A stretch of DNA of 64,000 bases from positions 558,001 through 622,000 of the forward strand of contig NZ_AUKG01000002.1 in NCBI RefSeq assembly GCF_000424625.1, given 5' to 3'. Positions 1 to 64,000 of this stretch are shown piece by piece. Positions within the stretch are counted from its first letter, which is position 1; the number at the start of each line of letters is the position of its first letter. This DNA is from Conexibacter woesei Iso977N (lineage in GTDB: Bacteria; Actinomycetota; Thermoleophilia; Solirubrobacterales; Solirubrobacteraceae). The translations under genes were made by a program, and so were the position numbers. The notes under the pieces are model-generated. The model saw nothing but the letters and a program-made list of their open reading frames with translations, searched no databases and was not told the DNA's origin.

Positions 1-113
1 GCGCGGGCGTCCGCGCCGAGGCCCTGGCCGCCCGGCTCGGCGCGCTCAGCGCCCGCGAGCGCGTCGCGATCGCCAAGGCCCTGCCCGCCCTCGACACCCT
101 CCTGGCCGCCTGA
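1..113 (+). CDS. 3' end of a MarR-like transcriptional regulator (partial)
   Basis: Only the last 36 codons are present; the gene begins before the window. The tail contains a segment reading LSARERVAIAKALPAL, which resembles the C-terminal dimerisation helix of MarR-family repressors. Its TGA overlaps the ATG of the following efflux gene (ATGA), so the two are translationally coupled, and a MarR regulator in front of an MFS exporter is a common arrangement. The family call rests on a short tail plus context and could be wrong. Confidence 0.5.
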   Translation, partial: AGVRAEALAARLGALSARERVAIAKALPALDTLLAA

Positions 114-1324
114 TGGACCGCCTCCGTCACCAGCCGGCCGCCGTCTGGGCGGTCCTCCTGGCCTGCGTCGTCGCCTTCATGGGCATCGGCCTCGTCGACC
201 CGATCCTCCCGATCATCGCCAAGGGCCTGCACGCCTCGCCCTCGCAGGTCGAGCTGCTGTTCACCTCGTACTTCGCGATCATCGGCGTCGCCAACCTGCT
301 CGCGGGCTTCACCGCCTCGCGCATCGGCGCCAAGAACACCATGTTGGTCGGCCTGATCCTCGTGGTCGTGTGCTCCGCGGCGGCGGGCGCATCCTCCAGC
401 GTCGGGACCGTCGTCGCCTTCCGCGCCGGCTGGGGCCTCGGCATCGCGCTGTTCATCTCCACGTCGATGACCACGATCGTCGGCCAGGCCCGCGGCGGCG
501 TCTCCGTCGCGGTGATCCTGTTCGAGTCCGCGCTCGGCGTCGGCATCGCGTCCGGTCCGCTGGTCGGCGGCCTGCTCGGCGGGATCGGCTGGCGGATCCC
601 GTTCTTCGGCGTCGCCGTGCTGATGTCGATCTCGTTCATCGCGATCTTCTCCGGCGTCCCGAAGACCGCGCCCGCGCCCCGGGCGGAGCGCATCAGCCTC
701 GTCGCGCCCCTGAAGGCGCTGACGGAACACCGCCTGCTCGTCGGCTCGGTCGTCGCGTTGCTCTACAACTTCGGGTTCTTCATGTTGTTGGCCTACACGC
801 CGCTGCCGCTGGACCTCGGCGTCCACGAGCTCGGCGCCGTGTTCTTCGCCTGGGGCGTCCTCGTGGCGCTCGGTGCGATCTTCGGCGCGCCCGCGCTGGC
901 CCAGCGCTTCCCGCGGATCCCGCTGCTGGCCGCGACGTTCGTCCTGCTGGCGATTGACCTGCTGGTCATCGGCCTGGCGATCCACGACAAGACCATCATG
1001 GTGGTCGCGATCATCGCGTCCGGCCTCGTGCTCGGCGTCGCCAACGCGACGTTGTCCAACATGTTGCTCGGCCTCTCGACGACCGACACCTCGATCGCCG
1101 CGTCGGGCACGAACTTCGTGCGCTTCGCGGGCGGCGCGATCGCGCCGTTCCTGGCCGGCAAGCTCAGCGAGCACGTCAACGCCGCCTCGCCGCTCTACGT
1201 CGGCTCCGCCGCGGTGGCGGTCGGCTTCGTCGTGATGCTGTTCGGCCGCGGCCTCCTGGAGAGCGAGGACGAGGCGGAGACCCGCCGCGCCCGCAAGCGC
1301 TCCAGGGTCCTCGAAGCGGCGTAG
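113..1324 (+). CDS. MFS transporter, DHA1-type drug/metabolite exporter
   Basis: The 403-residue product is almost entirely hydrophobic, with about 12 predicted membrane helices, the usual length and shape of a DHA1-type major facilitator. A motif A-like loop (GFTASRIGAKN) follows helix 2 at about residues 63-73, and the C-terminus is a short charged, Arg-rich cytoplasmic tail. These proteins sit in the inner membrane and use the proton gradient to export drugs or metabolites. The substrate cannot be read from sequence. The start overlaps the preceding regulator's stop by one ATGA, arguing for an operon and for local control by that regulator. Confidence 0.88.
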   Translation: MDRLRHQPAAVWAVLLACVVAFMGIGLVDPILPIIAKGLHASPSQVELLFTSYFAIIGVANLLAGFTASRIGAKNTMLVGLILVVVCSAAAGASSSVGTVVAFRAGWGLGIALFISTSMTTIVGQARGGVSVAVILFESALGVGIASGPLVGGLLGGIGWRIPFFGVAVLMSISFIAIFSGVPKTAPAPRAERISLVAPLKALTEHRLLVGSVVALLYNFGFFMLLAYTPLPLDLGVHELGAVFFAWGVLVALGAIFGAPALAQRFPRIPLLAATFVLLAIDLLVIGLAIHDKTIMVVAIIASGLVLGVANATLSNMLLGLSTTDTSIAASGTNFVRFAGGAIAPFLAGKLSEHVNAASPLYVGSAAVAVGFVVMLFGRGLLESEDEAETRRARKRSRVLEAA

Positions 1325-1351
1325 GCCCAAGCAACGACCCCAAGAACGGCC

Positions 1352-1384
1352 GAGGCCCCGGCGCTTGCTCAGCGCCGGGGCCTC
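1352..1384. terminator. Bidirectional hairpin terminator between convergent genes
   Basis: A perfect 13-bp inverted repeat (GAGGCCCCGGCGC with its complement) encloses a 7-nt loop. It lies 27 bp after the stop of the MFS gene and 30 bp from the stop of the convergent secreted-protein gene, so it can terminate both. There is no long T-tract, as is usual in high-GC actinobacteria. Confidence 0.8.
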
Positions 1385-1414
1385 ATGGTCAGCCGTTGTC
1401 CTACATCCTGCGGT

Positions 1415-4400
1415 CTAGCGGCAGGCGGTGCGCTTCACCCACTGCTTGCGCGGCAGGCGCGGCAGCGCGCCGGAGCGCTTCGCCGTCGCGCTCAGCGCGC
1501 CGCGGTTGCGGGCGCCGACCGCCAGGTCCTCGCGGACCCCGGCGACCGACACGCGCACGGCCTCGCCGTTGCGAATCGGGAGCGCGATCGCCGAGCACCT
1601 GCCCGAGATCATCTTCCCGTACTGGCGGCCGTTGCCGGTCCTGACCGACACGCTGTACTGGTCGGCGTCGCCCTTGCGGTTCCACGCGGCCACGACCCAC
1701 TGGGAGAAGCGGACCATGCGGAAGTGCGACGGGGTCGCCGGCAGCTGCTGCTTGGGCGTCGCGAACGTCGCGACGACCCTCTGCGACAGCGGCAGGCCGT
1801 CACGCTCGACCACGGCGATGATCTGGCGCTTGCCACCCGGGCCCGACGACGGACGGAAGTCCACCGTCTTGCACAGGACCGTGCGACCGTCCGGCGACGC
1901 CTTCGCGCCCGGGCAGGTCTTGCCGGAGACGCCGTCGACCAGCGTGCGCTGCACGCCGTTGCCCTTCTCCACGAAGGAGAGCTTGGCGCCGGCCGGCAGC
2001 GTGTAGGCCGCGCTGATCCGATCGAGGCCACCGCTGACGGCGTGCACGTTGGCATTGACCGTCGCCGGCGGCTCGTACTGCGAGGTCAGCAGCGCGGTGA
2101 TGCGCGGGCTGCCCTGCGGCGTCGAGATCGTCCAGGTCCCGGCGCTCGGCTGCACGAGCATGACGCTCGTCGAACCGTCGCTGGAGTTCTTGATGATCAT
2201 GGAGCCGTTCTTGAACTGCGCGCTCGGCTTGTCGGCCGGGACGCTCAGCGTCTCGCCCTTCGGGCCGTGCAGGGTGACCGTCGGAGCGGTCTTGTTGGCG
2301 CCGACCAGCTGGAGCGCGATCGCCGGGGTGCCGGCGGACACGTGCAGCTTGCGGTCGCCGGCGGCGCTGAGGCCCGCGGTGCGCTGCGCGCGGTACGGCC
2401 CGAAGTCACACGACGAGCCGAGCATGTTCACGCCGGACGCGTGCCACCTGTAGCCGAAGCCGGAGCGGATCGGGATCTCGCCGCGGATCCAGTTGATGCG
2501 CCACGGCGCGTACCACTTCCAGTTCGACGCGCGAACGGGGTAGTAGTAGACGATGGTGGCGATCGTGGCGCAGCCGCCGATGCCGGTCGACGAGGCGATC
2601 GCGTCGGCCTTCGCGCAGATCGCGGTCAGGCAGGCGCGGCCGTAGCCCTCGATGTTGAACTTCTTGGTCGAGGTCTCCAGCCAGCCCTCCAGGTGGCCGC
2701 TCACGGACACGACGCCGAGCAGCGACAGCGACGAGTCGACGTCGAAGTCGAGCGCGCCCGTCGGGCGGATCACGAGGTCACCCTGGCCGATGATCTTGTC
2801 GAAGACCGCGACCGAGCCGCCGAGCTCCAGCGACCACGGGTGGCCGTTGAACGCGTCGGTGTAGAGGATGTGCCCGTTGATGTTGAGCAGGTTCTCCTTC
2901 GGCGTCGGGAAGACCGTGACGCCGACGTCGCCGCGCAGCTTGAACGGCGGCGGGTTCAGGCACAGGCCGATCCCGACGCGGTTCAGGTAGACGCCGGTGG
3001 CGACCGGGACCTTGTTGCCGAGGTTGTCGACGTAGCCGCCGAGCCTGGAGATCGAGCCGTTGGACACGCCGCCGAAGGCCGCGAGCTTGGTCTCGGTCTT
3101 GGTCGGCAGCACGATGACCGCGTTGCCGTCCCAGCGGTTGGCGTTGGTGTCGGAGTTGCAGGTGATGTACGGCTTGCCGTCGAGCTCGGGCGCCTCGCAC
3201 TGCTCGCCGCCGACGCCGCCGGCGGGGACGTAGCTCAGGCAGGCCTCCTCGACCTTGAGCTTGCCCATCCAGACTTCCCTGGCGATCAGGCGCAGGCCGT
3301 CGAAGTGCGTGCCCTTGTCGTCGATCTTCAGCGACGCGTTGGCGGTCACGCCACCCGCGTTGACATCCGGACCGGTCCGGAACGTGGACGGCATCTCGAT
3401 CGTCAGGGGCAGCGCCGAGAAGTAGTTGCCGTCGTCGTCCTTGCCGACCTTGATCGCGATGTTGCCGCGGAGCCTCAGGCCCAGCAGCGAGGCGGCGCCG
3501 GCGACCGGCGCGGTCTGCAGGACGCGGATGCCGTCGTCGTCGGCGACCTTGGTGGAGCCGGCGCCGACGGTCCTGATGTCGCTGGCGGTGCCGGTCGGCA
3601 GCAGCCAGTCGATCCTGCCCGAGTAGATGGTGAACTGCGTGATCGCGATGGTCGCGTTGTCGTCGGTCACGCGCGGCCGCGGCTGGGCGGTCGTGGGGAG
3701 CGTGACGGTCAGCTTCGCGCCGGCCTTGGCGGGCGTGATCGGCAGGCCGTTGACCTTCACGGTGCCGGTCGAGGTCCAGCGGACGGGCTTGCCGTCGAGG
3801 CCGTTCTCGATCGTCCAGCAGGTCGAGCTGACGAGCTTGACCGTGCCGAAGGCGTAGTTCTTCTCACAGGCCGGGACGGCCGGGACGATCGGGGCGACGG
3901 CCGGAGCGGGCGCCGTGGTCGTGGGCGTCGTCGCCGGGGTCTGCGGCGTGATCGGCGCGTTCGGGGAGACGGTGGTGCCGGGGGCCTGGACGGCGACGCG
4001 CACCGTCTTGGTCGAGGTCAGCGGCGTCTGGGCGACCGTGGTCGCGTCGACGTTGATGCCGGCGACCATGTTGGGGAGGTTGGCCGGGGGCGACAGCGTG
4101 AGCGTCGCGGTGGCCGGGTTGCCGGTCGTCTGGGTCAGCGTCGCCCACGACGGCAGGCCGGCGGGGGAGAGCGTGACGTTGTTGGGGGAGGTCGACGTGT
4201 CGTCGGCCGTGAAGTTGATGACCTTGGTCTCGCCGGGCTTGACGGTGTAGGACGTGTCAAGGCCGTGGATGTCCGGCGGCGCCTGGCCGGCGGGCGCGAC
4301 TGTAGCCAGGACGTCGCGGTCGGCGTAGTCGCCCTGCGAGTCGGTGACGCGCAGCTTGTACACGTAGAACCTGCCGGTGAGGAGCGACGAGGCGTTCGGG

Positions 4401-5113
4401 ATCGTCAGAACGCCGTTCTGGTCGACGTTGATGATGTTGGTGTCCGGCGAGTCCGCGTCGGTGAAGACGTTGGGGTCGCTCGTCGGGTTGGTCTTCAGCG
4501 CGGTGGAGTAGGTCAGCGTGCCGCCGTCCGGGTCCGACGCGTTGAGGTTCTGCGGGTCCTGGCGGATGACCGAGATGCCGGTCGCGGCGTTGGAGCCGAG
4601 CACGGGCGCGGCGGACGTCTGGCCGGTGACCTTGCGGACCTGGGCCGTGACGTGGACGTAGCCGTTGATGGAGTTCGAGTAGTTGACGATGCCCCCGACG
4701 CGGTTGCCGTTGCGGTAGTCCATCGTCCAGTTGCCGTCCGGCGTCCCGTTCTGGAACTGCTGGTTGGAGGAGTCGACGGGGCCGTTGCCGGAGATGTTGT
4801 AGTCGAACGGCGCCTCGTAGACGGCTTCGTCGGTACGGCAGACCGTCGCGGTGCCCATGGGCGACACGCTCAGCGTCTCGCCGTTGGGGCTCTTGACCGA
4901 CACGCCGAGGATGGACCTCTGGGAGCCGACGCCGCCGGAGCCGCAGGCGATGCGCTCCAGGTAGGTGAAGGTGCCCTTGAGGTGGCCGTCGGCCGTGGTC
5001 GAGACGGTGAAGAACCCGCCCTGCAGATGCTGGGCGTTCGCGGCCGGCGCGGCGGCGGCCACGAGACCGGTGGTGGCCAGCGCGGAGAGCGCGAGCCTTC
5101 TGAGGAACGACAT
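1415..5113 (-). CDS. Large secreted multidomain protein with cadherin/Ig-like repeats
   Basis: The ATG chosen gives a clean signal peptide (MSFLRRLALSALATTGLVAA, ending near AANAQ at residues 26-30) and is preceded by an AGGAG. The mature protein is about 1,200 residues. Around residues 170-290 lie Asp/Gly-rich segments (DPDGGTLTYS, VTDSQGDYADRD) typical of cadherin-like or putative-Ig repeats, followed by a Pro/Thr-rich linker near residues 390-420 and a long beta-rich C-terminal region. No sortase motif or C-terminal membrane anchor is seen, so it is probably released or held non-covalently. Function unknown; adhesion or surface-coat roles are possible. It lies 52 bp downstream of another exported-protein gene on the same strand. 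Confidence 0.7.
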   Translation of the reverse strand: MSFLRRLALSALATTGLVAAAAPAANAQHLQGGFFTVSTTADGHLKGTFTYLERIACGSGGVGSQRSILGVSVKSPNGETLSVSPMGTATVCRTDEAVYEAPFDYNISGNGPVDSSNQQFQNGTPDGNWTMDYRNGNRVGGIVNYSNSINGYVHVTAQVRKVTGQTSAAPVLGSNAATGISVIRQDPQNLNASDPDGGTLTYSTALKTNPTSDPNVFTDADSPDTNIINVDQNGVLTIPNASSLLTGRFYVYKLRVTDSQGDYADRDVLATVAPAGQAPPDIHGLDTSYTVKPGETKVINFTADDTSTSPNNVTLSPAGLPSWATLTQTTGNPATATLTLSPPANLPNMVAGINVDATTVAQTPLTSTKTVRVAVQAPGTTVSPNAPITPQTPATTPTTTAPAPAVAPIVPAVPACEKNYAFGTVKLVSSTCWTIENGLDGKPVRWTSTGTVKVNGLPITPAKAGAKLTVTLPTTAQPRPRVTDDNATIAITQFTIYSGRIDWLLPTGTASDIRTVGAGSTKVADDDGIRVLQTAPVAGAASLLGLRLRGNIAIKVGKDDDGNYFSALPLTIEMPSTFRTGPDVNAGGVTANASLKIDDKGTHFDGLRLIAREVWMGKLKVEEACLSYVPAGGVGGEQCEAPELDGKPYITCNSDTNANRWDGNAVIVLPTKTETKLAAFGGVSNGSISRLGGYVDNLGNKVPVATGVYLNRVGIGLCLNPPPFKLRGDVGVTVFPTPKENLLNINGHILYTDAFNGHPWSLELGGSVAVFDKIIGQGDLVIRPTGALDFDVDSSLSLLGVVSVSGHLEGWLETSTKKFNIEGYGRACLTAICAKADAIASSTGIGGCATIATIVYYYPVRASNWKWYAPWRINWIRGEIPIRSGFGYRWHASGVNMLGSSCDFGPYRAQRTAGLSAAGDRKLHVSAGTPAIALQLVGANKTAPTVTLHGPKGETLSVPADKPSAQFKNGSMIIKNSSDGSTSVMLVQPSAGTWTISTPQGSPRITALLTSQYEPPATVNANVHAVSGGLDRISAAYTLPAGAKLSFVEKGNGVQRTLVDGVSGKTCPGAKASPDGRTVLCKTVDFRPSSGPGGKRQIIAVVERDGLPLSQRVVATFATPKQQLPATPSHFRMVRFSQWVVAAWNRKGDADQYSVSVRTGNGRQYGKMISGRCSAIALPIRNGEAVRVSVAGVREDLAVGARNRGALSATAKRSGALPRLPRKQWVKRTACR

Positions 5114-5165
5114 GATGGTGGAGGAGCTCCTGAGGGGACTGGGGAACAGCGGAAGTTGTTGAGGC

Positions 5166-5711
5166 CTATGCCTTGACCGACGGGTAGACGCCGGCGGCGA
5201 ACGCGCGGACGCGCGCGGCCTGCGTGGCGGTCGCGGAGGGGCAGGCGAGCTCGGCGCCGAGGCCGAGGGCGACAAGTGCTTGTGGTTGCTGCGCGCGCGG
5301 CGCGACGACGACCGGGGCCTTCGTGGCGACGGCGGCGGCCACGAGGGCCCTGAGGCCGGCGCGGGCGGGCGCGGTCAGCGCGTCCGGGCGGTAGAAGACG
5401 ACGACCGAGCCGTGCGATGCCGCGTGCAGGGTCGGCGTGTAGGGCTGCGGGCGCGTGTAGAACCCCGTGTCGGTGACGATGTTGATGGAGTTCTCGAACA
5501 TCGTCTGCTCGCGCACGACGCGCGGATCGTCGGTGATGCCGTACTTGAGGTCGTGCTGGGTGCAGCCGGCGGCGGCGAGCGCGGCCGTGTCGGCGCGCGG
5601 CGCCTTGCGCGGCGGGGTCTGGGCGTGGGCGCCCATCGTCACCAGCCCCGCGACGAGCGCGAGGACGGGCAGGACGATCATGGCGAGCAACGGGCGGCGA
5701 CCGAGCGGCAT
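5166..5711 (-). CDS. Secreted/anchored DUF3105-like protein
   Basis: A 181-residue protein with an N-terminal signal or anchor (hydrophobic residues 8-28, then GAHAQT). The core contains SHGSVVVFYRPD (about residues 99-110) and VVVAPRAQ (about 134-141), a pattern that resembles the DUF3105 fold, in which a His before VV(F/I)WYRP is conserved. The protein is shorter than the full family and lacks the usual Cys/His-rich N-terminal half, so assignment is tentative. It precedes the large secreted protein in the same direction and is probably co-transcribed. Biochemical role unknown. Confidence 0.5.
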   Translation of the reverse strand: MPLGRRPLLAMIVLPVLALVAGLVTMGAHAQTPPRKAPRADTAALAAAGCTQHDLKYGITDDPRVVREQTMFENSINIVTDTGFYTRPQPYTPTLHAASHGSVVVFYRPDALTAPARAGLRALVAAAVATKAPVVVAPRAQQPQALVALGLGAELACPSATATQAARVRAFAAGVYPSVKA

Positions 5712-5819
5712 CTCTCGCTTCGGTCGTCCGGCTTTAGGTTCGCTTGATCACCCGATCAGGGGACTGTCAGGACGTCGTCCCACAGATGAGGTAGACGGCT
5801 GGTCTAGCCAGTTCAGTCA

Positions 5820-6180
5820 CGCGCCCCACACCCGCGGCACCGCCACCGCTCGCTCCGCGACACCATCTCGCGCCACCGCGCGCGTCGTGGTTGAGAAGGT
5901 CGTCGTCGCCCGCTGCCCCGCCACTGGTCGCGGTCTTCGCCGCGATCCGTCCGGCACCGCGACACGCGCCCGCTCGCCCCGGCGCCGCGAACGCCCGCTC
6001 CGCGCCATCACACCGCGCCACCGCCGACGTGGTGGTTGAGAACATCGTCATCGCTTCCGGCGCAGCCATTGGATGCGGTCTTTGCCGCTATCCGTCGGGC
6101 ACCGCTACGCGCGACCGCTTGCCCCGGTGCCGCCACTGCTCGTTCCGCGGCGACAGACCTCGCCACCGCGCGCGTTGTGG
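5820..6180. repeat. Non-coding tandem repeat array, period 145 bp, about 2.5 copies
   Basis: The segment GTGGTTGAGAA(C/G) recurs at 5887 and 6032, and the matching GTGG position recurs at 6177, giving an exact spacing of 145 bp twice. Flanking blocks (GCACCGC..., CGCTCCGCG, CGCCACCGCG) recur in the same order. Copies have diverged by substitution while keeping length. 145 is not a multiple of 3, so reading frames across it are not conserved and the array is unlikely to encode protein. It fills the 557-bp gap between the start of the DUF3105-like gene and the stop of the methyltransferase gene. A smaller inverted repeat (TGATC-accc-GATCA, 5745-5758) sits just before it, near the promoter of the DUF3105-like gene. 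Confidence 0.75.
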
Positions 6181-6268
6181 TCCTCGATCCAGCTGCTCCG
6201 GAGGACGTGGAGGATCTGGTCCGGGGCGTGCCGAGCGGCTGAGAGGCCGACGGTGGCGGGGAGGGCGA

Positions 6269-7099
6269 CTAGCGGCGCGTCGCGAGCACTTCGACCGCCG
6301 GCGCGATCTGGCGCCAGGCGGCGTAGCCGTCGGGGTGGGCGATGGCGGTGTCGGCGATCTGGAAGAGCTCGTGTTGGGCGCGGCGTAGTGCGTGCTCGAG
6401 GCGCCAGGCGCGGATGCGAGTGCGCAGTGGGGCTGAGCGGTCGGAGCGGACGGGGGCGGCCATCTCGCGCATGCGGTGCAGGGGGACGAGCGATTCGCGG
6501 TGGGGGCAGTGGCGGCTCGGCCCGGCGTGGTCGACGACGAAGTCGTCGGAGAACAGGCGCGCCAGGCCGGACTCGGTCGCGTTGAAGTAGTGGTCGGGGT
6601 AGCCGTGCAGGGGCTGAAGGAACGCGCACAAGGTGTAGGCCTTGCCGCCGGGCTTCAACACGCGCGCCATCTCGCGTGCCGCGATCCAGGGCGAGTGCAG
6701 GTGCTCGAAGACCGCGAGCGAGAACACGAAGTCGAACGACGCGTCGGCGAAGGGCAGCGCGTGGGCGTCGGCGACGAGGTCGAGCCGCGCACCCGCGTAC
6801 ATGTACGCGTCGGTCTTGACGACGTTCGGCGCCTCGTGCACGTCGAGCCCGGCCCCGAGCTCCAGGATCGCCCCGCCGGACGCCAGCGCCTCGTCGATGC
6901 ACGGGATCCCCATCCCGGCGCAGTCGTACGTCGGCAGCGCGCCGCCGGACACCCGGAGATCGCGCGCGGCGGGATCGCCGTCGTCGGCGATCAGCACCGG
7001 GACGCCGTCGAGCACGCCGAACGCCGCACCGCACGCCGCGCAACCATCAACATCAACAAGCGCCGCGTGGCACTTCGGGCAGACCGTCGGGACCTTCAT
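6269..7099 (-). CDS. Class I SAM-dependent methyltransferase with N-terminal zinc ribbon
   Basis: A 276-residue protein. Residues 7-25 hold two CxxC pairs (CPKC, CAAC), a Trm112-like zinc ribbon followed by GVPVLI. A Rossmann methyltransferase domain follows: glycine-rich motif I (ILELGAGLD, about residues 80-88), acidic motif (DAHALPFADASFDFVFS) and the post-motif PGGKAYT typical of Methyltransf_11. The acceptor is not apparent; the fold is shared by small-molecule, sugar and lipid methyltransferases. A GTG immediately precedes the ATG; either could start translation. It is divergent from the next gene with a structured intergenic region between them. Confidence 0.75.
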   Translation of the reverse strand: MKVPTVCPKCHAALVDVDGCAACGAAFGVLDGVPVLIADDGDPAARDLRVSGGALPTYDCAGMGIPCIDEALASGGAILELGAGLDVHEAPNVVKTDAYMYAGARLDLVADAHALPFADASFDFVFSLAVFEHLHSPWIAAREMARVLKPGGKAYTLCAFLQPLHGYPDHYFNATESGLARLFSDDFVVDHAGPSRHCPHRESLVPLHRMREMAAPVRSDRSAPLRTRIRAWRLEHALRRAQHELFQIADTAIAHPDGYAAWRQIAPAVEVLATRR

Positions 7100-7174
7100 C
7101 ACGCGGCAGCATGCCCGATCGGGACGTCCGGTGGCTGTGCGACGCTGCCGGTGCAGCGATCAGGAGAGTAAAGC

Positions 7175-7203
7175 GCCCCCGCGCGGCGGCAACCGCCGGG
7201 GGC
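7175..7203 (+). promoter_or_regulatory. Strong GC-rich hairpin in the leader of the small unknown gene
   Basis: Nested inverted repeats: outer GCCCCCG/CGGGGGC (7175-7181 with 7197-7203) and inner GGCGG-CAA-CCGCC (7185-7197). The hairpin ends 8 nt before an AAGGAG ribosome binding site (7211-7216) for the gene at 7227. It could be an attenuator, an mRNA-stability element or the terminator of a short upstream transcript; sequence alone does not decide. Confidence 0.5.
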
Positions 7204-7226
7204 ATGGCCCAAGGAGCGCGTCCTCC

Positions 7227-7676
7227 ATGAGCATCGAGCAGCGTAACGACCCACGCGTCATCACCGTCGACCGAGCGACCGCCGCGGTGGTCCGGTCCGA
7301 GACGCTCGTCGTGCTGGAGTCGAACGGCCATCACTTCGAGGACGTCGAGCGCTACAGCGCCGCCGGTCGCCGCGCGGTGCGAGCGGTCTACGCGGACGCG
7401 TTCGCGGTCCTCGACGCGGTCGGCTGGGGTGGTGCGGGCGCCGACGGCCGGGAGCAACCGCCGCCGCCGTCACCCGTCGCCGTCCCTTTGACCGCAAGCC
7501 ACATGGCGCAACTCCGCGCGCGCCGCCGCGACCTCGGGCACCTCAACCTGGACCGCCTCTCGCCGCTCGCCGCCGAACCGCCGGACCTTGCTGAGATCGA
7601 CGCGACCCGTCGCGCCGCCCAGGCCCTCGACCGCCTGCAGACCGCCTTCACCCGCCCGCCCGCACCCGCGGCCTGA
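7227..7676 (+). CDS. Small protein of unknown function
   Basis: 149 residues; ATG with a good AAGGAG site 10 nt upstream. The first half is mixed and the middle contains a Pro run (about residues 75-82) followed by Arg/Leu-rich helical sequence (AQLRARRRDLGHLNLDRL, about 92-109). No signal peptide, membrane segment or recognised motif. High third-position GC and the strong ribosome binding site support it being real. It is followed by a repeat cluster and recC on the same strand; a link to DNA repair is not shown. Confidence 0.6.
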   Translation: MSIEQRNDPRVITVDRATAAVVRSETLVVLESNGHHFEDVERYSAAGRRAVRAVYADAFAVLDAVGWGGAGADGREQPPPPSPVAVPLTASHMAQLRARRRDLGHLNLDRLSPLAAEPPDLAEIDATRRAAQALDRLQTAFTRPPAPAA

Positions 7677-7713
7677 GGGGCGGCGCGCCATGTCGCCGGA
7701 CGCTGTCGTCGCA

Positions 7714-7845
7714 GAGTCGCCGCAGGTCGCGGACGCTCCCGCCGCGGAGTCGTCGCGAAGCCGCGAGGCAATCGACGCGAAGTCGTGGCGAGACTGCCGC
7801 CCTTCCGACGCAGAGTCGTCGCGAAGTCGCCGGACTTCCGGCGCA
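7714..7845. repeat. 33-bp tandem repeats, four copies, in front of recC
   Basis: Copies begin at 7714, 7747, 7780 and 7813, each exactly 33 bp apart, and open with variants of GAGTCGTCGCGAAGTCGC (copy 2 and copy 4 differ at one base in the first 18). The period equals 11 codons and is in frame with recC, but codon use (GCA, CGA, CCT, AGT, ACT) is far from the GC-ending codons of the neighbours, which argues for a non-coding minisatellite. If translation started at the ATG at 7690 the copies would form an 11-residue repeat at the N-terminus of RecC. Confidence 0.7.
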
Positions 7846-7909
7846 GCGTCGGCGCGGGGTGGAGGCGCGAGGACGGTTGCGACAGCGGCGGGCGTGCATC
7901 CGTCCGGGG

Positions 7910-7926
7910 CCGAACGTATGGTTCGG
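7910..7926. promoter_or_regulatory. Inverted repeat at the recC start (SOS-box-like but mis-spaced)
   Basis: CCGAAC-GTATG-GTTCGG is a perfect 6-bp inverted repeat with a 5-nt centre. Actinobacterial LexA boxes are CGAAC-N4-GTTCG, so this site has one extra base between the half-sites. Its place at the 5' end of the recCBD operon makes damage control attractive, but the spacing is wrong for a canonical box. Confidence 0.3.
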
Positions 7927-10900
7927 AGAGCTGTGTTGCATCTGCATCGCGCCGATCGGGCGGATCGTTTGGTTGAGGCGTTGGCGGATGTGCTGGTCGT
8001 CCCCGTTGCGGATCCGTTCGCGGCTGAGGTCGTGGCGGTGCCGACGCGGGGCGTTGAGCGGTGGGTCACGCAGCGGCTGTCGACGCGGCTCGGTGTCGGC
8101 GCAGGCACGCAAGCCGATGGGGTTTGCGCGAACGTCGACTTCCCGTCGCCGCGGAGGCTCGTCGACGAGGCGGTGGCTGCGGGGTCGGGGATCGATCCGG
8201 AGCGGGATCCGTGGGCGCCCGCCCGGATGGTGTGGCCGCTGCTGGAGGTCGTCGACCAATACCTCCAGGAACCGTGGTTGGAGCGCCTGCGGCATCACCT
8301 GGAGCCGGGCCGCGGCGACCGCTCGCGCCGCCTCCGCGCGGTCCAGCATCTCGCGCGCCTGTACGACCGCTACGCGCTCGCGCGCCCCGAGATGCTCACC
8401 GCCTGGCGCGCCGACCGCGACGCCGACGCCGGCGGCGACGTGCTCCCAGAGCACGAGCAGTGGCAGGCCGAGCTGTGGCGGCGGCTGCGTGAGCACGTCG
8501 GGCGCCCGGGGCCCGCCGAGCGGCTGGAGCTCGCGTGCCGCGAGCTGATCGTCCGGCCGGAGGCCAGCGAGCTGCCGGAGCGGATCGCACTCTTCGGGCT
8601 GACCGCGCTGCCCGCCCGCCACCTGGAGGTCCTCAGAGCCCTCGCCGAGGGCGGGCGCGACGTGCACCTCTTCCTGCTCCAGCCCTCGGACGCCGCGTGG
8701 CGACATGTAGGACAAGCGCTCGACCGCCATGGCGTGCCGCAGGAGCGGGTGCACGGCGTGACCGCGTTCCTCCCGCACAACCCACTGCTGGCCTCCTGGG
8801 GCCGGGACGCGCGCGAGCTGCAGATGACGCTCGCGCGCGCCCAGCCGTGGGCGAGCGACGCCCACCACGACGCGGGCGCGGAGACCAACGCGACGCTGCT
8901 CCAGCGCGTCCAGGGCGACGTCCGCGGCGACCGCCTGCCGGAACCGGACACAGACGCGCACGCCGACCCCAGCCTCCAGATCCACGCCTGCCACGGCGCC
9001 CACCGCCAAGTTGAGGTCCTGCGCGACGCGATCCTCCACGCGCTCCAGGACGACCCAACGCTCGAGCCCCGCGACGTCATCGTCATGTGCCCCGACATCG
9101 AGACGTTCGCCCCCCTGATCCAGGCGACCTTCGGCACCGGCGAGGAGCCGGGCACCGACGACCTCCGCGTCCGCCTCGCCGACCGCGCCCTGCGCGAGAC
9201 CAACCCCGTCCTCGGCGTCGTCGCCCGCCTCCTGGAGCTGACGACCGCCCGCGCCACCGCCTCCGAGGTCCTCGACCTCGCCGACCGCGAGCCGGTTCGC
9301 CGCCGCTTCCGCTTCGGCCAGGACGACACCAGCCGCCTGGAGGACTGGGTCGCCGCCTCCGGCACCCGCTGGGGCTTCACGGCGCAGGACCGCACCGACA
9401 CCTACAACCTGCCCGACTTCCCCCAGGGCACCTGGCGCACCGGCATCGACCGCCTGCTCGCCGGCGTCGCGCTGACCGAGGACGAGCCGCGCCTGCTGGC
9501 CGGCACGATCGTCCCGCTCGACGACGTCGACTCCTCCGCCATCGACCTCGCCGGCCGCTTCGCGGAGTACCTGGAGCGCCTCGACACCACCATCAACACG
9601 TTCAAGGACCCCAAGTCGATCGCCGACTGGACGACCGCGCTCGCCACCGCCGCCGACGCGCTCACCGCGACCACCGCAGCAGACGCCTGGCAGCGCGCCG
9701 AGCTCCAGCGCCTGCTCGCCGACGTCCTCGACGAGGCGACGACCGACGACGACGAGACCCCATCGACAACGCTCGACGCCGCCGACCTCTCCGCGCTTCT
9801 CGAGCGCCGCCTCGCCGGCCGTCCCACGCGCGCGTCGTTCCGCACCGGCCACCTCACGGTTTGCACGCTGCAGCCGATGCGCTCGGTCCCGCACCGCGTC
9901 GTCTGCCTGCTCGGCCTCGACGACACCGTCTTCCCACGACGAGCACCCCGCGACGGCGACGACCTCCTGATCGCCGCGCCCCACGTCGGCGACCGCGACG
10001 CCCGCTCCGAGGACCGCCAGATCCTCCTCGACGCGCTGCTCGCCGCCGAGGACCGCCTGATCATCACCTACACCGGCAACGACGAGCGCACCAACGCCGA
10101 GCGCGCGCCCGCCGTCCCGGTCGCCGAGCTGCTCGACGTCATCGAGCGCACCGCCGGCCAAGATGTACGTCAACACGTTGTCACACGCCATCCCCTCCAG
10201 ACCTTCGACGCCCGCAACTTCCTGCGCCCGGACCCCTGGAGCTTCGACACCACCACCCTGGCCGGCGCCCGCGCGCTCGTCGCCGACCGCCCGCCCGCGC
10301 CGGAGTTCCTGACCGGCCCGCTCCCCGACACCACCAACGCCCTCGTCGAGCTCAACGACCTCGTCGCGTTCCTCGGCCACCCGGTCCACGCGTTCCTGCG
10401 CCAGCGCCTCGGGATCAGCTTCACGACGCTGCCCAGCGAGCACCTCGACGACGTCGAGGACGAGCTGCCGATCGACCTGGACTTCCTGACCCGCTGGCGG
10501 ATCGGCGACCGCCTGCTGACCGCCCTGCTGCAGGGCGCCGACTTCACGCTCGCTCAGGAGGCCGAGCGCCGCCGCGGCGCGCTGGCGCCCGGCGCGATCG
10601 GCGCGGGCCACCTCGCGGGCCTCAGCCGCGACGCCCAGGCGATCGCCGCCGCCGCCTCCCGGGACGTCGAGGCGCGCGACGTGGATGTCTCCGTCGCGCT
10701 CGCCGACGGCCGCCGCCTCGCCGGGACCGTCTCCGGCCTGCGCGGGGACACGATCCAGAGCGTCACGTTCGCGCGCGTCAACGCGCGCCACCGCCTCGAC
10801 GCCTGGGCGCGCCTGCTTGCGCTCACCGCCGCGCAGCCTGACCGCGCCTTCTCCGCGCTCACGATCGGCCGCCCGCGCGTGGCGGCCAACCCGCGCTCGG

Positions 10901-11328
10901 CGCTCACGATCGCGAAGATCCCGCCGCTGCTGCCCGACAAACCCCCGGCCGAGCGCGCCGCCGCCGCCCACGCCCGCCTCGCCACGCTGATCGACGTGTA
11001 CGACAAGGGCATGCGCGAGCCGCTCCCGCTCTACTGCGAGACGTCGGCCGCGTTCGCCTCCGTCGCCCGCGACGCCTCGCGCAAGCGCGCGCTCAACGCC
11101 GCCGAGCAGCGCTGGACCACGCCGTTCGGCGCGCCCGCGCCGTTCGAGGACCGCGACGACGACCACGAGCGCGTCCTCGGCCGCGGCACCGAGTTCCAGG
11201 ACCTGCTCCAGGACCCGCCGCGTGACGGCGAGCGCTGGCGCGACGACGAGCCCACGCGCTTCGGCCAGTACGCCTACCGCGTGTGGGACGACCTGCTCGA
11301 CGTCGAGACGCTGAGGGACGCGCAGTGA
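7918..11328 (+). CDS. recC: Exodeoxyribonuclease V gamma subunit RecC
   Basis: About 1,136 residues, close to actinobacterial RecC. The N-terminus (LHLHRADRADRLVEALADVL) matches the start of RecC helicase-like domain 1, and CPDIETFAPLIQATFG (about residue 390) is the conserved beginning of domain 2. RecC is a structural subunit of RecBCD that splits duplex ends and recognises Chi; its helicase motifs are vestigial, as here, where no Walker A is seen. recB and recD follow with GTGA and ATGA overlaps. Start is uncertain: ATG 7918 is used, but GTG 7933 or ATG 7690 (adding a repetitive N-terminal extension) are possible. Confidence 0.88.
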   Translation: MVRRAVLHLHRADRADRLVEALADVLVVPVADPFAAEVVAVPTRGVERWVTQRLSTRLGVGAGTQADGVCANVDFPSPRRLVDEAVAAGSGIDPERDPWAPARMVWPLLEVVDQYLQEPWLERLRHHLEPGRGDRSRRLRAVQHLARLYDRYALARPEMLTAWRADRDADAGGDVLPEHEQWQAELWRRLREHVGRPGPAERLELACRELIVRPEASELPERIALFGLTALPARHLEVLRALAEGGRDVHLFLLQPSDAAWRHVGQALDRHGVPQERVHGVTAFLPHNPLLASWGRDARELQMTLARAQPWASDAHHDAGAETNATLLQRVQGDVRGDRLPEPDTDAHADPSLQIHACHGAHRQVEVLRDAILHALQDDPTLEPRDVIVMCPDIETFAPLIQATFGTGEEPGTDDLRVRLADRALRETNPVLGVVARLLELTTARATASEVLDLADREPVRRRFRFGQDDTSRLEDWVAASGTRWGFTAQDRTDTYNLPDFPQGTWRTGIDRLLAGVALTEDEPRLLAGTIVPLDDVDSSAIDLAGRFAEYLERLDTTINTFKDPKSIADWTTALATAADALTATTAADAWQRAELQRLLADVLDEATTDDDETPSTTLDAADLSALLERRLAGRPTRASFRTGHLTVCTLQPMRSVPHRVVCLLGLDDTVFPRRAPRDGDDLLIAAPHVGDRDARSEDRQILLDALLAAEDRLIITYTGNDERTNAERAPAVPVAELLDVIERTAGQDVRQHVVTRHPLQTFDARNFLRPDPWSFDTTTLAGARALVADRPPAPEFLTGPLPDTTNALVELNDLVAFLGHPVHAFLRQRLGISFTTLPSEHLDDVEDELPIDLDFLTRWRIGDRLLTALLQGADFTLAQEAERRRGALAPGAIGAGHLAGLSRDAQAIAAAASRDVEARDVDVSVALADGRRLAGTVSGLRGDTIQSVTFARVNARHRLDAWARLLALTAAQPDRAFSALTIGRPRVAANPRSALTIAKIPPLLPDKPPAERAAAAHARLATLIDVYDKGMREPLPLYCETSAAFASVARDASRKRALNAAEQRWTTPFGAPAPFEDRDDDHERVLGRGTEFQDLLQDPPRDGERWRDDEPTRFGQYAYRVWDDLLDVETLRDAQ

Positions 11329-14300
11329 GCGACTTCGACATCTGCGGCCCGCTCCCGACCGGCGTCACGGTCCTGGAGGCCAGCGCCGGAACCGGCAAGA
11401 CCTACACCATCGCCGCGCTCGCCACGCGCTACGTCGCCGACGGGCTGCGGCTCGACGAGCTGCTGCTGGTCACCTTCACGCGCGCGGCCACCGGCGAGCT
11501 CCGGGACCGCGTCCGCCAGCGCCTGACCGCCACACGCGCCGCGCTCGACCGCGTGCTGACCGGGGAGACCCCGGCGCAGGCCGCCGCCGGCGACCGCCTC
11601 GTCGCGCTGCTCGCCCAGGGCGACGCCGACGCCGTCCGCCGCCGCCGCGACCGCCTGGCGATCGCGCTCGCCGACTTCGACGCCGCGACGATCGCCACGA
11701 CCCACGGCTTCTGCCAGGAGGTCCTGCTCGGCCTCGGCGTGGCCGGCGACATCGACCCCGGCCACCGCTTCAGCGAGGACGCACGCGACCTCGTCGAGGA
11801 CGTCGTGACCGACCTGTACATCAACCGGTTCAACGACAACTCGCCCCCGCACGGGCTCGACCGCGAGCAGGCGCGGATGGTCGTCGGCGCGGCGATCGGC
11901 AACCCGACCGCGCCGCTCGCACCGCTCGTCCACGACGCGAACGACGACGCGCCGGCGCTGCGCCACGGCCTGGCGGAGACCGCGCGCGCCGAGCTCGACC
12001 GCCGCAAGCGCGCGCTCGCGCTGATGACGTTCGACGACCTCGTCACGCGCCTGCGCGCGGCGCTCGACGGCCCCTCGGGCACCGCGGTGGCGCAAGCGAT
12101 GCGCGCTCGCTGGCGCGTCGCGCTGGTCGACGAGTTCCAGGACACCGATCCCGACCAGTGGGCGATCGTGCGCGCCGCGTTCGCGCATCCCGACAGCACG
12201 CTGGTCCTGATCGGCGACCCCAAGCAGGCGGTCTACGCGTTCCGCGGCGCCGACGTGTACGCCTACCTCGACGCGCGCGCGGTCGCCGACGCGCGGCCGA
12301 CGCTCGGCACGAACTACCGCAGCGATCGTGGCCTGCTGGAGGGCTTCGACGCGCTCTTCGGCGACGCGAACCTCGGCCACGCCGAGATCATGTACCGCAG
12401 GACCGAGGCGTCGCCGGAGCACCAGCGCTCCCGCCTGGAGGGCGCGCCGGCCGGCGAGGCGCTGCGCTTCCGCGTCGTCGCGCGCCACGACCCGGACGTC
12501 GCGCGCACGAAGACCGATTGGTCGAAGGCGCCCGCCGCGCGCGCGTTCGTCGCGCGCGACTGCGCGGCGGACATCGCGCGGCTGCTGGCGTCCGGCGCGC
12601 GAGCCGGCGGCGCGCCGCTGCACGCGGGCGACGTCGCCGTGCTCGTCCGGACCAACGCGCAGGCGCGCACGATCAAGGCGGCGCTCGACGCCGCGGGCGT
12701 CCCGGCGGTCCTCAACACCGCCACCAGCGTGTTCGCCACCGACGCCGCCCGCGACTGGCTGGCGTTGTTGGAGGCCTTGGAGCGCCCGGAGTACCTCCCG
12801 CGCGCGAAGGCGGCGGCGCTGACCAAGTTCCTCAACTGGACGGCGGCCGAGGTCGCCGGAGCAGGTGATGGTGATTGGGATGACGTCCAGGCGCGGCTGC
12901 ACGAGTGGGCCGGGCTGCTGCGCCGGACCGGCGTCGCGACGTTGATGGAGGACATCACCCAGCGCGAGCGCCTCCCGGAGCGGCTGCTCGGCGTGACCGG
13001 CGGCGAGCGCGTCCTGACCGACCTGCGCCACGTCGCCGAGCTGCTGCACGGCGCGGCGATCGACGGGCGCCTCGGGATCACCGCGCTGGCGTCCTGGCTG
13101 CGCCACCGGATGTCCGCCGACGACCGCGAGGCCGGGTCGGAGGAGCGCGCCCGGCGGCTGGAGTCCGACGCCGCGGCGGTGCAGGTGCTGACCGTGCATC
13201 GCAGCAAGGGCCTGGAGTTCGGCGTCGTTCACTGCCCGTTCCTGTGGGACCCGTTCCGGGGCCGCGACCGCGGCGAGGCGCCCGCGATCTACCACGACGC
13301 GGCGCGCGGGAACGAGCGCACGCTCGACGTGTCGCTGGAGACGCGCGACGCCGCGTTCGTGGAGCACGCCGACGCCGCGGCGGCCGAGCAGGCGGGGGAG
13401 GAGCTGCGGCTCGCGTATGTCGCGCTGACGCGAGCCAAGCACCAGGCGGTCGTGTGGTGGGCGACGTCGTGGACGTGCCGCGACTCGCCGCTGGGACGGC
13501 TGATGTTCGAGCGCGACTTCGGCCCCGACGTGGGGGAGGCGCCGCCCGCGCGGACCGACGCCAACACGGTCGCGACGAGCGCCGCGGCGCGGTTCCGGGC
13601 GCTCGCCGCGCTGGCGCCGGACGCGATCGCGCTGGAGCGCGCGCTGGTCGAGAAGGTGCCGCCGCGCGAGGCGGTCGCGGGCGAGGCGGTGGTGCCGGAC
13701 GACCTCGGCGTCGCCGTGTTCGACCGGACGCTCGACGCGCGCTGGCGGCGCGTGTCGTACTCGGCCATCACCGCGGGCGCCTACGAGGCGCGGGTGGCGA
13801 GCGAGGTCGAGGAGGCGGTCGGCGCCGACGACGCGCCGGACGAGCGGGTGCTCGTCGCCGACGCGGGCGCGGGCGCCGGCGCGGGCCCGGACGTCCCGCT
13901 GGCGGCGATGCCCGCGGGGACGCGGATCGGCACGCTCGTCCACGCGGTCCTGGAGGCGACGGACTTCGCGGCGCCCGATCTCGGCGCCGAGCTGGGCGAC
14001 CAGGTCGCCGTGGCGCGGCGGCGCTGGACGACCGACGTGGGCGACCCCATCATGTTGGTCGACGGCCTCGCCCGCGCGATCGAGACGCCGCTGGGACCGG
14101 AGGCCGGCGACCTGCGGCTGCGCGACCTCCAGCGCGGCGACCGCCTCGACGAGCTGACGTTCGAGCTGCCGCTGGTCGGGGGCGACACGCCGTCCGGAGC
14201 CCTCACGCTCCGGGCGATCGCGACGGTCCTGCGCGAGCACGTGGCCGAGGGCGATCCGCTCCACGGCTACGCCGACCGCCTGAGCGACCCCATGTTGAAG

Positions 14301-14708
14301 GCCAACCTGCGCGGCTACCTGACCGGCACGATCGACCTCGTCGCCCGCCACTCCGGCGGCTACGCGATCATCGACTACAAGACGAACCGCCTCTCGCCGC
14401 CCGGCACGCCGCTGACCGCCTGGCACCACCGCCCGGAGGCGCTGGCCGAGGAGATGGCGCGGTCGCACTACGCGCTCCAGGCGTTGTTGTACGCCGTGGC
14501 GCTGCACCGCTACCTGCGCTGGCGCGTCCCGTCCTACGACGCCGAGCGTGACCGGCCGACCGTCATGTACCTGTTCCTGCGCGGGATGACCGGCGCGGGT
14601 GCGCCGGGGAGCGGCGTCTTCAGCTGGCGCCCGCCGGCCGGGCTGCTGCCCGCGCTGAGCGACACGCTCGACCGCGGCGACGCGGACGGCGGGGCGGTGG
14701 CGGCATGA
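11325..14708 (+). CDS. recB: Exodeoxyribonuclease V beta subunit RecB (helicase-nuclease)
   Basis: 1,127 residues, UvrD/Rep-type SF1 helicase fused to a C-terminal nuclease. Walker A (ASAGTGKT) lies at about residues 19-26, the DEFQDTD motif II at about 270, HRSKGLEF (motif V region) at about 625, and the PD-(D/E)XK nuclease motif GTIDLVARH...IIDYKTN at about 1005-1020. It is the 3'-5' motor and the only nuclease of RecBCD, needed for double-strand break repair. The GTG start overlaps the recC stop (GTGA) and the end overlaps recD (ATGA), so the three subunits are coupled for equimolar synthesis. Confidence 0.95.
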   Translation: MSDFDICGPLPTGVTVLEASAGTGKTYTIAALATRYVADGLRLDELLLVTFTRAATGELRDRVRQRLTATRAALDRVLTGETPAQAAAGDRLVALLAQGDADAVRRRRDRLAIALADFDAATIATTHGFCQEVLLGLGVAGDIDPGHRFSEDARDLVEDVVTDLYINRFNDNSPPHGLDREQARMVVGAAIGNPTAPLAPLVHDANDDAPALRHGLAETARAELDRRKRALALMTFDDLVTRLRAALDGPSGTAVAQAMRARWRVALVDEFQDTDPDQWAIVRAAFAHPDSTLVLIGDPKQAVYAFRGADVYAYLDARAVADARPTLGTNYRSDRGLLEGFDALFGDANLGHAEIMYRRTEASPEHQRSRLEGAPAGEALRFRVVARHDPDVARTKTDWSKAPAARAFVARDCAADIARLLASGARAGGAPLHAGDVAVLVRTNAQARTIKAALDAAGVPAVLNTATSVFATDAARDWLALLEALERPEYLPRAKAAALTKFLNWTAAEVAGAGDGDWDDVQARLHEWAGLLRRTGVATLMEDITQRERLPERLLGVTGGERVLTDLRHVAELLHGAAIDGRLGITALASWLRHRMSADDREAGSEERARRLESDAAAVQVLTVHRSKGLEFGVVHCPFLWDPFRGRDRGEAPAIYHDAARGNERTLDVSLETRDAAFVEHADAAAAEQAGEELRLAYVALTRAKHQAVVWWATSWTCRDSPLGRLMFERDFGPDVGEAPPARTDANTVATSAAARFRALAALAPDAIALERALVEKVPPREAVAGEAVVPDDLGVAVFDRTLDARWRRVSYSAITAGAYEARVASEVEEAVGADDAPDERVLVADAGAGAGAGPDVPLAAMPAGTRIGTLVHAVLEATDFAAPDLGAELGDQVAVARRRWTTDVGDPIMLVDGLARAIETPLGPEAGDLRLRDLQRGDRLDELTFELPLVGGDTPSGALTLRAIATVLREHVAEGDPLHGYADRLSDPMLKANLRGYLTGTIDLVARHSGGYAIIDYKTNRLSPPGTPLTAWHHRPEALAEEMARSHYALQALLYAVALHRYLRWRVPSYDAERDRPTVMYLFLRGMTGAGAPGSGVFSWRPPAGLLPALSDTLDRGDADGGAVAA

Positions 14709-16516
14709 GCTCGGCCCTGCGCGAGCGCGATCCGCACGACGTCCGGCTCGCCGCGACGGCGCCCGCGCCGCTGCGCGCGTTCAACGACGCGGGCGTGCTG
14801 ACGGCCGCCGACGTCCAGGTGGCGCGCGCGCTGGCGCGGCTCGGCGGCGACGACACGCCGGAGTTGTTGTTGGCCTTCGCGCTGGCGGTGCGGGCCCCGC
14901 GGCTGGGGCATGTGCTGGTGGATCTCGCGACGATCCGGGCGACGGTCGCGGTCGACACCGAGGAGCCGGTCGACCTCGGCGCGCTGCCCTGGCCGGAGCC
15001 CGAGGCGTGGGCGGCGATCGTCGCGCAGTCGGCGCTCGTGTCCGTCCTCGACGAGGACCCGCCCCGCGGCGGCACCGCCAACGCGCGCCCGCTGCACCTC
15101 TCCGGGACCCGCCTGTACCTCGACCGCTACTGGCGCGAGGAGCGCGCGGTCGCCGCCGACCTCCGGGCGCGCGCCGCCGCGCCACCGGCCGCAGCGACGC
15201 CGGACGCGCCGCTCGCCGCGCTCTTCCCCGACCCGCTCGACACCCGCGCCCGCACCGCCGCCGCGCACACGCTGACCCACCACCTGACGATCATCGCCGG
15301 CGGCCCCGGCACCGGCAAGACGACAACGATCGCCCGCGCGCTCGCGTTGCTGCTGGGCGAGGCGCAGGACTCGCCGCCGCTCGTCGCGCTGGTCGCGCCG
15401 ACGGGCAAGGCCGCGGCGCGGCTGGCGGAGGCGGTCCGGGAGGAGGCGGCGCGGCTCGACGTCGCGGAGGACGTTCGGGCCAAGTTGGTGGGGTTGGACG
15501 CGACGACGATCCACCGGCGGCTCGGCAGCGTGCCGCGGAGCCGCAGCCGCTTCCACCACCATCGCGGCGCCCGGCTGCCGCACGACGTCGTGATCGTCGA
15601 CGAGTCCTCGATGGTTTCGCTGACGTTGATGGCGCGGCTGCTGGAGGCGGTCCGGCCGGACGCGCGGCTCGTGCTCGTGGGGGACCCGGACCAGCTGTCG
15701 TCGATCGAGGCGGGGGCGGTGCTCGGCGACGTCGTCGCGGCGGAGGCGCTCGCCGACCAAGTTGTCGTCCTCGATCGTGGGCATCGCTTCAGGGGCGCGA
15801 TCGCGGTGGTGGCCGACGCGGTCCGACGGGGTGACGGCGACGCGTTGATCGGCGCGCTGCGTGAGAGCAGCGACGAGGTCACGTGGGTCGACGCCGATCC
15901 GGCCGCCGCGACCGCGGCCGACCTCGCGCCCGTCCGCGCTGCCGCGGTCGCCGCGGGGCGCGCGGTGATCGACGCGGCCGTCCGAGGCGACGCCGGCACC
16001 GCGCTGAACGCGCTCGAGGACTTCCGCCTGCTCTGCGCCCACCGCCGCGGCCCGCACGGCGTCTCGACCTGGATGCCGCAGGTCGAGGCCTGGCTGGCGC
16101 GGGAGATCGAGCAGGCCGGCGGCCGCGCGCGCGACTACCCCGGCCGCCCGCTGCTGATCACGCAGAACGACTACGACCTCAACCTCTTCAACGGCGACAC
16201 CGGCGTGATCGTCCACGACCACGAATCCGACCGCCTCCTCGCCGCCTTCGAGCGCACGACCGTCCGGCCCAACCAGCTCGGCGCGGTCGACACCGTCTAC
16301 GCGATGACCGTGCACAAGTCGCAGGGCTCGCAGTTCGGCACCGCCGCGGTGATCCTGCCGCCGCCCGCCTCGCGGATCCTGACGCGCGAGCTGCTCTACA
16401 CGGGCGTCACCCGCGCGCGGGACCGCCTGATCGTCGTCGGGACCGAGGCGTCGCTGCGCGCGGCGCTCGCCCGGCCCGCCACCCGCGCGTCGGGCCTCGC
16501 CGCGCGGCTCGGCTAG
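14705..16516 (+). CDS. recD: Exodeoxyribonuclease V alpha subunit RecD (5'-3' helicase)
   Basis: 603 residues, the usual RecD length. A Walker A (GGPGTGKTTT) lies at about residues 199-208, motif II DESSM at about 299, GDPDQLSSIEAG soon after, and the C-terminal VHKSQGSQF motif at about 533. These are diagnostic of the RecD/Pif1 SF1B helicases. In RecBCD it drives the fast 5'-3' motor. Its stop codon overlaps, through a shared CTAG, the stop of the small membrane protein on the other strand, so there is no room for a conventional terminator between them. Confidence 0.95.
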   Translation: MSSALRERDPHDVRLAATAPAPLRAFNDAGVLTAADVQVARALARLGGDDTPELLLAFALAVRAPRLGHVLVDLATIRATVAVDTEEPVDLGALPWPEPEAWAAIVAQSALVSVLDEDPPRGGTANARPLHLSGTRLYLDRYWREERAVAADLRARAAAPPAAATPDAPLAALFPDPLDTRARTAAAHTLTHHLTIIAGGPGTGKTTTIARALALLLGEAQDSPPLVALVAPTGKAAARLAEAVREEAARLDVAEDVRAKLVGLDATTIHRRLGSVPRSRSRFHHHRGARLPHDVVIVDESSMVSLTLMARLLEAVRPDARLVLVGDPDQLSSIEAGAVLGDVVAAEALADQVVVLDRGHRFRGAIAVVADAVRRGDGDALIGALRESSDEVTWVDADPAAATAADLAPVRAAAVAAGRAVIDAAVRGDAGTALNALEDFRLLCAHRRGPHGVSTWMPQVEAWLAREIEQAGGRARDYPGRPLLITQNDYDLNLFNGDTGVIVHDHESDRLLAAFERTTVRPNQLGAVDTVYAMTVHKSQGSQFGTAAVILPPPASRILTRELLYTGVTRARDRLIVVGTEASLRAALARPATRASGLAARLG

Positions 16517-16695
16517 TCCGAGGAGCCGGAGCCGGAGTCCGAGTCGCGCGACCCCAGCAACATCCACCCGACCCCTACAACAACCAGCACGATCCCGAAC
16601 ACCAGCCCCACGTAGTGCCCGCCGCCGAGCGCGGCGAAGATCGCCGGGATCGCGATGACTGCCCCGATCGCGATGACGAGCATCCGCGGCGGCAC
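16513..16695 (-). CDS. Small two-helix membrane protein
   Basis: 60 residues: two hydrophobic helices (about 4-22 and 28-46) and a Ser/Asp-rich tail (SRDSDSGSGSSD). The GTG start has an AGGGG site 5 nt upstream; an in-frame ATG four codons later is an alternative. It starts 7 bp after the stop of the larger membrane protein and is probably the last gene of that operon. No function can be assigned. Confidence 0.6.
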   Translation of the reverse strand: MPPRMLVIAIGAVIAIPAIFAALGGGHYVGLVFGIVLVVVGVGWMLLGSRDSDSGSGSSD

Positions 16696-16702
16696 GATGC
16701 CC

Positions 16703-17371
16703 CTACGCGTCCCGGCCGTGGCGGTCGAGCAAGGCGTAGTACAACACCGCGGCCACCAGCGCCGAGATCGGCGCGGTCGCCGCGGTCACCGCCCACGTGA
16801 TCACCGCGCTGGCGCCGTCGCCGAGCCCGGTGGTCAGCGCCTGCACGAGGAACCGGACGATCTCGATGCCGACGATCGCGAACAGGATCACGGTGAACAC
16901 CGGCCAGCCGTTGCCGCGCACCAGGTCCTGGGAGCGCGTGAACGCGCCCAGCACCGACGAGCGCTCGATCACCACGACCGGCGCGGTCACGGCCCAGATC
17001 GTCATCAGGAACAGCCCCGGGATCACGAGCAGCGCGATGCCGATCCCGACGCCCAACCCGTACAGGATGGCCACCGCCAGCAGCGTGATCGCCACCGGCG
17101 TCACGCTCCCGAACAGCTGGCCGAGCGAGCTGTCGCGGCGCCCGTCGCGGACGTCCCGGACCAACTCAACCACCATGCCTTGGTAGAAGGTCCCGATCAC
17201 GAGCGTCAGCACGCTCGCCACCGCGGTCCCGGCCGTCGAGTTGAGGGCGATCGCGAGCACAGCCGGCACGACGAACAGCGCGGCGGCCGCCCAGAAGAGG
17301 ATCGCGAAGTTGTCGCGGTAGATCGAGACCGCGCGCGTGATGACCGCGCCCGGGTCCAGCAGGGGGCTCAT
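16703..17371 (-). CDS. Integral membrane protein, YciC/GDPD-membrane-domain-like
   Basis: 222 residues with about six membrane helices. The N-terminus (DPGAVITRAVSIYRDNFAILF) and the central LLVIPGLFLMTIWAVTAPVVVIE are typical of the DUF975/YciC/glycerophosphodiesterase-membrane-domain superfamily, whose members have a conserved P-G in the middle helix and a following basic loop (SQDLVRGNGW). Role unknown; these proteins are often housekeeping membrane factors. ATG at 17371 is preferred over a GTG three codons earlier. Followed closely by a small two-helix protein. Confidence 0.7.
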   Translation of the reverse strand: MSPLLDPGAVITRAVSIYRDNFAILFWAAAALFVVPAVLAIALNSTAGTAVASVLTLVIGTFYQGMVVELVRDVRDGRRDSSLGQLFGSVTPVAITLLAVAILYGLGVGIGIALLVIPGLFLMTIWAVTAPVVVIERSSVLGAFTRSQDLVRGNGWPVFTVILFAIVGIEIVRFLVQALTTGLGDGASAVITWAVTAATAPISALVAAVLYYALLDRHGRDA

Positions 17372-17431
17372 GCCCGGCACCTTACGGGCCGGACCCGGGA
17401 CCCCGCCGCGCGCCCGCGGCCCCGCGCGCGC

Positions 17432-17725
17432 CTATGCGTCCCAGTCCTCGCCGATCTCGCCCAGCAGCGCGGGCGGGAACTGCCGCGACCAGCGCACATC
17501 GGCCTGCGGCGGCGGGTCCAGCGACAGCCGCAGCAGCTGCTGGGGCGCGAGCGCCAGCGCCCACGTCGCCCCGCAGTCTCCGCACGCGCCGCGCGCGTCC
17601 AGGCCGCCGTCGACGACGTCGACGAACAGGCTCGTGCGCTCGCTCAGGCACGCCGGGCACGACAGCCCCGCACCGACGAGCACGTCGGGATCGTCCAGGG
17701 CGAAGACCGCGTCGTAGACCGTCAT
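17432..17725 (-). CDS. Small zinc-ribbon protein of unknown function
   Basis: 97 residues with two CxxC pairs (CPAC at about residues 23-26 and CGDC at about 48-51) spaced for one zinc ribbon, then a hydrophilic tail ending EIGEDWDA. No other domain. It lies 60 bp upstream of the membrane-protein operon on the same strand and 90 bp downstream of the response regulator. Composition matches neighbours. Function not recognised. Confidence 0.55.
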   Translation of the reverse strand: MTVYDAVFALDDPDVLVGAGLSCPACLSERTSLFVDVVDGGLDARGACGDCGATWALALAPQQLLRLSLDPPPQADVRWSRQFPPALLGEIGEDWDA

Positions 17726-17816
17726 CCCGTCAGACCCTCTCGCGCGGCGCCCGCCCGCGCGAGCCCCGCCGCCCCGCGAAGCACCCGATCGTCGGGTGCG
17801 TCCTACAACTACGCGG

Positions 17817-18443
17817 CTACGACAACAGCCCCAGCCGCTGCGCGCGCTGGACGGCCTCGGTCCGGTTGCGCGCGCCGATCTTCCGGAACATCCCCGACGC
17901 GTGCTGCTTGACCGTGTTCGGCGACAGGTGCAGCTCGGTCGCGATCTCGGCGTTCGTCATCCCGCCCGCGACGCGCTCGAGCACCTGGCGCTCGCGGTCG
18001 GTCAGGACCATCCCGGACGGCGCGGCGTCGTCGAAGACCGTCAGCCCGCGGCCGACCCGGCGGATCGCGTCGGCCAGCTCGGTCGCGTCGCGCTCCTTGG
18101 TGATGAACCCGTGCGCGCCCGCGGCCCGCGCCGCCTTGGCGGACAACTTGCCCGCGCCGGAGTACAGCAGCGCGCGCGTGGACGGCGACGCGCTGCGGAT
18201 CATCCCGACGATCTCGGGCCCCGACTCCTCGCCGACGAACAGGTCGACCAGCGCGACGTGCGGCTCGTAGCGGCGCGCGAACTCCGCCGCCTGGTCGCCC
18301 GACGCCGCCGGGACGACGCGCTCGACCCAGTCGAGCCGGCCCAGCATGAGGCGCAGGCCCCAGTGGACCACCTGGTGGTCGTCGACGACGAGGACCCGGA
18401 GGGCCCGCGTCTCCATCTGGGGCTTGCGTTCGGTGGTCGTCAT
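17817..18443 (-). CDS. NarL/LuxR-type response regulator
   Basis: 208 residues. The receiver has the acidic pair D21/D22, phospho-acceptor D67 (VALVDLF) and K116 (FITKE); the C-terminal HTH runs LTDRERQVLERVAGG to SPNTVKQHASGMFRKIGARNRTEAV (about 144-195), the LuxR/NarL signature. It should act as a phosphorylation-controlled DNA-binding dimer. The ATG overlaps the stop of the histidine kinase gene (ATGA), so kinase and regulator are made together. The target genes are unknown. Confidence 0.9.
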   Translation of the reverse strand: MTTTERKPQMETRALRVLVVDDHQVVHWGLRLMLGRLDWVERVVPAASGDQAAEFARRYEPHVALVDLFVGEESGPEIVGMIRSASPSTRALLYSGAGKLSAKAARAAGAHGFITKERDATELADAIRRVGRGLTVFDDAAPSGMVLTDRERQVLERVAGGMTNAEIATELHLSPNTVKQHASGMFRKIGARNRTEAVQRAQRLGLLS

Positions 18444-19570
18444 GTGTGCTCGGGTCGGGGGAGGGTGAGGCGAACGTGCCAATGGTCGGTCCCATCGGGG
18501 CCGAACGTCAAGGACGCTCCATGTTGTAGGGCTTCGAAGGCGGCGACGCGCAGGCCCATGCCTGCGCCCCCGCTGCGCTGCTCGGGGCCGACGCCGTCGT
18601 TGGTGATCTCCAGCTCCACGGTATCGGCGTCGCCGCGGACGGCGACCTCGATGTGCTCCGGGGCCGCGTGGCGGCGGGCGTTGCGGATCGCCTCGCCGAG
18701 CACCGACTGGGTGACCGGCTCGAAGATCCCCGGGATGTCGACGCCGTCCTGCCAGACGACCTCGACCTCGGGCGCGTTGGCCTCCAGGCGCCTGAGCTCC
18801 TCGCTCAGCGTGAACGTCACGAGCTTCGGCGTCGCGGCCAGCGGGCGGGCCATCGCCTCGCGCAGGTCGTCGAGCGCGGCGCCCAGCTCGGCGGCCGCGC
18901 GGCGCTGGTCGGCCTCGTCCAGCAGCGCGCCGGACTGCAGCGCCATCACGACGCCGAAGACGCGCTGCACGACGCGCTCGTGGATGTCGCGGGCGAGGTC
19001 GATCCGGTCGGCGAGGTGCCTGCCGTCGACCTGGTGGCGGGTCGCGAGGCGGGCGGAGAGCGCCAGCGCGCTGATCTTCCCCAGCGACTTCAGGACCTCA
19101 CGCTGGTCGTCACCCAGCGGCGCCTCGCCGCGCTCGGCCACGATCACGCCGAACCCGCGGCCGCCCGCGGCCAGCGGGACGCACACGAGCCGCTCGATCC
19201 CGAGCAGCGTGTCGTAGGGCGCGGCCAGCTCCTCGGCGCCGCCCTCGACGACCTGGTCGAGGTCCAGCGCGCGGCCGGCGATCGGCGCGCGCTCGATCGC
19301 CAGGATGTGGCCGTCGAACAGCTCGATGTCGACCGCGTGCGAGCCGACGACGCGCACGCGGCGCGCCACGTCGTCGTAGACGAAGACGACCGCGCGCTGC
19401 ATCGCGCCCAACCGGCAGACCGCCTCGGCGAGGCGGTTGTAGAACGCGCCCGGCGCGTCCGGGGTCGCGTGCTCGACCTCGCCCAGCAGCGAGACGAACA
19501 GGTGCAGCGAGGCGATCGGCGAGAACCGGAAGGCGGCGTCGCTCGGTCCGGCGGGCTCCACGGCGCTCAC
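18440..19570 (-). CDS. GAF-containing sensor histidine kinase (HisKA_3 type)
   Basis: 376 residues. Residues about 40-180 form a GAF-like sensor (RAVVFVYDD, ERLVCVPLAAGGRGFGVIVAE), then a HisKA_3 dimerisation helix with phospho-acceptor H197 in ARDIHERVVQRVFGV, very like the DevS/DosS family, then a HATPase_c domain with N-box GEAIRNARRHA and G-box GGAGMGLRVAAFEAL. There is no membrane segment, so the signal is probably cytoplasmic (gas, redox or small ligand). No haem-ligand residue could be confirmed. It is translationally coupled to its response regulator and divergent from the c-di-GMP protein. Confidence 0.9.
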   Translation of the reverse strand: MSAVEPAGPSDAAFRFSPIASLHLFVSLLGEVEHATPDAPGAFYNRLAEAVCRLGAMQRAVVFVYDDVARRVRVVGSHAVDIELFDGHILAIERAPIAGRALDLDQVVEGGAEELAAPYDTLLGIERLVCVPLAAGGRGFGVIVAERGEAPLGDDQREVLKSLGKISALALSARLATRHQVDGRHLADRIDLARDIHERVVQRVFGVVMALQSGALLDEADQRRAAAELGAALDDLREAMARPLAATPKLVTFTLSEELRRLEANAPEVEVVWQDGVDIPGIFEPVTQSVLGEAIRNARRHAAPEHIEVAVRGDADTVELEITNDGVGPEQRSGGAGMGLRVAAFEALQHGASLTFGPDGTDHWHVRLTLPRPEHT

Positions 19571-19899
19571 GAGGCCGGAAGGGTCGATGGGCCGGGGCGC
19601 CTCATCCGACGCACCCGGCCCACCAGAGGAGAAGGAACGCGCTCACGATTGCCGGCGTCCCGAAGCCGGCGGGAGTCCTGACCAGATCCCATGTGAGCGG
19701 GCACCTGAGTCCATCGTGCACCGTGGCGCGCGGGGGCGGGAGAGGCCGTTGGCGGACAACCACCTGGTCGGGTGGTGTCCATGAGCGTCAGAAAATGGGA
19801 AGTTCGCATTGGGAGGAGGTGGTGCGTCATCGGACGTCTGCAGTGCCAAGTTCGTCGGGATCGTCAAGTTTGCCGAACGGCGGGCCGAGTTCGAATCTG
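19571..19899. other. Divergent intergenic region with a hairpin leader
   Basis: This 329-bp gap separates the divergent histidine kinase and c-di-GMP genes and must hold both promoters. A bulged hairpin GGAC(a)ACCAC...GTGGTGTCC spans 19754-19780, and GCCGGC-N8-GCCGGC occurs near 19650. A strong AGGAGG (19814-19819) is followed by in-frame GTG codons at only 0-2 nt, so it does not cleanly define a start. The second half is less GC-rich than the genes around it. No known riboswitch consensus was matched. Confidence 0.35.
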
Positions 19900-22899
19900 A
19901 TGGTCCAGCGGACCGCACCTGCGCGCATGGGGGGCGCCTTCGGCGTCGTGCTGCTGCTCGGCGGTCTCGCCGTGCTCATCCGCCACGCGGCCACCGGTGC
20001 GGACCCGGTGATGGCGATCCCCGCCGGGGCGCTCGCGATCGTCCTCGGCGGCTTCGTGGTCTGGCGCCGCGAGGCGCTGACGCTCGCCGACCTCGGCAAG
20101 CTCGCGCTCTTCAGCACGCTGATCGTCACGGTGGCGATCGCCGCGCGCGACACCCCGTACGGCGCGGGCTACGCCTACATCTGGGGCGCGCCGTTCGCGG
20201 TGGCCGCGTCGCGCCGCGTCGGGGTCGCGCACTTCGTGATCTCGGCGCTGTCGATCGCCGCGGCCTACGCGTTCCAGGCCGCGCACGTCGATGATCCGGC
20301 GGCGTTCAGCGAGTACGCGTCGTCGTGGGTGATCGCGGTCGTCTCGGTCGGCTTCGTCCTGCTCGTCACGAGCGTGATCCTGTCGTTCCTGGAGTCCACG
20401 CAGGCCGAGCTGGACGACGGCTTCGAGCGCGGGATCCTCGGCATGGCGTTCCTGGACCTCGGCGGGCGCTACCAGCGCGTCAACCCTGCGCTGGCGCAGA
20501 TGCTCGGCCGCGAGGTCGAGGAGCTGCTCGGCGCGCAGTTCAGCGAGTTCACGCACCCCGACGACCAGGCCGTGTCGCTCGACGCGCTGTCGCAGGTGGT
20601 CGATCAAGGGACCGCGGTCTTCGACAAGCGCTACGTGCGGCCGGACGGATCGTCGCGCTGGGTCTGCGTGCACGCGACGATCCTGCGCGACGACCAAGGC
20701 GTACCGTCGCGGATCTTCGCCGAGCACGAGGACATCACGGCGCGGCGGCGCGCCGAGCAAGCCGTCCGGGAGTCCGAGACGCGCTTCGAGCGCGCGTTCG
20801 AGGACGCGGGCGTCGGCATGCTGATCCTGGAGCTCGACGGGACGGTCCAGCGCGCCAACGGCGCCGCGGCCGCGCTGTTCGGCGCGGTGCCCGACGAGGT
20901 CAAGGGCACGTCGATCGTCGTCTGGCAGCACCCGGAGGAGCGCGTGGCGGGGCGGGAGGCGGCGAGCCGGCTGTTCTCCGACGGCTTCCCGGACATGTTC
21001 GAGCGCGACGTCCGCTACATCCGCTCCGACGGGCACGTCGTCCATACGGCGGCGACGGCCGCGCTGGCGCGCGACGACGAGGGCAGGCCCGCGTACACGA
21101 TCGTGCAGCTCGTCGACATGACCGAGCGGCTGACCGCGCGGCGGCGCGAGGCGGCGCTGTCGACGCTGGGGCAGCTCGGGCTGACGACCGAGTCGATGAG
21201 CCCGTTGTTGAAGGAGACGGTCCGGGTCGTGGCCGAGACGCTGGACGTCTCGCACGCGACGCTGCTGGACGGCGACGGCGGCGACATCCTGGCGGCGTGG
21301 GGGTGGGACGGCGAGCCGTCGCGCGCGCATGCGCGGGCCATGCTGGATTCGCCGGGCGCGCTGGTGCTCGACCACGCGGCGACCGAGCTGCGGTTCCCGA
21401 CGCGGGCGCTGCTGGATGCCGGTGTCATCACCGGCGCGGCGGTGCCGATCGCGGGGGAGGGCGACGCGCCGTTCGGGATCCTGTGCGTGCACGCGATCGC
21501 GGGCGAGCACCGGTTCGATCTTGAGGATGTCGCTTTCCTGGAGTCCACCGCGAACGTCGTGACGGCGGCGGTGCGCCGCGATGCGGCGGAGCGCGAGCTG
21601 CGCCACCGTGCGCTGCACGATCCGCTGACGAAGCTGCCGAACCGCGCGTTGCTGACCGACCGGCTGCGGCACGCACTGTCGCGCGCGCGGCGTGAGCACC
21701 AGTCGGTCGCCGCGCTGTTCCTCGACGTCGACGACTTCAAGGACGTCAACGACCGGCATGGCCACGAGGGCGGCGACGCGTTGTTGCAGGCGTTGGCGCC
21801 GCGGCTGCAGGGGTGCCTGCGGGCCAACGACACGCTGGCGCGGTTCGGCGCTGACGAGTTCGTGGTGGTCTGCGAGGACCTGGCCGATCCGGAGGAGGCG
21901 CTGTCGGTCGCCGATCGGCTGCTGGAGGCGTGCGCCGAGCCGGTGACGATCGGGGGTCCGGGCGGGACGGTGCGGCGGACGGCGTCGATCGGGATCGCGT
22001 TGAGCGGCGGGGCCGACGGCGACGACGCCGACACGCTGCTGCGGGATGCCGACCTGGCGATGCACCGGGCCAAGCTGGCGGGCAAGGGGCGCTACGAGGT
22101 CTTCGCGCACGCGATGCGCGAGCTGGCGCTGGATCGCGTGGCGATGTTGAACGACTTGGATCGTGCGCTGGCCGGCGACGAGCTGGCGCTGCACTTCCAG
22201 CCGATCGTGGACATCCGGACCGGTGAGATCATCTCCGCGGAGTCGCTGGTGCGCTGGCACCATCCGGAGCGGGGGCTGGTCATGCCCGACGAGTTCATCG
22301 GGCTGGCCGAGCGGACGGGGCGGATCGTGGAGCTGGGGCGCTGGGTGCTGCGCGAGGCGGCGCGGCATGCGGCGCTGTGGCCGGGGCTGTCTGTGGGCGT
22401 CAACGTGTCGCGGTTGCAGTTGAGCGACCCCGGGTTCGTGGATGAGGTCGCGCGCGCTCTTGGTGAGTTCGGCGTGGTGGCCGGCCGGTTCACGATCGAG
22501 GTGACGGAGACCGCGCTGATGGAGGATCCGGCGGCGGCGGAGACCGCGCTGCTGGCGTTGCGCGAGCTGGGCGTGACGATCTCGTTGGACGACTTCGGGA
22601 CGGGCTACTCGTCGTTGTCGTCGGTGAGCGACTTCCCGCTGTCGACGTTGAAGTTGGATCGCGCCTTCCTCGCCGACCACCGCCCCGAGGCCCAGCGCTG
22701 GTCGATCGTCCGAGCGGTCCTCGACATGGCCCGCACCCTCGAGCTCGACGTCATCGTCGAAGGCGTCGAAACCGAGACCCAACGCGCCCGCCTCGCCGAG
22801 CTCGGCGCCATCCACGGCCAGGGCTACCTCTTCGCCCGTCCGCTGCCGGCCGAGGCGCTCTCCGAGCTGCTGCACCGCGGCTCCCCCATCAACACCTAG
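19900..22899 (+). CDS. Membrane c-di-GMP signalling protein: 6TM-PAS-PAS-GAF-GGDEF-EAL
   Basis: About 999 residues. Six hydrophobic helices (about 10-165), two PAS domains (about 171-295 and 297-425), a GAF-like domain (about 430-555), a diguanylate cyclase domain (from LHDPLTKLPNRALL at about 570) and an EAL phosphodiesterase domain (about 745-995). The cyclase signature reads GADEF (residues 650-654) instead of GGDEF. The EAL motif reads ESL (781-783), but DDFGTGYSSL (about 897) and VEGVET (about 953) are intact, so hydrolysis of c-di-GMP looks more secure than synthesis. The start is uncertain: ATG 19900 precedes the first helix, with possible GTG starts up to 80 nt earlier. Confidence 0.88.
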   Translation: MVQRTAPARMGGAFGVVLLLGGLAVLIRHAATGADPVMAIPAGALAIVLGGFVVWRREALTLADLGKLALFSTLIVTVAIAARDTPYGAGYAYIWGAPFAVAASRRVGVAHFVISALSIAAAYAFQAAHVDDPAAFSEYASSWVIAVVSVGFVLLVTSVILSFLESTQAELDDGFERGILGMAFLDLGGRYQRVNPALAQMLGREVEELLGAQFSEFTHPDDQAVSLDALSQVVDQGTAVFDKRYVRPDGSSRWVCVHATILRDDQGVPSRIFAEHEDITARRRAEQAVRESETRFERAFEDAGVGMLILELDGTVQRANGAAAALFGAVPDEVKGTSIVVWQHPEERVAGREAASRLFSDGFPDMFERDVRYIRSDGHVVHTAATAALARDDEGRPAYTIVQLVDMTERLTARRREAALSTLGQLGLTTESMSPLLKETVRVVAETLDVSHATLLDGDGGDILAAWGWDGEPSRAHARAMLDSPGALVLDHAATELRFPTRALLDAGVITGAAVPIAGEGDAPFGILCVHAIAGEHRFDLEDVAFLESTANVVTAAVRRDAAERELRHRALHDPLTKLPNRALLTDRLRHALSRARREHQSVAALFLDVDDFKDVNDRHGHEGGDALLQALAPRLQGCLRANDTLARFGADEFVVVCEDLADPEEALSVADRLLEACAEPVTIGGPGGTVRRTASIGIALSGGADGDDADTLLRDADLAMHRAKLAGKGRYEVFAHAMRELALDRVAMLNDLDRALAGDELALHFQPIVDIRTGEIISAESLVRWHHPERGLVMPDEFIGLAERTGRIVELGRWVLREAARHAALWPGLSVGVNVSRLQLSDPGFVDEVARALGEFGVVAGRFTIEVTETALMEDPAAAETALLALRELGVTISLDDFGTGYSSLSSVSDFPLSTLKLDRAFLADHRPEAQRWSIVRAVLDMARTLELDVIVEGVETETQRARLAELGAIHGQGYLFARPLPAEALSELLHRGSPINT

Positions 22900-22909
22900 C
22901 ACTCGATCC

Positions 22910-23345
22910 GCCGCCGGTCGCTGCACCGCCACCCTCGATACACGCGGACTCGCCGCGTCGCGGCGGCGCCATCGGTCGTGTCCGCGGCCACACTGCCGCC
23001 TCCTCCGACGTTTGGAGTACCGATGGTCGTCGGTCGTAACTCCGCCGCCGTTTGGCGGTCTCCGCCGTCCTCGCTACACGCGGCCTAGCCGCGTCTCGGC
23101 AGCGCCACCCGTCGTATCCGCGGCCACACTGCCGCCTCCGCGGACGTTTGGAGTACCGATGGTCGTCGGTCGTAACACCCGCCGCCGTTCGGCGGTCTCC
23201 GTCGGCTTTCGCTACACGCGGTCGCGGCGCGTCTCGGCAGCGCCATCCGTCGTATCCGCGGCCACACTGCCGCCTCCGCTATCGCTTGGGTACTGGCCGT
23301 TGTCGGTCGCGACACCGCCATCGTTCGCCAGTCTCCGCCGGCGGC
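22910..23345. repeat. Non-coding tandem repeat array, period 136-138 bp, about 3 copies
   Basis: TCCGCGGCCACACTGCCGCC starts at 22981, 23117 and 23255, and TTTGGAGTACCGATGGTCGT at 23011 and 23147 (a diverged form at 23285). Another block (GCTACACGCGG...CGTCTCGGCAGCGCCA) recurs just before each. Each unit contains a small hairpin of the type CCGCC-GTTT-GGCGG. The period is not a multiple of 3, so the frames that run across it are not coding. The array fills the 516-bp gap between convergent genes (the c-di-GMP protein and the carboxyltransferase); no separate terminator was recognised there. Confidence 0.8.
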
Positions 23346-23415
23346 GCGGCCCGGGTCCGCGGAGGCTCTCCCGACTCCGCAGTCGCTCAGCGGCGGGCGG
23401 TCGGCGCTGCGCCGA

Positions 23416-24939
23416 TCAACATGTAGGCCATGCTGCCAGCGGGCGAGTTGAGCCGTTCGCCACCGGGCGGTTTGAGAGGCGGTTGAGGGAGCGGGAGAGG
23501 GTGGGGCGGGTGTCGGCTGGGTCGATGATCTCGTCGACCTTCATGAGGCCGGCGGCGCCGTAGGGGTCGATGTCGGCCGACATGTAGTCCATGGCGGCTT
23601 CGCGGGCGGTGTCGTCGCCGCCGGCGACGACGTTCGCGGCGACCAGTGGGTCCATGAAGGAGATCTCGGCTGAGGGCCAGGCGTAGACGGTGTCGACGCC
23701 GGAGTCGTTGCCGCCCAGCGAGAAGTAGGCCAACCCATAGGCCTTGCGCAACACGGTGGTCAACTTCGGCGCCTCGTGCAGCGCCAGCGCGGTCTGCAAC
23801 CGGATCGCGTGCTTGAGCATCCCGTCGTGCTCGACCTGCTTGCCGACGAAGAACCCCGGAACGTCCTGGAAGAACAGCACCGGGATGTCATAGGCGTCGG
23901 TCAAGCACAACAACTTGACGGCCTTCTCGCACGCGCGCGGGTCCAACGACCCGGCGAAGAACTTCGGCTGCGAGGCGATCACCCCGACGACATGCCCATC
24001 GAGTCGTCCCAGCCCGGACACCAGCCCGCGGCCGTAGCCGCTGCCGAGCTCCAGGAACGAATCGGCGTCGAGGACGCGGCCCAGGACCTTGTTGATGTCG
24101 TACGCCCGGGAGCGGCGGCGCGGCACGACGTCGGCCAGCTCCGCGTCGGGAGAGACGTCCTCGGTCGCGCCCCGCGGCGCCCGCTCCCGCCCGTTGGCCG
24201 GCAGCAGCGCGAGCGCGCGGCGGATCAAGGCATAGGCCTCGTCGAAGTCCTCGGCGATCAGGTCGATCTGGCCGGTGGTGCGAGCATGCACGTCGGCGCC
24301 GCCCAGCTCGTCGTTGGTCAGCTCCTCGCCCGTCGCGATCTTCGCGACCAGCGGCGAGGTCACGGCGAGGCACGTCCCGCGGACCTGGATCACCAGATCC
24401 GACGCGGCGCTCACGAACGACGACCCGCCGAACGAGTCGCCCACGATCACCGTGATGAACGGCACCCTCCGCCTGCGCCGGAACAGCTCGACGTCGACCG
24501 CGACCTGCGCGAACCCCGCCGAGCCCAGCGAGTCCGGGATCCGCGCGCCGCCCGTGGCACCGAAGTAGACGATCGGGTGCCCACAGCGCTCGGCATGCGC
24601 GAACAGCCGCCCCAAACGCCGCGAGCCCATCGGCGACGACGACCCGCGCTTGACCGTGATGTCATCGCCCGCGACCGTGACCGCGCGCCCGTCGACCGTC
24701 CCGTGCCCGCCGATCTTGCCGTCGCCCGGCGTGTCCGCCGCGTCCTCGGCGCGCAGCGAGTGCACGAACGTCCCGACCTCCTCGAACGACCCGGCGTCGA
24801 GCAGCGCGTCGATGTGCTCCCGCACCGTCCGCTCGCCACGCGCGTGCAGCCGCTCGACCCGCGCGACCCCACCCAGCTCGGAGCGCACCCGATCACGCCG
24901 CTCCAGGAACTCGCCGACCCGATCCACCTCTTCGTCCAT
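23416..24939 (-). CDS. Acyl-CoA carboxylase carboxyltransferase (beta) subunit
   Basis: 507 residues, typical of biotin-dependent propionyl-/methylcrotonyl-/acetyl-CoA carboxyltransferases. N-terminal half: GKIGGHGTVDGR, FGATGGARIPDSLGS (oxyanion loop) and GDSFGGSSF. C-terminal half: DADSFLELGSGYGRGLVSGLGRLDGHVVGVIA, FFQDVPGFFVGK and AWPSAEISFMDP. The subunit transfers carboxyl from carboxybiotin to an acyl-CoA. The biotin-carrier/alpha subunit is not in the window. Which acyl-CoA is used cannot be told; FMDP in place of the common GAMGPE-type loop suggests divergence from the classic PccB group. Divergent from the permease gene by 30 bp. Confidence 0.88.
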   Translation of the reverse strand: MDEEVDRVGEFLERRDRVRSELGGVARVERLHARGERTVREHIDALLDAGSFEEVGTFVHSLRAEDAADTPGDGKIGGHGTVDGRAVTVAGDDITVKRGSSSPMGSRRLGRLFAHAERCGHPIVYFGATGGARIPDSLGSAGFAQVAVDVELFRRRRRVPFITVIVGDSFGGSSFVSAASDLVIQVRGTCLAVTSPLVAKIATGEELTNDELGGADVHARTTGQIDLIAEDFDEAYALIRRALALLPANGRERAPRGATEDVSPDAELADVVPRRRSRAYDINKVLGRVLDADSFLELGSGYGRGLVSGLGRLDGHVVGVIASQPKFFAGSLDPRACEKAVKLLCLTDAYDIPVLFFQDVPGFFVGKQVEHDGMLKHAIRLQTALALHEAPKLTTVLRKAYGLAYFSLGGNDSGVDTVYAWPSAEISFMDPLVAANVVAGGDDTAREAAMDYMSADIDPYGAAGLMKVDEIIDPADTRPTLSRSLNRLSNRPVANGSTRPLAAWPTC

Positions 24940-24969
24940 CGCGGCATCACACCATGTAGAACACCGCCC

Positions 24970-25725
24970 GTGATCTCCGCCCTCGACGTCGCGCTGCTCG
25001 TGCTCGCCGGCGTCGCCGCCGGGCTGGTCGGATCGGCGGGCGGGATCACGTCGCTGATCTCGTTCCCGGCGCTGCTCGCCGTCGGCCTGCCCGCCCACGC
25101 GGCGAACGTCGCCAACAGCGTCGGGCTGGTCGCCTGCCTGCCCGGATCGGCGCACGCGTCGCGGCCGGAGCTGCGCGGTCGCGGGGCGTGGCTGAAGCGC
25201 TGGAGCGCGGTCGCCGCCATCGGCGGGACGGCGGGCGCGGTGCTGCTGCTCGTCACGCCCGACGACGTCTTCGCCCGCGTCGTCCCGTTCCTCGTCGCGG
25301 CCGGATCGTTGGCGCTCCTGTTCGAGCCGCGCCTGACCGCGTGGCACCGCCAGCGCGAGGGCACGAACGCCCTCGCCCTGCCCGCCGGGATCCTCGCGCT
25401 CGCGCTCTACAACGGCTACTTCGGCGCCGGCTCGGGCGTGATGACCCTGACGTTGATGCTCGTCCTCGTCGACGACCACCTCCCGACCGCCAACGCCCTC
25501 AAGAACGTCCTGATCGGCGTCGGGAGCGTGGCGACCGCGACGATCCTCGTCCTCGCCGGACCGGTCGAGTGGGCCGCGACCGTCCCGATCGCGGCCGGGC
25601 TGCTCGTCGGCAGCCGGATCGGCCCGGTCGTCGCCCGGCGCCTGCCGCCGGACCTGCTGCGCGTGCTGATCGTCGTCTTCGGCCTCGCGCTCGCCGTCGA
25701 CCTCTGGATCAACCCCAGCACCTGA
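24970..25725 (+). CDS. TauE/SafE family permease
   Basis: 251 residues, about eight membrane helices, with the duplicated TauE/SafE hallmarks: AGLVGSAGGITSLISFPALLAVGLPAHAANVANSVGL in the first half and NGYFGAGSGVMTLTLMLVL...NALKNVLIG in the second. The family exports sulfite, sulfonates or small organic anions; the substrate here is unknown. The start is the GTG that gives a short N-terminus before helix 1. A TauE permease 100 bp in front of alkB on the same strand may be coincidental, since alkB has its own promoter. Confidence 0.85.
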   Translation: MISALDVALLVLAGVAAGLVGSAGGITSLISFPALLAVGLPAHAANVANSVGLVACLPGSAHASRPELRGRGAWLKRWSAVAAIGGTAGAVLLLVTPDDVFARVVPFLVAAGSLALLFEPRLTAWHRQREGTNALALPAGILALALYNGYFGAGSGVMTLTLMLVLVDDHLPTANALKNVLIGVGSVATATILVLAGPVEWAATVPIAAGLLVGSRIGPVVARRLPPDLLRVLIVVFGLALAVDLWINPST

Positions 25726-25735
25726 ACGCAGGGGG

Positions 25736-25763
25736 TTGACACCAACCGCCCCTCGTGTAAACC
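25736..25763 (+). promoter_or_regulatory. Candidate promoter of alkB
   Basis: A perfect TTGACA (25736-25741) is followed after 16 nt by TAAACC (25758-25763). Transcription would begin near 25770, just before the 23-bp palindrome, so a repressor bound there would block initiation. The -10 is only a partial match. Confidence 0.5.
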
Positions 25764-25778
25764 TCTCCAACGTCCCGC

Positions 25779-25801
25779 CGGCTTGACACAGTGTCAAGCC
25801 G
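25779..25801. promoter_or_regulatory. 23-bp palindromic operator in front of alkB
   Basis: CGGCTTGACAC-A-GTGTCAAGCCG is a perfect inverted repeat with 11-bp arms and a single central base, lying between the candidate promoter and the alkB start. Length and symmetry suit a TetR-family dimer, and a TetR gene follows alkB directly. The left arm also contains TTGACA, so it could overlap an alternative -35. Confidence 0.8.
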
Positions 25802-25827
25802 ACCTGTCCCGGAGGGAGTCGCCAACC

Positions 25828-27027
25828 GTGTCCGACGCCGCGCACGTCCACGCCCACGATCACGACCACGTCGAGGTCAACCCCGCGACGTGGACCGACC
25901 CCAAGCGCTACGCCTGGCTGCTCGGCCTGCTCGTCCCGCTGCTGCCGTTCATGGCGTGGGGCCTGGTCGCGCTCACCGGCCTCGGCGTCTTCTGGTACTG
26001 GGGCCCGCTGTTCATCTTCGGCGTCATGCCGTTCCTCGACACGGCCATCGGCAAGGACTCGTCCAACCCGCCGGACTCGGTCGTCAAGTACCTCGAGCAG
26101 GACCGCTACTACCGCCTCTGCACCTACGCCTTCATCCCGCTGCAGCTGATCGCGCTCGTCGGCGGCGCGGCGCTCCTGGCCGGCGACGACCTCGGCATCG
26201 GCGAGAAGCTCGGCCTCGCGCTGACGCTCGGCTGCGTCAACGGCATCGGGATCAACACCGCCCACGAGCTCGGCCACAAGCGCGCGAGCCTGGAGCGCTG
26301 GCTGAGCAAGGTCGCGCTCGCCCCGACCGGCTACGGCCACTTCTACATCGAGCACAACCGCGGCCATCATGTACGCGTTGCCACGCCGGAGGACCCGGCC
26401 AGCTCGCGGATGGGCGAGAGCTTCTACCGCTTCTGGCCGCGCACGGTCGCGGGCAGCCTGCGCTCCAGCTGGGAGCTGGAGGCCGAGCGCCTGGAGCGCG
26501 ACGAGATCCGCTGGTTCTCGCCGCGCAACGACATCATCAACGCCTGGGCGATGACGCTCGTCCTCTTCGCCGCGCTCCTGGTCGCCTTCGGGATCGAGCT
26601 CCTGCCGTGGCTGATCATCCAGGCGGTCGTCGGGTTCTCGCTCCTGGAAGTCGTCAACTACCTGGAGCACTACGGCCTGCTGCGCGAGAAGCGCGACGAC
26701 GGCACCGACCGCTACGAGCGCACGCAGCCGCGCCACAGCTGGAACTCCGACAACGTGTCGTCCAACGTGTTGCTGTACCACTTGCAGCGCCACTCCGACC
26801 ACCACGCGCACCCGACGCGCCGCTTCCAGGCGCTGCGTCACTTCGACGAGGCGCCCGAGCTGCCCTCCGGCTACGCGACGATGATCCTGCTGGCGGTGAT
26901 CCCGCCGCTGTGGCGCCGCGTCATGGACCCGCGTGTCGTCGCGCACTACGAGGGCGACCTGACCCGCGCGAACGTCGACCGCCGCAAGCGCGACAGGTTG
27001 CTGCGCCGCTACGCTGCGGCGGCGTGA
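25828..27027 (+). CDS. alkB: Alkane 1-monooxygenase AlkB
   Basis: 399 residues, integral membrane non-haem di-iron hydroxylase that oxidises the terminal carbon of alkanes. All His boxes are present: HELGH (146-150), EHNRGHH (175-181), NYLEHYG (about 281-287) and LQRHSDHH (319-326). The GTG start has a GGAGGGA site upstream. An unusual His/Asp-rich N-terminal segment (HVHAHDHDH, residues 6-14) could bind metal. The stop overlaps the TetR start (GTGA). The rubredoxin and rubredoxin reductase genes that often follow actinobacterial alkB are absent here, so electron donors must come from elsewhere. Confidence 0.95.
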   Translation: MSDAAHVHAHDHDHVEVNPATWTDPKRYAWLLGLLVPLLPFMAWGLVALTGLGVFWYWGPLFIFGVMPFLDTAIGKDSSNPPDSVVKYLEQDRYYRLCTYAFIPLQLIALVGGAALLAGDDLGIGEKLGLALTLGCVNGIGINTAHELGHKRASLERWLSKVALAPTGYGHFYIEHNRGHHVRVATPEDPASSRMGESFYRFWPRTVAGSLRSSWELEAERLERDEIRWFSPRNDIINAWAMTLVLFAALLVAFGIELLPWLIIQAVVGFSLLEVVNYLEHYGLLREKRDDGTDRYERTQPRHSWNSDNVSSNVLLYHLQRHSDHHAHPTRRFQALRHFDEAPELPSGYATMILLAVIPPLWRRVMDPRVVAHYEGDLTRANVDRRKRDRLLRRYAAAA

Positions 27028-27599
27028 GCACCGACGACCGCCTGCTGAACGCCACCGGCCGGATCCTCGCCGAGGTCGGCTGGGCGCAGGTGACGATGGC
27101 GGCCGTCGCGAGCGCCGCCGACGTGAGTCGCCAGACGCTCTACAAGCGCTTCGGCAGCCGCGGCGAGCTGGCCGAGGCCTACGTGCTGCGCGAGTCCGGG
27201 CGGCTCGTCGCGGTCGTCGACGGTGCGATCGCCGCCCGCGCCGACGACCCGCGCGCCGCGATCACCGCGGCCTTCGACGTCTTCCTCGCCGCCGCGGCCG
27301 AGCACCCGCTGGTGCGGGCGATCGTCGGCGAGGGGGAGGGCGCCGACGAGCTGCTGGAGCTGTTCACGATCCGCGGCCGCTCGGTGCTCGACGCGGCCGC
27401 CGACCACCTCGCCACGCGGCTGCGCACGACCTGGCCGGCGCTGTCGCGCGACGCCGCCGACATCGCCGCCGAGATCGCGGTCCGGTTGGCGATCAGCGTC
27501 GCCGCGCTGCCCGACGGCCCCGCGCACCTCAACGGCGCGCGCCTCGCCGACGCGATGGTCCCGTTCCTGGAGCGGGAGCTGGCGGCGAACCCGCAGTAG
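27024..27599 (+). CDS. TetR-family regulator, probable repressor of alkB
   Basis: 191 residues with an N-terminal TetR HTH (GRILAEVGWAQVTMAAVASAADVSRQTLYKRFGSRGEL, about residues 10-48) and a helical ligand domain. GTG start overlaps the alkB stop, so the regulator is co-expressed with its likely target. Comparable TetR genes after alkB (AlkX type) repress the operon and respond to alkane-derived ligands. The 23-bp palindrome upstream of alkB is the natural candidate operator. The pairing is inferred from position and symmetry. Confidence 0.9.
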   Translation: MSTDDRLLNATGRILAEVGWAQVTMAAVASAADVSRQTLYKRFGSRGELAEAYVLRESGRLVAVVDGAIAARADDPRAAITAAFDVFLAAAAEHPLVRAIVGEGEGADELLELFTIRGRSVLDAAADHLATRLRTTWPALSRDAADIAAEIAVRLAISVAALPDGPAHLNGARLADAMVPFLERELAANPQ

Positions 27600-27641
27600 T
27601 CGGCGCACAAACAGCTATCACTCAGGAGTACTCTGCGCCGC

Positions 27642-28157
27642 ATGTCCAGCATGCGCCACGCCCTGCTGATCGCGACGTCGGTCATCGCGCTCGCGGTGCT
27701 CGGCGGGACCGGGACCGCCGCCGCGACCACCAACTGCGACGGGCTGACCAACCTGAGGTACACGCCTGGCCTGACGTTCACGCCGCAATCGGCCACCCTG
27801 GCGGCGAGCAGCGTCTACGCGCGGTGCGTGTCGACCGACCGGCCGGACATCACCGGCGGCACGTACTCCGCGAACCTCACCAATCCTGCCGCGAGCTGCC
27901 TGAACCTCCTCGGCAGCACCAGCGGCACCCGGACCTACCACTGGAACACGGGCGAGACCAGCACGGTGACCTACGTCGACACCAACAGCGTCGTCGCCGG
28001 CAACCTCGTCGTCGAGCAGCTCGGCACCGTCACGTCCGGCGTCTTCGCGGGGCAGACGTCGTCCGGGACGCTCACGCTGACCGGCAACTTCCTCAACTGC
28101 CTGACGCCCGGCGGGCTGACGACGCTCGCCGGGCCCAACGTCCTGCTGATCACCTGA
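27642..28157 (+). CDS. Secreted protein of unknown function
   Basis: 171 residues with a clear signal peptide (MRHALLIATSVIALAVLGGT, cleavage near AAATT). Four Cys in the mature part (NCDG, ARCVS, SCLN, NCLT) could form two disulfides. The rest is Thr/Ser/Gly/Asn-rich beta-type sequence. An AGGAG lies upstream of the start. No family recognised. Ends face to face with fbaB. Confidence 0.65.
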   Translation: MSSMRHALLIATSVIALAVLGGTGTAAATTNCDGLTNLRYTPGLTFTPQSATLAASSVYARCVSTDRPDITGGTYSANLTNPAASCLNLLGSTSGTRTYHWNTGETSTVTYVDTNSVVAGNLVVEQLGTVTSGVFAGQTSSGTLTLTGNFLNCLTPGGLTTLAGPNVLLIT

Positions 28158-28166
28158 CAGGACGCG

Positions 28167-28188
28167 GACCCGGCGACGACCGCGGGTC
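28167..28188. terminator. Hairpin between convergent genes
   Basis: GACCCG (28167-28172) pairs with CGGGTC (28183-28188) over a 10-nt loop in the 29-bp gap between the secreted protein and fbaB, with a competing outer CCTGAC/GTCAGG stem. Probably serves both directions; weaker than the hairpin at 1352. Confidence 0.4.
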
Positions 28189-29269
28189 AGGCGATCGTGA
28201 CGTCCTCGCTGAGGTACACGTCCTGGATCGCGTGCAGCAGCTCGACGCCCTCGGGCAGCGGGCGCTGGAAGGCCTTGCGGCCGGAGATCAGGCCGGTGCC
28301 GCCCGCGCGCTTGTTGATGACCGCGGTCCGGACCGCCTCGGCGAGGTCGGTCGCGCCAGAGGAGGCGCCGCCGCTGTTGATCAGCGGCGCGCGGCCGGCG
28401 TAGCAGTTCAGCAGCTGGTAGCGGGTCAGGTCGATCGGGTTGTCGCTCGTCAGCTGCTCGTAGACCAACTTGTTGGTCTTTCCGTACGAGCCGCCAGCGG
28501 CCCTCTCCATCGCCGGGTAGCCGCCGTTGTTCTCCGGCAGCTTCTGCTTGATGATGTCGGCCTCGATCGTCACGCCGAGGTGGTTGGCCTGGCCGGTCAG
28601 GTCGGCCGACAGGTGGTAGTCGACGCCGTCCTGCTTGAAGGCGTTGTTGCGCAGGTAGCACCACAGCACGGTGAACATCCCGAGGCGGTGAGCCTCTTCG
28701 AACGCCTGCGCGACCTCGACGATCTGCCGGTCGCTGTTGTCGGAGCCGAAGTAGATCGTCGCGCCGACGCCCGCGGCACCCAGCTCGGCGGCGCGCCGCA
28801 CCGACGAGAACATGATCTGGTCGGCGCCGTTCGGGTACGTGAGGAGCTCGTTGTGGTTGATCTTCACGATGAACGGGATCTTGTGCGCGTACCTGCGCGA
28901 GACCGCGCCGAGCACGCCGACCGTCGAGGCGATCGCGTTGGTCCCGCCCTCGATCGCGAGCTGGACGAGGTTCTCGGGGTCGAAGTACGCCGGGTTGGGC
29001 GCGAACGACGCGCCGCCAGAGTGCTCGATGCCCTGGTCGACCGGCAGGATCGACACGTAGCCCGTGCCGCCCAGGCGGCCGTGGTCGAACAGCCACTGCA
29101 GGTTGCGCAGCACGGCGTTCGAACGATCGGTCGCCGCGAAGACGCGGTCCACGAAGTCCGGGCCGGGCAGGTGCAGCTGCGCGGCGTCAACGGTGGTGCT
29201 GCGGTGGTTGAGCAGCGTGTCGGCGTCGTCGCCGAGCAGCTCTTCGAGTCGCGATCCGGTGGCGGTCAT
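28187..29269 (-). CDS. fbaB: Fructose-bisphosphate aldolase, class I (FbaB/DhnA type)
   Basis: 360 residues, closely resembling E. coli FbaB along its whole length: [83 protein letters not shown] and [20 protein letters not shown]. It interconverts fructose 1,6-bisphosphate with DHAP and glyceraldehyde 3-phosphate through a Schiff-base lysine. The ATG gives the expected N-terminus ([17 protein letters not shown]). It begins 11 bp after the amidohydrolase stop, so the two form an operon. Confidence 0.95.
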
Positions 29270-29280
29270 ATGGGCCCGGA

Positions 29281-30102
29281 TCATAGGCCGAAGACCCGCT
29301 CGGCGTTGCCGTGCAGGTACAGCGCGCGCGTCTCGTCGTCGAGCTCGAGCGCGTCGAGCCCGTCCAGCGCGTGCGCCGGGAAGATCATGGGGAAGTTGGA
29401 CCCGAACAGCACCTTGTGCCGCCCCGACCCGGTCTTCATGTAGGACACGAGCTCGGCCGGCAGCCGCCTGGTCGTGTAGGCGGAGGTGTCGATGACCACG
29501 TTGGGGTGCTTGCGTGCGACCGCGACCATCTCCTCGGTCCACGGGTAGCCGACGTGGCCGCAGACGATCGTCAGCTCCGGGAAGTCGAGCGCGACCTGGT
29601 CGATGTAGGGGATCGGGCGCCCGGTCTCCGACGGCGCCAGCGGCCCGGTGTGCCCGACCTGCGTGCAGAACGGCACGTCCAGCTCGACGCACGCCGCGAA
29701 CAGCGGGTAGAAGCGGCGGTCGGTCGGCGGGACCTCCCACAGCCACGGCAGGACGCGCAGGCCGATGAAGCCTTCGTCCTGCACCCGGCGCCGGAGCTCC
29801 CGTACACCTTGCATGACGTCGCGCAGCGAGACCGAGGCAATGCCCTTGAGTCGGTCCGGCGCGCTCGCGACCCACGCCGCCACCTCGGCGTTGGAGATCA
29901 GCGCGCCCTGCGGCCCGTGCCACGCCGACAGCAGCCCGACCCCGACGCCCGCGGCGTCCATTGCGTCGAGCGTCACGCTCAGCGGGATCTCGCCCTCCGG
30001 GATCGCGCCGTCGCCGGTCCATCGCCGCAGGGAGCTGAACGCCTCCTGCGTGATGAAGCGCTGCGTCGGGTGCTGCATCCAGGCGTCGACGATCGTTCCC
30101 AT
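29281..30102 (-). CDS. Amidohydrolase_2 (ACMSD-like) metal-dependent hydrolase/decarboxylase
   Basis: 273 residues with a TIM-barrel amidohydrolase-2 pattern: [33 protein letters not shown] and a C-terminal [10 protein letters not shown] (the family's (F/Y)GSD position is GSN here). The N-terminus reads [11 protein letters not shown] in place of the DxHxH metal motif, so one metal ligand looks altered. The family includes decarboxylases and lactonases of aromatic acid metabolism; substrate unknown. Upstream partner of fbaB and divergent from the DUF3817 gene. Confidence 0.75.
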
Positions 30103-30152
30103 GGACGGGCATCACACCACGCGGGCCGCGCGCCTGCTGAAGTACGCGCCCC

Positions 30153-30449
30153 ATGCAGTCCTCACCCCGGAAGCTCCTGAACCAGATCCTCGTCGTCGGC
30201 ATCGCCGACGCGCTCCTGCTCGTCGTGCTCGTGTACTTCGCGTTCATCGACCGCAGCGACAACGCCGTCCACGTCCTCGGCCCGATCCACGGCCTCGGCT
30301 TCATCGCCCTCGTGCTGCTGACCGCCAACGGCGCGCTGCAGAGGCTCTGGGGCTGGTGGTTCCCGGCGCTCGTCGTCGTCACCGGCGGCCCGATCGGCTC
30401 GATCGCGGGCGACCTGATCCTGCGCCCGAAGGTCCGCGAGACCGCCTGA
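30153..30449 (+). CDS. DUF3817 small membrane protein
   Basis: 98 residues and three membrane helices (about 11-30, 44-60, 68-88). The sequence [18 protein letters not shown] matches the conserved core of DUF3817, a family of small actinobacterial membrane proteins with no known activity. It starts 50 bp from the divergent amidohydrolase gene and is followed by the ECF sigma gene 46 bp later, which has its own promoter-like motif. Confidence 0.75.
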
Positions 30450-30460
30450 CGCCCGGGGGC

Positions 30461-30488
30461 GGTCACAACGCTCCGGCTCATCCGAATC
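30461..30488 (+). promoter_or_regulatory. Candidate ECF-type promoter of the sigma gene at 30496
   Basis: GGTCACAAC (30461-30469), a 13-nt spacer, then CGAATC (30483-30488), 7 nt before the ATG. Nearly the same pair (GGTCACAAC, 14 nt, CGACTC) precedes the paralogous sigma gene at 63840. The architecture suits an ECF promoter with little or no untranslated leader. Confidence 0.5.
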
Positions 30489-30495
30489 ACCGAGG

Positions 30496-31062
30496 ATGAG
30501 CCGGATGCCCGAGCGCGACGACGCCGCCCTCCTCGTCGCCGCCGCGCGTGGCGACGAGCGCGCGTTCGAGACCTTCTACCGCCGCCACCTCGCGGCGGTC
30601 ACCGGCTTCCACCTGCGCCGGACCGGCCGCCGCGAGCTGGCGTTCGACCTGACCGCCGAGACGTTCGCGGCGGTCGTCGTCGCGCTCGACCGCTACGACC
30701 CGGACCGGGCGAGCGCCACGACGTGGCTGTTCGGGATCGCCGCGCACAAGCTGACCGACGCGCTGCGGCGCGGGCGCGTCGAGGCCGATGCGCGCCACCA
30801 CCTGCACCACGCGCCGATCGCGCTGCACGACGAGGACCTCGAGCGCGTCGAGGAGCTCGCGTCCCAGGGCGACGAGCAACACCTCGCACAACTCCTCGCC
30901 GACCTGCCGGAGCCGCAGCGCGCCGCGCTGCTGGCGCGCGTCGTCGACGAGCGCCCCTACGACGAGATCGCCGCGAGCCTGGCGACCTCCGAAGCCGTCA
31001 TCCGCCAACGCGTCCACCGCGGCCTGCGCCGCCTTCGCGACGGACTGGAGCCCACCGCATGA
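30496..31062 (+). CDS. ECF RNA polymerase sigma factor
   Basis: 188 residues. Region 2: [20 protein letters not shown] and [19 protein letters not shown], with [19 protein letters not shown] in region 2.4. Region 4: [51 protein letters not shown] complete group IV sigma factor. The stop overlaps the start of a membrane-anchored protein (ATGA), the position where anti-sigma factors usually lie. A related sigma gene begins at the right end of the window. Confidence 0.93.
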
Positions 31063-31943
31063 CCGCCCACGACCAACTCCTCCAACAACTCCGCGAGTCG
31101 GTCGGCGCGCGCCGGCCGGCCCGGCGGCGCGTCTTCCGCGGCGGCGGCCGCGCGCTCGCGCTCGCCGCAGCGCTGGTCGTCGGCGCGGCCGCGCTCGCCG
31201 CCGCCCAAGTTGGTGTCCTTCCCGGCACCGCCCACCACGCCCACGCGATCAGCGCGCGCCAGGCGGCGTGGAACGCGGTCCGCGAAACGGCCACGACCAC
31301 CGCCTGCAAGCGCCTGCACGTGCCCACGGTCTCGACCGAGATCGCGGCGGCCGCGCTGCCGCTGCTCGGCGGCCCCAACGACCCGGAGGCGCAGGCCTTC
31401 GCGCTGCGGGACGCCCGCGGCGCGCCGCTGGTCGCCGGCTCCGCCCGCCGGGTCGTCCTGCCGGGCAACGCCACCGTCTTCCTCTGGCTGGACGTCGGGG
31501 ACGGCACCAACGCCTACGCGGACCCCGCGGCGTGCGGAGCCGAGCGCGTCGCGCAGCTCCACCGCGACTACCCGGACCCCGGCAGCCGCCTGCGCCAGAA
31601 GGCCGACGCCGTCCTGGCCGGCTACCGCGACGTCACGCCCGGGCTGCAGACGCTGTGGGTCATGACCAAGTTCGACGGCGTCAACGCGATGGGCGGCACC
31701 ATGATCCCGCTCGACCGCCGCACGGTCGCGCCCGGGCTCGTGACGAGCGGCTCGATGGGGTACGCGGGGCTTGCGTCGCCGGGCGTGACGACCGTGAGCG
31801 CCGACGGCCACGGCTACCACCGCACGCTCCACGTCGTCCGCCGCTTCTACGCACTGCGCCCGCCGCGCGGGACCGGGCCGGTCGTCCTGCGCGAGCGGAG
31901 CGCCGGCGGGGCCGTCGTCGCGACCCGGACGCTGCGCGGCTAG
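31059..31943 (+). CDS. Membrane-anchored extracytoplasmic protein coupled to the ECF sigma factor
   Basis: 294 residues: a basic cytoplasmic N-terminus (about 1-28), one membrane helix (about 29-50) and an external domain of about 240 residues with two Cys. This topology is that of anti-sigma or sigma-linked sensor proteins, but no zinc-binding HxxxCxxC motif is present in the short cytoplasmic part. It could hold the sigma factor or be its effector. The start overlaps the sigma stop, and the end shares a CTAG with the convergent oxidase gene. Confidence 0.6.
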   Translation: MTAHDQLLQQLRESVGARRPARRRVFRGGGRALALAAALVVGAAALAAAQVGVLPGTAHHAHAISARQAAWNAVRETATTTACKRLHVPTVSTEIAAAALPLLGGPNDPEAQAFALRDARGAPLVAGSARRVVLPGNATVFLWLDVGDGTNAYADPAACGAERVAQLHRDYPDPGSRLRQKADAVLAGYRDVTPGLQTLWVMTKFDGVNAMGGTMIPLDRRTVAPGLVTSGSMGYAGLASPGVTTVSADGHGYHRTLHVVRRFYALRPPRGTGPVVLRERSAGGAVVATRTLRG

Positions 31944-33070
31944 GCGAAGCGGCCCGGCGCGAAGGGGGAGAGGTCGAGGGGTGGTGGCTCGCCGGCCAGC
32001 GCGCCCGCGATGATCCGGCCGGTGATCGGCCCGAGCGCGACGCCCGCGCCTTCGTGGCCGGTGGCGATCCAGACGCCGTCGCGCGCCTGCCCGATCGCGG
32101 GCAGGTGGTCGGGGAGCCAGGGCCGGAAGCCGACCCACGCGTCGTCGCGCTGCAGCGTCGCGATCTCCGGGACCAGGCGCGCCGCGCGTTGTTGTACCTC
32201 CTGCTCCAGCGCGAGGTCGACCGACGGGTCGAAGCCGGAGCGCTCGCGCGTCGAGCCGATGATCACGTGGCCGTCGTAGGTGGTCTCGACGACGGTCGAG
32301 ATCTCGCGCGCGGTGCCGGTGCTCGTGACCGACAGCAGGTAGCTGCCGTCGACGATCTTGTGCTTCAGGAACTCGGCGTCGGGCACCGGGAGGCGGAAGC
32401 GCGAGAGCTGACCCTTGCGCGGTTCGAGCGGCAAGGCAATGCCCATGCCTTCCGCCAGCGGCCGCGTCCACGGCCCGGCGGCGAGCACGACGTGCCGCGC
32501 CGCGACGCGCTCGCCGCCGCGCAGCAGCACCGCGCCGTCCTCCACGCGCGCCACCTCCGCGCCGGTCCGGACCGCCGCGCCGTGCTCCTCCGCCGCGATC
32601 CGCGCCAGCCCGCGGGCGATCGCGCGCGGGTCGCACTGCAGGTCGCCCGGGACGTGGAGCGCGCCGTGCAGCGGGCCCGTCAGGCGCGGCTCGACAGCCC
32701 GGACCGCCTCCGCGCCGTCCAACATGAAGCACTCGACTCCCGCGGCGCGCAGCCGCTCCGCACGCGCCGGCTCGGCCGCCCACGTCTCGGCCAGCGGATG
32801 CACGATCAGCGCGCCCTTGCGCCGGATCCGCGCCGCGGCGCCGAGCAACTCCTCCAACTCGCCGTACAGCTCACGGCCGAGCACGGTCAGCGCCAGCTCC
32901 GGTCCCGCGTCCTTGTCGGAGCAGAGCACGTTGCCCTCGCCGAGGCCGGTCGTCCCGCCGCTGACCTCACCGCGGTCGAGCAACACCACCGACATGCCCC
33001 GGCGCGCGCACTCCCAGGCCGTCGCGCAGCCGACGATGCCGGCGCCGACGACCGCGACGTCGTAGGTCAT
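31940..33070 (-). CDS. FAD-dependent D-amino-acid (D-hydroxyproline) oxidase/dehydrogenase
   Basis: 376 residues, DadA/GlpO-type FAD oxidoreductase. The Rossmann dinucleotide motif is at residues 5-12 (VAVVGAGIVG) and the C-terminal FAD motif is WIATGHEGAGVALGPITGRI (about 335-355). Placed in an operon with 4-hydroxyproline epimerase and a DapA-like deaminase, it most likely oxidises cis-4-hydroxy-D-proline to pyrroline-4-hydroxy-2-carboxylate. A single FAD subunit would do the job of the multi-subunit LhpBEF enzyme known from Pseudomonas. It starts on an ATGA overlap with the epimerase gene. Confidence 0.82.
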   Translation of the reverse strand: MTYDVAVVGAGIVGCATAWECARRGMSVVLLDRGEVSGGTTGLGEGNVLCSDKDAGPELALTVLGRELYGELEELLGAAARIRRKGALIVHPLAETWAAEPARAERLRAAGVECFMLDGAEAVRAVEPRLTGPLHGALHVPGDLQCDPRAIARGLARIAAEEHGAAVRTGAEVARVEDGAVLLRGGERVAARHVVLAAGPWTRPLAEGMGIALPLEPRKGQLSRFRLPVPDAEFLKHKIVDGSYLLSVTSTGTAREISTVVETTYDGHVIIGSTRERSGFDPSVDLALEQEVQQRAARLVPEIATLQRDDAWVGFRPWLPDHLPAIGQARDGVWIATGHEGAGVALGPITGRIIAGALAGEPPPLDLSPFAPGRFA

Positions 33071-34071
33071 CCGAGCCGGAAGCCCGCCGGGAACGGGTCG
33101 TCGTCGGCCAGCAGGTACTGGCCCATGCCGGTGATCCACGCGCGGCCCGTGATCTCCGGGACCACCGCGGCGACGCCGCCGACCGTCGTCTCCTCGACGA
33201 CCCGGCCGGTGAACCGCGTCCCGATCACCGACTCGTTGACGAACGCCTCGCCGACGCCGAGCGCGCCGCGCGCGTGCAGCTGCGCCAGCCGCGCGCTCGT
33301 CCCGGTCCCGCACGGCGAGCGGTCCAGCCAGCCAGGGTGGATCGAGGTCGCCGCCACGGCGTCCGCGCCCTCGCGCCCGGGCTCATGCAGCACGACGTGG
33401 TGGCAGCCGCTGATCCGCGGGTCCTCCGGATGCACGGGCCGGGCGACCGCGTCGATCGCGTCGATGATCGCCGCGCCGCACGCGATCAGCTCGTCCTCGC
33501 GCGCCGGATCGACCCCTACGCCTACGGACGCCGCGTCGACCAACGCGTAGAAGTTGCCGCCGAAGGCCATGTCGTACTCGACGCGGCCCCAGCCGTCGAC
33601 CTCCACGACCTGGTCGCGCGCGGCCAGGAACGCCGGGACGTTGCGCAGCGTCACGGCCATCGCCCGCCCGTCGCGCACCGCGACCCGGACGACGACGAGC
33701 CCCGCGGGCGTGTCCAGCCGCACCACGGTCTCCGGCTCGGTGACCTCGACCATCCCGGTCTCGACGAGCACGGTCGCGACGCCGATCGTCCCGTGCCCGC
33801 ACATCGGCAGGCAGCCCGAGACCTCGATGAACAGCACGCCCCAGTCCGCATCGGAACGCGTCGGCGGCTGCAGGATCGCGCCGCTCATCGCGCCGTGGCC
33901 GCGCGGCTCGCGCATCAGCAGGAGGCGCAGGTCATCCATGTTGGCCTCGAACCACAGCTTGCGCTCGAGCATCGTCGCGCCCGGCAGCATCGGCACGCCG
34001 CCGGTGATGACCCGCGTCGGCATGCCCTCCGTGTGGGAGTCGACCGCCGCGAAGTAGCGCGCCGCTCTCAT
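33067..34071 (-). CDS. 4-hydroxyproline 2-epimerase (proline racemase family)
   Basis: 334 residues with both catalytic cysteines: C91 in PMCGHGTIG and C254 in RSPCGTGTSARLAQL. The Cys/Cys pair separates racemases/epimerases from the trans-3-hydroxyproline dehydratases, which carry Thr at the second site. Genomic setting (D-amino-acid oxidase, DapA-like deaminase, ketoglutarate semialdehyde dehydrogenase) supports trans-4-hydroxy-L-proline to cis-4-hydroxy-D-proline epimerisation over proline racemisation. Overlaps both neighbours by ATGA. Confidence 0.9.
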   Translation of the reverse strand: MRAARYFAAVDSHTEGMPTRVITGGVPMLPGATMLERKLWFEANMDDLRLLLMREPRGHGAMSGAILQPPTRSDADWGVLFIEVSGCLPMCGHGTIGVATVLVETGMVEVTEPETVVRLDTPAGLVVVRVAVRDGRAMAVTLRNVPAFLAARDQVVEVDGWGRVEYDMAFGGNFYALVDAASVGVGVDPAREDELIACGAAIIDAIDAVARPVHPEDPRISGCHHVVLHEPGREGADAVAATSIHPGWLDRSPCGTGTSARLAQLHARGALGVGEAFVNESVIGTRFTGRVVEETTVGGVAAVVPEITGRAWITGMGQYLLADDDPFPAGFRLG

Positions 34072-34955
34072 GCGCGCAGCGCCGCGACCGCCGCGTCCAG
34101 GATCGCCTGCTGCTCGGCGTCCAGCGGCCCGCGCGGCCCGCGCGACACGCCGCCGGTGCGTCCGACCGCGTCCATCGCGCCCTTGAAGTACTGGACCAGG
34201 TGCGGCGTCATGTCCAGGCGCGAGAGCGGAAGCAACCGCTGGTACAACGTCCGCGCCTCGGCGAGCTGGCCGGTCTCGACCAACCGCAGGAGCTCGACGC
34301 ACTCGGCCGGGACCACGTTCGCGACGCCCGAGACCCAGCCCGCCGCGCCGGCCGCGAAGCCCTCCAGCGCCCAGTCGTCGCCGCCGACCAGGATCTCCAG
34401 CCTCCCGAGGCCGATCAGCGCCGCGATCCGCCGCGCGTCGCCGCTGCACTCCTTGACCGCCACGACGCCCGGCACCTCGGCGGCGATCGCGCCGATCACC
34501 TCGGGCGCGAGGTCGACGCCCGACGCGCCCGGGTTGTTGTACAGCATGATCGGCAGCTCGCCCGACGCCGCGTCGATCGCGCGGTAGAAGGCCACCAACT
34601 CGGCCAGCGTGCCCGGGTAGTGCAGCGGCGGCAGGCACATCACGGCGTCGGCGCCCGCGGCGACCGCGCCGCGCGCGTTGGCCACCGCCGCGGCGGTCGA
34701 GCCCGCCGAGATGCCGACGACCACGAAGCCCGCGGCGTCCGGGCGCTCGCGCGCCGCGGCCACGCACGTCTCCACGACCAGCGCGCGCTCGGGGTCGCTG
34801 AGCTGGCCGGCCTCGCCCATCGTGCCGGTGGCGACGACGCCGGTGCAGCCGCCGTCGAACAAGGCCTTCAGGTTGGCCTTCAACGCCTCCACATCAACTT
34901 GGTCGTCGGCGGTGAACGGCGTGGTGGCGGCGGGGATGATCCCGGGGAAGCGCAT
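34068..34955 (-). CDS. DapA-family protein, probable pyrroline-4-hydroxy-2-carboxylate deaminase
   Basis: 295 residues, DHDPS/NAL-type TIM barrel. Y139 (IMLYNNPGASG) and Schiff-base K168 (VVAVKECSGD) are in place, as is the GTMGEAGQLS loop (about 44-53). In hydroxyproline clusters this family member (LhpC) removes ammonia and water to give alpha-ketoglutarate semialdehyde. Lysine biosynthesis is less likely because the operon partners are all catabolic. The gene is downstream of the GntR regulator and overlaps the epimerase. Confidence 0.85.
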   Translation of the reverse strand: MRFPGIIPAATTPFTADDQVDVEALKANLKALFDGGCTGVVATGTMGEAGQLSDPERALVVETCVAAARERPDAAGFVVVGISAGSTAAAVANARGAVAAGADAVMCLPPLHYPGTLAELVAFYRAIDAASGELPIMLYNNPGASGVDLAPEVIGAIAAEVPGVVAVKECSGDARRIAALIGLGRLEILVGGDDWALEGFAAGAAGWVSGVANVVPAECVELLRLVETGQLAEARTLYQRLLPLSRLDMTPHLVQYFKGAMDAVGRTGGVSRGPRGPLDAEQQAILDAAVAALRA

Positions 34956-34969
34956 GGGGGTGGGGCTCC

Positions 34970-35674
34970 TCAGTCGAGCGCCATGAAGCGGCGCGCGCGG
35001 TCGATGTGCTGGATGGTGTGCTGCCGCGCGGCGGCGGCGTCGCCGTCCGCGATGGCGGCGGCGATCAGGCGGTGCTCGGCGAGCTGCAGGGTGGTCCGGC
35101 CCGGGACGGCGATCGACTCGTCGCGGAGCTGCTGCCACAGCGGCTGGTCCATCAACGAGGCCAGATGCTCGGCGACGGCGATCAGCACCGGGTTGCCGGT
35201 GACGACCGCGAGCTGGCGGTGGAAGGCGCGGTCGGCGTCGCTCCAGCGGCGCCGCTGCTCGGGGTCGCGCGGGTCGGCGCTGCGGGCCATCTCGTCCAGC
35301 AGCGCGGCGACGTCCGGGTCCTCGCCGGCGCCGCGGGCGGCGGCCAGCGCGGCGATCTCGGGCTCGATCGCGCGGCGCGCCTCGAGCAGCGCGTCCGGGC
35401 CCGCGTCGGCGGGCAGCGCGGGCGTGTCCCGCAAGGCGTCGGCGGCCGCGAGGCGCTCCAGCGCGTCGGCGGTGACGAACGACCCGGCGCCGGGGCGCGT
35501 CTCGACGATCCCGCGGATCGCCAGCGCGCCGAGCGCCTCCCGGACCGATGCGCGACCGACGCCGAGCTGCGCGGCGAGGTCACGCTCGCCGGGCAGTCGC
35601 TGACCGGGGCGCAGCACGCCGCGGCGCAGGTCGTCGACGAGCCGGTCGGCGATCTGCTCGTAGCGCTGGCGCAC
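34970..35674 (-). CDS. GntR/FadR-family regulator of the hydroxyproline cluster
   Basis: 234 residues. Winged HTH: YEQIADRLVDDLRRGVLRPG...LPGERDLAAQLGVGRASVREALGALAIRGIVETRPGAGSFV (about 5-70), followed by an FCD ligand domain (EARRAIEPEIAALAA, DRAFHRQLA, EHRLIAAAIADGD) that usually binds a carboxylate with a metal. GTG at 35674 is used because the preceding in-frame stretch back to a TTG (35719) has AT-rich codons unlike the rest. It leads the oxidase operon and is divergent from the semialdehyde dehydrogenase, so it can control both arms. Confidence 0.88.
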   Translation of the reverse strand: MRQRYEQIADRLVDDLRRGVLRPGQRLPGERDLAAQLGVGRASVREALGALAIRGIVETRPGAGSFVTADALERLAAADALRDTPALPADAGPDALLEARRAIEPEIAALAAARGAGEDPDVAALLDEMARSADPRDPEQRRRWSDADRAFHRQLAVVTGNPVLIAVAEHLASLMDQPLWQQLRDESIAVPGRTTLQLAEHRLIAAAIADGDAAAARQHTIQHIDRARRFMALD

Positions 35675-35704
35675 CGCCAGCCGGTCCGGACCGATTTCAG
35701 GAAT

Positions 35705-35723
35705 TGGTTCTGTAGCCAAACCA
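35705..35723. promoter_or_regulatory. Candidate GntR operator in the divergent promoter
   Basis: TGGTT-N9-AACCA, a 5-bp inverted repeat, sits in a short AT-rich island between the GntR gene and the divergent dehydrogenase gene. Position and size suit a FadR-type dimer controlling both directions. Arms are short, so the call is tentative. Confidence 0.4.
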
Positions 35724-35740
35724 GTGCTAGCGTACCGGCC

Positions 35741-37273
35741 ATGAGCGCGACGATCAAGGCCATCGATCCCCGGACCGGTGCGAGCAACGCCGAGTACCCG
35801 GAGGGGACCCGCGCCGACGTCGATGCCGCCGTCGCCGCGGCCGCCCGTGTCGCGCACGACCCCGCGCTGGCCGACGCGGACCGCCGCGCCGCGCTGCTGC
35901 GCGGGATCGCCGACGGCCTGGAGCAGCGTCAAGGCGAGGTCATTGCCTTGGCCGGCGCCGAGTCCGGGCTGCCCGAGGCGCGCCTGACCGGCGAGCTGGC
36001 CCGCACCGCCGGGCAGCTGCGCGCGTTCGCCGATGTGATCGCGGCGGGCGACCACCACGACGCGATCATCGACACCGCCAAGCCGGACGCCACGCCGCCG
36101 CAGCCCGACATCCGCCGCACGACGATCCCGATCGGGCCGGTCGCGGTCTTCGGCGCCTCGAACTTCCCGCTCGCGTTCAGCACGGCCGGGGGCGACACCG
36201 CCAGCGCGCTCGCCGCCGGTTGCCCGGTCGTCGTCAAGGGCCACCCGGCGCACCCGGGCACGACGACGCTCGTCGCCGAGATCATCAACAACGCGGTGGC
36301 CGACGCCGGGCTGCCCGAGGGCACGTTCGGCCACGTCCTCGCCGCCTCGCACGACGTCGCGGGTGCGCTCGTCGAGCACCCGGAGATCCGGGCCGTCGCC
36401 TTCACCGGCAGCGGCGCGGGCGGCCGCGCGCTGATGGACCGCGCCGCCGCGCGGCCGGTCCCGATCCCGGTCTACGCCGAGATGGGGTCCTTGAACCCGG
36501 TCGTCGTCACCGAGGCCGCGATCGCCGCCCGGACCGACGCGATCGTCGAGGCGCTGACCGGCGCGATCGCCAACTTCGGCGGCCAGCTCTGCACGAAGCC
36601 GGGCCTCGTCCTGGTCCCGGCGGGCGACGCCGGCAGCGCCTTCACCGCGGCGCTGACCGCCGCGATCGACGCGCGCGACCGCGAGGTCCTGCTCGCCGAC
36701 TCGGTCCGCAACGGCCTGGCTCGCGGCCTGCAGGCGCTGGAGTCCGCGCCCGGCGTGACGAAGCTGACCGACGCCGAGGCGATCGACCGCGGCGCCGGCT
36801 TCCATGCGCGCCCGGCGCTCTACCAGGCCGCGGCCGCCGACCTCGGGATGCTCGACACGCTCGCCGAGGAGCACTTCGGCCCGGCCGCGATCGTGTTGAC
36901 CTACAACTCGATCGACGAGGCCACGACCGCGCTGATCCGGGCCGGCGGCCAGCTGACCGCGACGATCCACGCGCAGCCGCAGGACCACGCCGAGCTGCAG
37001 CCGCTGGTCGACGCCGCGACCCGCGTCGCCGGCCGCGTCGTCTTCGACGGCGTCCCGACCGGCGTGTCGGTGACCTGGGGCATGCACCACGGTGGCCCCT
37101 ACCCGGCGGCCTCCGACGGCGGCGCGCACACCTCGGTCGGGATGACCGCGCTGCGCCGCTTCCGCCGTCCGGTCACCTACCAGGACGCGCCGCAGGAGCT
37201 GCTGCCGCCGGAGCTGCGGGACGGCAACCCCATGAACATCACGCGCCGCGTCGACGGCGTGCTGCGCAGCTAG
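35741..37273 (+). CDS. Alpha-ketoglutarate semialdehyde (2,5-dioxovalerate) dehydrogenase
   Basis: 510 residues, aldehyde dehydrogenase superfamily: N141 (FGASNFPLAFS), K166 (VVVKGHPAHPG), general base E247 (YAEMGSLNP) and nucleophile C284 (FGGQLCTKPG). The FGASNFPLAFSTAGGDTASALAAGCPVVVKGHPAHP block is characteristic of KGSADH. It oxidises the product of the deaminase to 2-oxoglutarate, linking hydroxyproline to the TCA cycle. Transcribed away from the rest of the pathway. No clear ribosome binding site precedes the ATG, which suggests a short or absent leader. Confidence 0.9.
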   Translation: MSATIKAIDPRTGASNAEYPEGTRADVDAAVAAAARVAHDPALADADRRAALLRGIADGLEQRQGEVIALAGAESGLPEARLTGELARTAGQLRAFADVIAAGDHHDAIIDTAKPDATPPQPDIRRTTIPIGPVAVFGASNFPLAFSTAGGDTASALAAGCPVVVKGHPAHPGTTTLVAEIINNAVADAGLPEGTFGHVLAASHDVAGALVEHPEIRAVAFTGSGAGGRALMDRAAARPVPIPVYAEMGSLNPVVVTEAAIAARTDAIVEALTGAIANFGGQLCTKPGLVLVPAGDAGSAFTAALTAAIDARDREVLLADSVRNGLARGLQALESAPGVTKLTDAEAIDRGAGFHARPALYQAAAADLGMLDTLAEEHFGPAAIVLTYNSIDEATTALIRAGGQLTATIHAQPQDHAELQPLVDAATRVAGRVVFDGVPTGVSVTWGMHHGGPYPAASDGGAHTSVGMTALRRFRRPVTYQDAPQELLPPELRDGNPMNITRRVDGVLRS

Positions 37274-37285
37274 CGAAGACGGGCG

Positions 37286-37963
37286 CTAGGCGCCGGGGAC
37301 CAGGTGCGACGTGTCGTTGAAGCTGCGCAGCAGCCAGCGGCCGTCGCCGAAGACGACGAGGTGGGAGATCGACGTGTTCTCGGCATGGACGAACGCCAGC
37401 CGGGGCGCGCCGGTCGCCTGCCGCGCCAGCTCGCCGATCACGCCGCCGTGGACCACGGCGGCGGCGGTGCGTCCGGGCCCGGTCAGCTCGACCACGCGGT
37501 CGATCCCGGTCCGGACGCGCGCGGCGAAGTCGTCGGCGGGCTCGGCGCCGGGGATGACGTCCCAGCGCTGGGTCGCGAAGATCTCGGCGACGAGCGGGTC
37601 GCCCTTGGCGGAGCGGACGCGCAGCTCGCCGCCCTCCCACTCGCCGAGGTGGACCTCGGAGAGCTCCGGGATCGTCGTCGGCTGCAGGCCGGTCGCGTCG
37701 ACCAGCGGCTGCGCGGTCTCGGCGGTCCGGCGCAGCGAGGTGATGAACAACGCGTCCGGCGGCTGCTGGGCCAGCCGGGCGCCGACGAGTTGTGCTTGCT
37801 GTTGCCCGATCGGCGACAGCGCGGGGTCCGCGTGGCCGTCGACCAGCTCGAACGGCTCGCCCGGGATCGCGTCCTGGGACGCGCCGTGGCGGACCAGGAG
37901 GATCTCGGTGGCGTCGGCCGGGAGGGCCCACGACCGCTGCGGATAGCGCTCTTGCTCGGTCAT
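37286..37963 (-). CDS. Histidine phosphatase (phosphoglycerate-mutase-like) family protein
   Basis: 225 residues. Catalytic RHG motif ILLVRHGAS (about residues 22-30), SLRRTAETAQPL and VVHGGVIGELARQ near the end. A complete, apparently active member of the branch that includes phosphatases and mutases; substrate unknown. It is transcribed away from the cobalamin riboswitch, whose promoter begins 13 bp from its start. It could supply alpha-ribazole phosphatase activity, but the opposite orientation gives no support for that. Confidence 0.8.
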   Translation of the reverse strand: MTEQERYPQRSWALPADATEILLVRHGASQDAIPGEPFELVDGHADPALSPIGQQQAQLVGARLAQQPPDALFITSLRRTAETAQPLVDATGLQPTTIPELSEVHLGEWEGGELRVRSAKGDPLVAEIFATQRWDVIPGAEPADDFAARVRTGIDRVVELTGPGRTAAAVVHGGVIGELARQATGAPRLAFVHAENTSISHLVVFGDGRWLLRSFNDTSHLVPGA

Positions 37964-37975
37964 CGGGAGGTCACC

Positions 37976-38003
37976 TTGCCATAGCGCGCCGGGCTGGTAC
38001 TGT
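37976..38003 (+). promoter_or_regulatory. Candidate promoter of the cobalamin operon
   Basis: TTGCCA (37976-37981), 16 nt, then TACTGT (37998-38003), which fits TAnnnT. Transcription would start near 38010, a few bases before the first paired base of the riboswitch. Confidence 0.5.
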
Positions 38004-38016
38004 CCGCCTCGTTCAA

Positions 38017-38128
38017 GCGATGGTGCGGGAAGTCGGTGAGAGTCCGACGCGGTCGCGCCACTGTGACCGGGGGTTCGCTTCGTTGAAGCGCGCACCCCGG
38101 CAAGCCAGGAACTTCACCCGGCCATCGC
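38017..38128 (+). promoter_or_regulatory. Adenosylcobalamin riboswitch aptamer
   Basis: The closing stem P1 is GCGATGG (38017-38023) with CCATCGC (38122-38128). Inside are the family hallmarks: GGTGCGGGAAGTCGGTGAGAG with TCC, GCCACTGTGACC (38057-38068) and the B12 box AAGCCAGGAAC (38102-38112). It precedes the first gene of the 23-gene cobalamin operon and should lower expression when adenosylcobalamin is plentiful. Confidence 0.95.
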
Positions 38129-38144
38129 ATTCAACCCCCTACCA

Positions 38145-38163
38145 CCGGGACGCGAACTCCCGG
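38145..38163 (+). promoter_or_regulatory. Hairpin in the riboswitch expression platform
   Basis: CCGGGA (38145-38150) pairs with TCCCGG (38158-38163). The right arm runs into a GGGGAGG ribosome binding site (38162-38168), so formation of the stem can hide it. This points to translational control. No T-tract follows. Confidence 0.5.
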
Positions 38164-38177
38164 GGAGGTCCTCAGCG

Positions 38178-38219
38178 TTGGTCGACCCCGCAGCACCCCG
38201 TTCGCGCCCGTTGGCGTGA
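38178..38219 (+). CDS. Possible 13-codon leader peptide coupled to the first cobalamin gene
   Basis: A TTG start 9 nt after GGGGAGG opens a frame (LVDPAAPRSRPLA) whose TGA overlaps the GTG of the next gene (GTGA). The next gene has no ribosome binding site of its own, so ribosomes loaded at the riboswitch-controlled site would reach it by translating this short frame. Inferred from spacing only. Confidence 0.3.
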   Translation: MVDPAAPRSRPLA

Positions 38220-38842
38220 GCCTCCGGGTCCTCTTCATCTGCCACGCGGCGACGCCCGACACGCGCCGTGCGGTCTTCGGCGGCGATGGTCCGCTGCTCG
38301 ACGGCGCCGCGCGCCGGGTCGCCGACCTGGCCGCGCACCTACCGCGTGCCCGCGCGGTCGCGCGGTCCGGCGCCGCGTGCTGTGAGGAGACCACCGAGGC
38401 CTTGGGGTTGCTCGACGGCGCGGCCGTCGATCCGGCGGTCGGCGACTGGGACTTCGGGAGCTGGCGGGGGCTGTCGCTGGCCGAGGTCGAGGCCCGCGAT
38501 GCCGAGGGCGTCGTCGCCTGGCGGATGCAGCCCGGCCACGCGCCGCACGGGGGCGAGTCGCTTGTTGATGTCCTTGCTCGCGTCCGCTCGTGGCTGGAGG
38601 CGCTGGACGGCGAGGGCGTCCGGATCGTCGTCACGCACCCGTCGGTGATCCGCGCCGCGGTCGTCTGCGGCCTGGAGGTCCCCGAAGAGGCGTTCTGGAC
38701 GATCGACATCGCGCCCACCTCCGTCACCGAGCTCCGCCGCCGCGGCACCCGCTGGCGCGTCGCCCGCATCAACTGGGAGCCCGCGCTCTTCCGCGACCCG
38801 CGCCCGACCGCCCGCCCGGCACCGGCCGAGGTGCAGGGATGA
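38216..38842 (+). CDS. CobC-like histidine phosphatase, variant RHG motif
   Basis: 208 residues with the histidine-phosphatase layout: LFICHAATPDTRR (residues 6-18), GDWDFGSWRGLSLAEVE (about 83-99) and VVTHPSVIRAAVV (about 140-152). First gene after the riboswitch, so alpha-ribazole phosphatase is the expected role. The catalytic H10 is kept, but the RHG triad reads CHA: the phosphate-binding Arg is a Cys. This may be a weakened or repurposed enzyme. GTG start; overlaps cobS by ATGA. Confidence 0.75.
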   Translation: MSLRVLFICHAATPDTRRAVFGGDGPLLDGAARRVADLAAHLPRARAVARSGAACCEETTEALGLLDGAAVDPAVGDWDFGSWRGLSLAEVEARDAEGVVAWRMQPGHAPHGGESLVDVLARVRSWLEALDGEGVRIVVTHPSVIRAAVVCGLEVPEEAFWTIDIAPTSVTELRRRGTRWRVARINWEPALFRDPRPTARPAPAEVQG

Positions 38843-39573
38843 CCGCGCTCGCCGGACCGCGGCTTGCGGTGTCGTTCCTGACGGTCGTCCCGACGGGGCG
38901 GGTCGAGATCGCCGATGGGGCGTGGCTCGCGCGCGCCGCGGTGTGGTTCCCGGTGGTCGGCGCCGTTGTTGGTGGTGTTGCTGCTGGCACGGTGGCGCTG
39001 GGCGATGCGGCGGGGTTGTCGCCGGCGGTCTCCGGCGCCGTGGCGATCGCGGTGGCGATCGCCTTCACGCGCGGGCTGCACGAGGACGGGCTGGCCGACA
39101 CGGCCGACGGGCTCGGCGTCCACGGGACGCGGGAGCGGCGGCTGGCGGCGATGAAGGACTCGGCGGTCGGCGCGCACGGCGCGCTGGCGATGGCGGTCGC
39201 GGTGCTGCTCGCGGCGCTCGCGCTGGCGTCGCTCGATGCCACTCACGCTGCTCGCGCGCTGGTCGCCGCGCATGTCGCGTCGCGTGCCGCGATGGTCCTG
39301 GCCGCCGCGCTGCTGCCGCCCGCGAGCGCGACGGGGCTGGGGCGCGGGCTCGCCGTCTCGGCGACGGCGGCCGGAGTGGCGGCGCTGCTCGGAGCGGCCA
39401 CGCTCGTCGTCGCGGGGACGCCCGTCGCGCTGCTCGCGGCCGCGGTCGCGCTGGTCGCCGCGCTCGGCATCCAGCGGCGCGCGTTCGGCGGCCGGACGGG
39501 CGACACGCTCGGCGCCACCGGCAAGCTCGTCGAGGTGGTCGTGTTGATCGCGCTCTCGGGGGCGTGGTCGTGA
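38839..39573 (+). CDS. cobS: Adenosylcobinamide-GDP ribazoletransferase (cobalamin synthase) CobS
   Basis: 244 residues and about seven membrane helices. The signature TRGLHEDGLADTADGLG (about residues 75-91), with its acidic metal-binding residues, is diagnostic. It joins adenosylcobinamide-GDP to alpha-ribazole(-phosphate) in the membrane, the last step of cobalamin assembly. ATGA and GTGA overlaps tie it to the neighbours. Confidence 0.93.
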   Translation: MTALAGPRLAVSFLTVVPTGRVEIADGAWLARAAVWFPVVGAVVGGVAAGTVALGDAAGLSPAVSGAVAIAVAIAFTRGLHEDGLADTADGLGVHGTRERRLAAMKDSAVGAHGALAMAVAVLLAALALASLDATHAARALVAAHVASRAAMVLAAALLPPASATGLGRGLAVSATAAGVAALLGAATLVVAGTPVALLAAAVALVAALGIQRRAFGGRTGDTLGATGKLVEVVVLIALSGAWS

Positions 39574-41129
39574 GCGGGGCGCTGCTCGTCTGCGGCACGG
39601 CGTCGGACGCCGGCAAGTCGCTGGTCACCGCCGGCATCTGCCGCTCGCTCGCGCGGCGCGGCGTGCGGGTCGCGCCGTTCAAGGCCCAGAACATGGCCAA
39701 CAACTCGGCGGTCACGGCGTCCGGTGCCGAGATCGGGCGTGCGCAGGCGATGCAGGCCGCCGCCTGCGGGATCGAGCCCGAGGCCGCGATGAACCCCGTG
39801 TTGATCAAGCCCGCGGGGGAGACGTCGTCGCAGGTCCTGCTGATGGGCAGGCCCTACGCCAACGCGACCGCGCGCTCCTACCAGGAGCTGAAGGCGTCGC
39901 TGGAGCAGCCGGTGCTCGACGCGCTCTCGGGTCTGCGCGAACGCTTCGACGCGGTCATCTGCGAGGGCGCCGGCTCGCCCGCCGAGATCAACCTCCGCAG
40001 CCGCGACCTCGCCAACATGGGCCTCGCGCGCGCCGCCGACCTCCCGGTCCTGCTCGTCGGCGACATCGACCGCGGCGGCGTCTTCGCCCAGCTCGTCGGC
40101 ACGCTCGCGGTCCTCGACGCCGCCGACCAGCGTCACATCGCGGCGTTCCTCATCAACAAGTTCCGCGGCGACGCGACGGTCCTGGCGCCCGGCCTCGACA
40201 TGCTCCACGACCTCACCGGCCGCTGCTCGCTCGGCACGCTGCCGTGGCGCGAGGGCCTGTGGCTCGACGCCGAGGACTCGCTGGCGCTCCAAGCACCCCA
40301 ACTCGCTCCGGCGCCGCCGGTCGGGGCCGACACGCTCGACGTCGCCGTCGTGCGCCTGCGCCACATCTCGAACTTCACCGACGTGGACGCGCTCGCCGCC
40401 GAGCCCGGCGTCGGCGTGCGCTTCACGCGCTCCGCGGTCGACGTCGAGCGCGCCGACCTCGTGGTCATCCCGGGGTCGAAGGCGACCGTCGCCGACCTGC
40501 AGCAGCTGCGCGCCGACGGCCTCGACCGCGCGCTGCTCCGCCGCGCACGCGCGGGCGCGCCGATCCTCGGCGTCTGCGGCGGCTACCAACTCCTGGGGGA
40601 ACGCATCAGCGACGACGTCGAGTCGCGCGCGGGCGTTGTCGATGGCCTTGGGTTGCTCCCCATCGCCACGACGTTCCACCCCAACAAGCTGCTGCGCCGC
40701 CAGAGCGGGACCGGGGCCGCGGCCCCGCTCGGCGGCGCGGCCGTCTCCGGCTACGAGATCCGGCACGGCGATCCTCAGCCCGTCGCCGCCGGATCCGTAG
40801 CCGGAGAGCCGCTGATCACGACCGCGTCCGGCGAGCCCGAGGGCTGGCTCACCGGCGCGGTCGCCGGGACCTCCTGGCACGGCCTGCTCGAGGGCGACGC
40901 GGTCCGCCGCGCGCTCCTGCGCTGGGTCGCCGACGCCCGCGGCCGGGACTGGCTGCCGGGCGACGTCCCGTTCGCCGCCGTCCGCGAGCGCCGCCTCGAC
41001 GTTCTCGGCGACCTCATCGACGAGCACGTCGACCGCGACGCGCTCGACGCGCTGCTGGCCGGCGGCGTTCCCGAAGGCCTTCCGACCCTCGACCTCCACC
41101 GGAGGACCACCGCATGCTCCGCGTCCTGA
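39570..41129 (+). CDS. cobQ: Adenosylcobyric acid synthase CobQ
   Basis: 519 residues: N-terminal ATP-grasping domain with CGTASDAGKS (8-17) and APFKAQNMANNS, C-terminal class I glutamine amidotransferase with nucleophile in LGVCGGYQLLG and His in SWHGLLEG. It amidates the b, d, e and g side chains of adenosylcobyrinic acid a,c-diamide using glutamine and ATP. GTG start overlapping the cobS stop; the end overlaps cobN by 16 nt. Confidence 0.95.
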   Translation: MSGALLVCGTASDAGKSLVTAGICRSLARRGVRVAPFKAQNMANNSAVTASGAEIGRAQAMQAAACGIEPEAAMNPVLIKPAGETSSQVLLMGRPYANATARSYQELKASLEQPVLDALSGLRERFDAVICEGAGSPAEINLRSRDLANMGLARAADLPVLLVGDIDRGGVFAQLVGTLAVLDAADQRHIAAFLINKFRGDATVLAPGLDMLHDLTGRCSLGTLPWREGLWLDAEDSLALQAPQLAPAPPVGADTLDVAVVRLRHISNFTDVDALAAEPGVGVRFTRSAVDVERADLVVIPGSKATVADLQQLRADGLDRALLRRARAGAPILGVCGGYQLLGERISDDVESRAGVVDGLGLLPIATTFHPNKLLRRQSGTGAAAPLGGAAVSGYEIRHGDPQPVAAGSVAGEPLITTASGEPEGWLTGAVAGTSWHGLLEGDAVRRALLRWVADARGRDWLPGDVPFAAVRERRLDVLGDLIDEHVDRDALDALLAGGVPEGLPTLDLHRRTTACSAS

Positions 41130-44100
41130 GCCACGCCGACACCGACCTCCTCGCGATCACCCGCGCGCGCGCCGACCTGCCCGACGGCTTCCCGGAGGTG
41201 CGCGTCGCCAACCCGGCCGCGATCGACGACCTAGACGCGCTGCTCGACGGCGCGCGCGTCGTGGTCGTCCGCCTGCTCGGCGGCCGCCGCTCGTGGGAGG
41301 ACGGGGTGGAGACGCTGCGCGCCCGGTCGGCCGCGGAGGACGGCGGCTTCGCGCTGATCCTGCTCGGCGGCGAGCCGCAGCCCGACGCCGAGCTGGCCGA
41401 GCTGTCGCACGCGCCCGCGGGCGCGCTCGCGCAGACCTTCGAGTACCTCCGCCACGGCGGCGTGACCAACGCCACCAACCTGCTCCGCTTCCTTGCCGAC
41501 ACGTTCCTGCTGGAGGGCCACGGCTTCGACGACCCGGTCGCGTTGGAGGAGCACGGCGGCTACGAGCCGCAGGGCGTCGAGGCTCCCGCCGGCGCGGGCG
41601 GGCCGCGCGTCGGCATCGTCTTCTACCGCTCGCACCTCGCGGCCGGGAACACCGCGTTCGTCGACGAGCTGGCGCGCGCGGTCGTCGCGGCGGGCGGCAC
41701 GCCGACGTGCGTCTGGGCGCAGTCGCTGCGGCCCGACGCCGACGGCAGGATCCACGTGCTGGAAGAGCTCCAAGACAACGTGGATGCCTTGATCGTCACC
41801 GTGCTCGCCTCCGGCGGCTCGACCGCCGCCGACGAGGGCGCCTGGCGCGCCGACGCGCTGGCCGCGCTCGGCGTCCCGGTGATCCAGGCGGTCTGCGTCA
41901 CGCGCTCGCGCGCCGCGTGGGCCGAGTCGCCCGCGGGCCTGAGCCCGATGGACGTCGCGATGCAGGTCGCGATCCCGGAGTTCGACGGCCGCCTGCTCGG
42001 CGGCGTCGTGTCGTTCAAGGAACCGCACCCGGACTTCGAGGGCGTCGCGTCCTACGTGCCGGACGCCGAGCGCTGCGCGGCGGTCGCGGGGCTCACGGTC
42101 CGGATCGCGCGCCTGCGCGACCTGCCGCCGGCCGAGCGCAAGGTGGTGGTGATGCTCTCCGCCTTCCCGACCAAGCACGGGCGGATCGGCAACGCGGTCG
42201 GGCTCGACACGCCGGCCTCGGGCGTCGCGCTGCTGGAGGCGATGCGCGACGTCGGGTACCAAGTCAATGCGATTGCCGAGGACGGCGACGCGCTGATCCA
42301 CGGGCTGATCGCCGCGGGCGGCTACGACCCGGACCACCTGACCGACGCGCAGCTCGCCGCCGCCGTCGCGCGCCTGCCGGTCGCGCAGTACCTGGAGTGG
42401 TTCGAGGAGCTGCCCGAGGACCTCAAGTCCTCCATGATCGACACGTGGGGCCCGCCGCCCGGCACGCAGTGGCGCGACGGCGACGACCTCGTGCTCGCGG
42501 GCATCGACCTCGGCGGCGTGTTCGTCGCGATCCAGCCGCCGCGCGGCTACGGCGAGGACCCGAGCGCGATCTACCACGACCCCGAGCTGGCGCCGTCGCA
42601 CCACTACCTCGCGTCGTACTGGTGGCTGGACCGCGTCTGGGGCGCCGACGCGCTCGTGCACCTCGGCAAGCACGGCACGCTGGAGTGGCTGCCGGGCAAG
42701 TCGGTGGGGTTGAGCGACGCCTGCGCGCCCGACGCCGCGCTCGGCACGCTGCCGGTCGTCTACCCGTTCGTCGTCAACGACCCGGGCGAGGGCGTCCAGG
42801 CCAAGCGGCGCATGCACGCGACGATCGTCGACCACCTGATCCCGCCGATGGCGCGGGCCGGGACGCACGACGAGCTGGCCGCGCTCGAGGACCTGCTGGA
42901 CGAGTACGCGCGGATGGAGGCGCTGGACCCGTCGAAGCTCCCGGCGCTCGGCACGCGGATCTGGGAGGCGCTACTGGCCGCGAACCTTCACAAGGACCTT
43001 GGGTTGGACGACGCGGGCGCGCCCGAGGACGATGACGCGATCGGCACGGTCATCGAGCACCTCGACACGTACCTCTGCGAGGTCAAGGACCTCCAGGTCC
43101 GCGACGGCCTCCATGTGCTGGGCCTTGCGCCCGAGGGCGAGGCGCTGCGCAACCTCGTCGCGGCGATCATGCGGCTGCCCAACAGGGACGTCCCCGCGCT
43201 GCGGCGGGCGATCGGGCGGTCGCGGGATCTCGATGAGCTTGCGTTGATCGAGGCCGGCGACCGCGTCGTGCTGGATCGGCTGGACGCCGCGCAGGACATG
43301 GTGCTCGACGCGCTCTCGGCGCGCGAGTGGGACGTCGCCGCGGTCGCCGAGGTCGCGTCCAACGTCCTCGACACCGACGCGCCGGACGTCCTGGCGGCGC
43401 TGCGCTTCGCGGCCGGCGACCTCGTCCCGCGCCTGCGGGCGAGCGGCGGTGAGATCGACGCCGTGTTGAAGGCCTTGAGCGGCGGCTTCGTCGATGCCGG
43501 CCCGTCGGGCTCGCCGACGCGCGGGCGGGTCGACGTCCTGCCGACCGGGCGCAACTTCTACGGCGTCGACCCGAAGGCGCTGCCGAGCGAGCTGTCGTGG
43601 GACGTCGGCGTGCGCCTCGGCGACGCGCTGCTCGAGCGACATGGAGAAGAAGACGGCCGCCATCCCGAGACCGTCGGGATCGTCGTCTGGGGCACGGCCG
43701 CGATGCGCACGCACGGCGACGACGTCGCCGAGATCCTGCACCTGCTCGGCGTCCGGCCGGTCTGGAACCCGGACACGCGGCGGGTCACCGGCATCGAGGT
43801 GGTGTCCTTGGAGGAGCTGGGGCGCCCGCGGATCGACGTGGTCGTCCGGATCTCCGGCTTCTTCCGGGACGCGTTCCCGCACCTGGTGTCCCTGATCGAC
43901 GACGCGGTGACGACGGTCGCCGCGCTCGACGAGAGCGACGACGACAACTACGTCCGCAAGCACGCGCGCGCCGACGCCGAGCGCCTGGCCGAGGAGCTGG
44001 GCGAGCGCGGCGCCTGGCGGCGCTCGACCGCGCGCGTCTTCGGGTCCCGGCCGGGCTCGTACGGCGCCGGGCTGCTGGAGCTGATCGACGCGCGCAACTG

Positions 44101-44767
44101 GCGCGACGACGCGGACCTCGCCGCGGTCTACGAGGCGTGGGGCGGGCACGCGTACGGCGCGGGCCTGGACGGGGTCGAGGCGCGCGGCGCGGTCCGCGAC
44201 TGCTTCGCGCGGATCGAGGTCGCGGTCAAGAACATCGACAACCGCGAGCACGACCTGTTCGACTCCGACGGCTACTTCCAGTACCACGGCGGGATGGTCG
44301 CGGCGGTGCGGGCGCTGTCCGGCCGTGGCCCGAAGGCGTGGGTCGGCGACAGCGCCGACCCGGCGCATGTCCGCGCGCTGTCGCTGGCCGAGGAGGCGCG
44401 GCGCGTGTTCCGCGCCCGCGTGACGAACCCGCGCTGGATCGGCGCGATGGTCCGCCACGGCTACAAGGGCGCGTTCGAGCTGGCCGCGACCGTCGACTAC
44501 CTGTTCGGCTACGACGCCACGACCGGCGTCGTCGACGACTGGATGTACGAGGCGATCAGCGACAAGTACGTCCGCGACCCGGACGTCGGCGAGTTCTTGA
44601 GGAAGTCGAACCCGTGGGCGCTGCACGCGATGGCCGAGCGGCTGCTGGAGGCCGCCGACCGCGGCCTCTGGGCGGAGCCGGAGGCGGGGACGCTGGACGC
44701 GCTCCGCGGCGCGGTGCTGGATGTTGAAGAACAACTCGAAGAGGCTGGAGAGGGCGCGCAGGCATGA
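41114..44767 (+). CDS. cobN: Cobaltochelatase large subunit CobN
   Basis: 1,217 residues, the expected size. Landmarks include EYLRHGGVTNATNLLRFL (about residue 112), RKVVVMLSAFPTKHGRIGNAVGLDTPAS (about 345), a DALVHLGKHGTLEWLPGKSVGLS block (about 512) and DNREHDLFDSDGYFQYHGGM (about 1040). CobN inserts cobalt late, into hydrogenobyrinic acid a,c-diamide, in the oxygen-dependent route, with help from an AAA+/VWA partner encoded two genes downstream. GGAGGA lies upstream of its ATG inside cobQ. Confidence 0.95.
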   Translation: MLRVLSHADTDLLAITRARADLPDGFPEVRVANPAAIDDLDALLDGARVVVVRLLGGRRSWEDGVETLRARSAAEDGGFALILLGGEPQPDAELAELSHAPAGALAQTFEYLRHGGVTNATNLLRFLADTFLLEGHGFDDPVALEEHGGYEPQGVEAPAGAGGPRVGIVFYRSHLAAGNTAFVDELARAVVAAGGTPTCVWAQSLRPDADGRIHVLEELQDNVDALIVTVLASGGSTAADEGAWRADALAALGVPVIQAVCVTRSRAAWAESPAGLSPMDVAMQVAIPEFDGRLLGGVVSFKEPHPDFEGVASYVPDAERCAAVAGLTVRIARLRDLPPAERKVVVMLSAFPTKHGRIGNAVGLDTPASGVALLEAMRDVGYQVNAIAEDGDALIHGLIAAGGYDPDHLTDAQLAAAVARLPVAQYLEWFEELPEDLKSSMIDTWGPPPGTQWRDGDDLVLAGIDLGGVFVAIQPPRGYGEDPSAIYHDPELAPSHHYLASYWWLDRVWGADALVHLGKHGTLEWLPGKSVGLSDACAPDAALGTLPVVYPFVVNDPGEGVQAKRRMHATIVDHLIPPMARAGTHDELAALEDLLDEYARMEALDPSKLPALGTRIWEALLAANLHKDLGLDDAGAPEDDDAIGTVIEHLDTYLCEVKDLQVRDGLHVLGLAPEGEALRNLVAAIMRLPNRDVPALRRAIGRSRDLDELALIEAGDRVVLDRLDAAQDMVLDALSAREWDVAAVAEVASNVLDTDAPDVLAALRFAAGDLVPRLRASGGEIDAVLKALSGGFVDAGPSGSPTRGRVDVLPTGRNFYGVDPKALPSELSWDVGVRLGDALLERHGEEDGRHPETVGIVVWGTAAMRTHGDDVAEILHLLGVRPVWNPDTRRVTGIEVVSLEELGRPRIDVVVRISGFFRDAFPHLVSLIDDAVTTVAALDESDDDNYVRKHARADAERLAEELGERGAWRRSTARVFGSRPGSYGAGLLELIDARNWRDDADLAAVYEAWGGHAYGAGLDGVEARGAVRDCFARIEVAVKNIDNREHDLFDSDGYFQYHGGMVAAVRALSGRGPKAWVGDSADPAHVRALSLAEEARRVFRARVTNPRWIGAMVRHGYKGAFELAATVDYLFGYDATTGVVDDWMYEAISDKYVRDPDVGEFLRKSNPWALHAMAERLLEAADRGLWAEPEAGTLDALRGAVLDVEEQLEEAGEGAQA

Positions 44768-45813
44768 GCAAGCTGATGGGGTTGGTTCCGGAGATCAGGC
44801 CGGTCGACGAGGCGGCGCGGGCCGCGGCGCTGGAGCGCCAGGCGCAGCTGCTGAAGCCGCCGGGCTCGCTCGGGCGGCTCGAGGAGGTCGCGGTCTGGGT
44901 CGCGGGCGTGACCGGGCGTGCGCGCGGGCCGATCCCGAAGACGCGCGTGGTCGTCGCCGCCGCCGACCACGGCGTGATGGAGGAGGGCGTCAGCGCGTTC
45001 CCGCAGGAGGTGACCGGGCAGATGCTCGGCGCGTTCGGTGCGGGGTGGGCGGCGATCACGGTCCTGGCGGCCCATGCCGGTGCTGACGTCGTGCTGGTCG
45101 ACGCGGGCGTGATCGCGCCGCCGGAGAGCGTCGCGGGCGTCGATGTCGGGCTGCCGGCACCGTCGAAGAACCTCGCGGTCGAGCCCGCGCTGGCCGAGGA
45201 CGAGGTGCGCTCCGCGATCCGCGCGGGCCGCGCGCTGGCGGCGAGCGCCGCCGCCGACGGCGTCGACCTCCTGATCGCCGGCGAGATGGGCATCGGCAAC
45301 ACGACGCCCGCCGCGTGCCTGACCGCGGCGTTGTGCGGGTTGTCGGCCGAGCAGGTCGTCGGCCGGGGCACGGGCGTGGACGACGACGGGCTGCAGCGCA
45401 AGCGCGCGGTCATCGAGCGTGCGCTGGCGCTGCACGTCGAGGCGGCGGGCGGCGACCCGCTGGAGATCCTGCGGCGCCTCGGCGGCGGCGAGCTGGCCGT
45501 GCTGTGCGGGCTGGCGCTCGGCGCGGGCGAGCACGGCCTCGGGCTGATCTGCGACGGCGTCATCGCCACCGCGGCGATCGCGATCGCCGCCGAGCTGGCG
45601 CCTGAGCTGAAGGGCCGCCTCCTGGCCGGCCACCGCTCGGTCGAGCCCGCCCACGAGCACCTGCTGAACCACATCGGCCTGCGCCCGCTGGTCGAGCTCG
45701 ACCTGCGCCTCGGCGAGGGCTCCGGCGCGGCGACCGCGCTGTTGGTGGTCAACGCCGCCTGCGCGCTCCACGACGGCATGGCGACCTTCGCCGAGGTGGG
45801 CGTCAGCGGATGA
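44764..45813 (+). CDS. cobT: Nicotinate-nucleotide:dimethylbenzimidazole phosphoribosyltransferase CobT
   Basis: 349 residues. The motifs KPPGSLGRLEEVAVWVAG (about 35-52), ADHGVMEEGVSAFPQEVT, GEMGIGNTTPAA and the catalytic E318 in RLGEGSGAA are those of CobT/CobU-type NaMN:DMB transferases. It activates the lower ligand as alpha-ribazole phosphate, so this organism should use dimethylbenzimidazole or a relative. No bluB is present in the window. Overlaps both neighbours by ATGA. Confidence 0.95.
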   Translation: MSKLMGLVPEIRPVDEAARAAALERQAQLLKPPGSLGRLEEVAVWVAGVTGRARGPIPKTRVVVAAADHGVMEEGVSAFPQEVTGQMLGAFGAGWAAITVLAAHAGADVVLVDAGVIAPPESVAGVDVGLPAPSKNLAVEPALAEDEVRSAIRAGRALAASAAADGVDLLIAGEMGIGNTTPAACLTAALCGLSAEQVVGRGTGVDDDGLQRKRAVIERALALHVEAAGGDPLEILRRLGGGELAVLCGLALGAGEHGLGLICDGVIATAAIAIAAELAPELKGRLLAGHRSVEPAHEHLLNHIGLRPLVELDLRLGEGSGAATALLVVNAACALHDGMATFAEVGVSG

Positions 45814-47726
45814 CCGACGCGCCCCGCTTCCCGCTGACCGCGATCCTCGCGCAGGACGACCTCGTCACGGCGCTGTTGCTGTGCGCGGTCGATCCGGCGC
45901 TCGGTGGCGTGCTCGTGCGCGGGGAGCGGGGGACGGCGAAGACGACCGCGGTGCGGGCGCTCGCCGCGCTGCTGCCCGAGCAGGATGTAGCGCTTGGTTG
46001 CCCGTACGGTGTCGCGCCGGGCGAGCCGTGCCCGTGCGGCGAGCGACATGATGGTGTTGCTCGTCGGAGCGCGCCGATGGTCGAGCTGCCGCTGGGCGCC
46101 ACGCTGGAGCGCGTTGTTGGTGCTCTTGACGTGCGCCGTGCGCTGGCCGCGGGCGAGGCGGTCTTCGAGCCGGGGCTGCTCGCCGCCGCGCACCGCGGGG
46201 TCCTGTACGCCGACGAGGTCAACCTGCTGCCCGACGCGGCGGTCGACGTGCTGCTGGACGTCGCGGCGTCTGGCGTCAACGTCGTCGAGCGCGACGGCCA
46301 GAGCGTCCGCCACGCCGCCCGCTTCCTGCTCGTCGGGACGATGAACCCGGAGGAGGGCGAGCTGCGCCCGCAGCTGCTCGACCGCTTCGGCCTGGGCATC
46401 GAGGTCCACGCGCCGGGTGAGCCTGCACAGCGGACCGAGGTCGTCCGCCGCCGCCTGCGCTTCGACGCCGACCCGGCCGCGTTCGTCGCCGAGCACGCGG
46501 GCGAGGAGGCCGCGCTGGCCCGCCGCCTGACCGCGGCCCGCGACGCGCTTCCGGGCGTCGCGCTGCCCGACCGCCAGCTGGTCCGGATCACGACGCTCTG
46601 CGCCCGCCTCAACGTGGACGGCCTCCGCGCCGACCTCGCCTGCACCCGCGCCGCGCTGGCGCTGGCCGCCCTCGACGGCGCGGACGAGGTCCAAGACCAC
46701 CATGTCGAGCGCGCGGCGGCCCTCGCGCTGACCCACCGCCTCCGCCGCGACCCGCTCGCCCCGCCGCCCTCGCCCCAGACGGTGTCGGACGCGCTCGCCG
46801 ACCAGGACGCCGACGAGGGTCCGCAGCCGCCGAGCGACGGGCCGAGTGGCGGCGGCCCGAGCGGCGGCGGCGACGCGGGCGACGCGGATGCAAGTCGTCC
46901 TGCCCTCACATATCGGGGGTCAGACGACTTGGACCGGAGGTTCGGGGGCGAACCGGCGCCTGCGGAGCCCGAGGCCGGTGTGCCGGCGCCGCCGATCAGG
47001 CTCGATGCGCGGCGGCGTGCGGCGACGGCGGGGCGGCGGGCGCGGGCGCAGGGGACGGGCGTCGTGGTCGACGCGCGCGCGGGCGACGACGACATCGCGA
47101 TCCTGCCGACGCTCGTCGCGGCGCGGGGTGCCGCGGTGCAACCCCATCATCTTCGCTCCGCCCGCCGCGAAGGCCGGCAGGGCGCGCTCGTCGTGCTGTG
47201 CGTGGACGCGTCCGGCTCGATGGGCGCGCGCAAGCGCATGGCGTTGGTCAAGGGCACCGCGCTCGCGCTGCTCGGCGACGCCTACCAGCGCCGGGACCGC
47301 GTCGCGCTCGTCACGTTCCGGGGCACCGGCGCGCAGCTCCCGCTGGCGCCCACGGGCGCGATCGACCATGCCGCCGCCGCGCTCAGGGCGCTCCCGACCG
47401 GCGGCCGCACGCCGATCGCCGCGGGCCTGCGCCTGGCCGCCGACGTCGTCCGCCGCGAGCGCCTGCGCGAGCCCGGCCGCGCCGCGGTCGTCGTGCTCGT
47501 CTCCGACGGGCGCTCCAACGCCGGCGAGGACCCGGCGCAGGCCGCCGCGCTCCTGGCCAGGCAGGACGTCCATCTGCTCGTCGTGGACGGCGAGCAGGGC
47601 CACGTCCGCCTCGGCGGCGCGCGCCGCATCGCCGCCGCGGCCGCACCCAAGTCCACCATCTTGCCCCTCGACCCCCGCGCACAGGGAAGCGACCTCGCGA
47701 CCCGCGTCCGCGCCATCGCCGCATGA
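45810..47726 (+). CDS. ChlI/ChlD-like AAA+ and VWA cobaltochelatase subunit
   Basis: 638 residues. N-terminal AAA+ ATPase with Walker A GERGTAKT (38-45), a Cys-containing insert (PYGVAPGEPCPCGERHD), Walker B ADEVNLL; an acidic Pro/Gly/Asp-rich linker (about 325-370); and a C-terminal VWA domain with MIDAS motif DASGS (about 466). In actinobacteria this fused ChlI-ChlD protein replaces the separate CobS and CobT chelatase subunits and powers CobN. Same operon, two genes after cobN. Confidence 0.9.
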   Translation: MTDAPRFPLTAILAQDDLVTALLLCAVDPALGGVLVRGERGTAKTTAVRALAALLPEQDVALGCPYGVAPGEPCPCGERHDGVARRSAPMVELPLGATLERVVGALDVRRALAAGEAVFEPGLLAAAHRGVLYADEVNLLPDAAVDVLLDVAASGVNVVERDGQSVRHAARFLLVGTMNPEEGELRPQLLDRFGLGIEVHAPGEPAQRTEVVRRRLRFDADPAAFVAEHAGEEAALARRLTAARDALPGVALPDRQLVRITTLCARLNVDGLRADLACTRAALALAALDGADEVQDHHVERAAALALTHRLRRDPLAPPPSPQTVSDALADQDADEGPQPPSDGPSGGGPSGGGDAGDADASRPALTYRGSDDLDRRFGGEPAPAEPEAGVPAPPIRLDARRRAATAGRRARAQGTGVVVDARAGDDDIAILPTLVAARGAAVQPHHLRSARREGRQGALVVLCVDASGSMGARKRMALVKGTALALLGDAYQRRDRVALVTFRGTGAQLPLAPTGAIDHAAAALRALPTGGRTPIAAGLRLAADVVRRERLREPGRAAVVVLVSDGRSNAGEDPAQAAALLARQDVHLLVVDGEQGHVRLGGARRIAAAAAPKSTILPLDPRAQGSDLATRVRAIAA

Positions 47727-48307
47727 CCGACACCACACACACCCCTGACGACCAGGGCTCCGCCGATCCGATCCGCCGCAGGCCGCGCGACAAGCCGTTG
47801 TTGATCGTCAACACCGGCCACGGCAAGGGCAAGTCCAGCGCCGCGTTCGGCATGCTGCTGCGCTCCTGGGCGCGCGGCTACCGCTGCGGCGTCTTCCAGT
47901 TCGTGAAGTCCGGCAAGTGGAAGGTCGGCGAGGCCAAGGCCGCCGCCGCGCTCGGCGGGATCGACTGGGAGAAGATGGGCGACGGCTGGTCGTGGATCAG
48001 CCGCGACCTGGAGGAGTCGGCCGACAAGGCGCGCGTCGGGTGGGAGCACGTGAAGCTCTGCATCGCGCAGGAGCGCTACGAGTTCCTGCTGCTCGACGAG
48101 CTGACCTACCCGATCAAGTACGGGTGGATCGAGGAAGATGATGTGGTTGAGACGCTGCGTTCACGACCCGGCTTCCAACATGTCGTCGTCACCGGCCGCG
48201 ACGCGCCGCAGGCGCTGGTCGACGTGGCCGACCTCGTCTCCGAGGTCGTCAAGGTCAAGCACCCGATGGACGCCGGGATCCGCGCCCAGCAGGGGATCGA
48301 GTGGTGA
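47723..48307 (+). CDS. cobO: Cob(I)alamin/corrinoid adenosyltransferase CobO
   Basis: 194 residues. P-loop TGHGKGKSSAAFG (31-43), QFVKSGKWKVGE, LLDELTYPIKYGW and VVVTGRDAP identify the CobA/CobO/BtuR family. It adds the 5'-deoxyadenosyl group to cobalt of the a,c-diamide, the step after CobN. Length is typical. ATGA/GTGA overlaps with neighbours. Confidence 0.95.
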   Translation: MTDTTHTPDDQGSADPIRRRPRDKPLLIVNTGHGKGKSSAAFGMLLRSWARGYRCGVFQFVKSGKWKVGEAKAAAALGGIDWEKMGDGWSWISRDLEESADKARVGWEHVKLCIAQERYEFLLLDELTYPIKYGWIEEDDVVETLRSRPGFQHVVVTGRDAPQALVDVADLVSEVVKVKHPMDAGIRAQQGIEW

Positions 48308-49278
48308 CGGCGCCGCGCATCCTGGTCGTCCTCGACGGCGCGGCCGAGCCGATCTGGCCGTGGCCGTCCACGCTCGAGGCCGCGCAGATGCCGGCGCTGG
48401 ACGCGCTGTGCGACCGCGGCGCGGTCGCACGCGTCGCCACGACGCCGCCCGGCCTGCCGCCGGGGTCCGAGGTCGGGATCCCGACGCTGCTCGGCGCGCG
48501 GCTGGCGAGCGCGCCCGGCCGCGGGCCGATCGAGGCCGCCGCGGCCGACGTGACGGTGCCGGAGGGCGCCGGCGTCTGGCGCGTCGACGTCCACCACCAC
48601 GACGGCCGCCGCGCGGTGACCGCGGAGGCGATGCTCGTCGCGCGCGACCTCGCGGCCGCGCTGCCGGACCATGATGTACGCCATCTCAAGGGCCACCGGT
48701 TCCTGGCCGTCGGCGCGGAGCGTCCGGAAGTTGAGGTGGTCGCCTCGCTCGTGGTCGTCGTGTGGGACGACGGCGAGGCGCTCGCGCCGGTCCTCGACCG
48801 GCGCACGGTCGTCGTCGCCGCGCCCGGCGCCGCCGCGGGCTGCGGGCGGCTGCTCGGCGCGCAGGTCGTCACGCCCGCGGGCGCGACCGGCGACGTCGGC
48901 AGCGACCTGTGGGCCAAGACGCGCGCGGCGCTCGCCGCGCTGCGCGACGGGGCGGACGCCGTCGTGCTGCATGTCGGTGGCGCCGACGAGGCCGCCCACC
49001 ACCGCGACAAGGTCGGCAAGCGCGCGATGCTCGAGGCCGCCGACGCCGACGTGATCCGGCCGCTGGCGCGCGCCGCCGCCGACGTCGGCGGCGCGATCGC
49101 CGTCACCTCCGACCACGCGACGTGCGTCGAGACCGGGCGCCACCACGCCGATCCGGTCCCGGCGGTGCTCGCGGCGCCGGCCGTCGCGCCCGCGGGCGCG
49201 GTGCGGCTGCACGAGCGGCTCGCCGAGCGCTCGGCCGTGTGGGACGGGCCGTTCGCGCTGCTGGGAGCGCTGCGATGA
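48304..49278 (+). CDS. ApgM-like alkaline-phosphatase-superfamily protein in the cobalamin operon
   Basis: 324 residues. The order of motifs follows archaeal-type cofactor-independent phosphoglycerate mutase (ApgM): metal Asp D11 (VVLDGAAEP), PALDALCDRGAVARV, a candidate nucleophile S55 in PPGSEVG (GSD in ApgM), HVGGADEAAHHRDKVGK and VTSDHATCVETGRHHADPVP. It is about 80 residues shorter than ApgM. A glycolytic role inside a fully overlapping cobalamin operon seems unlikely; a phosphatase or mutase acting on a pathway phosphate (for example alpha-ribazole phosphate or a threonine/aminopropanol phosphate) is inferred, not shown. Confidence 0.7.
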   Translation: MTAPRILVVLDGAAEPIWPWPSTLEAAQMPALDALCDRGAVARVATTPPGLPPGSEVGIPTLLGARLASAPGRGPIEAAAADVTVPEGAGVWRVDVHHHDGRRAVTAEAMLVARDLAAALPDHDVRHLKGHRFLAVGAERPEVEVVASLVVVVWDDGEALAPVLDRRTVVVAAPGAAAGCGRLLGAQVVTPAGATGDVGSDLWAKTRAALAALRDGADAVVLHVGGADEAAHHRDKVGKRAMLEAADADVIRPLARAAADVGGAIAVTSDHATCVETGRHHADPVPAVLAAPAVAPAGAVRLHERLAERSAVWDGPFALLGALR

Positions 49279-50621
49279 CGCCCGCGCGCATCGTGATCGC
49301 CGGGACGCACTCCGGCGCGGGCAAGACCACGATCGCCTCCGGGTTGATGGCCGCGCTGTCGCGCGCCGGGCACCGCGTCGCGCCGTTCAAGGTCGGCCCG
49401 GACTTCATCGACCCGTCGTACCACCGCCTCGCCTGCGACCGGCCGGGACGGAACCTCGACGCGTTCCTGAGCGGCCCGGAGTTGATGGTGCCCTTGGTTC
49501 GGCACGGCGCGCGGGATGCAGACGTCGTCGTGGTCGAAGGCGTGATGGGGCTGTTCGACGGCGCGTCCGGCGGGGGCGAGCTGGCCTCGACCGCGCAGGT
49601 CGCCAAGCTGCTCGGCGCGCCCGTTGTGCTGGTGGTCGACTCGGGCGCGATGGCGCGCTCGGTCGCCGCGATCGTCCACGGCTTCGCGACGTTCGACCCG
49701 AAGCTGCAGGTCGGTGGCGTCGTGCTGAACCGCGTGGCGTCGGACTGGCACGAGGAGCTGCTGCGCGAGGCGATCGCCGCGACGGGCGTCCCGGTGCTGG
49801 GCGTCCTGCGTCGCGATCCGGAGCTGAGCGTGCCCGAGCGCCACCTCGGGCTGGTGCCGTCCGACGAGCGCGAAGCGCACGCGACCGCGACGCTCGACCG
49901 GCTGGCGGAGGTCGTCGCGGGCAGCGTCGACATGGAGGCCTTGCTCGCCTTGGCGCGCAGCGCGCCGCCGCTGGGCGGGGAGGCGTGGTCGCCGGAGCCC
50001 GCGGACGGCGCGACGCTGCGCGCGGCGCGTATCGCGGTCGCCTCCGGCCCCGCGTTCTCGTTCGTCTACGAGGAGAACCACGAGCTGCTGCGCGCCGCCG
50101 GGGCCGAGTTGGTGCCCTTCGACCCGATCGCCGACACCGCGCTGCCGGAGGACTGCGGCGCGCTGCTGCTGGCCGGCGGCTTCCCGGAGGTCTTCGGCGC
50201 CGAGCTGTCCGGCAACGCCCCGTTGCGCGCCGACGTCGCCGCGTTCGCGCGCAGCGGCCGGCCGGTCCTGGCCGAGTGCGGTGGGTTGTTGTACCTGTCG
50301 GACGAGCTGGACGGGCGCCCGATGTGCGGCGTCGTCCCGGGCCGCGCCGCGATGGGCAGGCGGCTGACGCTCGGCTACCGGATCGCGCGGGCCGCGAGCG
50401 ACCATCCGGCCTGGCCCGCCGGGGCCGAGACGCGCGGTCACGAGTTCCACTACAGCTCGGTCGACCCGGTCGCGGGCGCGGCGCCCGCGTGGTCGCTGAG
50501 CGCGCGCGGCACGACGCGCGACGAAGGCCATGTGGTCGGCAACGTCCACGCCTCCTACCTGCACACGCACTGGGCGAGCACGCCTGCGGTCGCGCGGCGC
50601 CTGGTGGAGGCGGCGGCGTGA
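49275..50621 (+). CDS. cobB: Hydrogenobyrinic/cobyrinic acid a,c-diamide synthase CobB
   Basis: 448 residues. ATP-binding GTHSGAGKTT (10-19), FKVGPDFIDPSYH, EGVMGLFDG; C-terminal glutamine amidotransferase with LLLAGGFPEVF, nucleophile in LAECGGLLYLS and His in ASYLHTHW. It amidates the a and c side chains before cobalt insertion by CobN in the aerobic route (CbiA in the other). The presence of CobN implies hydrogenobyrinate is the substrate. Confidence 0.93.
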   Translation: MTPARIVIAGTHSGAGKTTIASGLMAALSRAGHRVAPFKVGPDFIDPSYHRLACDRPGRNLDAFLSGPELMVPLVRHGARDADVVVVEGVMGLFDGASGGGELASTAQVAKLLGAPVVLVVDSGAMARSVAAIVHGFATFDPKLQVGGVVLNRVASDWHEELLREAIAATGVPVLGVLRRDPELSVPERHLGLVPSDEREAHATATLDRLAEVVAGSVDMEALLALARSAPPLGGEAWSPEPADGATLRAARIAVASGPAFSFVYEENHELLRAAGAELVPFDPIADTALPEDCGALLLAGGFPEVFGAELSGNAPLRADVAAFARSGRPVLAECGGLLYLSDELDGRPMCGVVPGRAAMGRRLTLGYRIARAASDHPAWPAGAETRGHEFHYSSVDPVAGAAPAWSLSARGTTRDEGHVVGNVHASYLHTHWASTPAVARRLVEAAA

Positions 50622-51349
50622 GCGGGGCGCTCGTAGGTGTAGGCGTCGGTCCGGGCGATCCGGAGCACCTGACGCTCAAGGCGGTGCGCGAGCTGCGTGG
50701 CGCCGATCGCGTCTTCGTGCCGGCGACCGTGGCGAGCGCCGGCGGTCCGGGGCGCGCGGAGGTCGTCGTGGCCGAGCACGTCGCGCCGGAGCGCGTCGTG
50801 CGGCTCGGCTTCGCGATGACCGACGCCGGTGGCCGCGACGCGAAGTGGGACGCCGCGGGCGCGGCGATCGCCGACGTCGTCCGCGAGGGCGGGACCGCGG
50901 TCTTCGCCACGCTCGGCGACCCGTCGCTGTACTCGACGTTCGCCTACATCGTGCACACGGTGCGCGGGCTGGTGGCCGACGTCGAGGTCCGGACGGTCCC
51001 GGGCATCACCGCCATGCAGGACCTGGCGGCCCGGACCGGCGCGATGCTCGCCGAGGGCACCGACGGCGTCGCTTTGGTGCCCTGGACCGCGGGCGAGGCG
51101 CGCGTGCGCTCGGCGCTGGAGGGCTTCGAGACCGTCGTGATCTACAAGGGCGGCCGCCAGCTCCCGCGCCTTCTGGAGGTCGTGCGCGAGGCCGGCCGCG
51201 AGGACGAGGCGTCGGTCGGCACGCACCTCGGCCAGGACGGCGAGGTCGTCGCCGCCGCAGCTGCGATCGACGGTCCCGCGTCGTACTTCTCCACCGTGTT
51301 GGTCACGCCCATGCGCGACGGCGCGCCCCGAGGAGGGCGGATCGCATGA
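50618..51349 (+). CDS. cobI: Precorrin-2 C20-methyltransferase CobI
   Basis: 243 residues. Class III SAM methyltransferase with VGVGPGDPEHLTLKAV (6-21), ATLGDPSLYSTFAYI (about 88-102) and VPGITAMQDLAARTG. The GDPSLYSTF motif separates CobI/CbiL from the other corrin methyltransferases. It makes precorrin-3A (or the cobalt form). GTG start overlapping the cobB stop. Confidence 0.88.
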   Translation: MSGALVGVGVGPGDPEHLTLKAVRELRGADRVFVPATVASAGGPGRAEVVVAEHVAPERVVRLGFAMTDAGGRDAKWDAAGAAIADVVREGGTAVFATLGDPSLYSTFAYIVHTVRGLVADVEVRTVPGITAMQDLAARTGAMLAEGTDGVALVPWTAGEARVRSALEGFETVVIYKGGRQLPRLLEVVREAGREDEASVGTHLGQDGEVVAAAAAIDGPASYFSTVLVTPMRDGAPRGGRIA

Positions 51350-52092
51350 GCGGTGCTGCGCATGGCGAGCCGGTCGTCGCCGAGGTCCGGACCGCGTTGC
51401 ATGACGCGGCGCCGGAGGTCAAGGTGGTGGCGTTGGTCGCGTTCGCGCTGAGCGTCGCGTTCGTGCCGCATGGCGCGTGGTGGCCGTTCGCGGTCGATGC
51501 GCTGATCGTGGCGGTCTTCGCGGCGTGGGGGCGCGTCCCGGTCCGGAGCTTGTTGGTGCGGTTGGTCGTCGAGATCCCGTTCCTGGCCTTCGTCGTGCTG
51601 CTGCCGCTCGTCGCGGGCGCCGAGGGGCTGGCGCTGGCGGGCGCGATCGTGGGCAAGGCGACGCTGGTGGTCCTGGCGACCGGCATCCTGAGCGCGACGA
51701 CTCCGGCGCCGGAGATCATCATGGGGTTGGAGCGCCTGCGCGTCCCGGCGGCGTTCACCGCGATCGGCGCGCTGGCCGTCCGCTACTTGATGGTGGTGCT
51801 GGACGAGCTGCGGCGCGTGAACACCGCCCGCCAGGCGCGCGGCGACGACGCGCGCTGGTTCTGGCAGGTCCGCGCGGTCGCGCAGTCGACCGGCACGCTG
51901 GCGATCCGCTGCATCGACCGCGGCGAGCGGGTCCACTCCGCGATGCTCGCGCGCGGCTACGACGGCAGGCTCCCGGCGGTCGCGCTCGGCGCGGCGGAGG
52001 CGTCGCCGCGGGTGCTCGCCGCCACGCTCGCGGGGGCCGCGGTCGTCCCCGCGCTGGTCGCGACGGTCCTGACCCGCGGAGGGATCGCATGA
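51346..52092 (+). CDS. cbiQ: Cobalt ECF transporter transmembrane component CbiQ
   Basis: 248 residues with about five membrane helices (PEVKVVALVAFALSVAFVP at the start) and the coupling-helix signature ARQARGDD followed by ERVHSAMLARGYDG (about 200), which dock to the CbiO ATPase. It forms the T component of the cobalt importer. The next gene encodes CbiO fused to CbiX, and CbiM is four genes further on. Confidence 0.9.
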   Translation: MSGAAHGEPVVAEVRTALHDAAPEVKVVALVAFALSVAFVPHGAWWPFAVDALIVAVFAAWGRVPVRSLLVRLVVEIPFLAFVVLLPLVAGAEGLALAGAIVGKATLVVLATGILSATTPAPEIIMGLERLRVPAAFTAIGALAVRYLMVVLDELRRVNTARQARGDDARWFWQVRAVAQSTGTLAIRCIDRGERVHSAMLARGYDGRLPAVALGAAEASPRVLAATLAGAAVVPALVATVLTRGGIA

Positions 52093-53813
52093 GGGCCGTG
52101 GTCTCCGCGCCGCCCGCGCTGCTGGTCGTCGGGCACGGCACGCGCGACGCCGACGGGCTCGCCGAGTTCCACGAGCTCGCCGCGCTGGTGCGCGACGCCG
52201 CGGGCCCGGACCTGCCGATCGAGACCGGGTTCATCGAGCTGGCCGAGCCGCTGGTCGACGAGGCCGTCGACACGTTGGTGGTCAACGCCGAGCCGGCGCG
52301 CGTCGTGTCGGTCCCGCTCGTCCTGCTCGCCGCCGGGCACCTCAAGAACGACGGGCCGGCGACCCTGACCCGCGCCCGCGCGAAGCATCCCGGCGTGCAG
52401 TTCGCGATGGGCCGCGACCTCGGGATCGACCCCGCGGTGCTGGCCGTCGCCGAGGACCGGATCCGCGCGGCGCTGCCGCCGGACCACGACCCGGAGACGA
52501 CGGGCGTCGCGCTCGTCGGCCGCGGGTCGAGCGACCCCGACGCGTGCGGCGACCTCTACAAGGTCGCGCGGCTGCTGGCCGACGGGCGCGGGCTCGGGAT
52601 GGTCGAGCCGGCGTTCGCAGGCGTCGCGCAGCCCGACCTGCCCGCCGCGCTGGAGCGGCTGCGGCGGCTGGGCGCGAGGACGATCGTCGTCGCGCCGTTC
52701 CTGCTGTTCACGGGGGTGTTGGTCCCGCGCCTGTACGCAAGTGCTTCAACCTGGGCGGCGGAGCATGATGATGTGGATGTCCGCGCCGCCGCGCATCTCG
52801 GCCCGGACCGGCGCCTGGCGAAGCTCGTGCTGGAGCGCTACCGCGAGGCGCTGCAGGGCGACGTGCGGATGAACTGCGACCTCTGCACCTACCGCGTGCG
52901 GCTGCCCGGCTACGAGGACAAGGTCGGGATGCCGATCTCGCTGACGCCGCACGGCGACGCGCCCGCGACCGGGCGCCGCGGGCGGCGGCGCGCCACGCGC
53001 GCCCCGCAGCCCGCGCCGGCCGTGGCACCGCCGCGCCGGCGCGCGCTGCACCCGGCGCAGTACGCGCCGTCCGAGGGGCGCGCGGCGGTGACGCTGACCG
53101 ACCTGTCCTACGCCTACCCGGACGGCACGCGCGTGCTCGACGGCGTGTCGTTGACCATCAACAACGGCGAGCGCGTCGCGATCCTGGGGCCCAACGGCGC
53201 GGGCAAGACGACGCTGGCGCTGCAGCTCAACGGGATGCTGGAGGGCGCGACCGGGACCGTCACGATCGGCGACACGGTCCTGAGCACCAGGACGCGCCGG
53301 GCGATCCGGCGCCAGGTCGGGCTCGTCTTCCAGGATCCCGACGACCAGCTGTTTCTGCCGACCGTGCGCGCCGACGTCGCGTTCGGCCCGGCGAACCTGG
53401 GGCTGGAGGGCGCGGACCTGCGCGAGCGTGTCGACGAAGCACTGGCCGCGGTGGACATGACCGACCTCGCCGACCGCGCGCCGCACGCGCTGTCGGCCGG
53501 GCAGCGGCGCCGGGCCGCGGTGGCGGGCGTCCTGGCGATGCATCCCGAGGTGTTGGTGTTGGACGAGCCGTCGTCGCACCTGGACCCGGCGGCGCGGCGT
53601 GAGCTGGCCGACGTGTTGGTGTCCTTGTCGTTGACGGTGTTGTTGGTCACGCACGACCTGCCCTACGCGCTGGAGCTGTGCCCGCGGGCGATCGTGCTCG
53701 ACCAGGGTCAAGTTGTCGCGGATGGGCCGACGCGCGAGATCCTCGCCGACGAGGGCTTCATGCGCGCGCACCGGCTCGAACTGCCCGCGGGCTTCAACCC
53801 GCTCGCCGCATGA
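52089..53813 (+). CDS. CbiX-CbiO fusion: sirohydrochlorin cobaltochelatase joined to cobalt transporter ATPase
   Basis: One uninterrupted 574-residue frame. Residues 1-250 are a two-lobed CbiX: H16 (VVGHGTRD) and H84 (AAGHLKND) occupy the chelatase His positions; the second lobe has GRGSSD in place of GHGSRD and PFLLFTGVLVPRLY. A Cys pair (MNCDLCTYR, residue 261 on) and LPGYEDKVG follow, as in cyanobacterial/actinobacterial CbiX tails. After a basic/Pro-rich linker (about 285-330) comes a complete CbiO: GPNGAGKTT (about 367), FQDPDDQLF, LSAGQRRR, LVLDEPSSHLDP. An in-frame GTG at residue 334, with GAGGGG 9 nt before it, could also yield free CbiO. Confidence 0.88.
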   Translation: MRAVVSAPPALLVVGHGTRDADGLAEFHELAALVRDAAGPDLPIETGFIELAEPLVDEAVDTLVVNAEPARVVSVPLVLLAAGHLKNDGPATLTRARAKHPGVQFAMGRDLGIDPAVLAVAEDRIRAALPPDHDPETTGVALVGRGSSDPDACGDLYKVARLLADGRGLGMVEPAFAGVAQPDLPAALERLRRLGARTIVVAPFLLFTGVLVPRLYASASTWAAEHDDVDVRAAAHLGPDRRLAKLVLERYREALQGDVRMNCDLCTYRVRLPGYEDKVGMPISLTPHGDAPATGRRGRRRATRAPQPAPAVAPPRRRALHPAQYAPSEGRAAVTLTDLSYAYPDGTRVLDGVSLTINNGERVAILGPNGAGKTTLALQLNGMLEGATGTVTIGDTVLSTRTRRAIRRQVGLVFQDPDDQLFLPTVRADVAFGPANLGLEGADLRERVDEALAAVDMTDLADRAPHALSAGQRRRAAVAGVLAMHPEVLVLDEPSSHLDPAARRELADVLVSLSLTVLLVTHDLPYALELCPRAIVLDQGQVVADGPTREILADEGFMRAHRLELPAGFNPLAA

Positions 53814-54586
53814 CCGGGACGCTGTGGATCGTCGGCATCGGGCCGGGCGGGGCGGAGCACCGCACGTTCGCGGCGGCGCGCGCGGTCGCGGAGGCCGAGG
53901 TCGTCGTGGGCTACGGGCCGTACGTCGACATGGTCGCGGACCTTGTTGTAGGGGATGTGGTGCGCGGCGTGATGGGCGAGGAGGAGCGCCGCGCCGACGA
54001 GGCGCTGGCGCTGGCGGCGGAAGGCAAGCGCGTTGCCTTGGTGTCGTCCGGCGACGCGGGCGTGCACGGCATGGCCGCCCGGACGCTCGCGCGCGCCGCC
54101 GATCTCGATGTGGAAGTGGTCGTGGTCCCGGGCGTGACCGCGGCGCAGGCCGCTGCGGCGGCTCTCGGCGCGCCGCTGACCGACGACTTCGCCGTGGTGT
54201 CGTTGAGCGACATCTCGACGTCGTGGGAGGGCGTCGAGGCGCGCCTCTCCGCGCTCGCGCCGAGCGGTCTCGCGTTGTGCTTGTACAACCCGCGCTCGAC
54301 GCGCCGGACCGAGCAGTTCGACCGCGCGCTGGAGATCCTCCGCGCCGCCCGGCCCGCGACGACGCCGGTCGCGCTCTGCCACGACGTGACGCGGCCGGGC
54401 GAGTCCGTCGAACGCACCACGCTCGCGGCCCTCGACCCCGAGCGCGTCACGATGCGCACGCTCGTCGTCATCGCCGGCGACACCGCCGCCGAGACCGGCC
54501 CGTGGCTCGTCGCCCTGCGCGGAACGACGGCGCCGGGCGGAGCCACCGACGTGGCGACTCCGCCCACCGCCGAGGCTGCGCGATGA
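53810..54586 (+). CDS. cobJ: Precorrin-3B C17-methyltransferase CobJ
   Basis: 258 residues. Motifs LWIVGIGPGGAEHRTFAAARA (5-25), VVGYGPYVD, ALVSSGDAGVHGMA and ALCLYNPRSTRR are characteristic of CobJ/CbiH. No iron-sulfur extension is present, so ring contraction itself needs another protein (CobG or CobZ), not found here. Overlaps neighbours by ATGA. Confidence 0.92.
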   Translation: MTGTLWIVGIGPGGAEHRTFAAARAVAEAEVVVGYGPYVDMVADLVVGDVVRGVMGEEERRADEALALAAEGKRVALVSSGDAGVHGMAARTLARAADLDVEVVVVPGVTAAQAAAAALGAPLTDDFAVVSLSDISTSWEGVEARLSALAPSGLALCLYNPRSTRRTEQFDRALEILRAARPATTPVALCHDVTRPGESVERTTLAALDPERVTMRTLVVIAGDTAAETGPWLVALRGTTAPGGATDVATPPTAEAAR

Positions 54587-55314
54587 CCGTCACCTTCGTC
54601 GGAGCGGGGCCGGGCGATCCGGAGCTGCTCACGATCGCCGCTCGGCGCGTGTTGGAAGAGGCCGAGGTGGTGGTCTACGACCGGCCGTCGGCGGATGCCG
54701 TCGTCGCGCTGGCGCCGGCCTGCGCCGAGCGGGTCTGTGTCGGGCTGGCGCCGGGGCAGCGCGCGTTGTCCCAGGACGACGTCAACGCGTTGTTGGTGGA
54801 CTACGGCCGGAGCGGCCGGGACGTCGTGCGGCTGAAGTCCGGCGACCCGTTCGTCGCCTCGCGTGGTGGCGAGGAGGCGCAAGTCCTCCAACAAGCGGGC
54901 GTTGATGTACAGGTCGTTCCGGGGGTGTCGAGCGCGCTCGGCGCGCCGGCGGCCGCGGGCATCCCGCTGATGCTGCGCCGGCTGTCCGTTACAGCGACGT
55001 TCGTGGACGGCAACGACGACCCCGAGCACGGCACGCCGCCGGACTGGGACCTGCTCGCCAAGCTCGGCGGGACGCTCGTGATCCTCACCGGCCGCGGGCG
55101 GATCCGGCGGATCGCGGCGAAGCTCATCGCCGGCGGCCTGCCCGGCGACACCCCGGTCGCCGCGATCAGCGCGGGCTCGCGCCCGGCGCAGCAGGTCCTG
55201 CGCGGCACGCTCGGCGACCTGCCCGCGCCGCTACCGCCGCCGGTGACGTTCGTCGTCGGCGCGGTCGCGGCCCTGAACCTCACCGAGACGGAGCATGTTC
55301 ATGCACATCCCTGA
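54583..55314 (+). CDS. cobA: Uroporphyrinogen-III C-methyltransferase (SUMT) CobA
   Basis: 243 residues. TFVGAGPGDPELLTIAARR (4-22), VVRLKSGDPFVASRGGEEA (about 84-102) and GTLVILTGRGRI match SUMT. It makes precorrin-2, the branch point to siroheme, F430 and corrin. It is the single-domain form, without the CysG dehydrogenase/ferrochelatase domain. The 3' end overlaps cbiM by 14 nt. Confidence 0.92.
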   Translation: MTVTFVGAGPGDPELLTIAARRVLEEAEVVVYDRPSADAVVALAPACAERVCVGLAPGQRALSQDDVNALLVDYGRSGRDVVRLKSGDPFVASRGGEEAQVLQQAGVDVQVVPGVSSALGAPAAAGIPLMLRRLSVTATFVDGNDDPEHGTPPDWDLLAKLGGTLVILTGRGRIRRIAAKLIAGGLPGDTPVAAISAGSRPAQQVLRGTLGDLPAPLPPPVTFVVGAVAALNLTETEHVHAHP

Positions 55315-56011
55315 CGGCTTCCTCTCCGGCCAGGCGTGCGTCGCCGGCGCCGCGGTCGCGGGCGCGGGCCTGGCGGTCTGCCTGCGGCGCATGCGCGCCG
55401 AGGAACGTGAGCGCGACCTGCCGATCGCCGGCCTCGCCGCGGCGTTCTTCCTGGTCGGCGACGCGCCGATGTTCCCGATCACCGTCGGCACCGAGGGACA
55501 CCTGCTCGGCGGCGCGCTCGCGGTCTGCCTGCTCGGGCCGTGGCTCGGCGCGGTGACGATCGCGGTCGTGGCGGTGATCCAGGCGCTCGCGCTCGGCGAC
55601 GGCGGGATCTCCACGCTCGGCCTGACGATCATCACCTTGTCCTTGGTCCCGGCGTTCGCCGGCTACCCGCTGACGGTCGCGCTGCGGCGCGTGCTCGGCC
55701 GGACGCCACGCGGGCTGGCGATCGCCTGCGGGATCGCGGCGGCGATCGCCGTCGAGCTGTCGGCGTTGACGTTCGTCGGCGAGTTCTGGCTCGGGCACGC
55801 GGTGGCGATCGACCTGTCGAAGATCGCCTGGTCGACGCTCGGCGCCTACGGCGTGATCGCGGTGATCGAGGGCGTCCTGACCGGCCTGATCGTCCGGGCG
55901 CTGCTCAGCGCGCGGCCGGACCTCGTCCGGATCGCGGAGCCGGTGCGCCACCGCTGGGTGCAGGAGCCGCGCGCGGCCGAGCCTGCGCGCCGTGAGGAGG
56001 TGCCCGCATGA
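55301..56011 (+). CDS. cbiM: Cobalt ECF transporter substrate-binding component CbiM
   Basis: 236 residues with about six or seven membrane helices. The start at 55301 is fixed by biology: CbiM needs Met1-His2 (MHIPDGFLSG) because the N-terminal amine and His2 bind Co(II). An ATG two codons upstream would destroy this and has a GGAG too close, while 55301 sits 7 nt from the same GGAG. TEGHLLGGALAVCLLGPWLG is the other conserved block. No CbiN gene accompanies it. The last 25 residues are charged and cytoplasmic. Confidence 0.9.
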   Translation: MHIPDGFLSGQACVAGAAVAGAGLAVCLRRMRAEERERDLPIAGLAAAFFLVGDAPMFPITVGTEGHLLGGALAVCLLGPWLGAVTIAVVAVIQALALGDGGISTLGLTIITLSLVPAFAGYPLTVALRRVLGRTPRGLAIACGIAAAIAVELSALTFVGEFWLGHAVAIDLSKIAWSTLGAYGVIAVIEGVLTGLIVRALLSARPDLVRIAEPVRHRWVQEPRAAEPARREEVPA

Positions 56012-56811
56012 CCGGCCGCGTCACGTTCGTCGGCGCGGGGCCGGGCGCGCCGGACCTGCTGACGCTGCGGGCGGTCGAGGCGCTGCGGCGCGCGGACGTC
56101 GTGGTCTGGGCGCGGTCGCTGGTCGATCCGGCGATCCTGGAGCACGCGCAGGAGGGCGCCGAGCTGGTGCCGTCCGACGAGCGCACGCACGAGGAGATCG
56201 TGGAGATCTACGCGCGTGCGCGCCGCGACTCGCTCGAGGTCGCTCGGGTGCACTCGGGCGACCCAACGGTCTACGGGGCGCTGCACGAGCAGCTCGCCGC
56301 GTGCCGCGCGCTGGGCCTGGCGATCGAGATCGTCCCGGGCGTGTCGTCGGTGAGCGCGGCGGCGGTCGCGCTGGGGCAGGAGCTGACGATCCCGGACGTC
56401 TCGCAGACGCTGATCTACACGCGGCGCCCGACGCGGACGTCGATGCCGGCCAACGAGCAGCTGGTGGAGCTCGCCCGGCACGGGACCACGTTGGTGTTGT
56501 TCCTGAGCGTGCGGCGCCCGCGCGAGCTGCAGGCCGACCTCATGGAGGGCGGCTACACGGCGGAGACGCCGTGCGCGGTGGTCTACCGCGCGTCGTGGCC
56601 GGACGAGCTCGTCGTCCGGTGCGAGTTGAAGGACTTGGCCACGTCGATCAAGTCCAACAGGATCACGACGCAGGCCCTGGTGTTGGTCGGGCCCGCGCTG
56701 GGGGACGCGTCGTGCGCGGGGCGCTCGCACGTCTACGACCCGGGCTACGGGCACCGCTACCGGAGGCTCGGCCGCCCGGACCGCTACCGGGACAAGGCGC
56801 CGAAGCCGTGA
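56008..56811 (+). CDS. cobM: Precorrin-4 C11-methyltransferase CobM
   Basis: 267 residues. VTFVGAGPGAPDLLTLRAVE (4-23), VVWARSLVDPAIL, VARVHSGDPTVYGALHEQ (about 76-93) and TLVLFLSVRRP mark CobM/CbiF. A short C-terminal tail ends YDPGYGHRYRRLGRPDR. Joined to cbiM and cobL by overlaps. Confidence 0.92.
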   Translation: MTGRVTFVGAGPGAPDLLTLRAVEALRRADVVVWARSLVDPAILEHAQEGAELVPSDERTHEEIVEIYARARRDSLEVARVHSGDPTVYGALHEQLAACRALGLAIEIVPGVSSVSAAAVALGQELTIPDVSQTLIYTRRPTRTSMPANEQLVELARHGTTLVLFLSVRRPRELQADLMEGGYTAETPCAVVYRASWPDELVVRCELKDLATSIKSNRITTQALVLVGPALGDASCAGRSHVYDPGYGHRYRRLGRPDRYRDKAPKP

Positions 56812-57962
56812 TCGCCGTGCTGGGCGTGGCCGGCGGGCGGGTGCCGCCGGGGACGGAGGACGTGCTGGCGGGCGCGCGCGTCGTGGCGGGCGGCGCGGCG
56901 GTGCTGCGCGCGCTGGCGCCGGCGGGCGCGCGGCAGGTGGTCCTGGGCGCGGGGGTGGACGCGGCGCTGGAGGAGCTTGTTGGTGTGGATGCCGTCGTGC
57001 TCGCGAGCGGTGACCCGGGGTTCTTCGGGATCGTCCGCGCGCTGCGGCGGCACGTGGGGCCGGAGGAGCTGGCGGTGCACCCGGCGCCGTCGTCGGTCGC
57101 GCTGGCGTTCGCGCGGCTGGGTGTGCCGTGGGACGACGCGCTCGTCGTCAGCGCCCACGCGCGCGACCCGCGGCCGGCGCTGGCGACCGCGCTGCGGCAT
57201 CCGAAGGTGGCGATCCTGACCGACGGCGATGCGACGCCCGCGTGGTTCGCGGCGCGCCTGGAGGGGCGGCGGCTCGCGGTCTGCGCGCGGCTGGGGCTCG
57301 ACGGGGAGACGGTGGTGACCGGCTCGGCGTCCGAGATCGCGGCGCGCGAGTGGGACCAACCCAATGTGGTGGTGTCGCTCGGCGACGCGGAGGAACCGGC
57401 GGCGGTCGATGCCTGGGCGCTGCCCGAGGACGCGTTCGACCATCGCTCCGGGATGATCACGAAGCGCGAGGTGCGGGCGGTCGCGCTCGCCGCGCTCGGG
57501 CCGGCGACGGGGCGGCTGATCTGGGACGTCGGCTGCGGGAGCGGGTCGGTGGCGGTCGAATGCGCGCGGTTGGGCGCGGCGGTCTTCGCGATCGACCACG
57601 ACGCCGACGCGGTCGGGCGCACCCGCGCCAACGCGGCGCGGTTCGGGGTGCCGGTCGCGGTCGTCGAGGGCGTCGCGCCGATGGCGCTCGCCGCGCTGCC
57701 GGACCCGGACGCGGTGTTCGTCGGCGGTGGCGGCCGGGACGTCGAGGCGATCCTGGAGGCCTGCGCGGCGCGGGACACGACGCGGGCGATCGTCGTGACG
57801 CTCGCGCTGATCGACCGCGTCGGTCCGGTCCTGGAGCGCCTGGCGGCGCTCGGCTTCGAGGCCGAGGCGACGCTGCTGCACGCCTCGCGCCTGAGCCCGC
57901 TCGCGGGCGGGCACCGGCTCGCGGCGACCAACCCCATCACGATCGCGGTCGGGCGGCGATGA
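56808..57962 (+). CDS. cobL: Precorrin-6Y C5,15-methyltransferase (decarboxylating) CobL
   Basis: 384 residues, a CbiE-CbiT fusion. The CbiE half has LASGDPGFFGIVRAL (about 65-79) and DGDATPAWFA; the CbiT half begins MITKREVRAVALAALGP and has the SAM motif IWDVGCGSGSVAVE (about 240). It methylates C5 and C15 and removes the acetate carboxyl at C12. GTG start overlapping the cobM stop. The precorrin-6A reductase that precedes it in the pathway (CobK/CbiJ) was not found. Confidence 0.92.
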   Translation: MIAVLGVAGGRVPPGTEDVLAGARVVAGGAAVLRALAPAGARQVVLGAGVDAALEELVGVDAVVLASGDPGFFGIVRALRRHVGPEELAVHPAPSSVALAFARLGVPWDDALVVSAHARDPRPALATALRHPKVAILTDGDATPAWFAARLEGRRLAVCARLGLDGETVVTGSASEIAAREWDQPNVVVSLGDAEEPAAVDAWALPEDAFDHRSGMITKREVRAVALAALGPATGRLIWDVGCGSGSVAVECARLGAAVFAIDHDADAVGRTRANAARFGVPVAVVEGVAPMALAALPDPDAVFVGGGGRDVEAILEACAARDTTRAIVVTLALIDRVGPVLERLAALGFEAEATLLHASRLSPLAGGHRLAATNPITIAVGRR

Positions 57963-58342
57963 TCGCGGTCGGCGTCGGGGCGAGCCGCGGGTGCCCGCTG
58001 GGCGAGTTGGAGGACTTGGTGACGGCCGCGCTCGCAGAGGCCCATGTGGAGCACGTCGATGTCCTTGCGTCGGCCGACGTGAAGGCCGACGAGGGGGCCA
58101 TCCTCGCGCTCGCGGCGGCGCGCGGGTGGCGGTTCGTCACGTTCCCCGCGGCGGCGCTGGCGGCGGTCCCGGTCCCGACGCCGTCGGCGACGGTCGCCGC
58201 GCACGTCGGGACGCCGAGCGTCGCCGAGGCCGCCGCGCTGCTGGCCGCGGGCGACGGCAGCGAGTTGATGATCTTGAAGCGCCGCTCGGCGCACGCGACC
58301 TGCGCGGTCGCGGGAACGGAGGACGCATGGCCCGTCGCGTAG
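57959..58342 (+). CDS. cobE: CobE / CbiG C-terminal-domain protein
   Basis: 127 residues. VGVGASRGCPLGELEDLV (4-21) followed by VDVLASADVKADEGAILALAAARGW and a GTPSVAEAAALLAAG segment match the C-terminal domain of CbiG, which stands alone as CobE in aerobic producers. The N-terminal lactone-opening part of CbiG is absent, consistent with an oxygen-dependent ring contraction. Its exact role is not established. Overlaps cobH by 16 nt. Confidence 0.82.
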   Translation: MIAVGVGASRGCPLGELEDLVTAALAEAHVEHVDVLASADVKADEGAILALAAARGWRFVTFPAAALAAVPVPTPSATVAAHVGTPSVAEAAALLAAGDGSELMILKRRSAHATCAVAGTEDAWPVA

Positions 58343-58923
58343 CCCACCCGATCGAGGTCGAGAGCCTGGGGATCCTGCGCTCGCGCCACGACTTCACGCC
58401 GCTGCCGCCGCTGTCGCGGGCGGTGGCCGAGCGGGTCTGCCACGCGTCGGCGGACCTGTCGTTCGCCGACTCGCTGGTGCTCGACGAGGACGCGCTGCGG
58501 GCGGGGCGCGAGGCGCTGCGCGACGGCGCGCCGATCTACGCGGACGCGCGGATGGTCGCGGCGGGGATCACGACGCGCGAGGTGATCGTGCCGCTCGCCG
58601 ACCCGCGGGTCCCGGACCTCGCGGCGGAGCTGGGGACGACCCGCAGCGCGGCGGCGATGAGGCTCGCGGCGGCCGAGGCGCCGGTCGACGCGGTCTGGGT
58701 CGTCGGCAACGCGCCGACCGCGTTGTTCCAGCTGTTGGAGGAGCCGCCGCCGTCGCCCGCGTTGTTGGTGGGGTTGCCGGTCGGGTTCGTCGGCGCGGCG
58801 GAGGCGAAGGCGGCGCTGGTGGCGTCCGGGCTGCCGTGCGTCGCCAACCGCGGCGAGCGGGGCGGCAGCGCGGTGGCGGTCGCGGCGGTCAACGCGTTGT
58901 TGTACTTCTCGGACGATGACTGA
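58327..58923 (+). CDS. cobH: Precorrin-8X methylmutase CobH
   Basis: 198 residues. Active-site H39 in RVCHASAD, then APIYADARMVAAGI, GNAPTALFQLLE and LLVGLPVGFVGAAEAKAAL are all conserved. It moves the C11 methyl to C12 to give hydrogenobyrinic acid. A GGAGG within cobE supports the ATG. Short Pro run (EEPPPSPALL) in a loop is normal. Overlaps cbiZ by 8 nt. Confidence 0.93.
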   Translation: MARRVAHPIEVESLGILRSRHDFTPLPPLSRAVAERVCHASADLSFADSLVLDEDALRAGREALRDGAPIYADARMVAAGITTREVIVPLADPRVPDLAAELGTTRSAAAMRLAAAEAPVDAVWVVGNAPTALFQLLEEPPPSPALLVGLPVGFVGAAEAKAALVASGLPCVANRGERGGSAVAVAAVNALLYFSDDD

Positions 58924-59554
58924 CGGCGGCGCCTTGGTGGTGGACTTCGGCGGCCTCCGGCGCTGCCTGAGCAGCGCGGTCGTCGGCGGCGGGCTGGGCG
59001 ACGCGCGGGCGTGGCTGAACCTCCAGGTTCCGCACGGGTACGGGCGGATGGACCCGGACGCGCACCTGCGAGAGGAGATGGTCGCGCGCGGGCTCGACGC
59101 GGAGGCGACGCTCGGCGCGATGACCGCCGCCCACGTCGACCGCGCGGTGTGGCGCGAGGAGCCGGGCGTTGTGCGGGTGGTCGCGACGGTGGGGATCGGC
59201 GTCCCGCTGGCCGCCGCGGGGCGGGTGCTGCGCGAGATCCCGGCGGTGGGGACGATCAACATGTTGGTGTTGGTCGAGGCGCCGCTGACCGACGGCGCGC
59301 TCGTCTACGCGGTCCAGACCGCGACCGAGGCCAAGGCGCAGGCGCTGGCCGACGCCGGCATCGCGGCGATGAACCACGACGGTCCCGCGACGGGGACGGC
59401 GACCGACTCGATCTGCGTCGCCGCTGCGCCGGGTGCGTCCGAGCCGTTCGCCGGGCCGATGTCGCCCGCGGGCGGGGCGATCGCGCGCTGCGTGCACGGC
59501 GCGGTGCTCGAGGGCGCGCTGGAGTTCGAGGAGCGGCGTGCGCGGGGCGCGTAG
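58916..59554 (+). CDS. cbiZ: Adenosylcobinamide amidohydrolase CbiZ
   Basis: 212 residues. RRCLSSAVVGGGLGDARAWLNLQVP (15-39), GTINMLVLVEAPLTDGALV (about 116-134), TATEAKAQALADAGI and DGPATGTATDSICVAA are the CbiZ hallmarks. It cleaves the aminopropanol chain of scavenged adenosylcobinamide to give adenosylcobyric acid, which CbiB then rebuilds. It is an archaeal-style salvage enzyme sitting inside a de novo operon, next to cbiB and cobU. Confidence 0.9.
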   Translation: MTDGGALVVDFGGLRRCLSSAVVGGGLGDARAWLNLQVPHGYGRMDPDAHLREEMVARGLDAEATLGAMTAAHVDRAVWREEPGVVRVVATVGIGVPLAAAGRVLREIPAVGTINMLVLVEAPLTDGALVYAVQTATEAKAQALADAGIAAMNHDGPATGTATDSICVAAAPGASEPFAGPMSPAGGAIARCVHGAVLEGALEFEERRARGA

Positions 59555-60446
59555 CGTGGGACTGCTCGGCGCCGTCGCGCTCGACGCCGCGTTCGGGGAT
59601 CCGGCGCGGTGGCATCCGGTCGCGGGCTTCGGGCAGACGGCGGCGCGGTTGGAGCGCGTCACGTACCGGGATGCGCGGGGCGCGGGAGTTGTCCATGTGA
59701 TGGTGTTGGTCGGCGTGCCGAGCGTGGTGGCTGCCCGGGTCGGGCGGCGGCGCGCGGCGGCGCTGGCGGTCTGCGGCTGGGCGGCGCTCGGCGGCCGGTC
59801 GCTGCGGCGGACGGCGGCCCGGATGGCGGACCTCGTGGACGCGGGCGATCTGCCGGCGGCGCGGGCGCTGGCGCGGTCGCTGGTCGCGCGGCGGACCGAG
59901 ACGCTCGACGGCGCAGAGCTGACGCGCGCGGCGCTGGAGTCGCTGGCCGAGAACACCGCGGACGCCGAGGCCGGGACGCTGTTCTGGGGCGCGGTCGCGG
60001 GGCCGGGCGGCGTCGTGCTGCACCGGGCGGCGAACACGCTCGACGCGATGGTCGGCTACCGCAACGAGAAGTACATGAACTTCGGCTGGGCGGCCGCGCG
60101 GCTGGACGACGTCCTCGGCTGGCCCGCCGCGCGGGCGTGCGCCGGGGCGACGGTCGTGGCCGCCGTGCTGTGCGGGGAGGACGCGCGCGGCGCGGCGCGC
60201 GTCTGGCGCCGCGACGGCGCGCACCACCCGAGCCCGAACGCCGGCCGAGCCGAGGCGGCGTTCGCCGGCGCGCTGGGCATCACGCTCGGTGGGATCAACG
60301 ACTACGACGGCGTCGTCGAGGACCGTGGCCGCCTCGGCGACGGCCCCGCGCCCGACACCGCCGCGTTGCGCCGCGCGGTCCGGCTGAGCGCGGCGACGAG
60401 CGCGGTCCTGGCGGCCGCGGCCGCGGGGGTGGCGGCGTGGCGCTGA
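59538..60446 (+). CDS. cbiB: Adenosylcobinamide-phosphate synthase CbiB
   Basis: About 302 residues, membrane protein. AVALDAAFGDPARWHPVAGFG at the N-terminus, LESLAENTADAEAGTLFWGAVAGPGG and AANTLDAMVGYRNEKYMNFGWAAARLDDVLGW in the middle are diagnostic. It attaches aminopropanol phosphate to adenosylcobyric acid. GTG 59538 with GAGGAG 4 nt upstream is used (17-nt overlap with cbiZ); GTG 59556 is the alternative, 2 nt after the cbiZ stop. Confidence 0.92.
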   Translation: MRGARSVGLLGAVALDAAFGDPARWHPVAGFGQTAARLERVTYRDARGAGVVHVMVLVGVPSVVAARVGRRRAAALAVCGWAALGGRSLRRTAARMADLVDAGDLPAARALARSLVARRTETLDGAELTRAALESLAENTADAEAGTLFWGAVAGPGGVVLHRAANTLDAMVGYRNEKYMNFGWAAARLDDVLGWPAARACAGATVVAAVLCGEDARGAARVWRRDGAHHPSPNAGRAEAAFAGALGITLGGINDYDGVVEDRGRLGDGPAPDTAALRRAVRLSAATSAVLAAAAAGVAAWR

Positions 60447-60949
60447 TCCTGGTGACGGGGCCGCGGCGGTCGGGGAAGAGCCGGGTTGCGGAGCGGCTGG
60501 CGGCTGAGGGTGGGGGAGATGTTGTCGTCCTTGCTCCGTTGACCGTCACCGACGACGAGATGGCGGCGCGGGTCGCGGTGCATCGGGCGGCACGGCCGGA
60601 GGGGTGGCGGACGGTCGAGGGGCAGGATGTCGTCGGGGCGCTTGGCGCGGTCGAGCCGGGCGTGACGGTGCTGCTCGACTCGCTCGGCACGTGGGTCAGC
60701 GAGCTGCTGTGGCGCGACGAGGGGACCGCCGATGCGATCCGGGAGTCCGCTCGTGAGTTCGCCCGCGCCGCTGCGGCGCGGGAGGGGCTGACGGTCGTGG
60801 TGGCGGAAGAGGCGGGGTGGGGGCCGGTGCCGCCGCATGCGCTGACGCGGGTGTGGCTCGACGTGCTCGGCGACGCGGTCCAGGCGGTGAGCGCGGTGGC
60901 GGACCGGGCGGTGCTCGTCGTCGCGGGGCGCGAGGTGGAGCTGCCGTGA
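60437..60949 (+). CDS. cobU: Adenosylcobinamide kinase / GTP:adenosylcobinamide-phosphate guanylyltransferase CobU
   Basis: 170 residues. P-loop VTGPRRSGKS (6-15), RVAVHRAARPEGW (with the guanylated His, about 46-58), VLLDSLGTWVSELL and AEEAGWGPVPPHALTRVWLDVLG match CobU/CobP. It makes adenosylcobinamide-GDP for CobS. GTG start inside cbiB (10-nt overlap). Length and motifs indicate a complete enzyme. Confidence 0.92.
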   Translation: MALILVTGPRRSGKSRVAERLAAEGGGDVVVLAPLTVTDDEMAARVAVHRAARPEGWRTVEGQDVVGALGAVEPGVTVLLDSLGTWVSELLWRDEGTADAIRESAREFARAAAAREGLTVVVAEEAGWGPVPPHALTRVWLDVLGDAVQAVSAVADRAVLVVAGREVELP

Positions 60950-61923
60950 GCGACGTGCATGGGGATGTGTGGGCGCGGGGTGCTGCGGCCGACCATGCGG
61001 TGAACGTCGCCACGGGTGGGCCGCCGGCGTGGCTGCTCGAAGCGCTGCGGGACGCGCTCGCCGGCGCCGTCGCCGCGTATCCGGACGAGCGCGAGGCCGT
61101 GGCGGCGGTGGCGGCGCGGCATGGGCGGCACCCGGCGGAGGTCGTGATGTTGAACGGCGCCGCGCAGGGCTATGGGTTGCTCGGCGCGCGGCGGCCGGTC
61201 GTGATCCACCCGCAGTTCATGGAGCCCGACCGGGTGCTGGGCGCGGAGCGGGTCGTGCTGAGCGACCCGTACATGTTGGATCCGGGCGTCGTGCCGGAGG
61301 AGGCCGACCTCGTTGTTATAGGTAATCCGACGAACCCGACGGGCGTCCTGCATCCGCGTGGCGCAGTCGCCGCGCTGGCGCGGGAGGGGCGGACGGTGCT
61401 CGTCGACGAGGCGTTCATGGACTTCGTCCCGGGCGAGCCGGAGTCGCTGGCGGGTGAGGCGCTGCCGGGCGTCGTCGTGCTGCGGTCGCTGACGAAGATC
61501 CTCGCCGTGCCGGGGCTGCGCGTCGGGTACCTGCTCGCGGAGGCGGGGCTGGCGCAGAGGCTGCGCGAGGCGCGGCAGGCGTGGGCGGTCAATGCCCTTG
61601 CCCTGGTCGCCGCGCGCGAGGCGACGGCCGAACGACTTGCGCCGATCGCCGCGCGCGCCCAGCAGGACCGGGCCGCGCTGGCCCAGGGACTGCGCGCGGC
61701 GCTGCCGGGAGCGACGGTGCACGACGGCGCGGCGAACTTCGTGTTGGTGCACTTGCCCCACGTCGATGGCGTCGAGCTCGCGCGCGTGCTGCGCGCGGAG
61801 GACGGCATCGCGATCCGTCCCGCCGGGACGTTCCCGGGCCTGGGCCCGGGCCACGTCCGCCTCACCGCACGCGGCGGCGAGGTGGACGCTCGCCTCGTCG
61901 CCGCCCTCAGCCGGCGCGCGTGA
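60946..61923 (+). CDS. cobD: Threonine-phosphate decarboxylase CobD (PLP, class I/II aminotransferase fold)
   Basis: 325 residues. NVATGGPPAWL start, GAAQGYGLL, GNPTNPTG (nucleotide/PLP pocket), LVDEAFMDF and Schiff-base K184 in RSLTKILAVPGLRVGY. The best reading is L-threonine-O-3-phosphate decarboxylase providing aminopropanol phosphate for CbiB; histidinol-phosphate aminotransferase is the near relative but context favours CobD. Last gene of the operon; its end overlaps the convergent hydrolase by 17 bp. Confidence 0.87.
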   Translation: MSDVHGDVWARGAAADHAVNVATGGPPAWLLEALRDALAGAVAAYPDEREAVAAVAARHGRHPAEVVMLNGAAQGYGLLGARRPVVIHPQFMEPDRVLGAERVVLSDPYMLDPGVVPEEADLVVIGNPTNPTGVLHPRGAVAALAREGRTVLVDEAFMDFVPGEPESLAGEALPGVVVLRSLTKILAVPGLRVGYLLAEAGLAQRLREARQAWAVNALALVAAREATAERLAPIAARAQQDRAALAQGLRAALPGATVHDGAANFVLVHLPHVDGVELARVLRAEDGIAIRPAGTFPGLGPGHVRLTARGGEVDARLVAALSRRA

Positions 61924-63757
61924 GGTCCGGGACCGGCAGCGGCGCGCAGCCGTCCGGGCCGCCCGCGCGGACGCCGGCGGCGCAGGTCGTCCCGAGCTCC
62001 GGCAGGTCGATCGCGGACGCGTGGCCCGGCTCGGTCAGGATGCTCACGTTGCCGCCGAGCCGCGCCAGCAGGGCCGGGATCGGCGGCAGCTCGTGCGGGA
62101 AGTCGGCCGGGTCGACGACGATCTTCAGGCGGTGCCCGGCCTTCAACACCCAGTTGGTCGGGAACACCTCGACGTCGACCGGCGTCGCGACGCCGCTCTG
62201 CACCGGCAGGACCGACGCCTTCGTGAACGGGTGCCACGGCTGGATCTCGTGCCCGCGCACCACGCGCGACCTCGACGCGTCGACCGCCCGGAACGACGCG
62301 CTCTGCCAGCCGGTCGTCATCCCGGTCGACGTGCCGTCCGGAGCGACATCATCAACGCGAACCGTCACCGCCGCGTCCGACGCGGTCGTCGTCAGCCACA
62401 GGTGCGCGGCGATCGGGCCGCTCAGCCGCAGGTCGCTCGACAGCGGCGCGCTCTCGTACGACGCGCCACCGCTCAGCGCGTTGGGCCGGTCGTCGGTGAA
62501 GCACGGCAGCGGCTCGCCGAGGCCCGCCGTCCACTGCCCGGTCGACATGGTGCAGATCCCGGACAGCGGGTGCTGCACGAACGTCTGCGGCGTCTCGGCC
62601 ACGCCCGGCGCGTCGCCGCGCGTCAGCGTCGAGCCGCCGCGCAGGTACCACGTCTGCGGGTCGAGCTTCGGGTTGGGCCAGTCGGACTGCGTCTCGAACC
62701 TGTCGTCGCCATAGGCGTACTGCGTGACCTTCGGGATCGCGGCGATGTTGGTGTCGATCCCCTTCAAGTACTGGTCGAACCAGCGCAGCTGCAGGTCGGT
62801 GAGCGACGGCACGCCGTCGGCCGGCAGCCCAGAGCCCGTCGACCCGCTCACGTGCGTCCACGGCCCCATCACCAGGCGCGACGGGACCCGCGACTTCAGG
62901 CGCTCGTAGATCAGCGGCTCGCCGCGCTGGAACAGGTCGTGCAGCCCGCCGACGACGAACGTCGGCACCTGGATCCTGTCGAGCACCTCGATCGTCGACC
63001 GCGTCTTCCAGAACGGCCCGTCGTAGGCGACGTCGCCGCCCTGCAAGGACCCCAACAACGTCGGGAGCGTGAACGACGCCAGCCCGCCCACGTGCTGCAG
63101 CAGCGTCAGCGGGTCGGTGCCGACGAGCCCGCCCCCGGTGATCAACCCCATCCACAACGGGATGAACGACACGTTGATGTCGCCGCCGCTGAACACGATG
63201 TCGCGGTAGCCGTCGGCCATCGGCACGACCGGGAAGATCGCCTTCAGGTGCGGCGGGCGCAGCGCCGCGGTGAAGAGCTGGTTGAGCCCCATGTACGACG
63301 GCCCGTCGAGCCCGACCTTGCCGCTTGACCACGACTGCGCCGCCGCCCACTCGACGATGTCGTAGCCGTCCTGCTGCTCGCTGGGGCCGAACGAGTCCCA
63401 GGCCCCGGCGGACTTGCCGGTGCCGCGCACGTCCACGGTGACCTGCACGTAGCCGCGCTGGACGAGCGACGAGCCGCCCGCGCCGAGCGCGGTCGCCGCG
63501 ACGTCCTTGCCGTAGGGCGTCTGCGTGATCAGCACGGGGAACCTTCCGGGCGCGTCGGGGCGCTCGACGTTGGCCCTCAGGACGGTCCCGTCGCGCATCG
63601 TGATCGGGACGTCCCTGTCGGTGACCGACGTGTACGTCGCCGCGCGCGTGTACGGCGTCCACGTCCCGCCGTCCGCGGAAGCGACCGCGGCGAAGACGCC
63701 GAGCATCGCGGCACACGTCGCCAGAACGGTGGCGACCTTCCTCCAAGAGCGACCCAT
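61907..63757 (-). CDS. Secreted CocE/NonD (X-Pro dipeptidyl-peptidase S15-like) hydrolase
   Basis: 616 residues with a signal peptide (KVATVLATCAAMLGVFAAV, cleavage near ASADG at 27-31). The alpha/beta-hydrolase triad is intact: S154 (GPSYMG), D274 (GGLHDLF) and H302 (GPWTHVSG). The C-terminal jelly-roll (LRLSGPIAAHLWLTTTASDAAVTVRVDDVAPDG) is typical of PepX/CocE proteins. It should be an exported esterase, acylase or peptidase; the substrate is open. ATG 63757 is used; a GTG two codons upstream is possible. Not part of cobalamin synthesis. Confidence 0.88.
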   Translation of the reverse strand: MGRSWRKVATVLATCAAMLGVFAAVASADGGTWTPYTRAATYTSVTDRDVPITMRDGTVLRANVERPDAPGRFPVLITQTPYGKDVAATALGAGGSSLVQRGYVQVTVDVRGTGKSAGAWDSFGPSEQQDGYDIVEWAAAQSWSSGKVGLDGPSYMGLNQLFTAALRPPHLKAIFPVVPMADGYRDIVFSGGDINVSFIPLWMGLITGGGLVGTDPLTLLQHVGGLASFTLPTLLGSLQGGDVAYDGPFWKTRSTIEVLDRIQVPTFVVGGLHDLFQRGEPLIYERLKSRVPSRLVMGPWTHVSGSTGSGLPADGVPSLTDLQLRWFDQYLKGIDTNIAAIPKVTQYAYGDDRFETQSDWPNPKLDPQTWYLRGGSTLTRGDAPGVAETPQTFVQHPLSGICTMSTGQWTAGLGEPLPCFTDDRPNALSGGASYESAPLSSDLRLSGPIAAHLWLTTTASDAAVTVRVDDVAPDGTSTGMTTGWQSASFRAVDASRSRVVRGHEIQPWHPFTKASVLPVQSGVATPVDVEVFPTNWVLKAGHRLKIVVDPADFPHELPPIPALLARLGGNVSILTEPGHASAIDLPELGTTCAAGVRAGGPDGCAPLPVPDLTRAG

Positions 63758-63800
63758 GACCACCAGGAACGCAGCGGTTCCCCGGAACTTGCGGTCACGC

Positions 63801-63829
63801 GGTCACAACCGGGCGGTCCGGTACGACTC
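63801..63829 (+). promoter_or_regulatory. Candidate ECF-type promoter of the sigma gene at 63840
   Basis: GGTCACAAC (63801-63809), 14 nt, CGACTC (63824-63829), then 10 nt to the ATG. It repeats the motif found before the paralogous sigma gene at 30496. A second GGTCAC lies 9 bp upstream (63792). Confidence 0.5.
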
Positions 63830-63839
63830 CTGGGGACCG

Positions 63840-64000
63840 ATGCGCCTGGACGACCTCGACGACGCCGCGCTCCTGGCGGCGCTGCGCGCCGATCCGGAGG
63901 CGTTCGCGGCGCTGTACCGCCGCTACGAGCGGCCGGTGCTCGGCTACCTCGTCCGCCGCACGCGCAGGCCCGAGCTGGCCGCCGACCTGGCGGCCGAGAC
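63840..64000 (+). CDS. ECF RNA polymerase sigma factor (5' part, runs off the window)
   Basis: 53 codons present. The start DDAALLAALRADPEAFAALYRRYERPVLGYLVRR and the following RRPELAADLAAET align with region 2 of the sigma factor at 30496 ([36 protein letters not shown]), so the two are paralogues. The ATG follows a promoter-like motif shared with that gene. Nothing can be said about region 4 or a partner anti-sigma factor. Confidence 0.85.
   Translation, partial: MRLDDLDDAALLAALRADPEAFAALYRRYERPVLGYLVRRTRRPELAADLAAE

Follow-up and report, generated by a model that had tools for sequence, protein, structure and literature searches.

An intergenic tandem-repeat family of Conexibacter woesei Iso977N oriented with the leading strand of replication on contigs C1 to C5

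Between two convergent genes of Conexibacter woesei Iso977N lies a short tandem array, and the question that this locus raises is what kind of repeat it belongs to and what the repeat might do there. The window that we analyzed is a stretch of 64,000 nucleotides (contig C2, positions 558001 to 622000) of a 5.70-Mb genome in 9 contigs. Tandem Repeats Finder placed a three-copy array at 22908 to 23342 of the window (period 136, 3.2 copies, 84% matches, score 565), and a second repeat program reported three 118-nt copies starting at 22926, 23062, and 23200 (spacing of 136 and 138), with identities to copy 1 of 100, 89, and 65%, respectively. The lag of 136 gave the top self-match at the array among lags of 125 to 149 (0.49); a lag of 138 gave 0.40, and the others gave 0.25 to 0.36. 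The left neighbor (19927 to 22899, + strand), which gene calling and domain matches predicted to encode a PAS-GAF-GGDEF-EAL protein, stops 8 bp before the array. The right neighbor (23416 to 24939, - strand) was predicted in the same way to encode a carboxyl-transferase domain protein of the acyl-CoA carboxylase type, and its stop at 23416 faces the array. The repeat-finder period of 136 and the two stops confirmed that this is a tandem array between convergent genes, as an earlier note on this DNA had described it.

Repeat finding, profile hits, and strand assignment indicated that the array consists of three units of a subfamily, here called A, on the + strand, which is the leading strand at this place. 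Unit A1 (CTCGATACACGCGG ... GGTCTCC) spans 22934 to 23061 (profile hit C2:580934-581061), unit A2 spans 23070 to 23198 (C2:581070-581198), and unit A3, the furthest diverged of the three, spans 23209 to 23334 (C2:581209-581334). A coding repeat was rejected because 17 of the 25 listed A and B periods were not multiples of 3; a 183-codon open frame (23012 to 23563) that crosses the array was not chosen by the codon-usage gene caller.

The earlier note had seen a CCGCC-GTTT-GGCGG hairpin in each copy. The hairpin is exact in copy 1 and has one loop change in copy 2 (CCGCC-GTTC-GGCGG), so that part of the claim stood, but it is broken in copy 3, and it was absent from the consensus fold of 25 subfamily-A units. 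No intrinsic terminator was found in window 22850 to 23450, the one array gap scanned, and the same gap held no sigma-70-type promoter-like site. Its RNA fold had a z of -1.04, and no Rfam model matched the array at gathering score. RNAalifold gave weak folds for the two subfamilies to which it was applied, with two-sided changes in none of the 15 predicted pairs of subfamily A (25 units) and none of the 4 predicted pairs of subfamily B (35 units). The DNA folding of the units was also not unusual (mean z of -0.84 for the 25 A units and +0.30 for the 35 B units), and no hairpin ends were found. Elsewhere in the window, at 38004 to 38140, a cobalamin riboswitch scored above the Rfam gathering score.

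A repeat family with three subfamilies

The window holds another array, the "145-bp array" of subfamily B (5818 to 6181, + strand), which was delimited by the repeat finder, profiles, and genome search. Profile hits placed its units at 5819 to 5951 and 5964 to 6096, followed by a half unit at 6110 to 6181. Several partial units, this half unit among them, end near unit position 73 to 78, as if the unit were two-halved.

The genome-wide search for both units gave at least 18 matches to the 136-bp array and at least 27 to the 145-bp array (queries included), and a sequence-only model for A and B together (the joint model) found at least 84 copies. A third subfamily, C, gave at least 24 matches (query included). 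When the A, B, joint, and C searches were merged, at least 72 loci remained in this genome, in a merging that kept weak matches (E up to 1e-3) and joined neighbors up to 1 kb apart; in the merged set, a joint-model match and a C match (C5:58556) overlap. All of these whole-genome numbers are minimum counts, as scoring covered 150 of 20,376 first-look candidates for the joint model and 40 of 164, 315, and 381 for A, B, and C, respectively. Contigs C6 to C9 (about 0.18 Mb) had no listed match and carry no strand assignment. The proposal of a genome-wide class of about 140-bp intergenic repeats was thus borne out, and the absence of other copies from the genome, which would have spoken against such a class, was not what we found.

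The family was also followed in a sample of 100 20-kb stretches, placed at even spacing on C1 to C3 and more thinly on C4 and C5. In their 2.00 Mb, the even stretches alone held 32 copies at 19 A/B loci. Adding the matched loci and the window gave a joined set of 2.12 Mb, which includes loci fetched for matching. Iterated profiles in this set produced 29 hits from the A seed and 69 hits from the B seed at E<1e-4, and the same profiles produced no hits at that threshold in Markov-shuffled or reversed DNA. The 45 A/B loci of the joined set carried one copy (20 loci), two copies (20 loci), three copies (4 loci), or four copies (1 locus). Nearly all intergenic tandem arrays with a period of at least 80 belonged to the family: A/B loci accounted for 13 of the 14 in the joined 2.12 Mb and, when only the even stretches are counted, for 6 of 7. 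The remaining array of the 14 was the one that defined subfamily C.

The subfamilies differ in unit size, which is mostly 136 to 139 bp in A, 145 to 157 bp in B, and 131 to 134 bp in C; subfamily C has the opening CTCG-TACACGCG in common. Most tandem steps have periods of 131 to 157 bp, and the 15 listed B steps range from 145 to 157, in hand-picked lists that leave out irregular steps at C3:301411, C2:812626, and C2:945404. Outlying periods were 156 (the A locus at C3:301411), 166 (a C locus), and 174 (a B locus).

Seeds of two or three units gave no A/B cross-match, and the kinship of the two subfamilies was therefore not visible in the earlier note, which had called the 136-bp array unrelated to the 145-bp array. 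Because A copies enter the B profile on iteration, we built profiles from single subfamilies. The B-only profile matched three units at A loci, namely C3:301574 (E of 1.8e-5, an intermediate copy), C4:316333 (1.0e-4), and C4:316201 (3.4e-4), and the A-only profile matched one B unit, C2:458008 (E of 3.8e-6). Each of these matches covered nearly the whole unit in same-strand orientation; the best E values on Markov-shuffled DNA were 0.055 for the B-only profile and 1.6 for the A-only profile. A second A-only hit, C2:1380496, was not counted as a cross-match, since it has an A match alone and bears its B label by default. The C profile reached one A unit (E of 7.5e-4). By these profile comparisons, the subfamilies are related but distant. 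The few cross-matches are low but significant, and the two arrays of the window therefore look, and probably are, distantly related; the verdict "unrelated" is probably wrong.

Copies were more alike within an array than between arrays (identity of 0.86 versus 0.71 in A and 0.79 versus 0.64 in B), so tandem growth is local. Sites evolved at clearly unequal rates (HKY gamma alpha of 0.92 and 0.96, with an improvement in BIC of 146 and 282), a result compatible with constraint.

Orientation and placement along the chromosome

The units of all 72 loci had the leading-strand orientation, and no locus was mixed. Taken by search, among the matches listed and with overlap between the sets, the leading orientation was found for 18 of 18 (A), 27 of 27 (B), 84 of 84 (joint model), and 24 of 24 (C); subfamily C had been found by a tandem-repeat search and fitted the leading-strand rule afterwards. 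On C1, dnaA is at 557 kb; the 4 loci to its left are all on the - strand and the 22 to its right are all on the + strand, and the orientation sign flips between 471.0 and 758.7 kb, an interval that spans dnaA.

The leading strand was assigned without the repeats, by third-codon T-A skew, GGGGGAG counts, and synteny with a single-contig congener (G001) that has dnaA at 1.1 kb. The T-A skew (+ minus - genes) was -0.148 on the left of C1 and +0.115 on the right. Along C2, it was +0.134 (0 to 0.95 Mb), +0.140 (0.95 to 1.45 Mb), and -0.086 (1.45 to 1.87 Mb), and for C3, C4, and C5 it was +0.186, -0.129, and -0.153, respectively. The +:- counts of GGGGGAG were 65:10 on the right of C1, 9:10 (neutral) on its left, 53:4, 21:0, and then 7:17 along C2, and 26:4, 0:14, and 1:9 on C3, C4, and C5. 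This word was chosen for its skew under the strand assignment, and its raw count per contig stands alone. Third-position GC skew ran against the assignment on the left of C1 and in C2 at 1.45 to 1.87 Mb, with weak support. In the synteny comparison, C3 and then C2 followed one arm of G001, C4 and the right part of C1 followed the other, C2 at 1.55 to 1.76 Mb fell near mid-genome, and C5 was not placed. The terminus would accordingly lie between C2:1.45 and about 1.7 Mb, if gene order and skew are a guide; because no listed locus lies at C2:1.45 to 1.7 Mb, its exact point leaves the leading count unchanged.

The rule also extended to weak copies. At maximum sensitivity, all 81 merged hits at E<1e-3 were leading (79 intergenic and 2 mostly in called genes), as were all 5 intergenic hits at E of 1e-3 to 1, 4 of which had a known locus no more than 800 bp away. 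Among new intergenic hits at E of 1 to 20, 7 were leading and 3 lagging, and new in-gene hits in that range, a chance-level control, were 70 leading and 50 lagging. That weak copies keep the leading orientation fits an orientation set at birth.

Neighboring genes do not account for this polarity. Only 1,117 of 2,020 called genes (55%) were on the leading strand, with C2 counted as + throughout, and in tandem gaps 7 arrays ran with the genes and 11 against them (p of 0.48). Array orientation is not inherited from neighboring genes.

Gene arrangement did matter for where the arrays lie. The 45 loci of the joined set comprised 23 in convergent gaps, 18 in tandem gaps, 1 in a divergent gap, 1 inside a called gene, and 2 unclassified. 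In the segments holding the even stretches, gaps of at least 150 bp with an array were 14 convergent, 7 tandem, and 0 divergent, and those without an array were 37 convergent, 146 tandem, and 114 divergent. Arrays thus favor convergent gaps, or gene 3' ends (Fisher p of 7e-8, odds ratio of 14), and avoid divergent gaps (p of 8e-5). The zone around the inferred terminus (C2, 0.952 to 1.87 Mb) held 1 of the 72 loci against 12 expected, with a Poisson p of 8e-5 that is too small because the boundary was set past the last dense locus after the data had been seen. The weak locus C2:1380496 (E of 1.4e-4, leading) lies inside this sparse zone; it came from the sample only and is not among the 72. An avoidance of the origin was considered and dropped, as subfamily C occurs 86 kb to the left and about 200 kb to the right of dnaA.

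A sequence around GTCAACGGTGCATTT(T)GG adjoins three arrays, on C1 just after 1382480, on C2 just after 149340, and on C4 at about 315990 to 316080. It forms an inverted repeat at two of them and is possibly another dispersed hairpin family.

Turnover between species and possible carriers

The array at C4:316117-316609, with three full units and part of another, lies in a 698-bp convergent gap, and the counterpart of this gap in G001 has about 5 bp between two stop codons. About 145 and 60 bp of non-unit DNA flank the array, and no target duplication could be defined at this one empty site. Conversely, G001 has a unit relic at 3482148 (38 bits) where the Iso977N genome has other DNA. At the carboxyl-transferase orthologue in G001 (L230, 1.5 kb below C1:1704649), no adjoining array was found. 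A GGDEF/EAL match there covered 59 residues only, within the 1.5 kb seen; since the other neighbor differs, this is not a clean empty site.

G001 had four profile-supported matches, three of them weak, all on the - strand at 3.30 to 4.71 Mb, which is the leading strand of that arm if the terminus is near mid-genome. Four more BLAST matches in G001 (E of 1e-5 to 1e-4), three on the + strand at 1.2 to 2.2 Mb and one on the + strand at 5.4 Mb, were dropped, as the unit profiles gave them E of 0.13 or worse; the match at 5.4 Mb would be lagging. Among 146 genomes of the family (Iso977N included), where strict filters were applied and 21 candidates were scored in each, 3 gave a match at E of 1e-4 or better, and only Iso977N had more than one. 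In a comparison of 61 genomes (again with Iso977N), 7 had a match at E of 1e-3 or better: Iso977N, G001, and five others of the family and order, with one match each (1.5e-4 to 7e-4). Another genome, G093, had one match at 1.5e-6, for which the iterated B profile gives E of 0.0012. Judged by sequence similarity, the single matches in relatives may be distant relics, and for that reason "only this species" applies to amplification alone. The restriction to Iso977N is one of amplification as seen with the model used, not of presence, and a strongly diverged family would be missed by it.

Candidate carriers were sought in the genome and in viral contigs. A Y1 transposase-like domain of the REP-associated type, single in the genome, lies at C2:303556-303885 on the - strand. 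It matched Y1_Tnp over the Pfam cut-off, and its sole NCBIfam match, REP_Tyr_transpos, reached 61.9 bits against a cut-off of 80. In the 1.5 kb to each side of this domain, the A, B, and C profiles found nothing at E<0.05, and G001, with few repeats, has a counterpart of it at a roughly corresponding place. A retroelement was rejected, with no repeats at E<0.05 near the single retron-like reverse transcriptase gene (C2:411593-412246, - strand; best NCBIfam match of the retron St85 type, below cut-off). A phage carrier was rejected too: the one viral contig that shared a 21-bp core was similar over about 26 bp and had no unit at that place, and the subfamily-A junction pattern had no match in viral contigs.

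Explanations for the polarity and their significance

That all loci found share the direction of the fork suggests insertion by, or service to, replication or chromosome handling. We tentatively favor, ahead of its main rival below, the explanation that the family spread as a non-autonomous element by insertion coupled to the replication fork. Most simply, the element would enter the single-stranded DNA of the lagging-strand template, and its orientation would be fixed at insertion. Insertions into genes or promoters would be lost, which would leave the convergent gaps and account for the position at gene ends, and the units would then duplicate locally in tandem and diverge. The lone transposase-like gene described above is a candidate enzyme only. 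Fork-coupled insertion would explain the leading weak copies, the turnover between species, and the amplification in one species. Against it, the A and B units have no hairpin ends, no family match lies near the transposase-like domain, which is itself below the NCBIfam cut-off, and the repeat-poor G001 has the domain as well. Moreover, the single empty site came with extra non-unit DNA and no defined target duplication, site rates are unequal as expected for constrained blocks, and the scarcity near the terminus is not predicted. The main rival, possible but somewhat unlikely, is a polar chromosome-organizing signal, in which a protein reads the direction of the whole unit of about 140 bp on each arm and wrong-way copies are selected against. 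It would serve translocase guidance, condensin, or fork traffic by KOPS/AIMS logic with a longer unit. The strict polarity of the 72 loci, its independence from gene strand, the unequal site rates with conserved blocks, and the four profile-supported G001 matches (three weak; leading if the terminus is near mid-genome) all speak for such a signal. However, most unit-enriched words (top 15 per length) showed little strand bias outside the units, copy number in close relatives does not exceed a few, and density drops near the terminus, opposite to AIMS as described in PMC5993296. The genome also already has a KOPS/AIMS-like word, GGGGGAG(A), that is strongly leading biased (GGGGGAGA, 93:4 in 2.1 Mb; GGGGGAG, 10:1 in the window); the units lack GGGGGAG, and they were rejected as KOPS carriers. 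A related reading, which we also consider somewhat unlikely, is a polar address system, in which the unit would be a recognition element of about 140 bp, read by a protein or a condensin-like machine on both arms, in transcription-quiet convergent gaps and with the terminus nearly free. The 136-bp array of the window may be a binding array, as the earlier note had proposed.

The unit length points to a further explanation, since the wrap of gyrase is about 140 bp: the units could be gyrase-type sites for supercoil relief between convergent genes, one unit per enzyme wrap. The preference for convergent gaps fits this idea, as does a 10.0-bp G signal in subfamily A (z of 7.3), and PMC6379681 describes an extended gyrase motif in which G/C varies in phase every 10 bp, as well as gyrase cleavage in BIME-2 repeats. 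We nevertheless regard gyrase sites as improbable, because the z of subfamily A is inflated by the relatedness of its units, subfamilies B (35 units) and C (20 units) have no 10- to 11-bp G signal, B periods vary from 145 to 157, and the replication polarity is left unexplained. Helical phasing, seen in subfamily A only, was set aside as a family-wide trait. Polar fork barriers, which would pass forks from the origin and block retrograde forks by Tus/Ter-like logic, would account for the strict fork-direction orientation on both arms. Tus/Ter traps are expected around the terminus, but the repeats are scarce around the inferred terminus, and we know of no binding protein for the units; this reading is very improbable. 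Least probable of all are transcription terminators or a family of small RNAs, both put forward in the earlier note. The preference for gene 3' ends would suit them, but the gap in the window has no terminator-like or promoter-like site, an unremarkable RNA fold, and no Rfam match, the units show no covariation, and orientation does not track transcription (7 same and 11 opposite).

The closest precedent comes from the REP/BIME/REPIN repeats with RAYT transposases, in the GI-GIII REP tandem arrays of Pseudomonas fluorescens SBW25. As reported in PMC3116915, five of these arrays are forward near 2 Mb and six are reverse near 4 Mb, so that tandem repeats face opposite ways on opposite sides of the genome, as in the family described here. 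The family also resembles REP/REPIN sequences in being extragenic and multi-copy (gene calling placed one of 45 loci within a gene). It differs in having units of about 131 to 157 bp without the 21- to 65-nt hairpin of REP (size as given in PMC6006769), in having no family match near the transposase-like gene, and in that all 72 loci are oriented rather than a few arrays. IS200/IS605 elements insert into the lagging-strand template at forks, according to PMC6006769, and this would give a replication-dependent orientation like that of the family; unlike them, the units are in tandem and have no subterminal hairpins that we could see and no transposase, as about 140 bp is too short for a transposase gene. 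With AIMS and KOPS the family shares the leading-strand bias along both arms. Those octamers are biased genome-wide, also within genes, whereas the family has a fully biased unit of about 140 bp in intergenic gaps, its top words are mostly strand-equal outside the units, and the genome has a separate skewed octamer, GGGGGAGA. AIMS become richer toward the terminus (PMC5993296), and the family is sparse there.

Intergenic repeat families are common, and MIRU and other actinobacterial intergenic tandem repeats vary in copy number between loci. The present family is like MIRU in its intergenic tandem units of variable copy number and unlike it in its replication-locked orientation, a comparison made by description only. 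We know of no intergenic repeat family in which every locus genome-wide is locked to the direction of replication, and a search of the open literature showed, among the matches listed, neither this family nor any other intergenic repeat family whose replication polarity is complete. The dispersed intergenic family and its polarity are established here for contigs C1 to C5. If orientation is set at insertion, the family would be a natural record of fork direction and would point to a new fork-coupled route of mobilization without evident REP hairpins. If orientation is selected, the family would be a long polar signal of a new class, distinct from the octamers. The two possibilities make different and simple predictions, which makes them directly testable.
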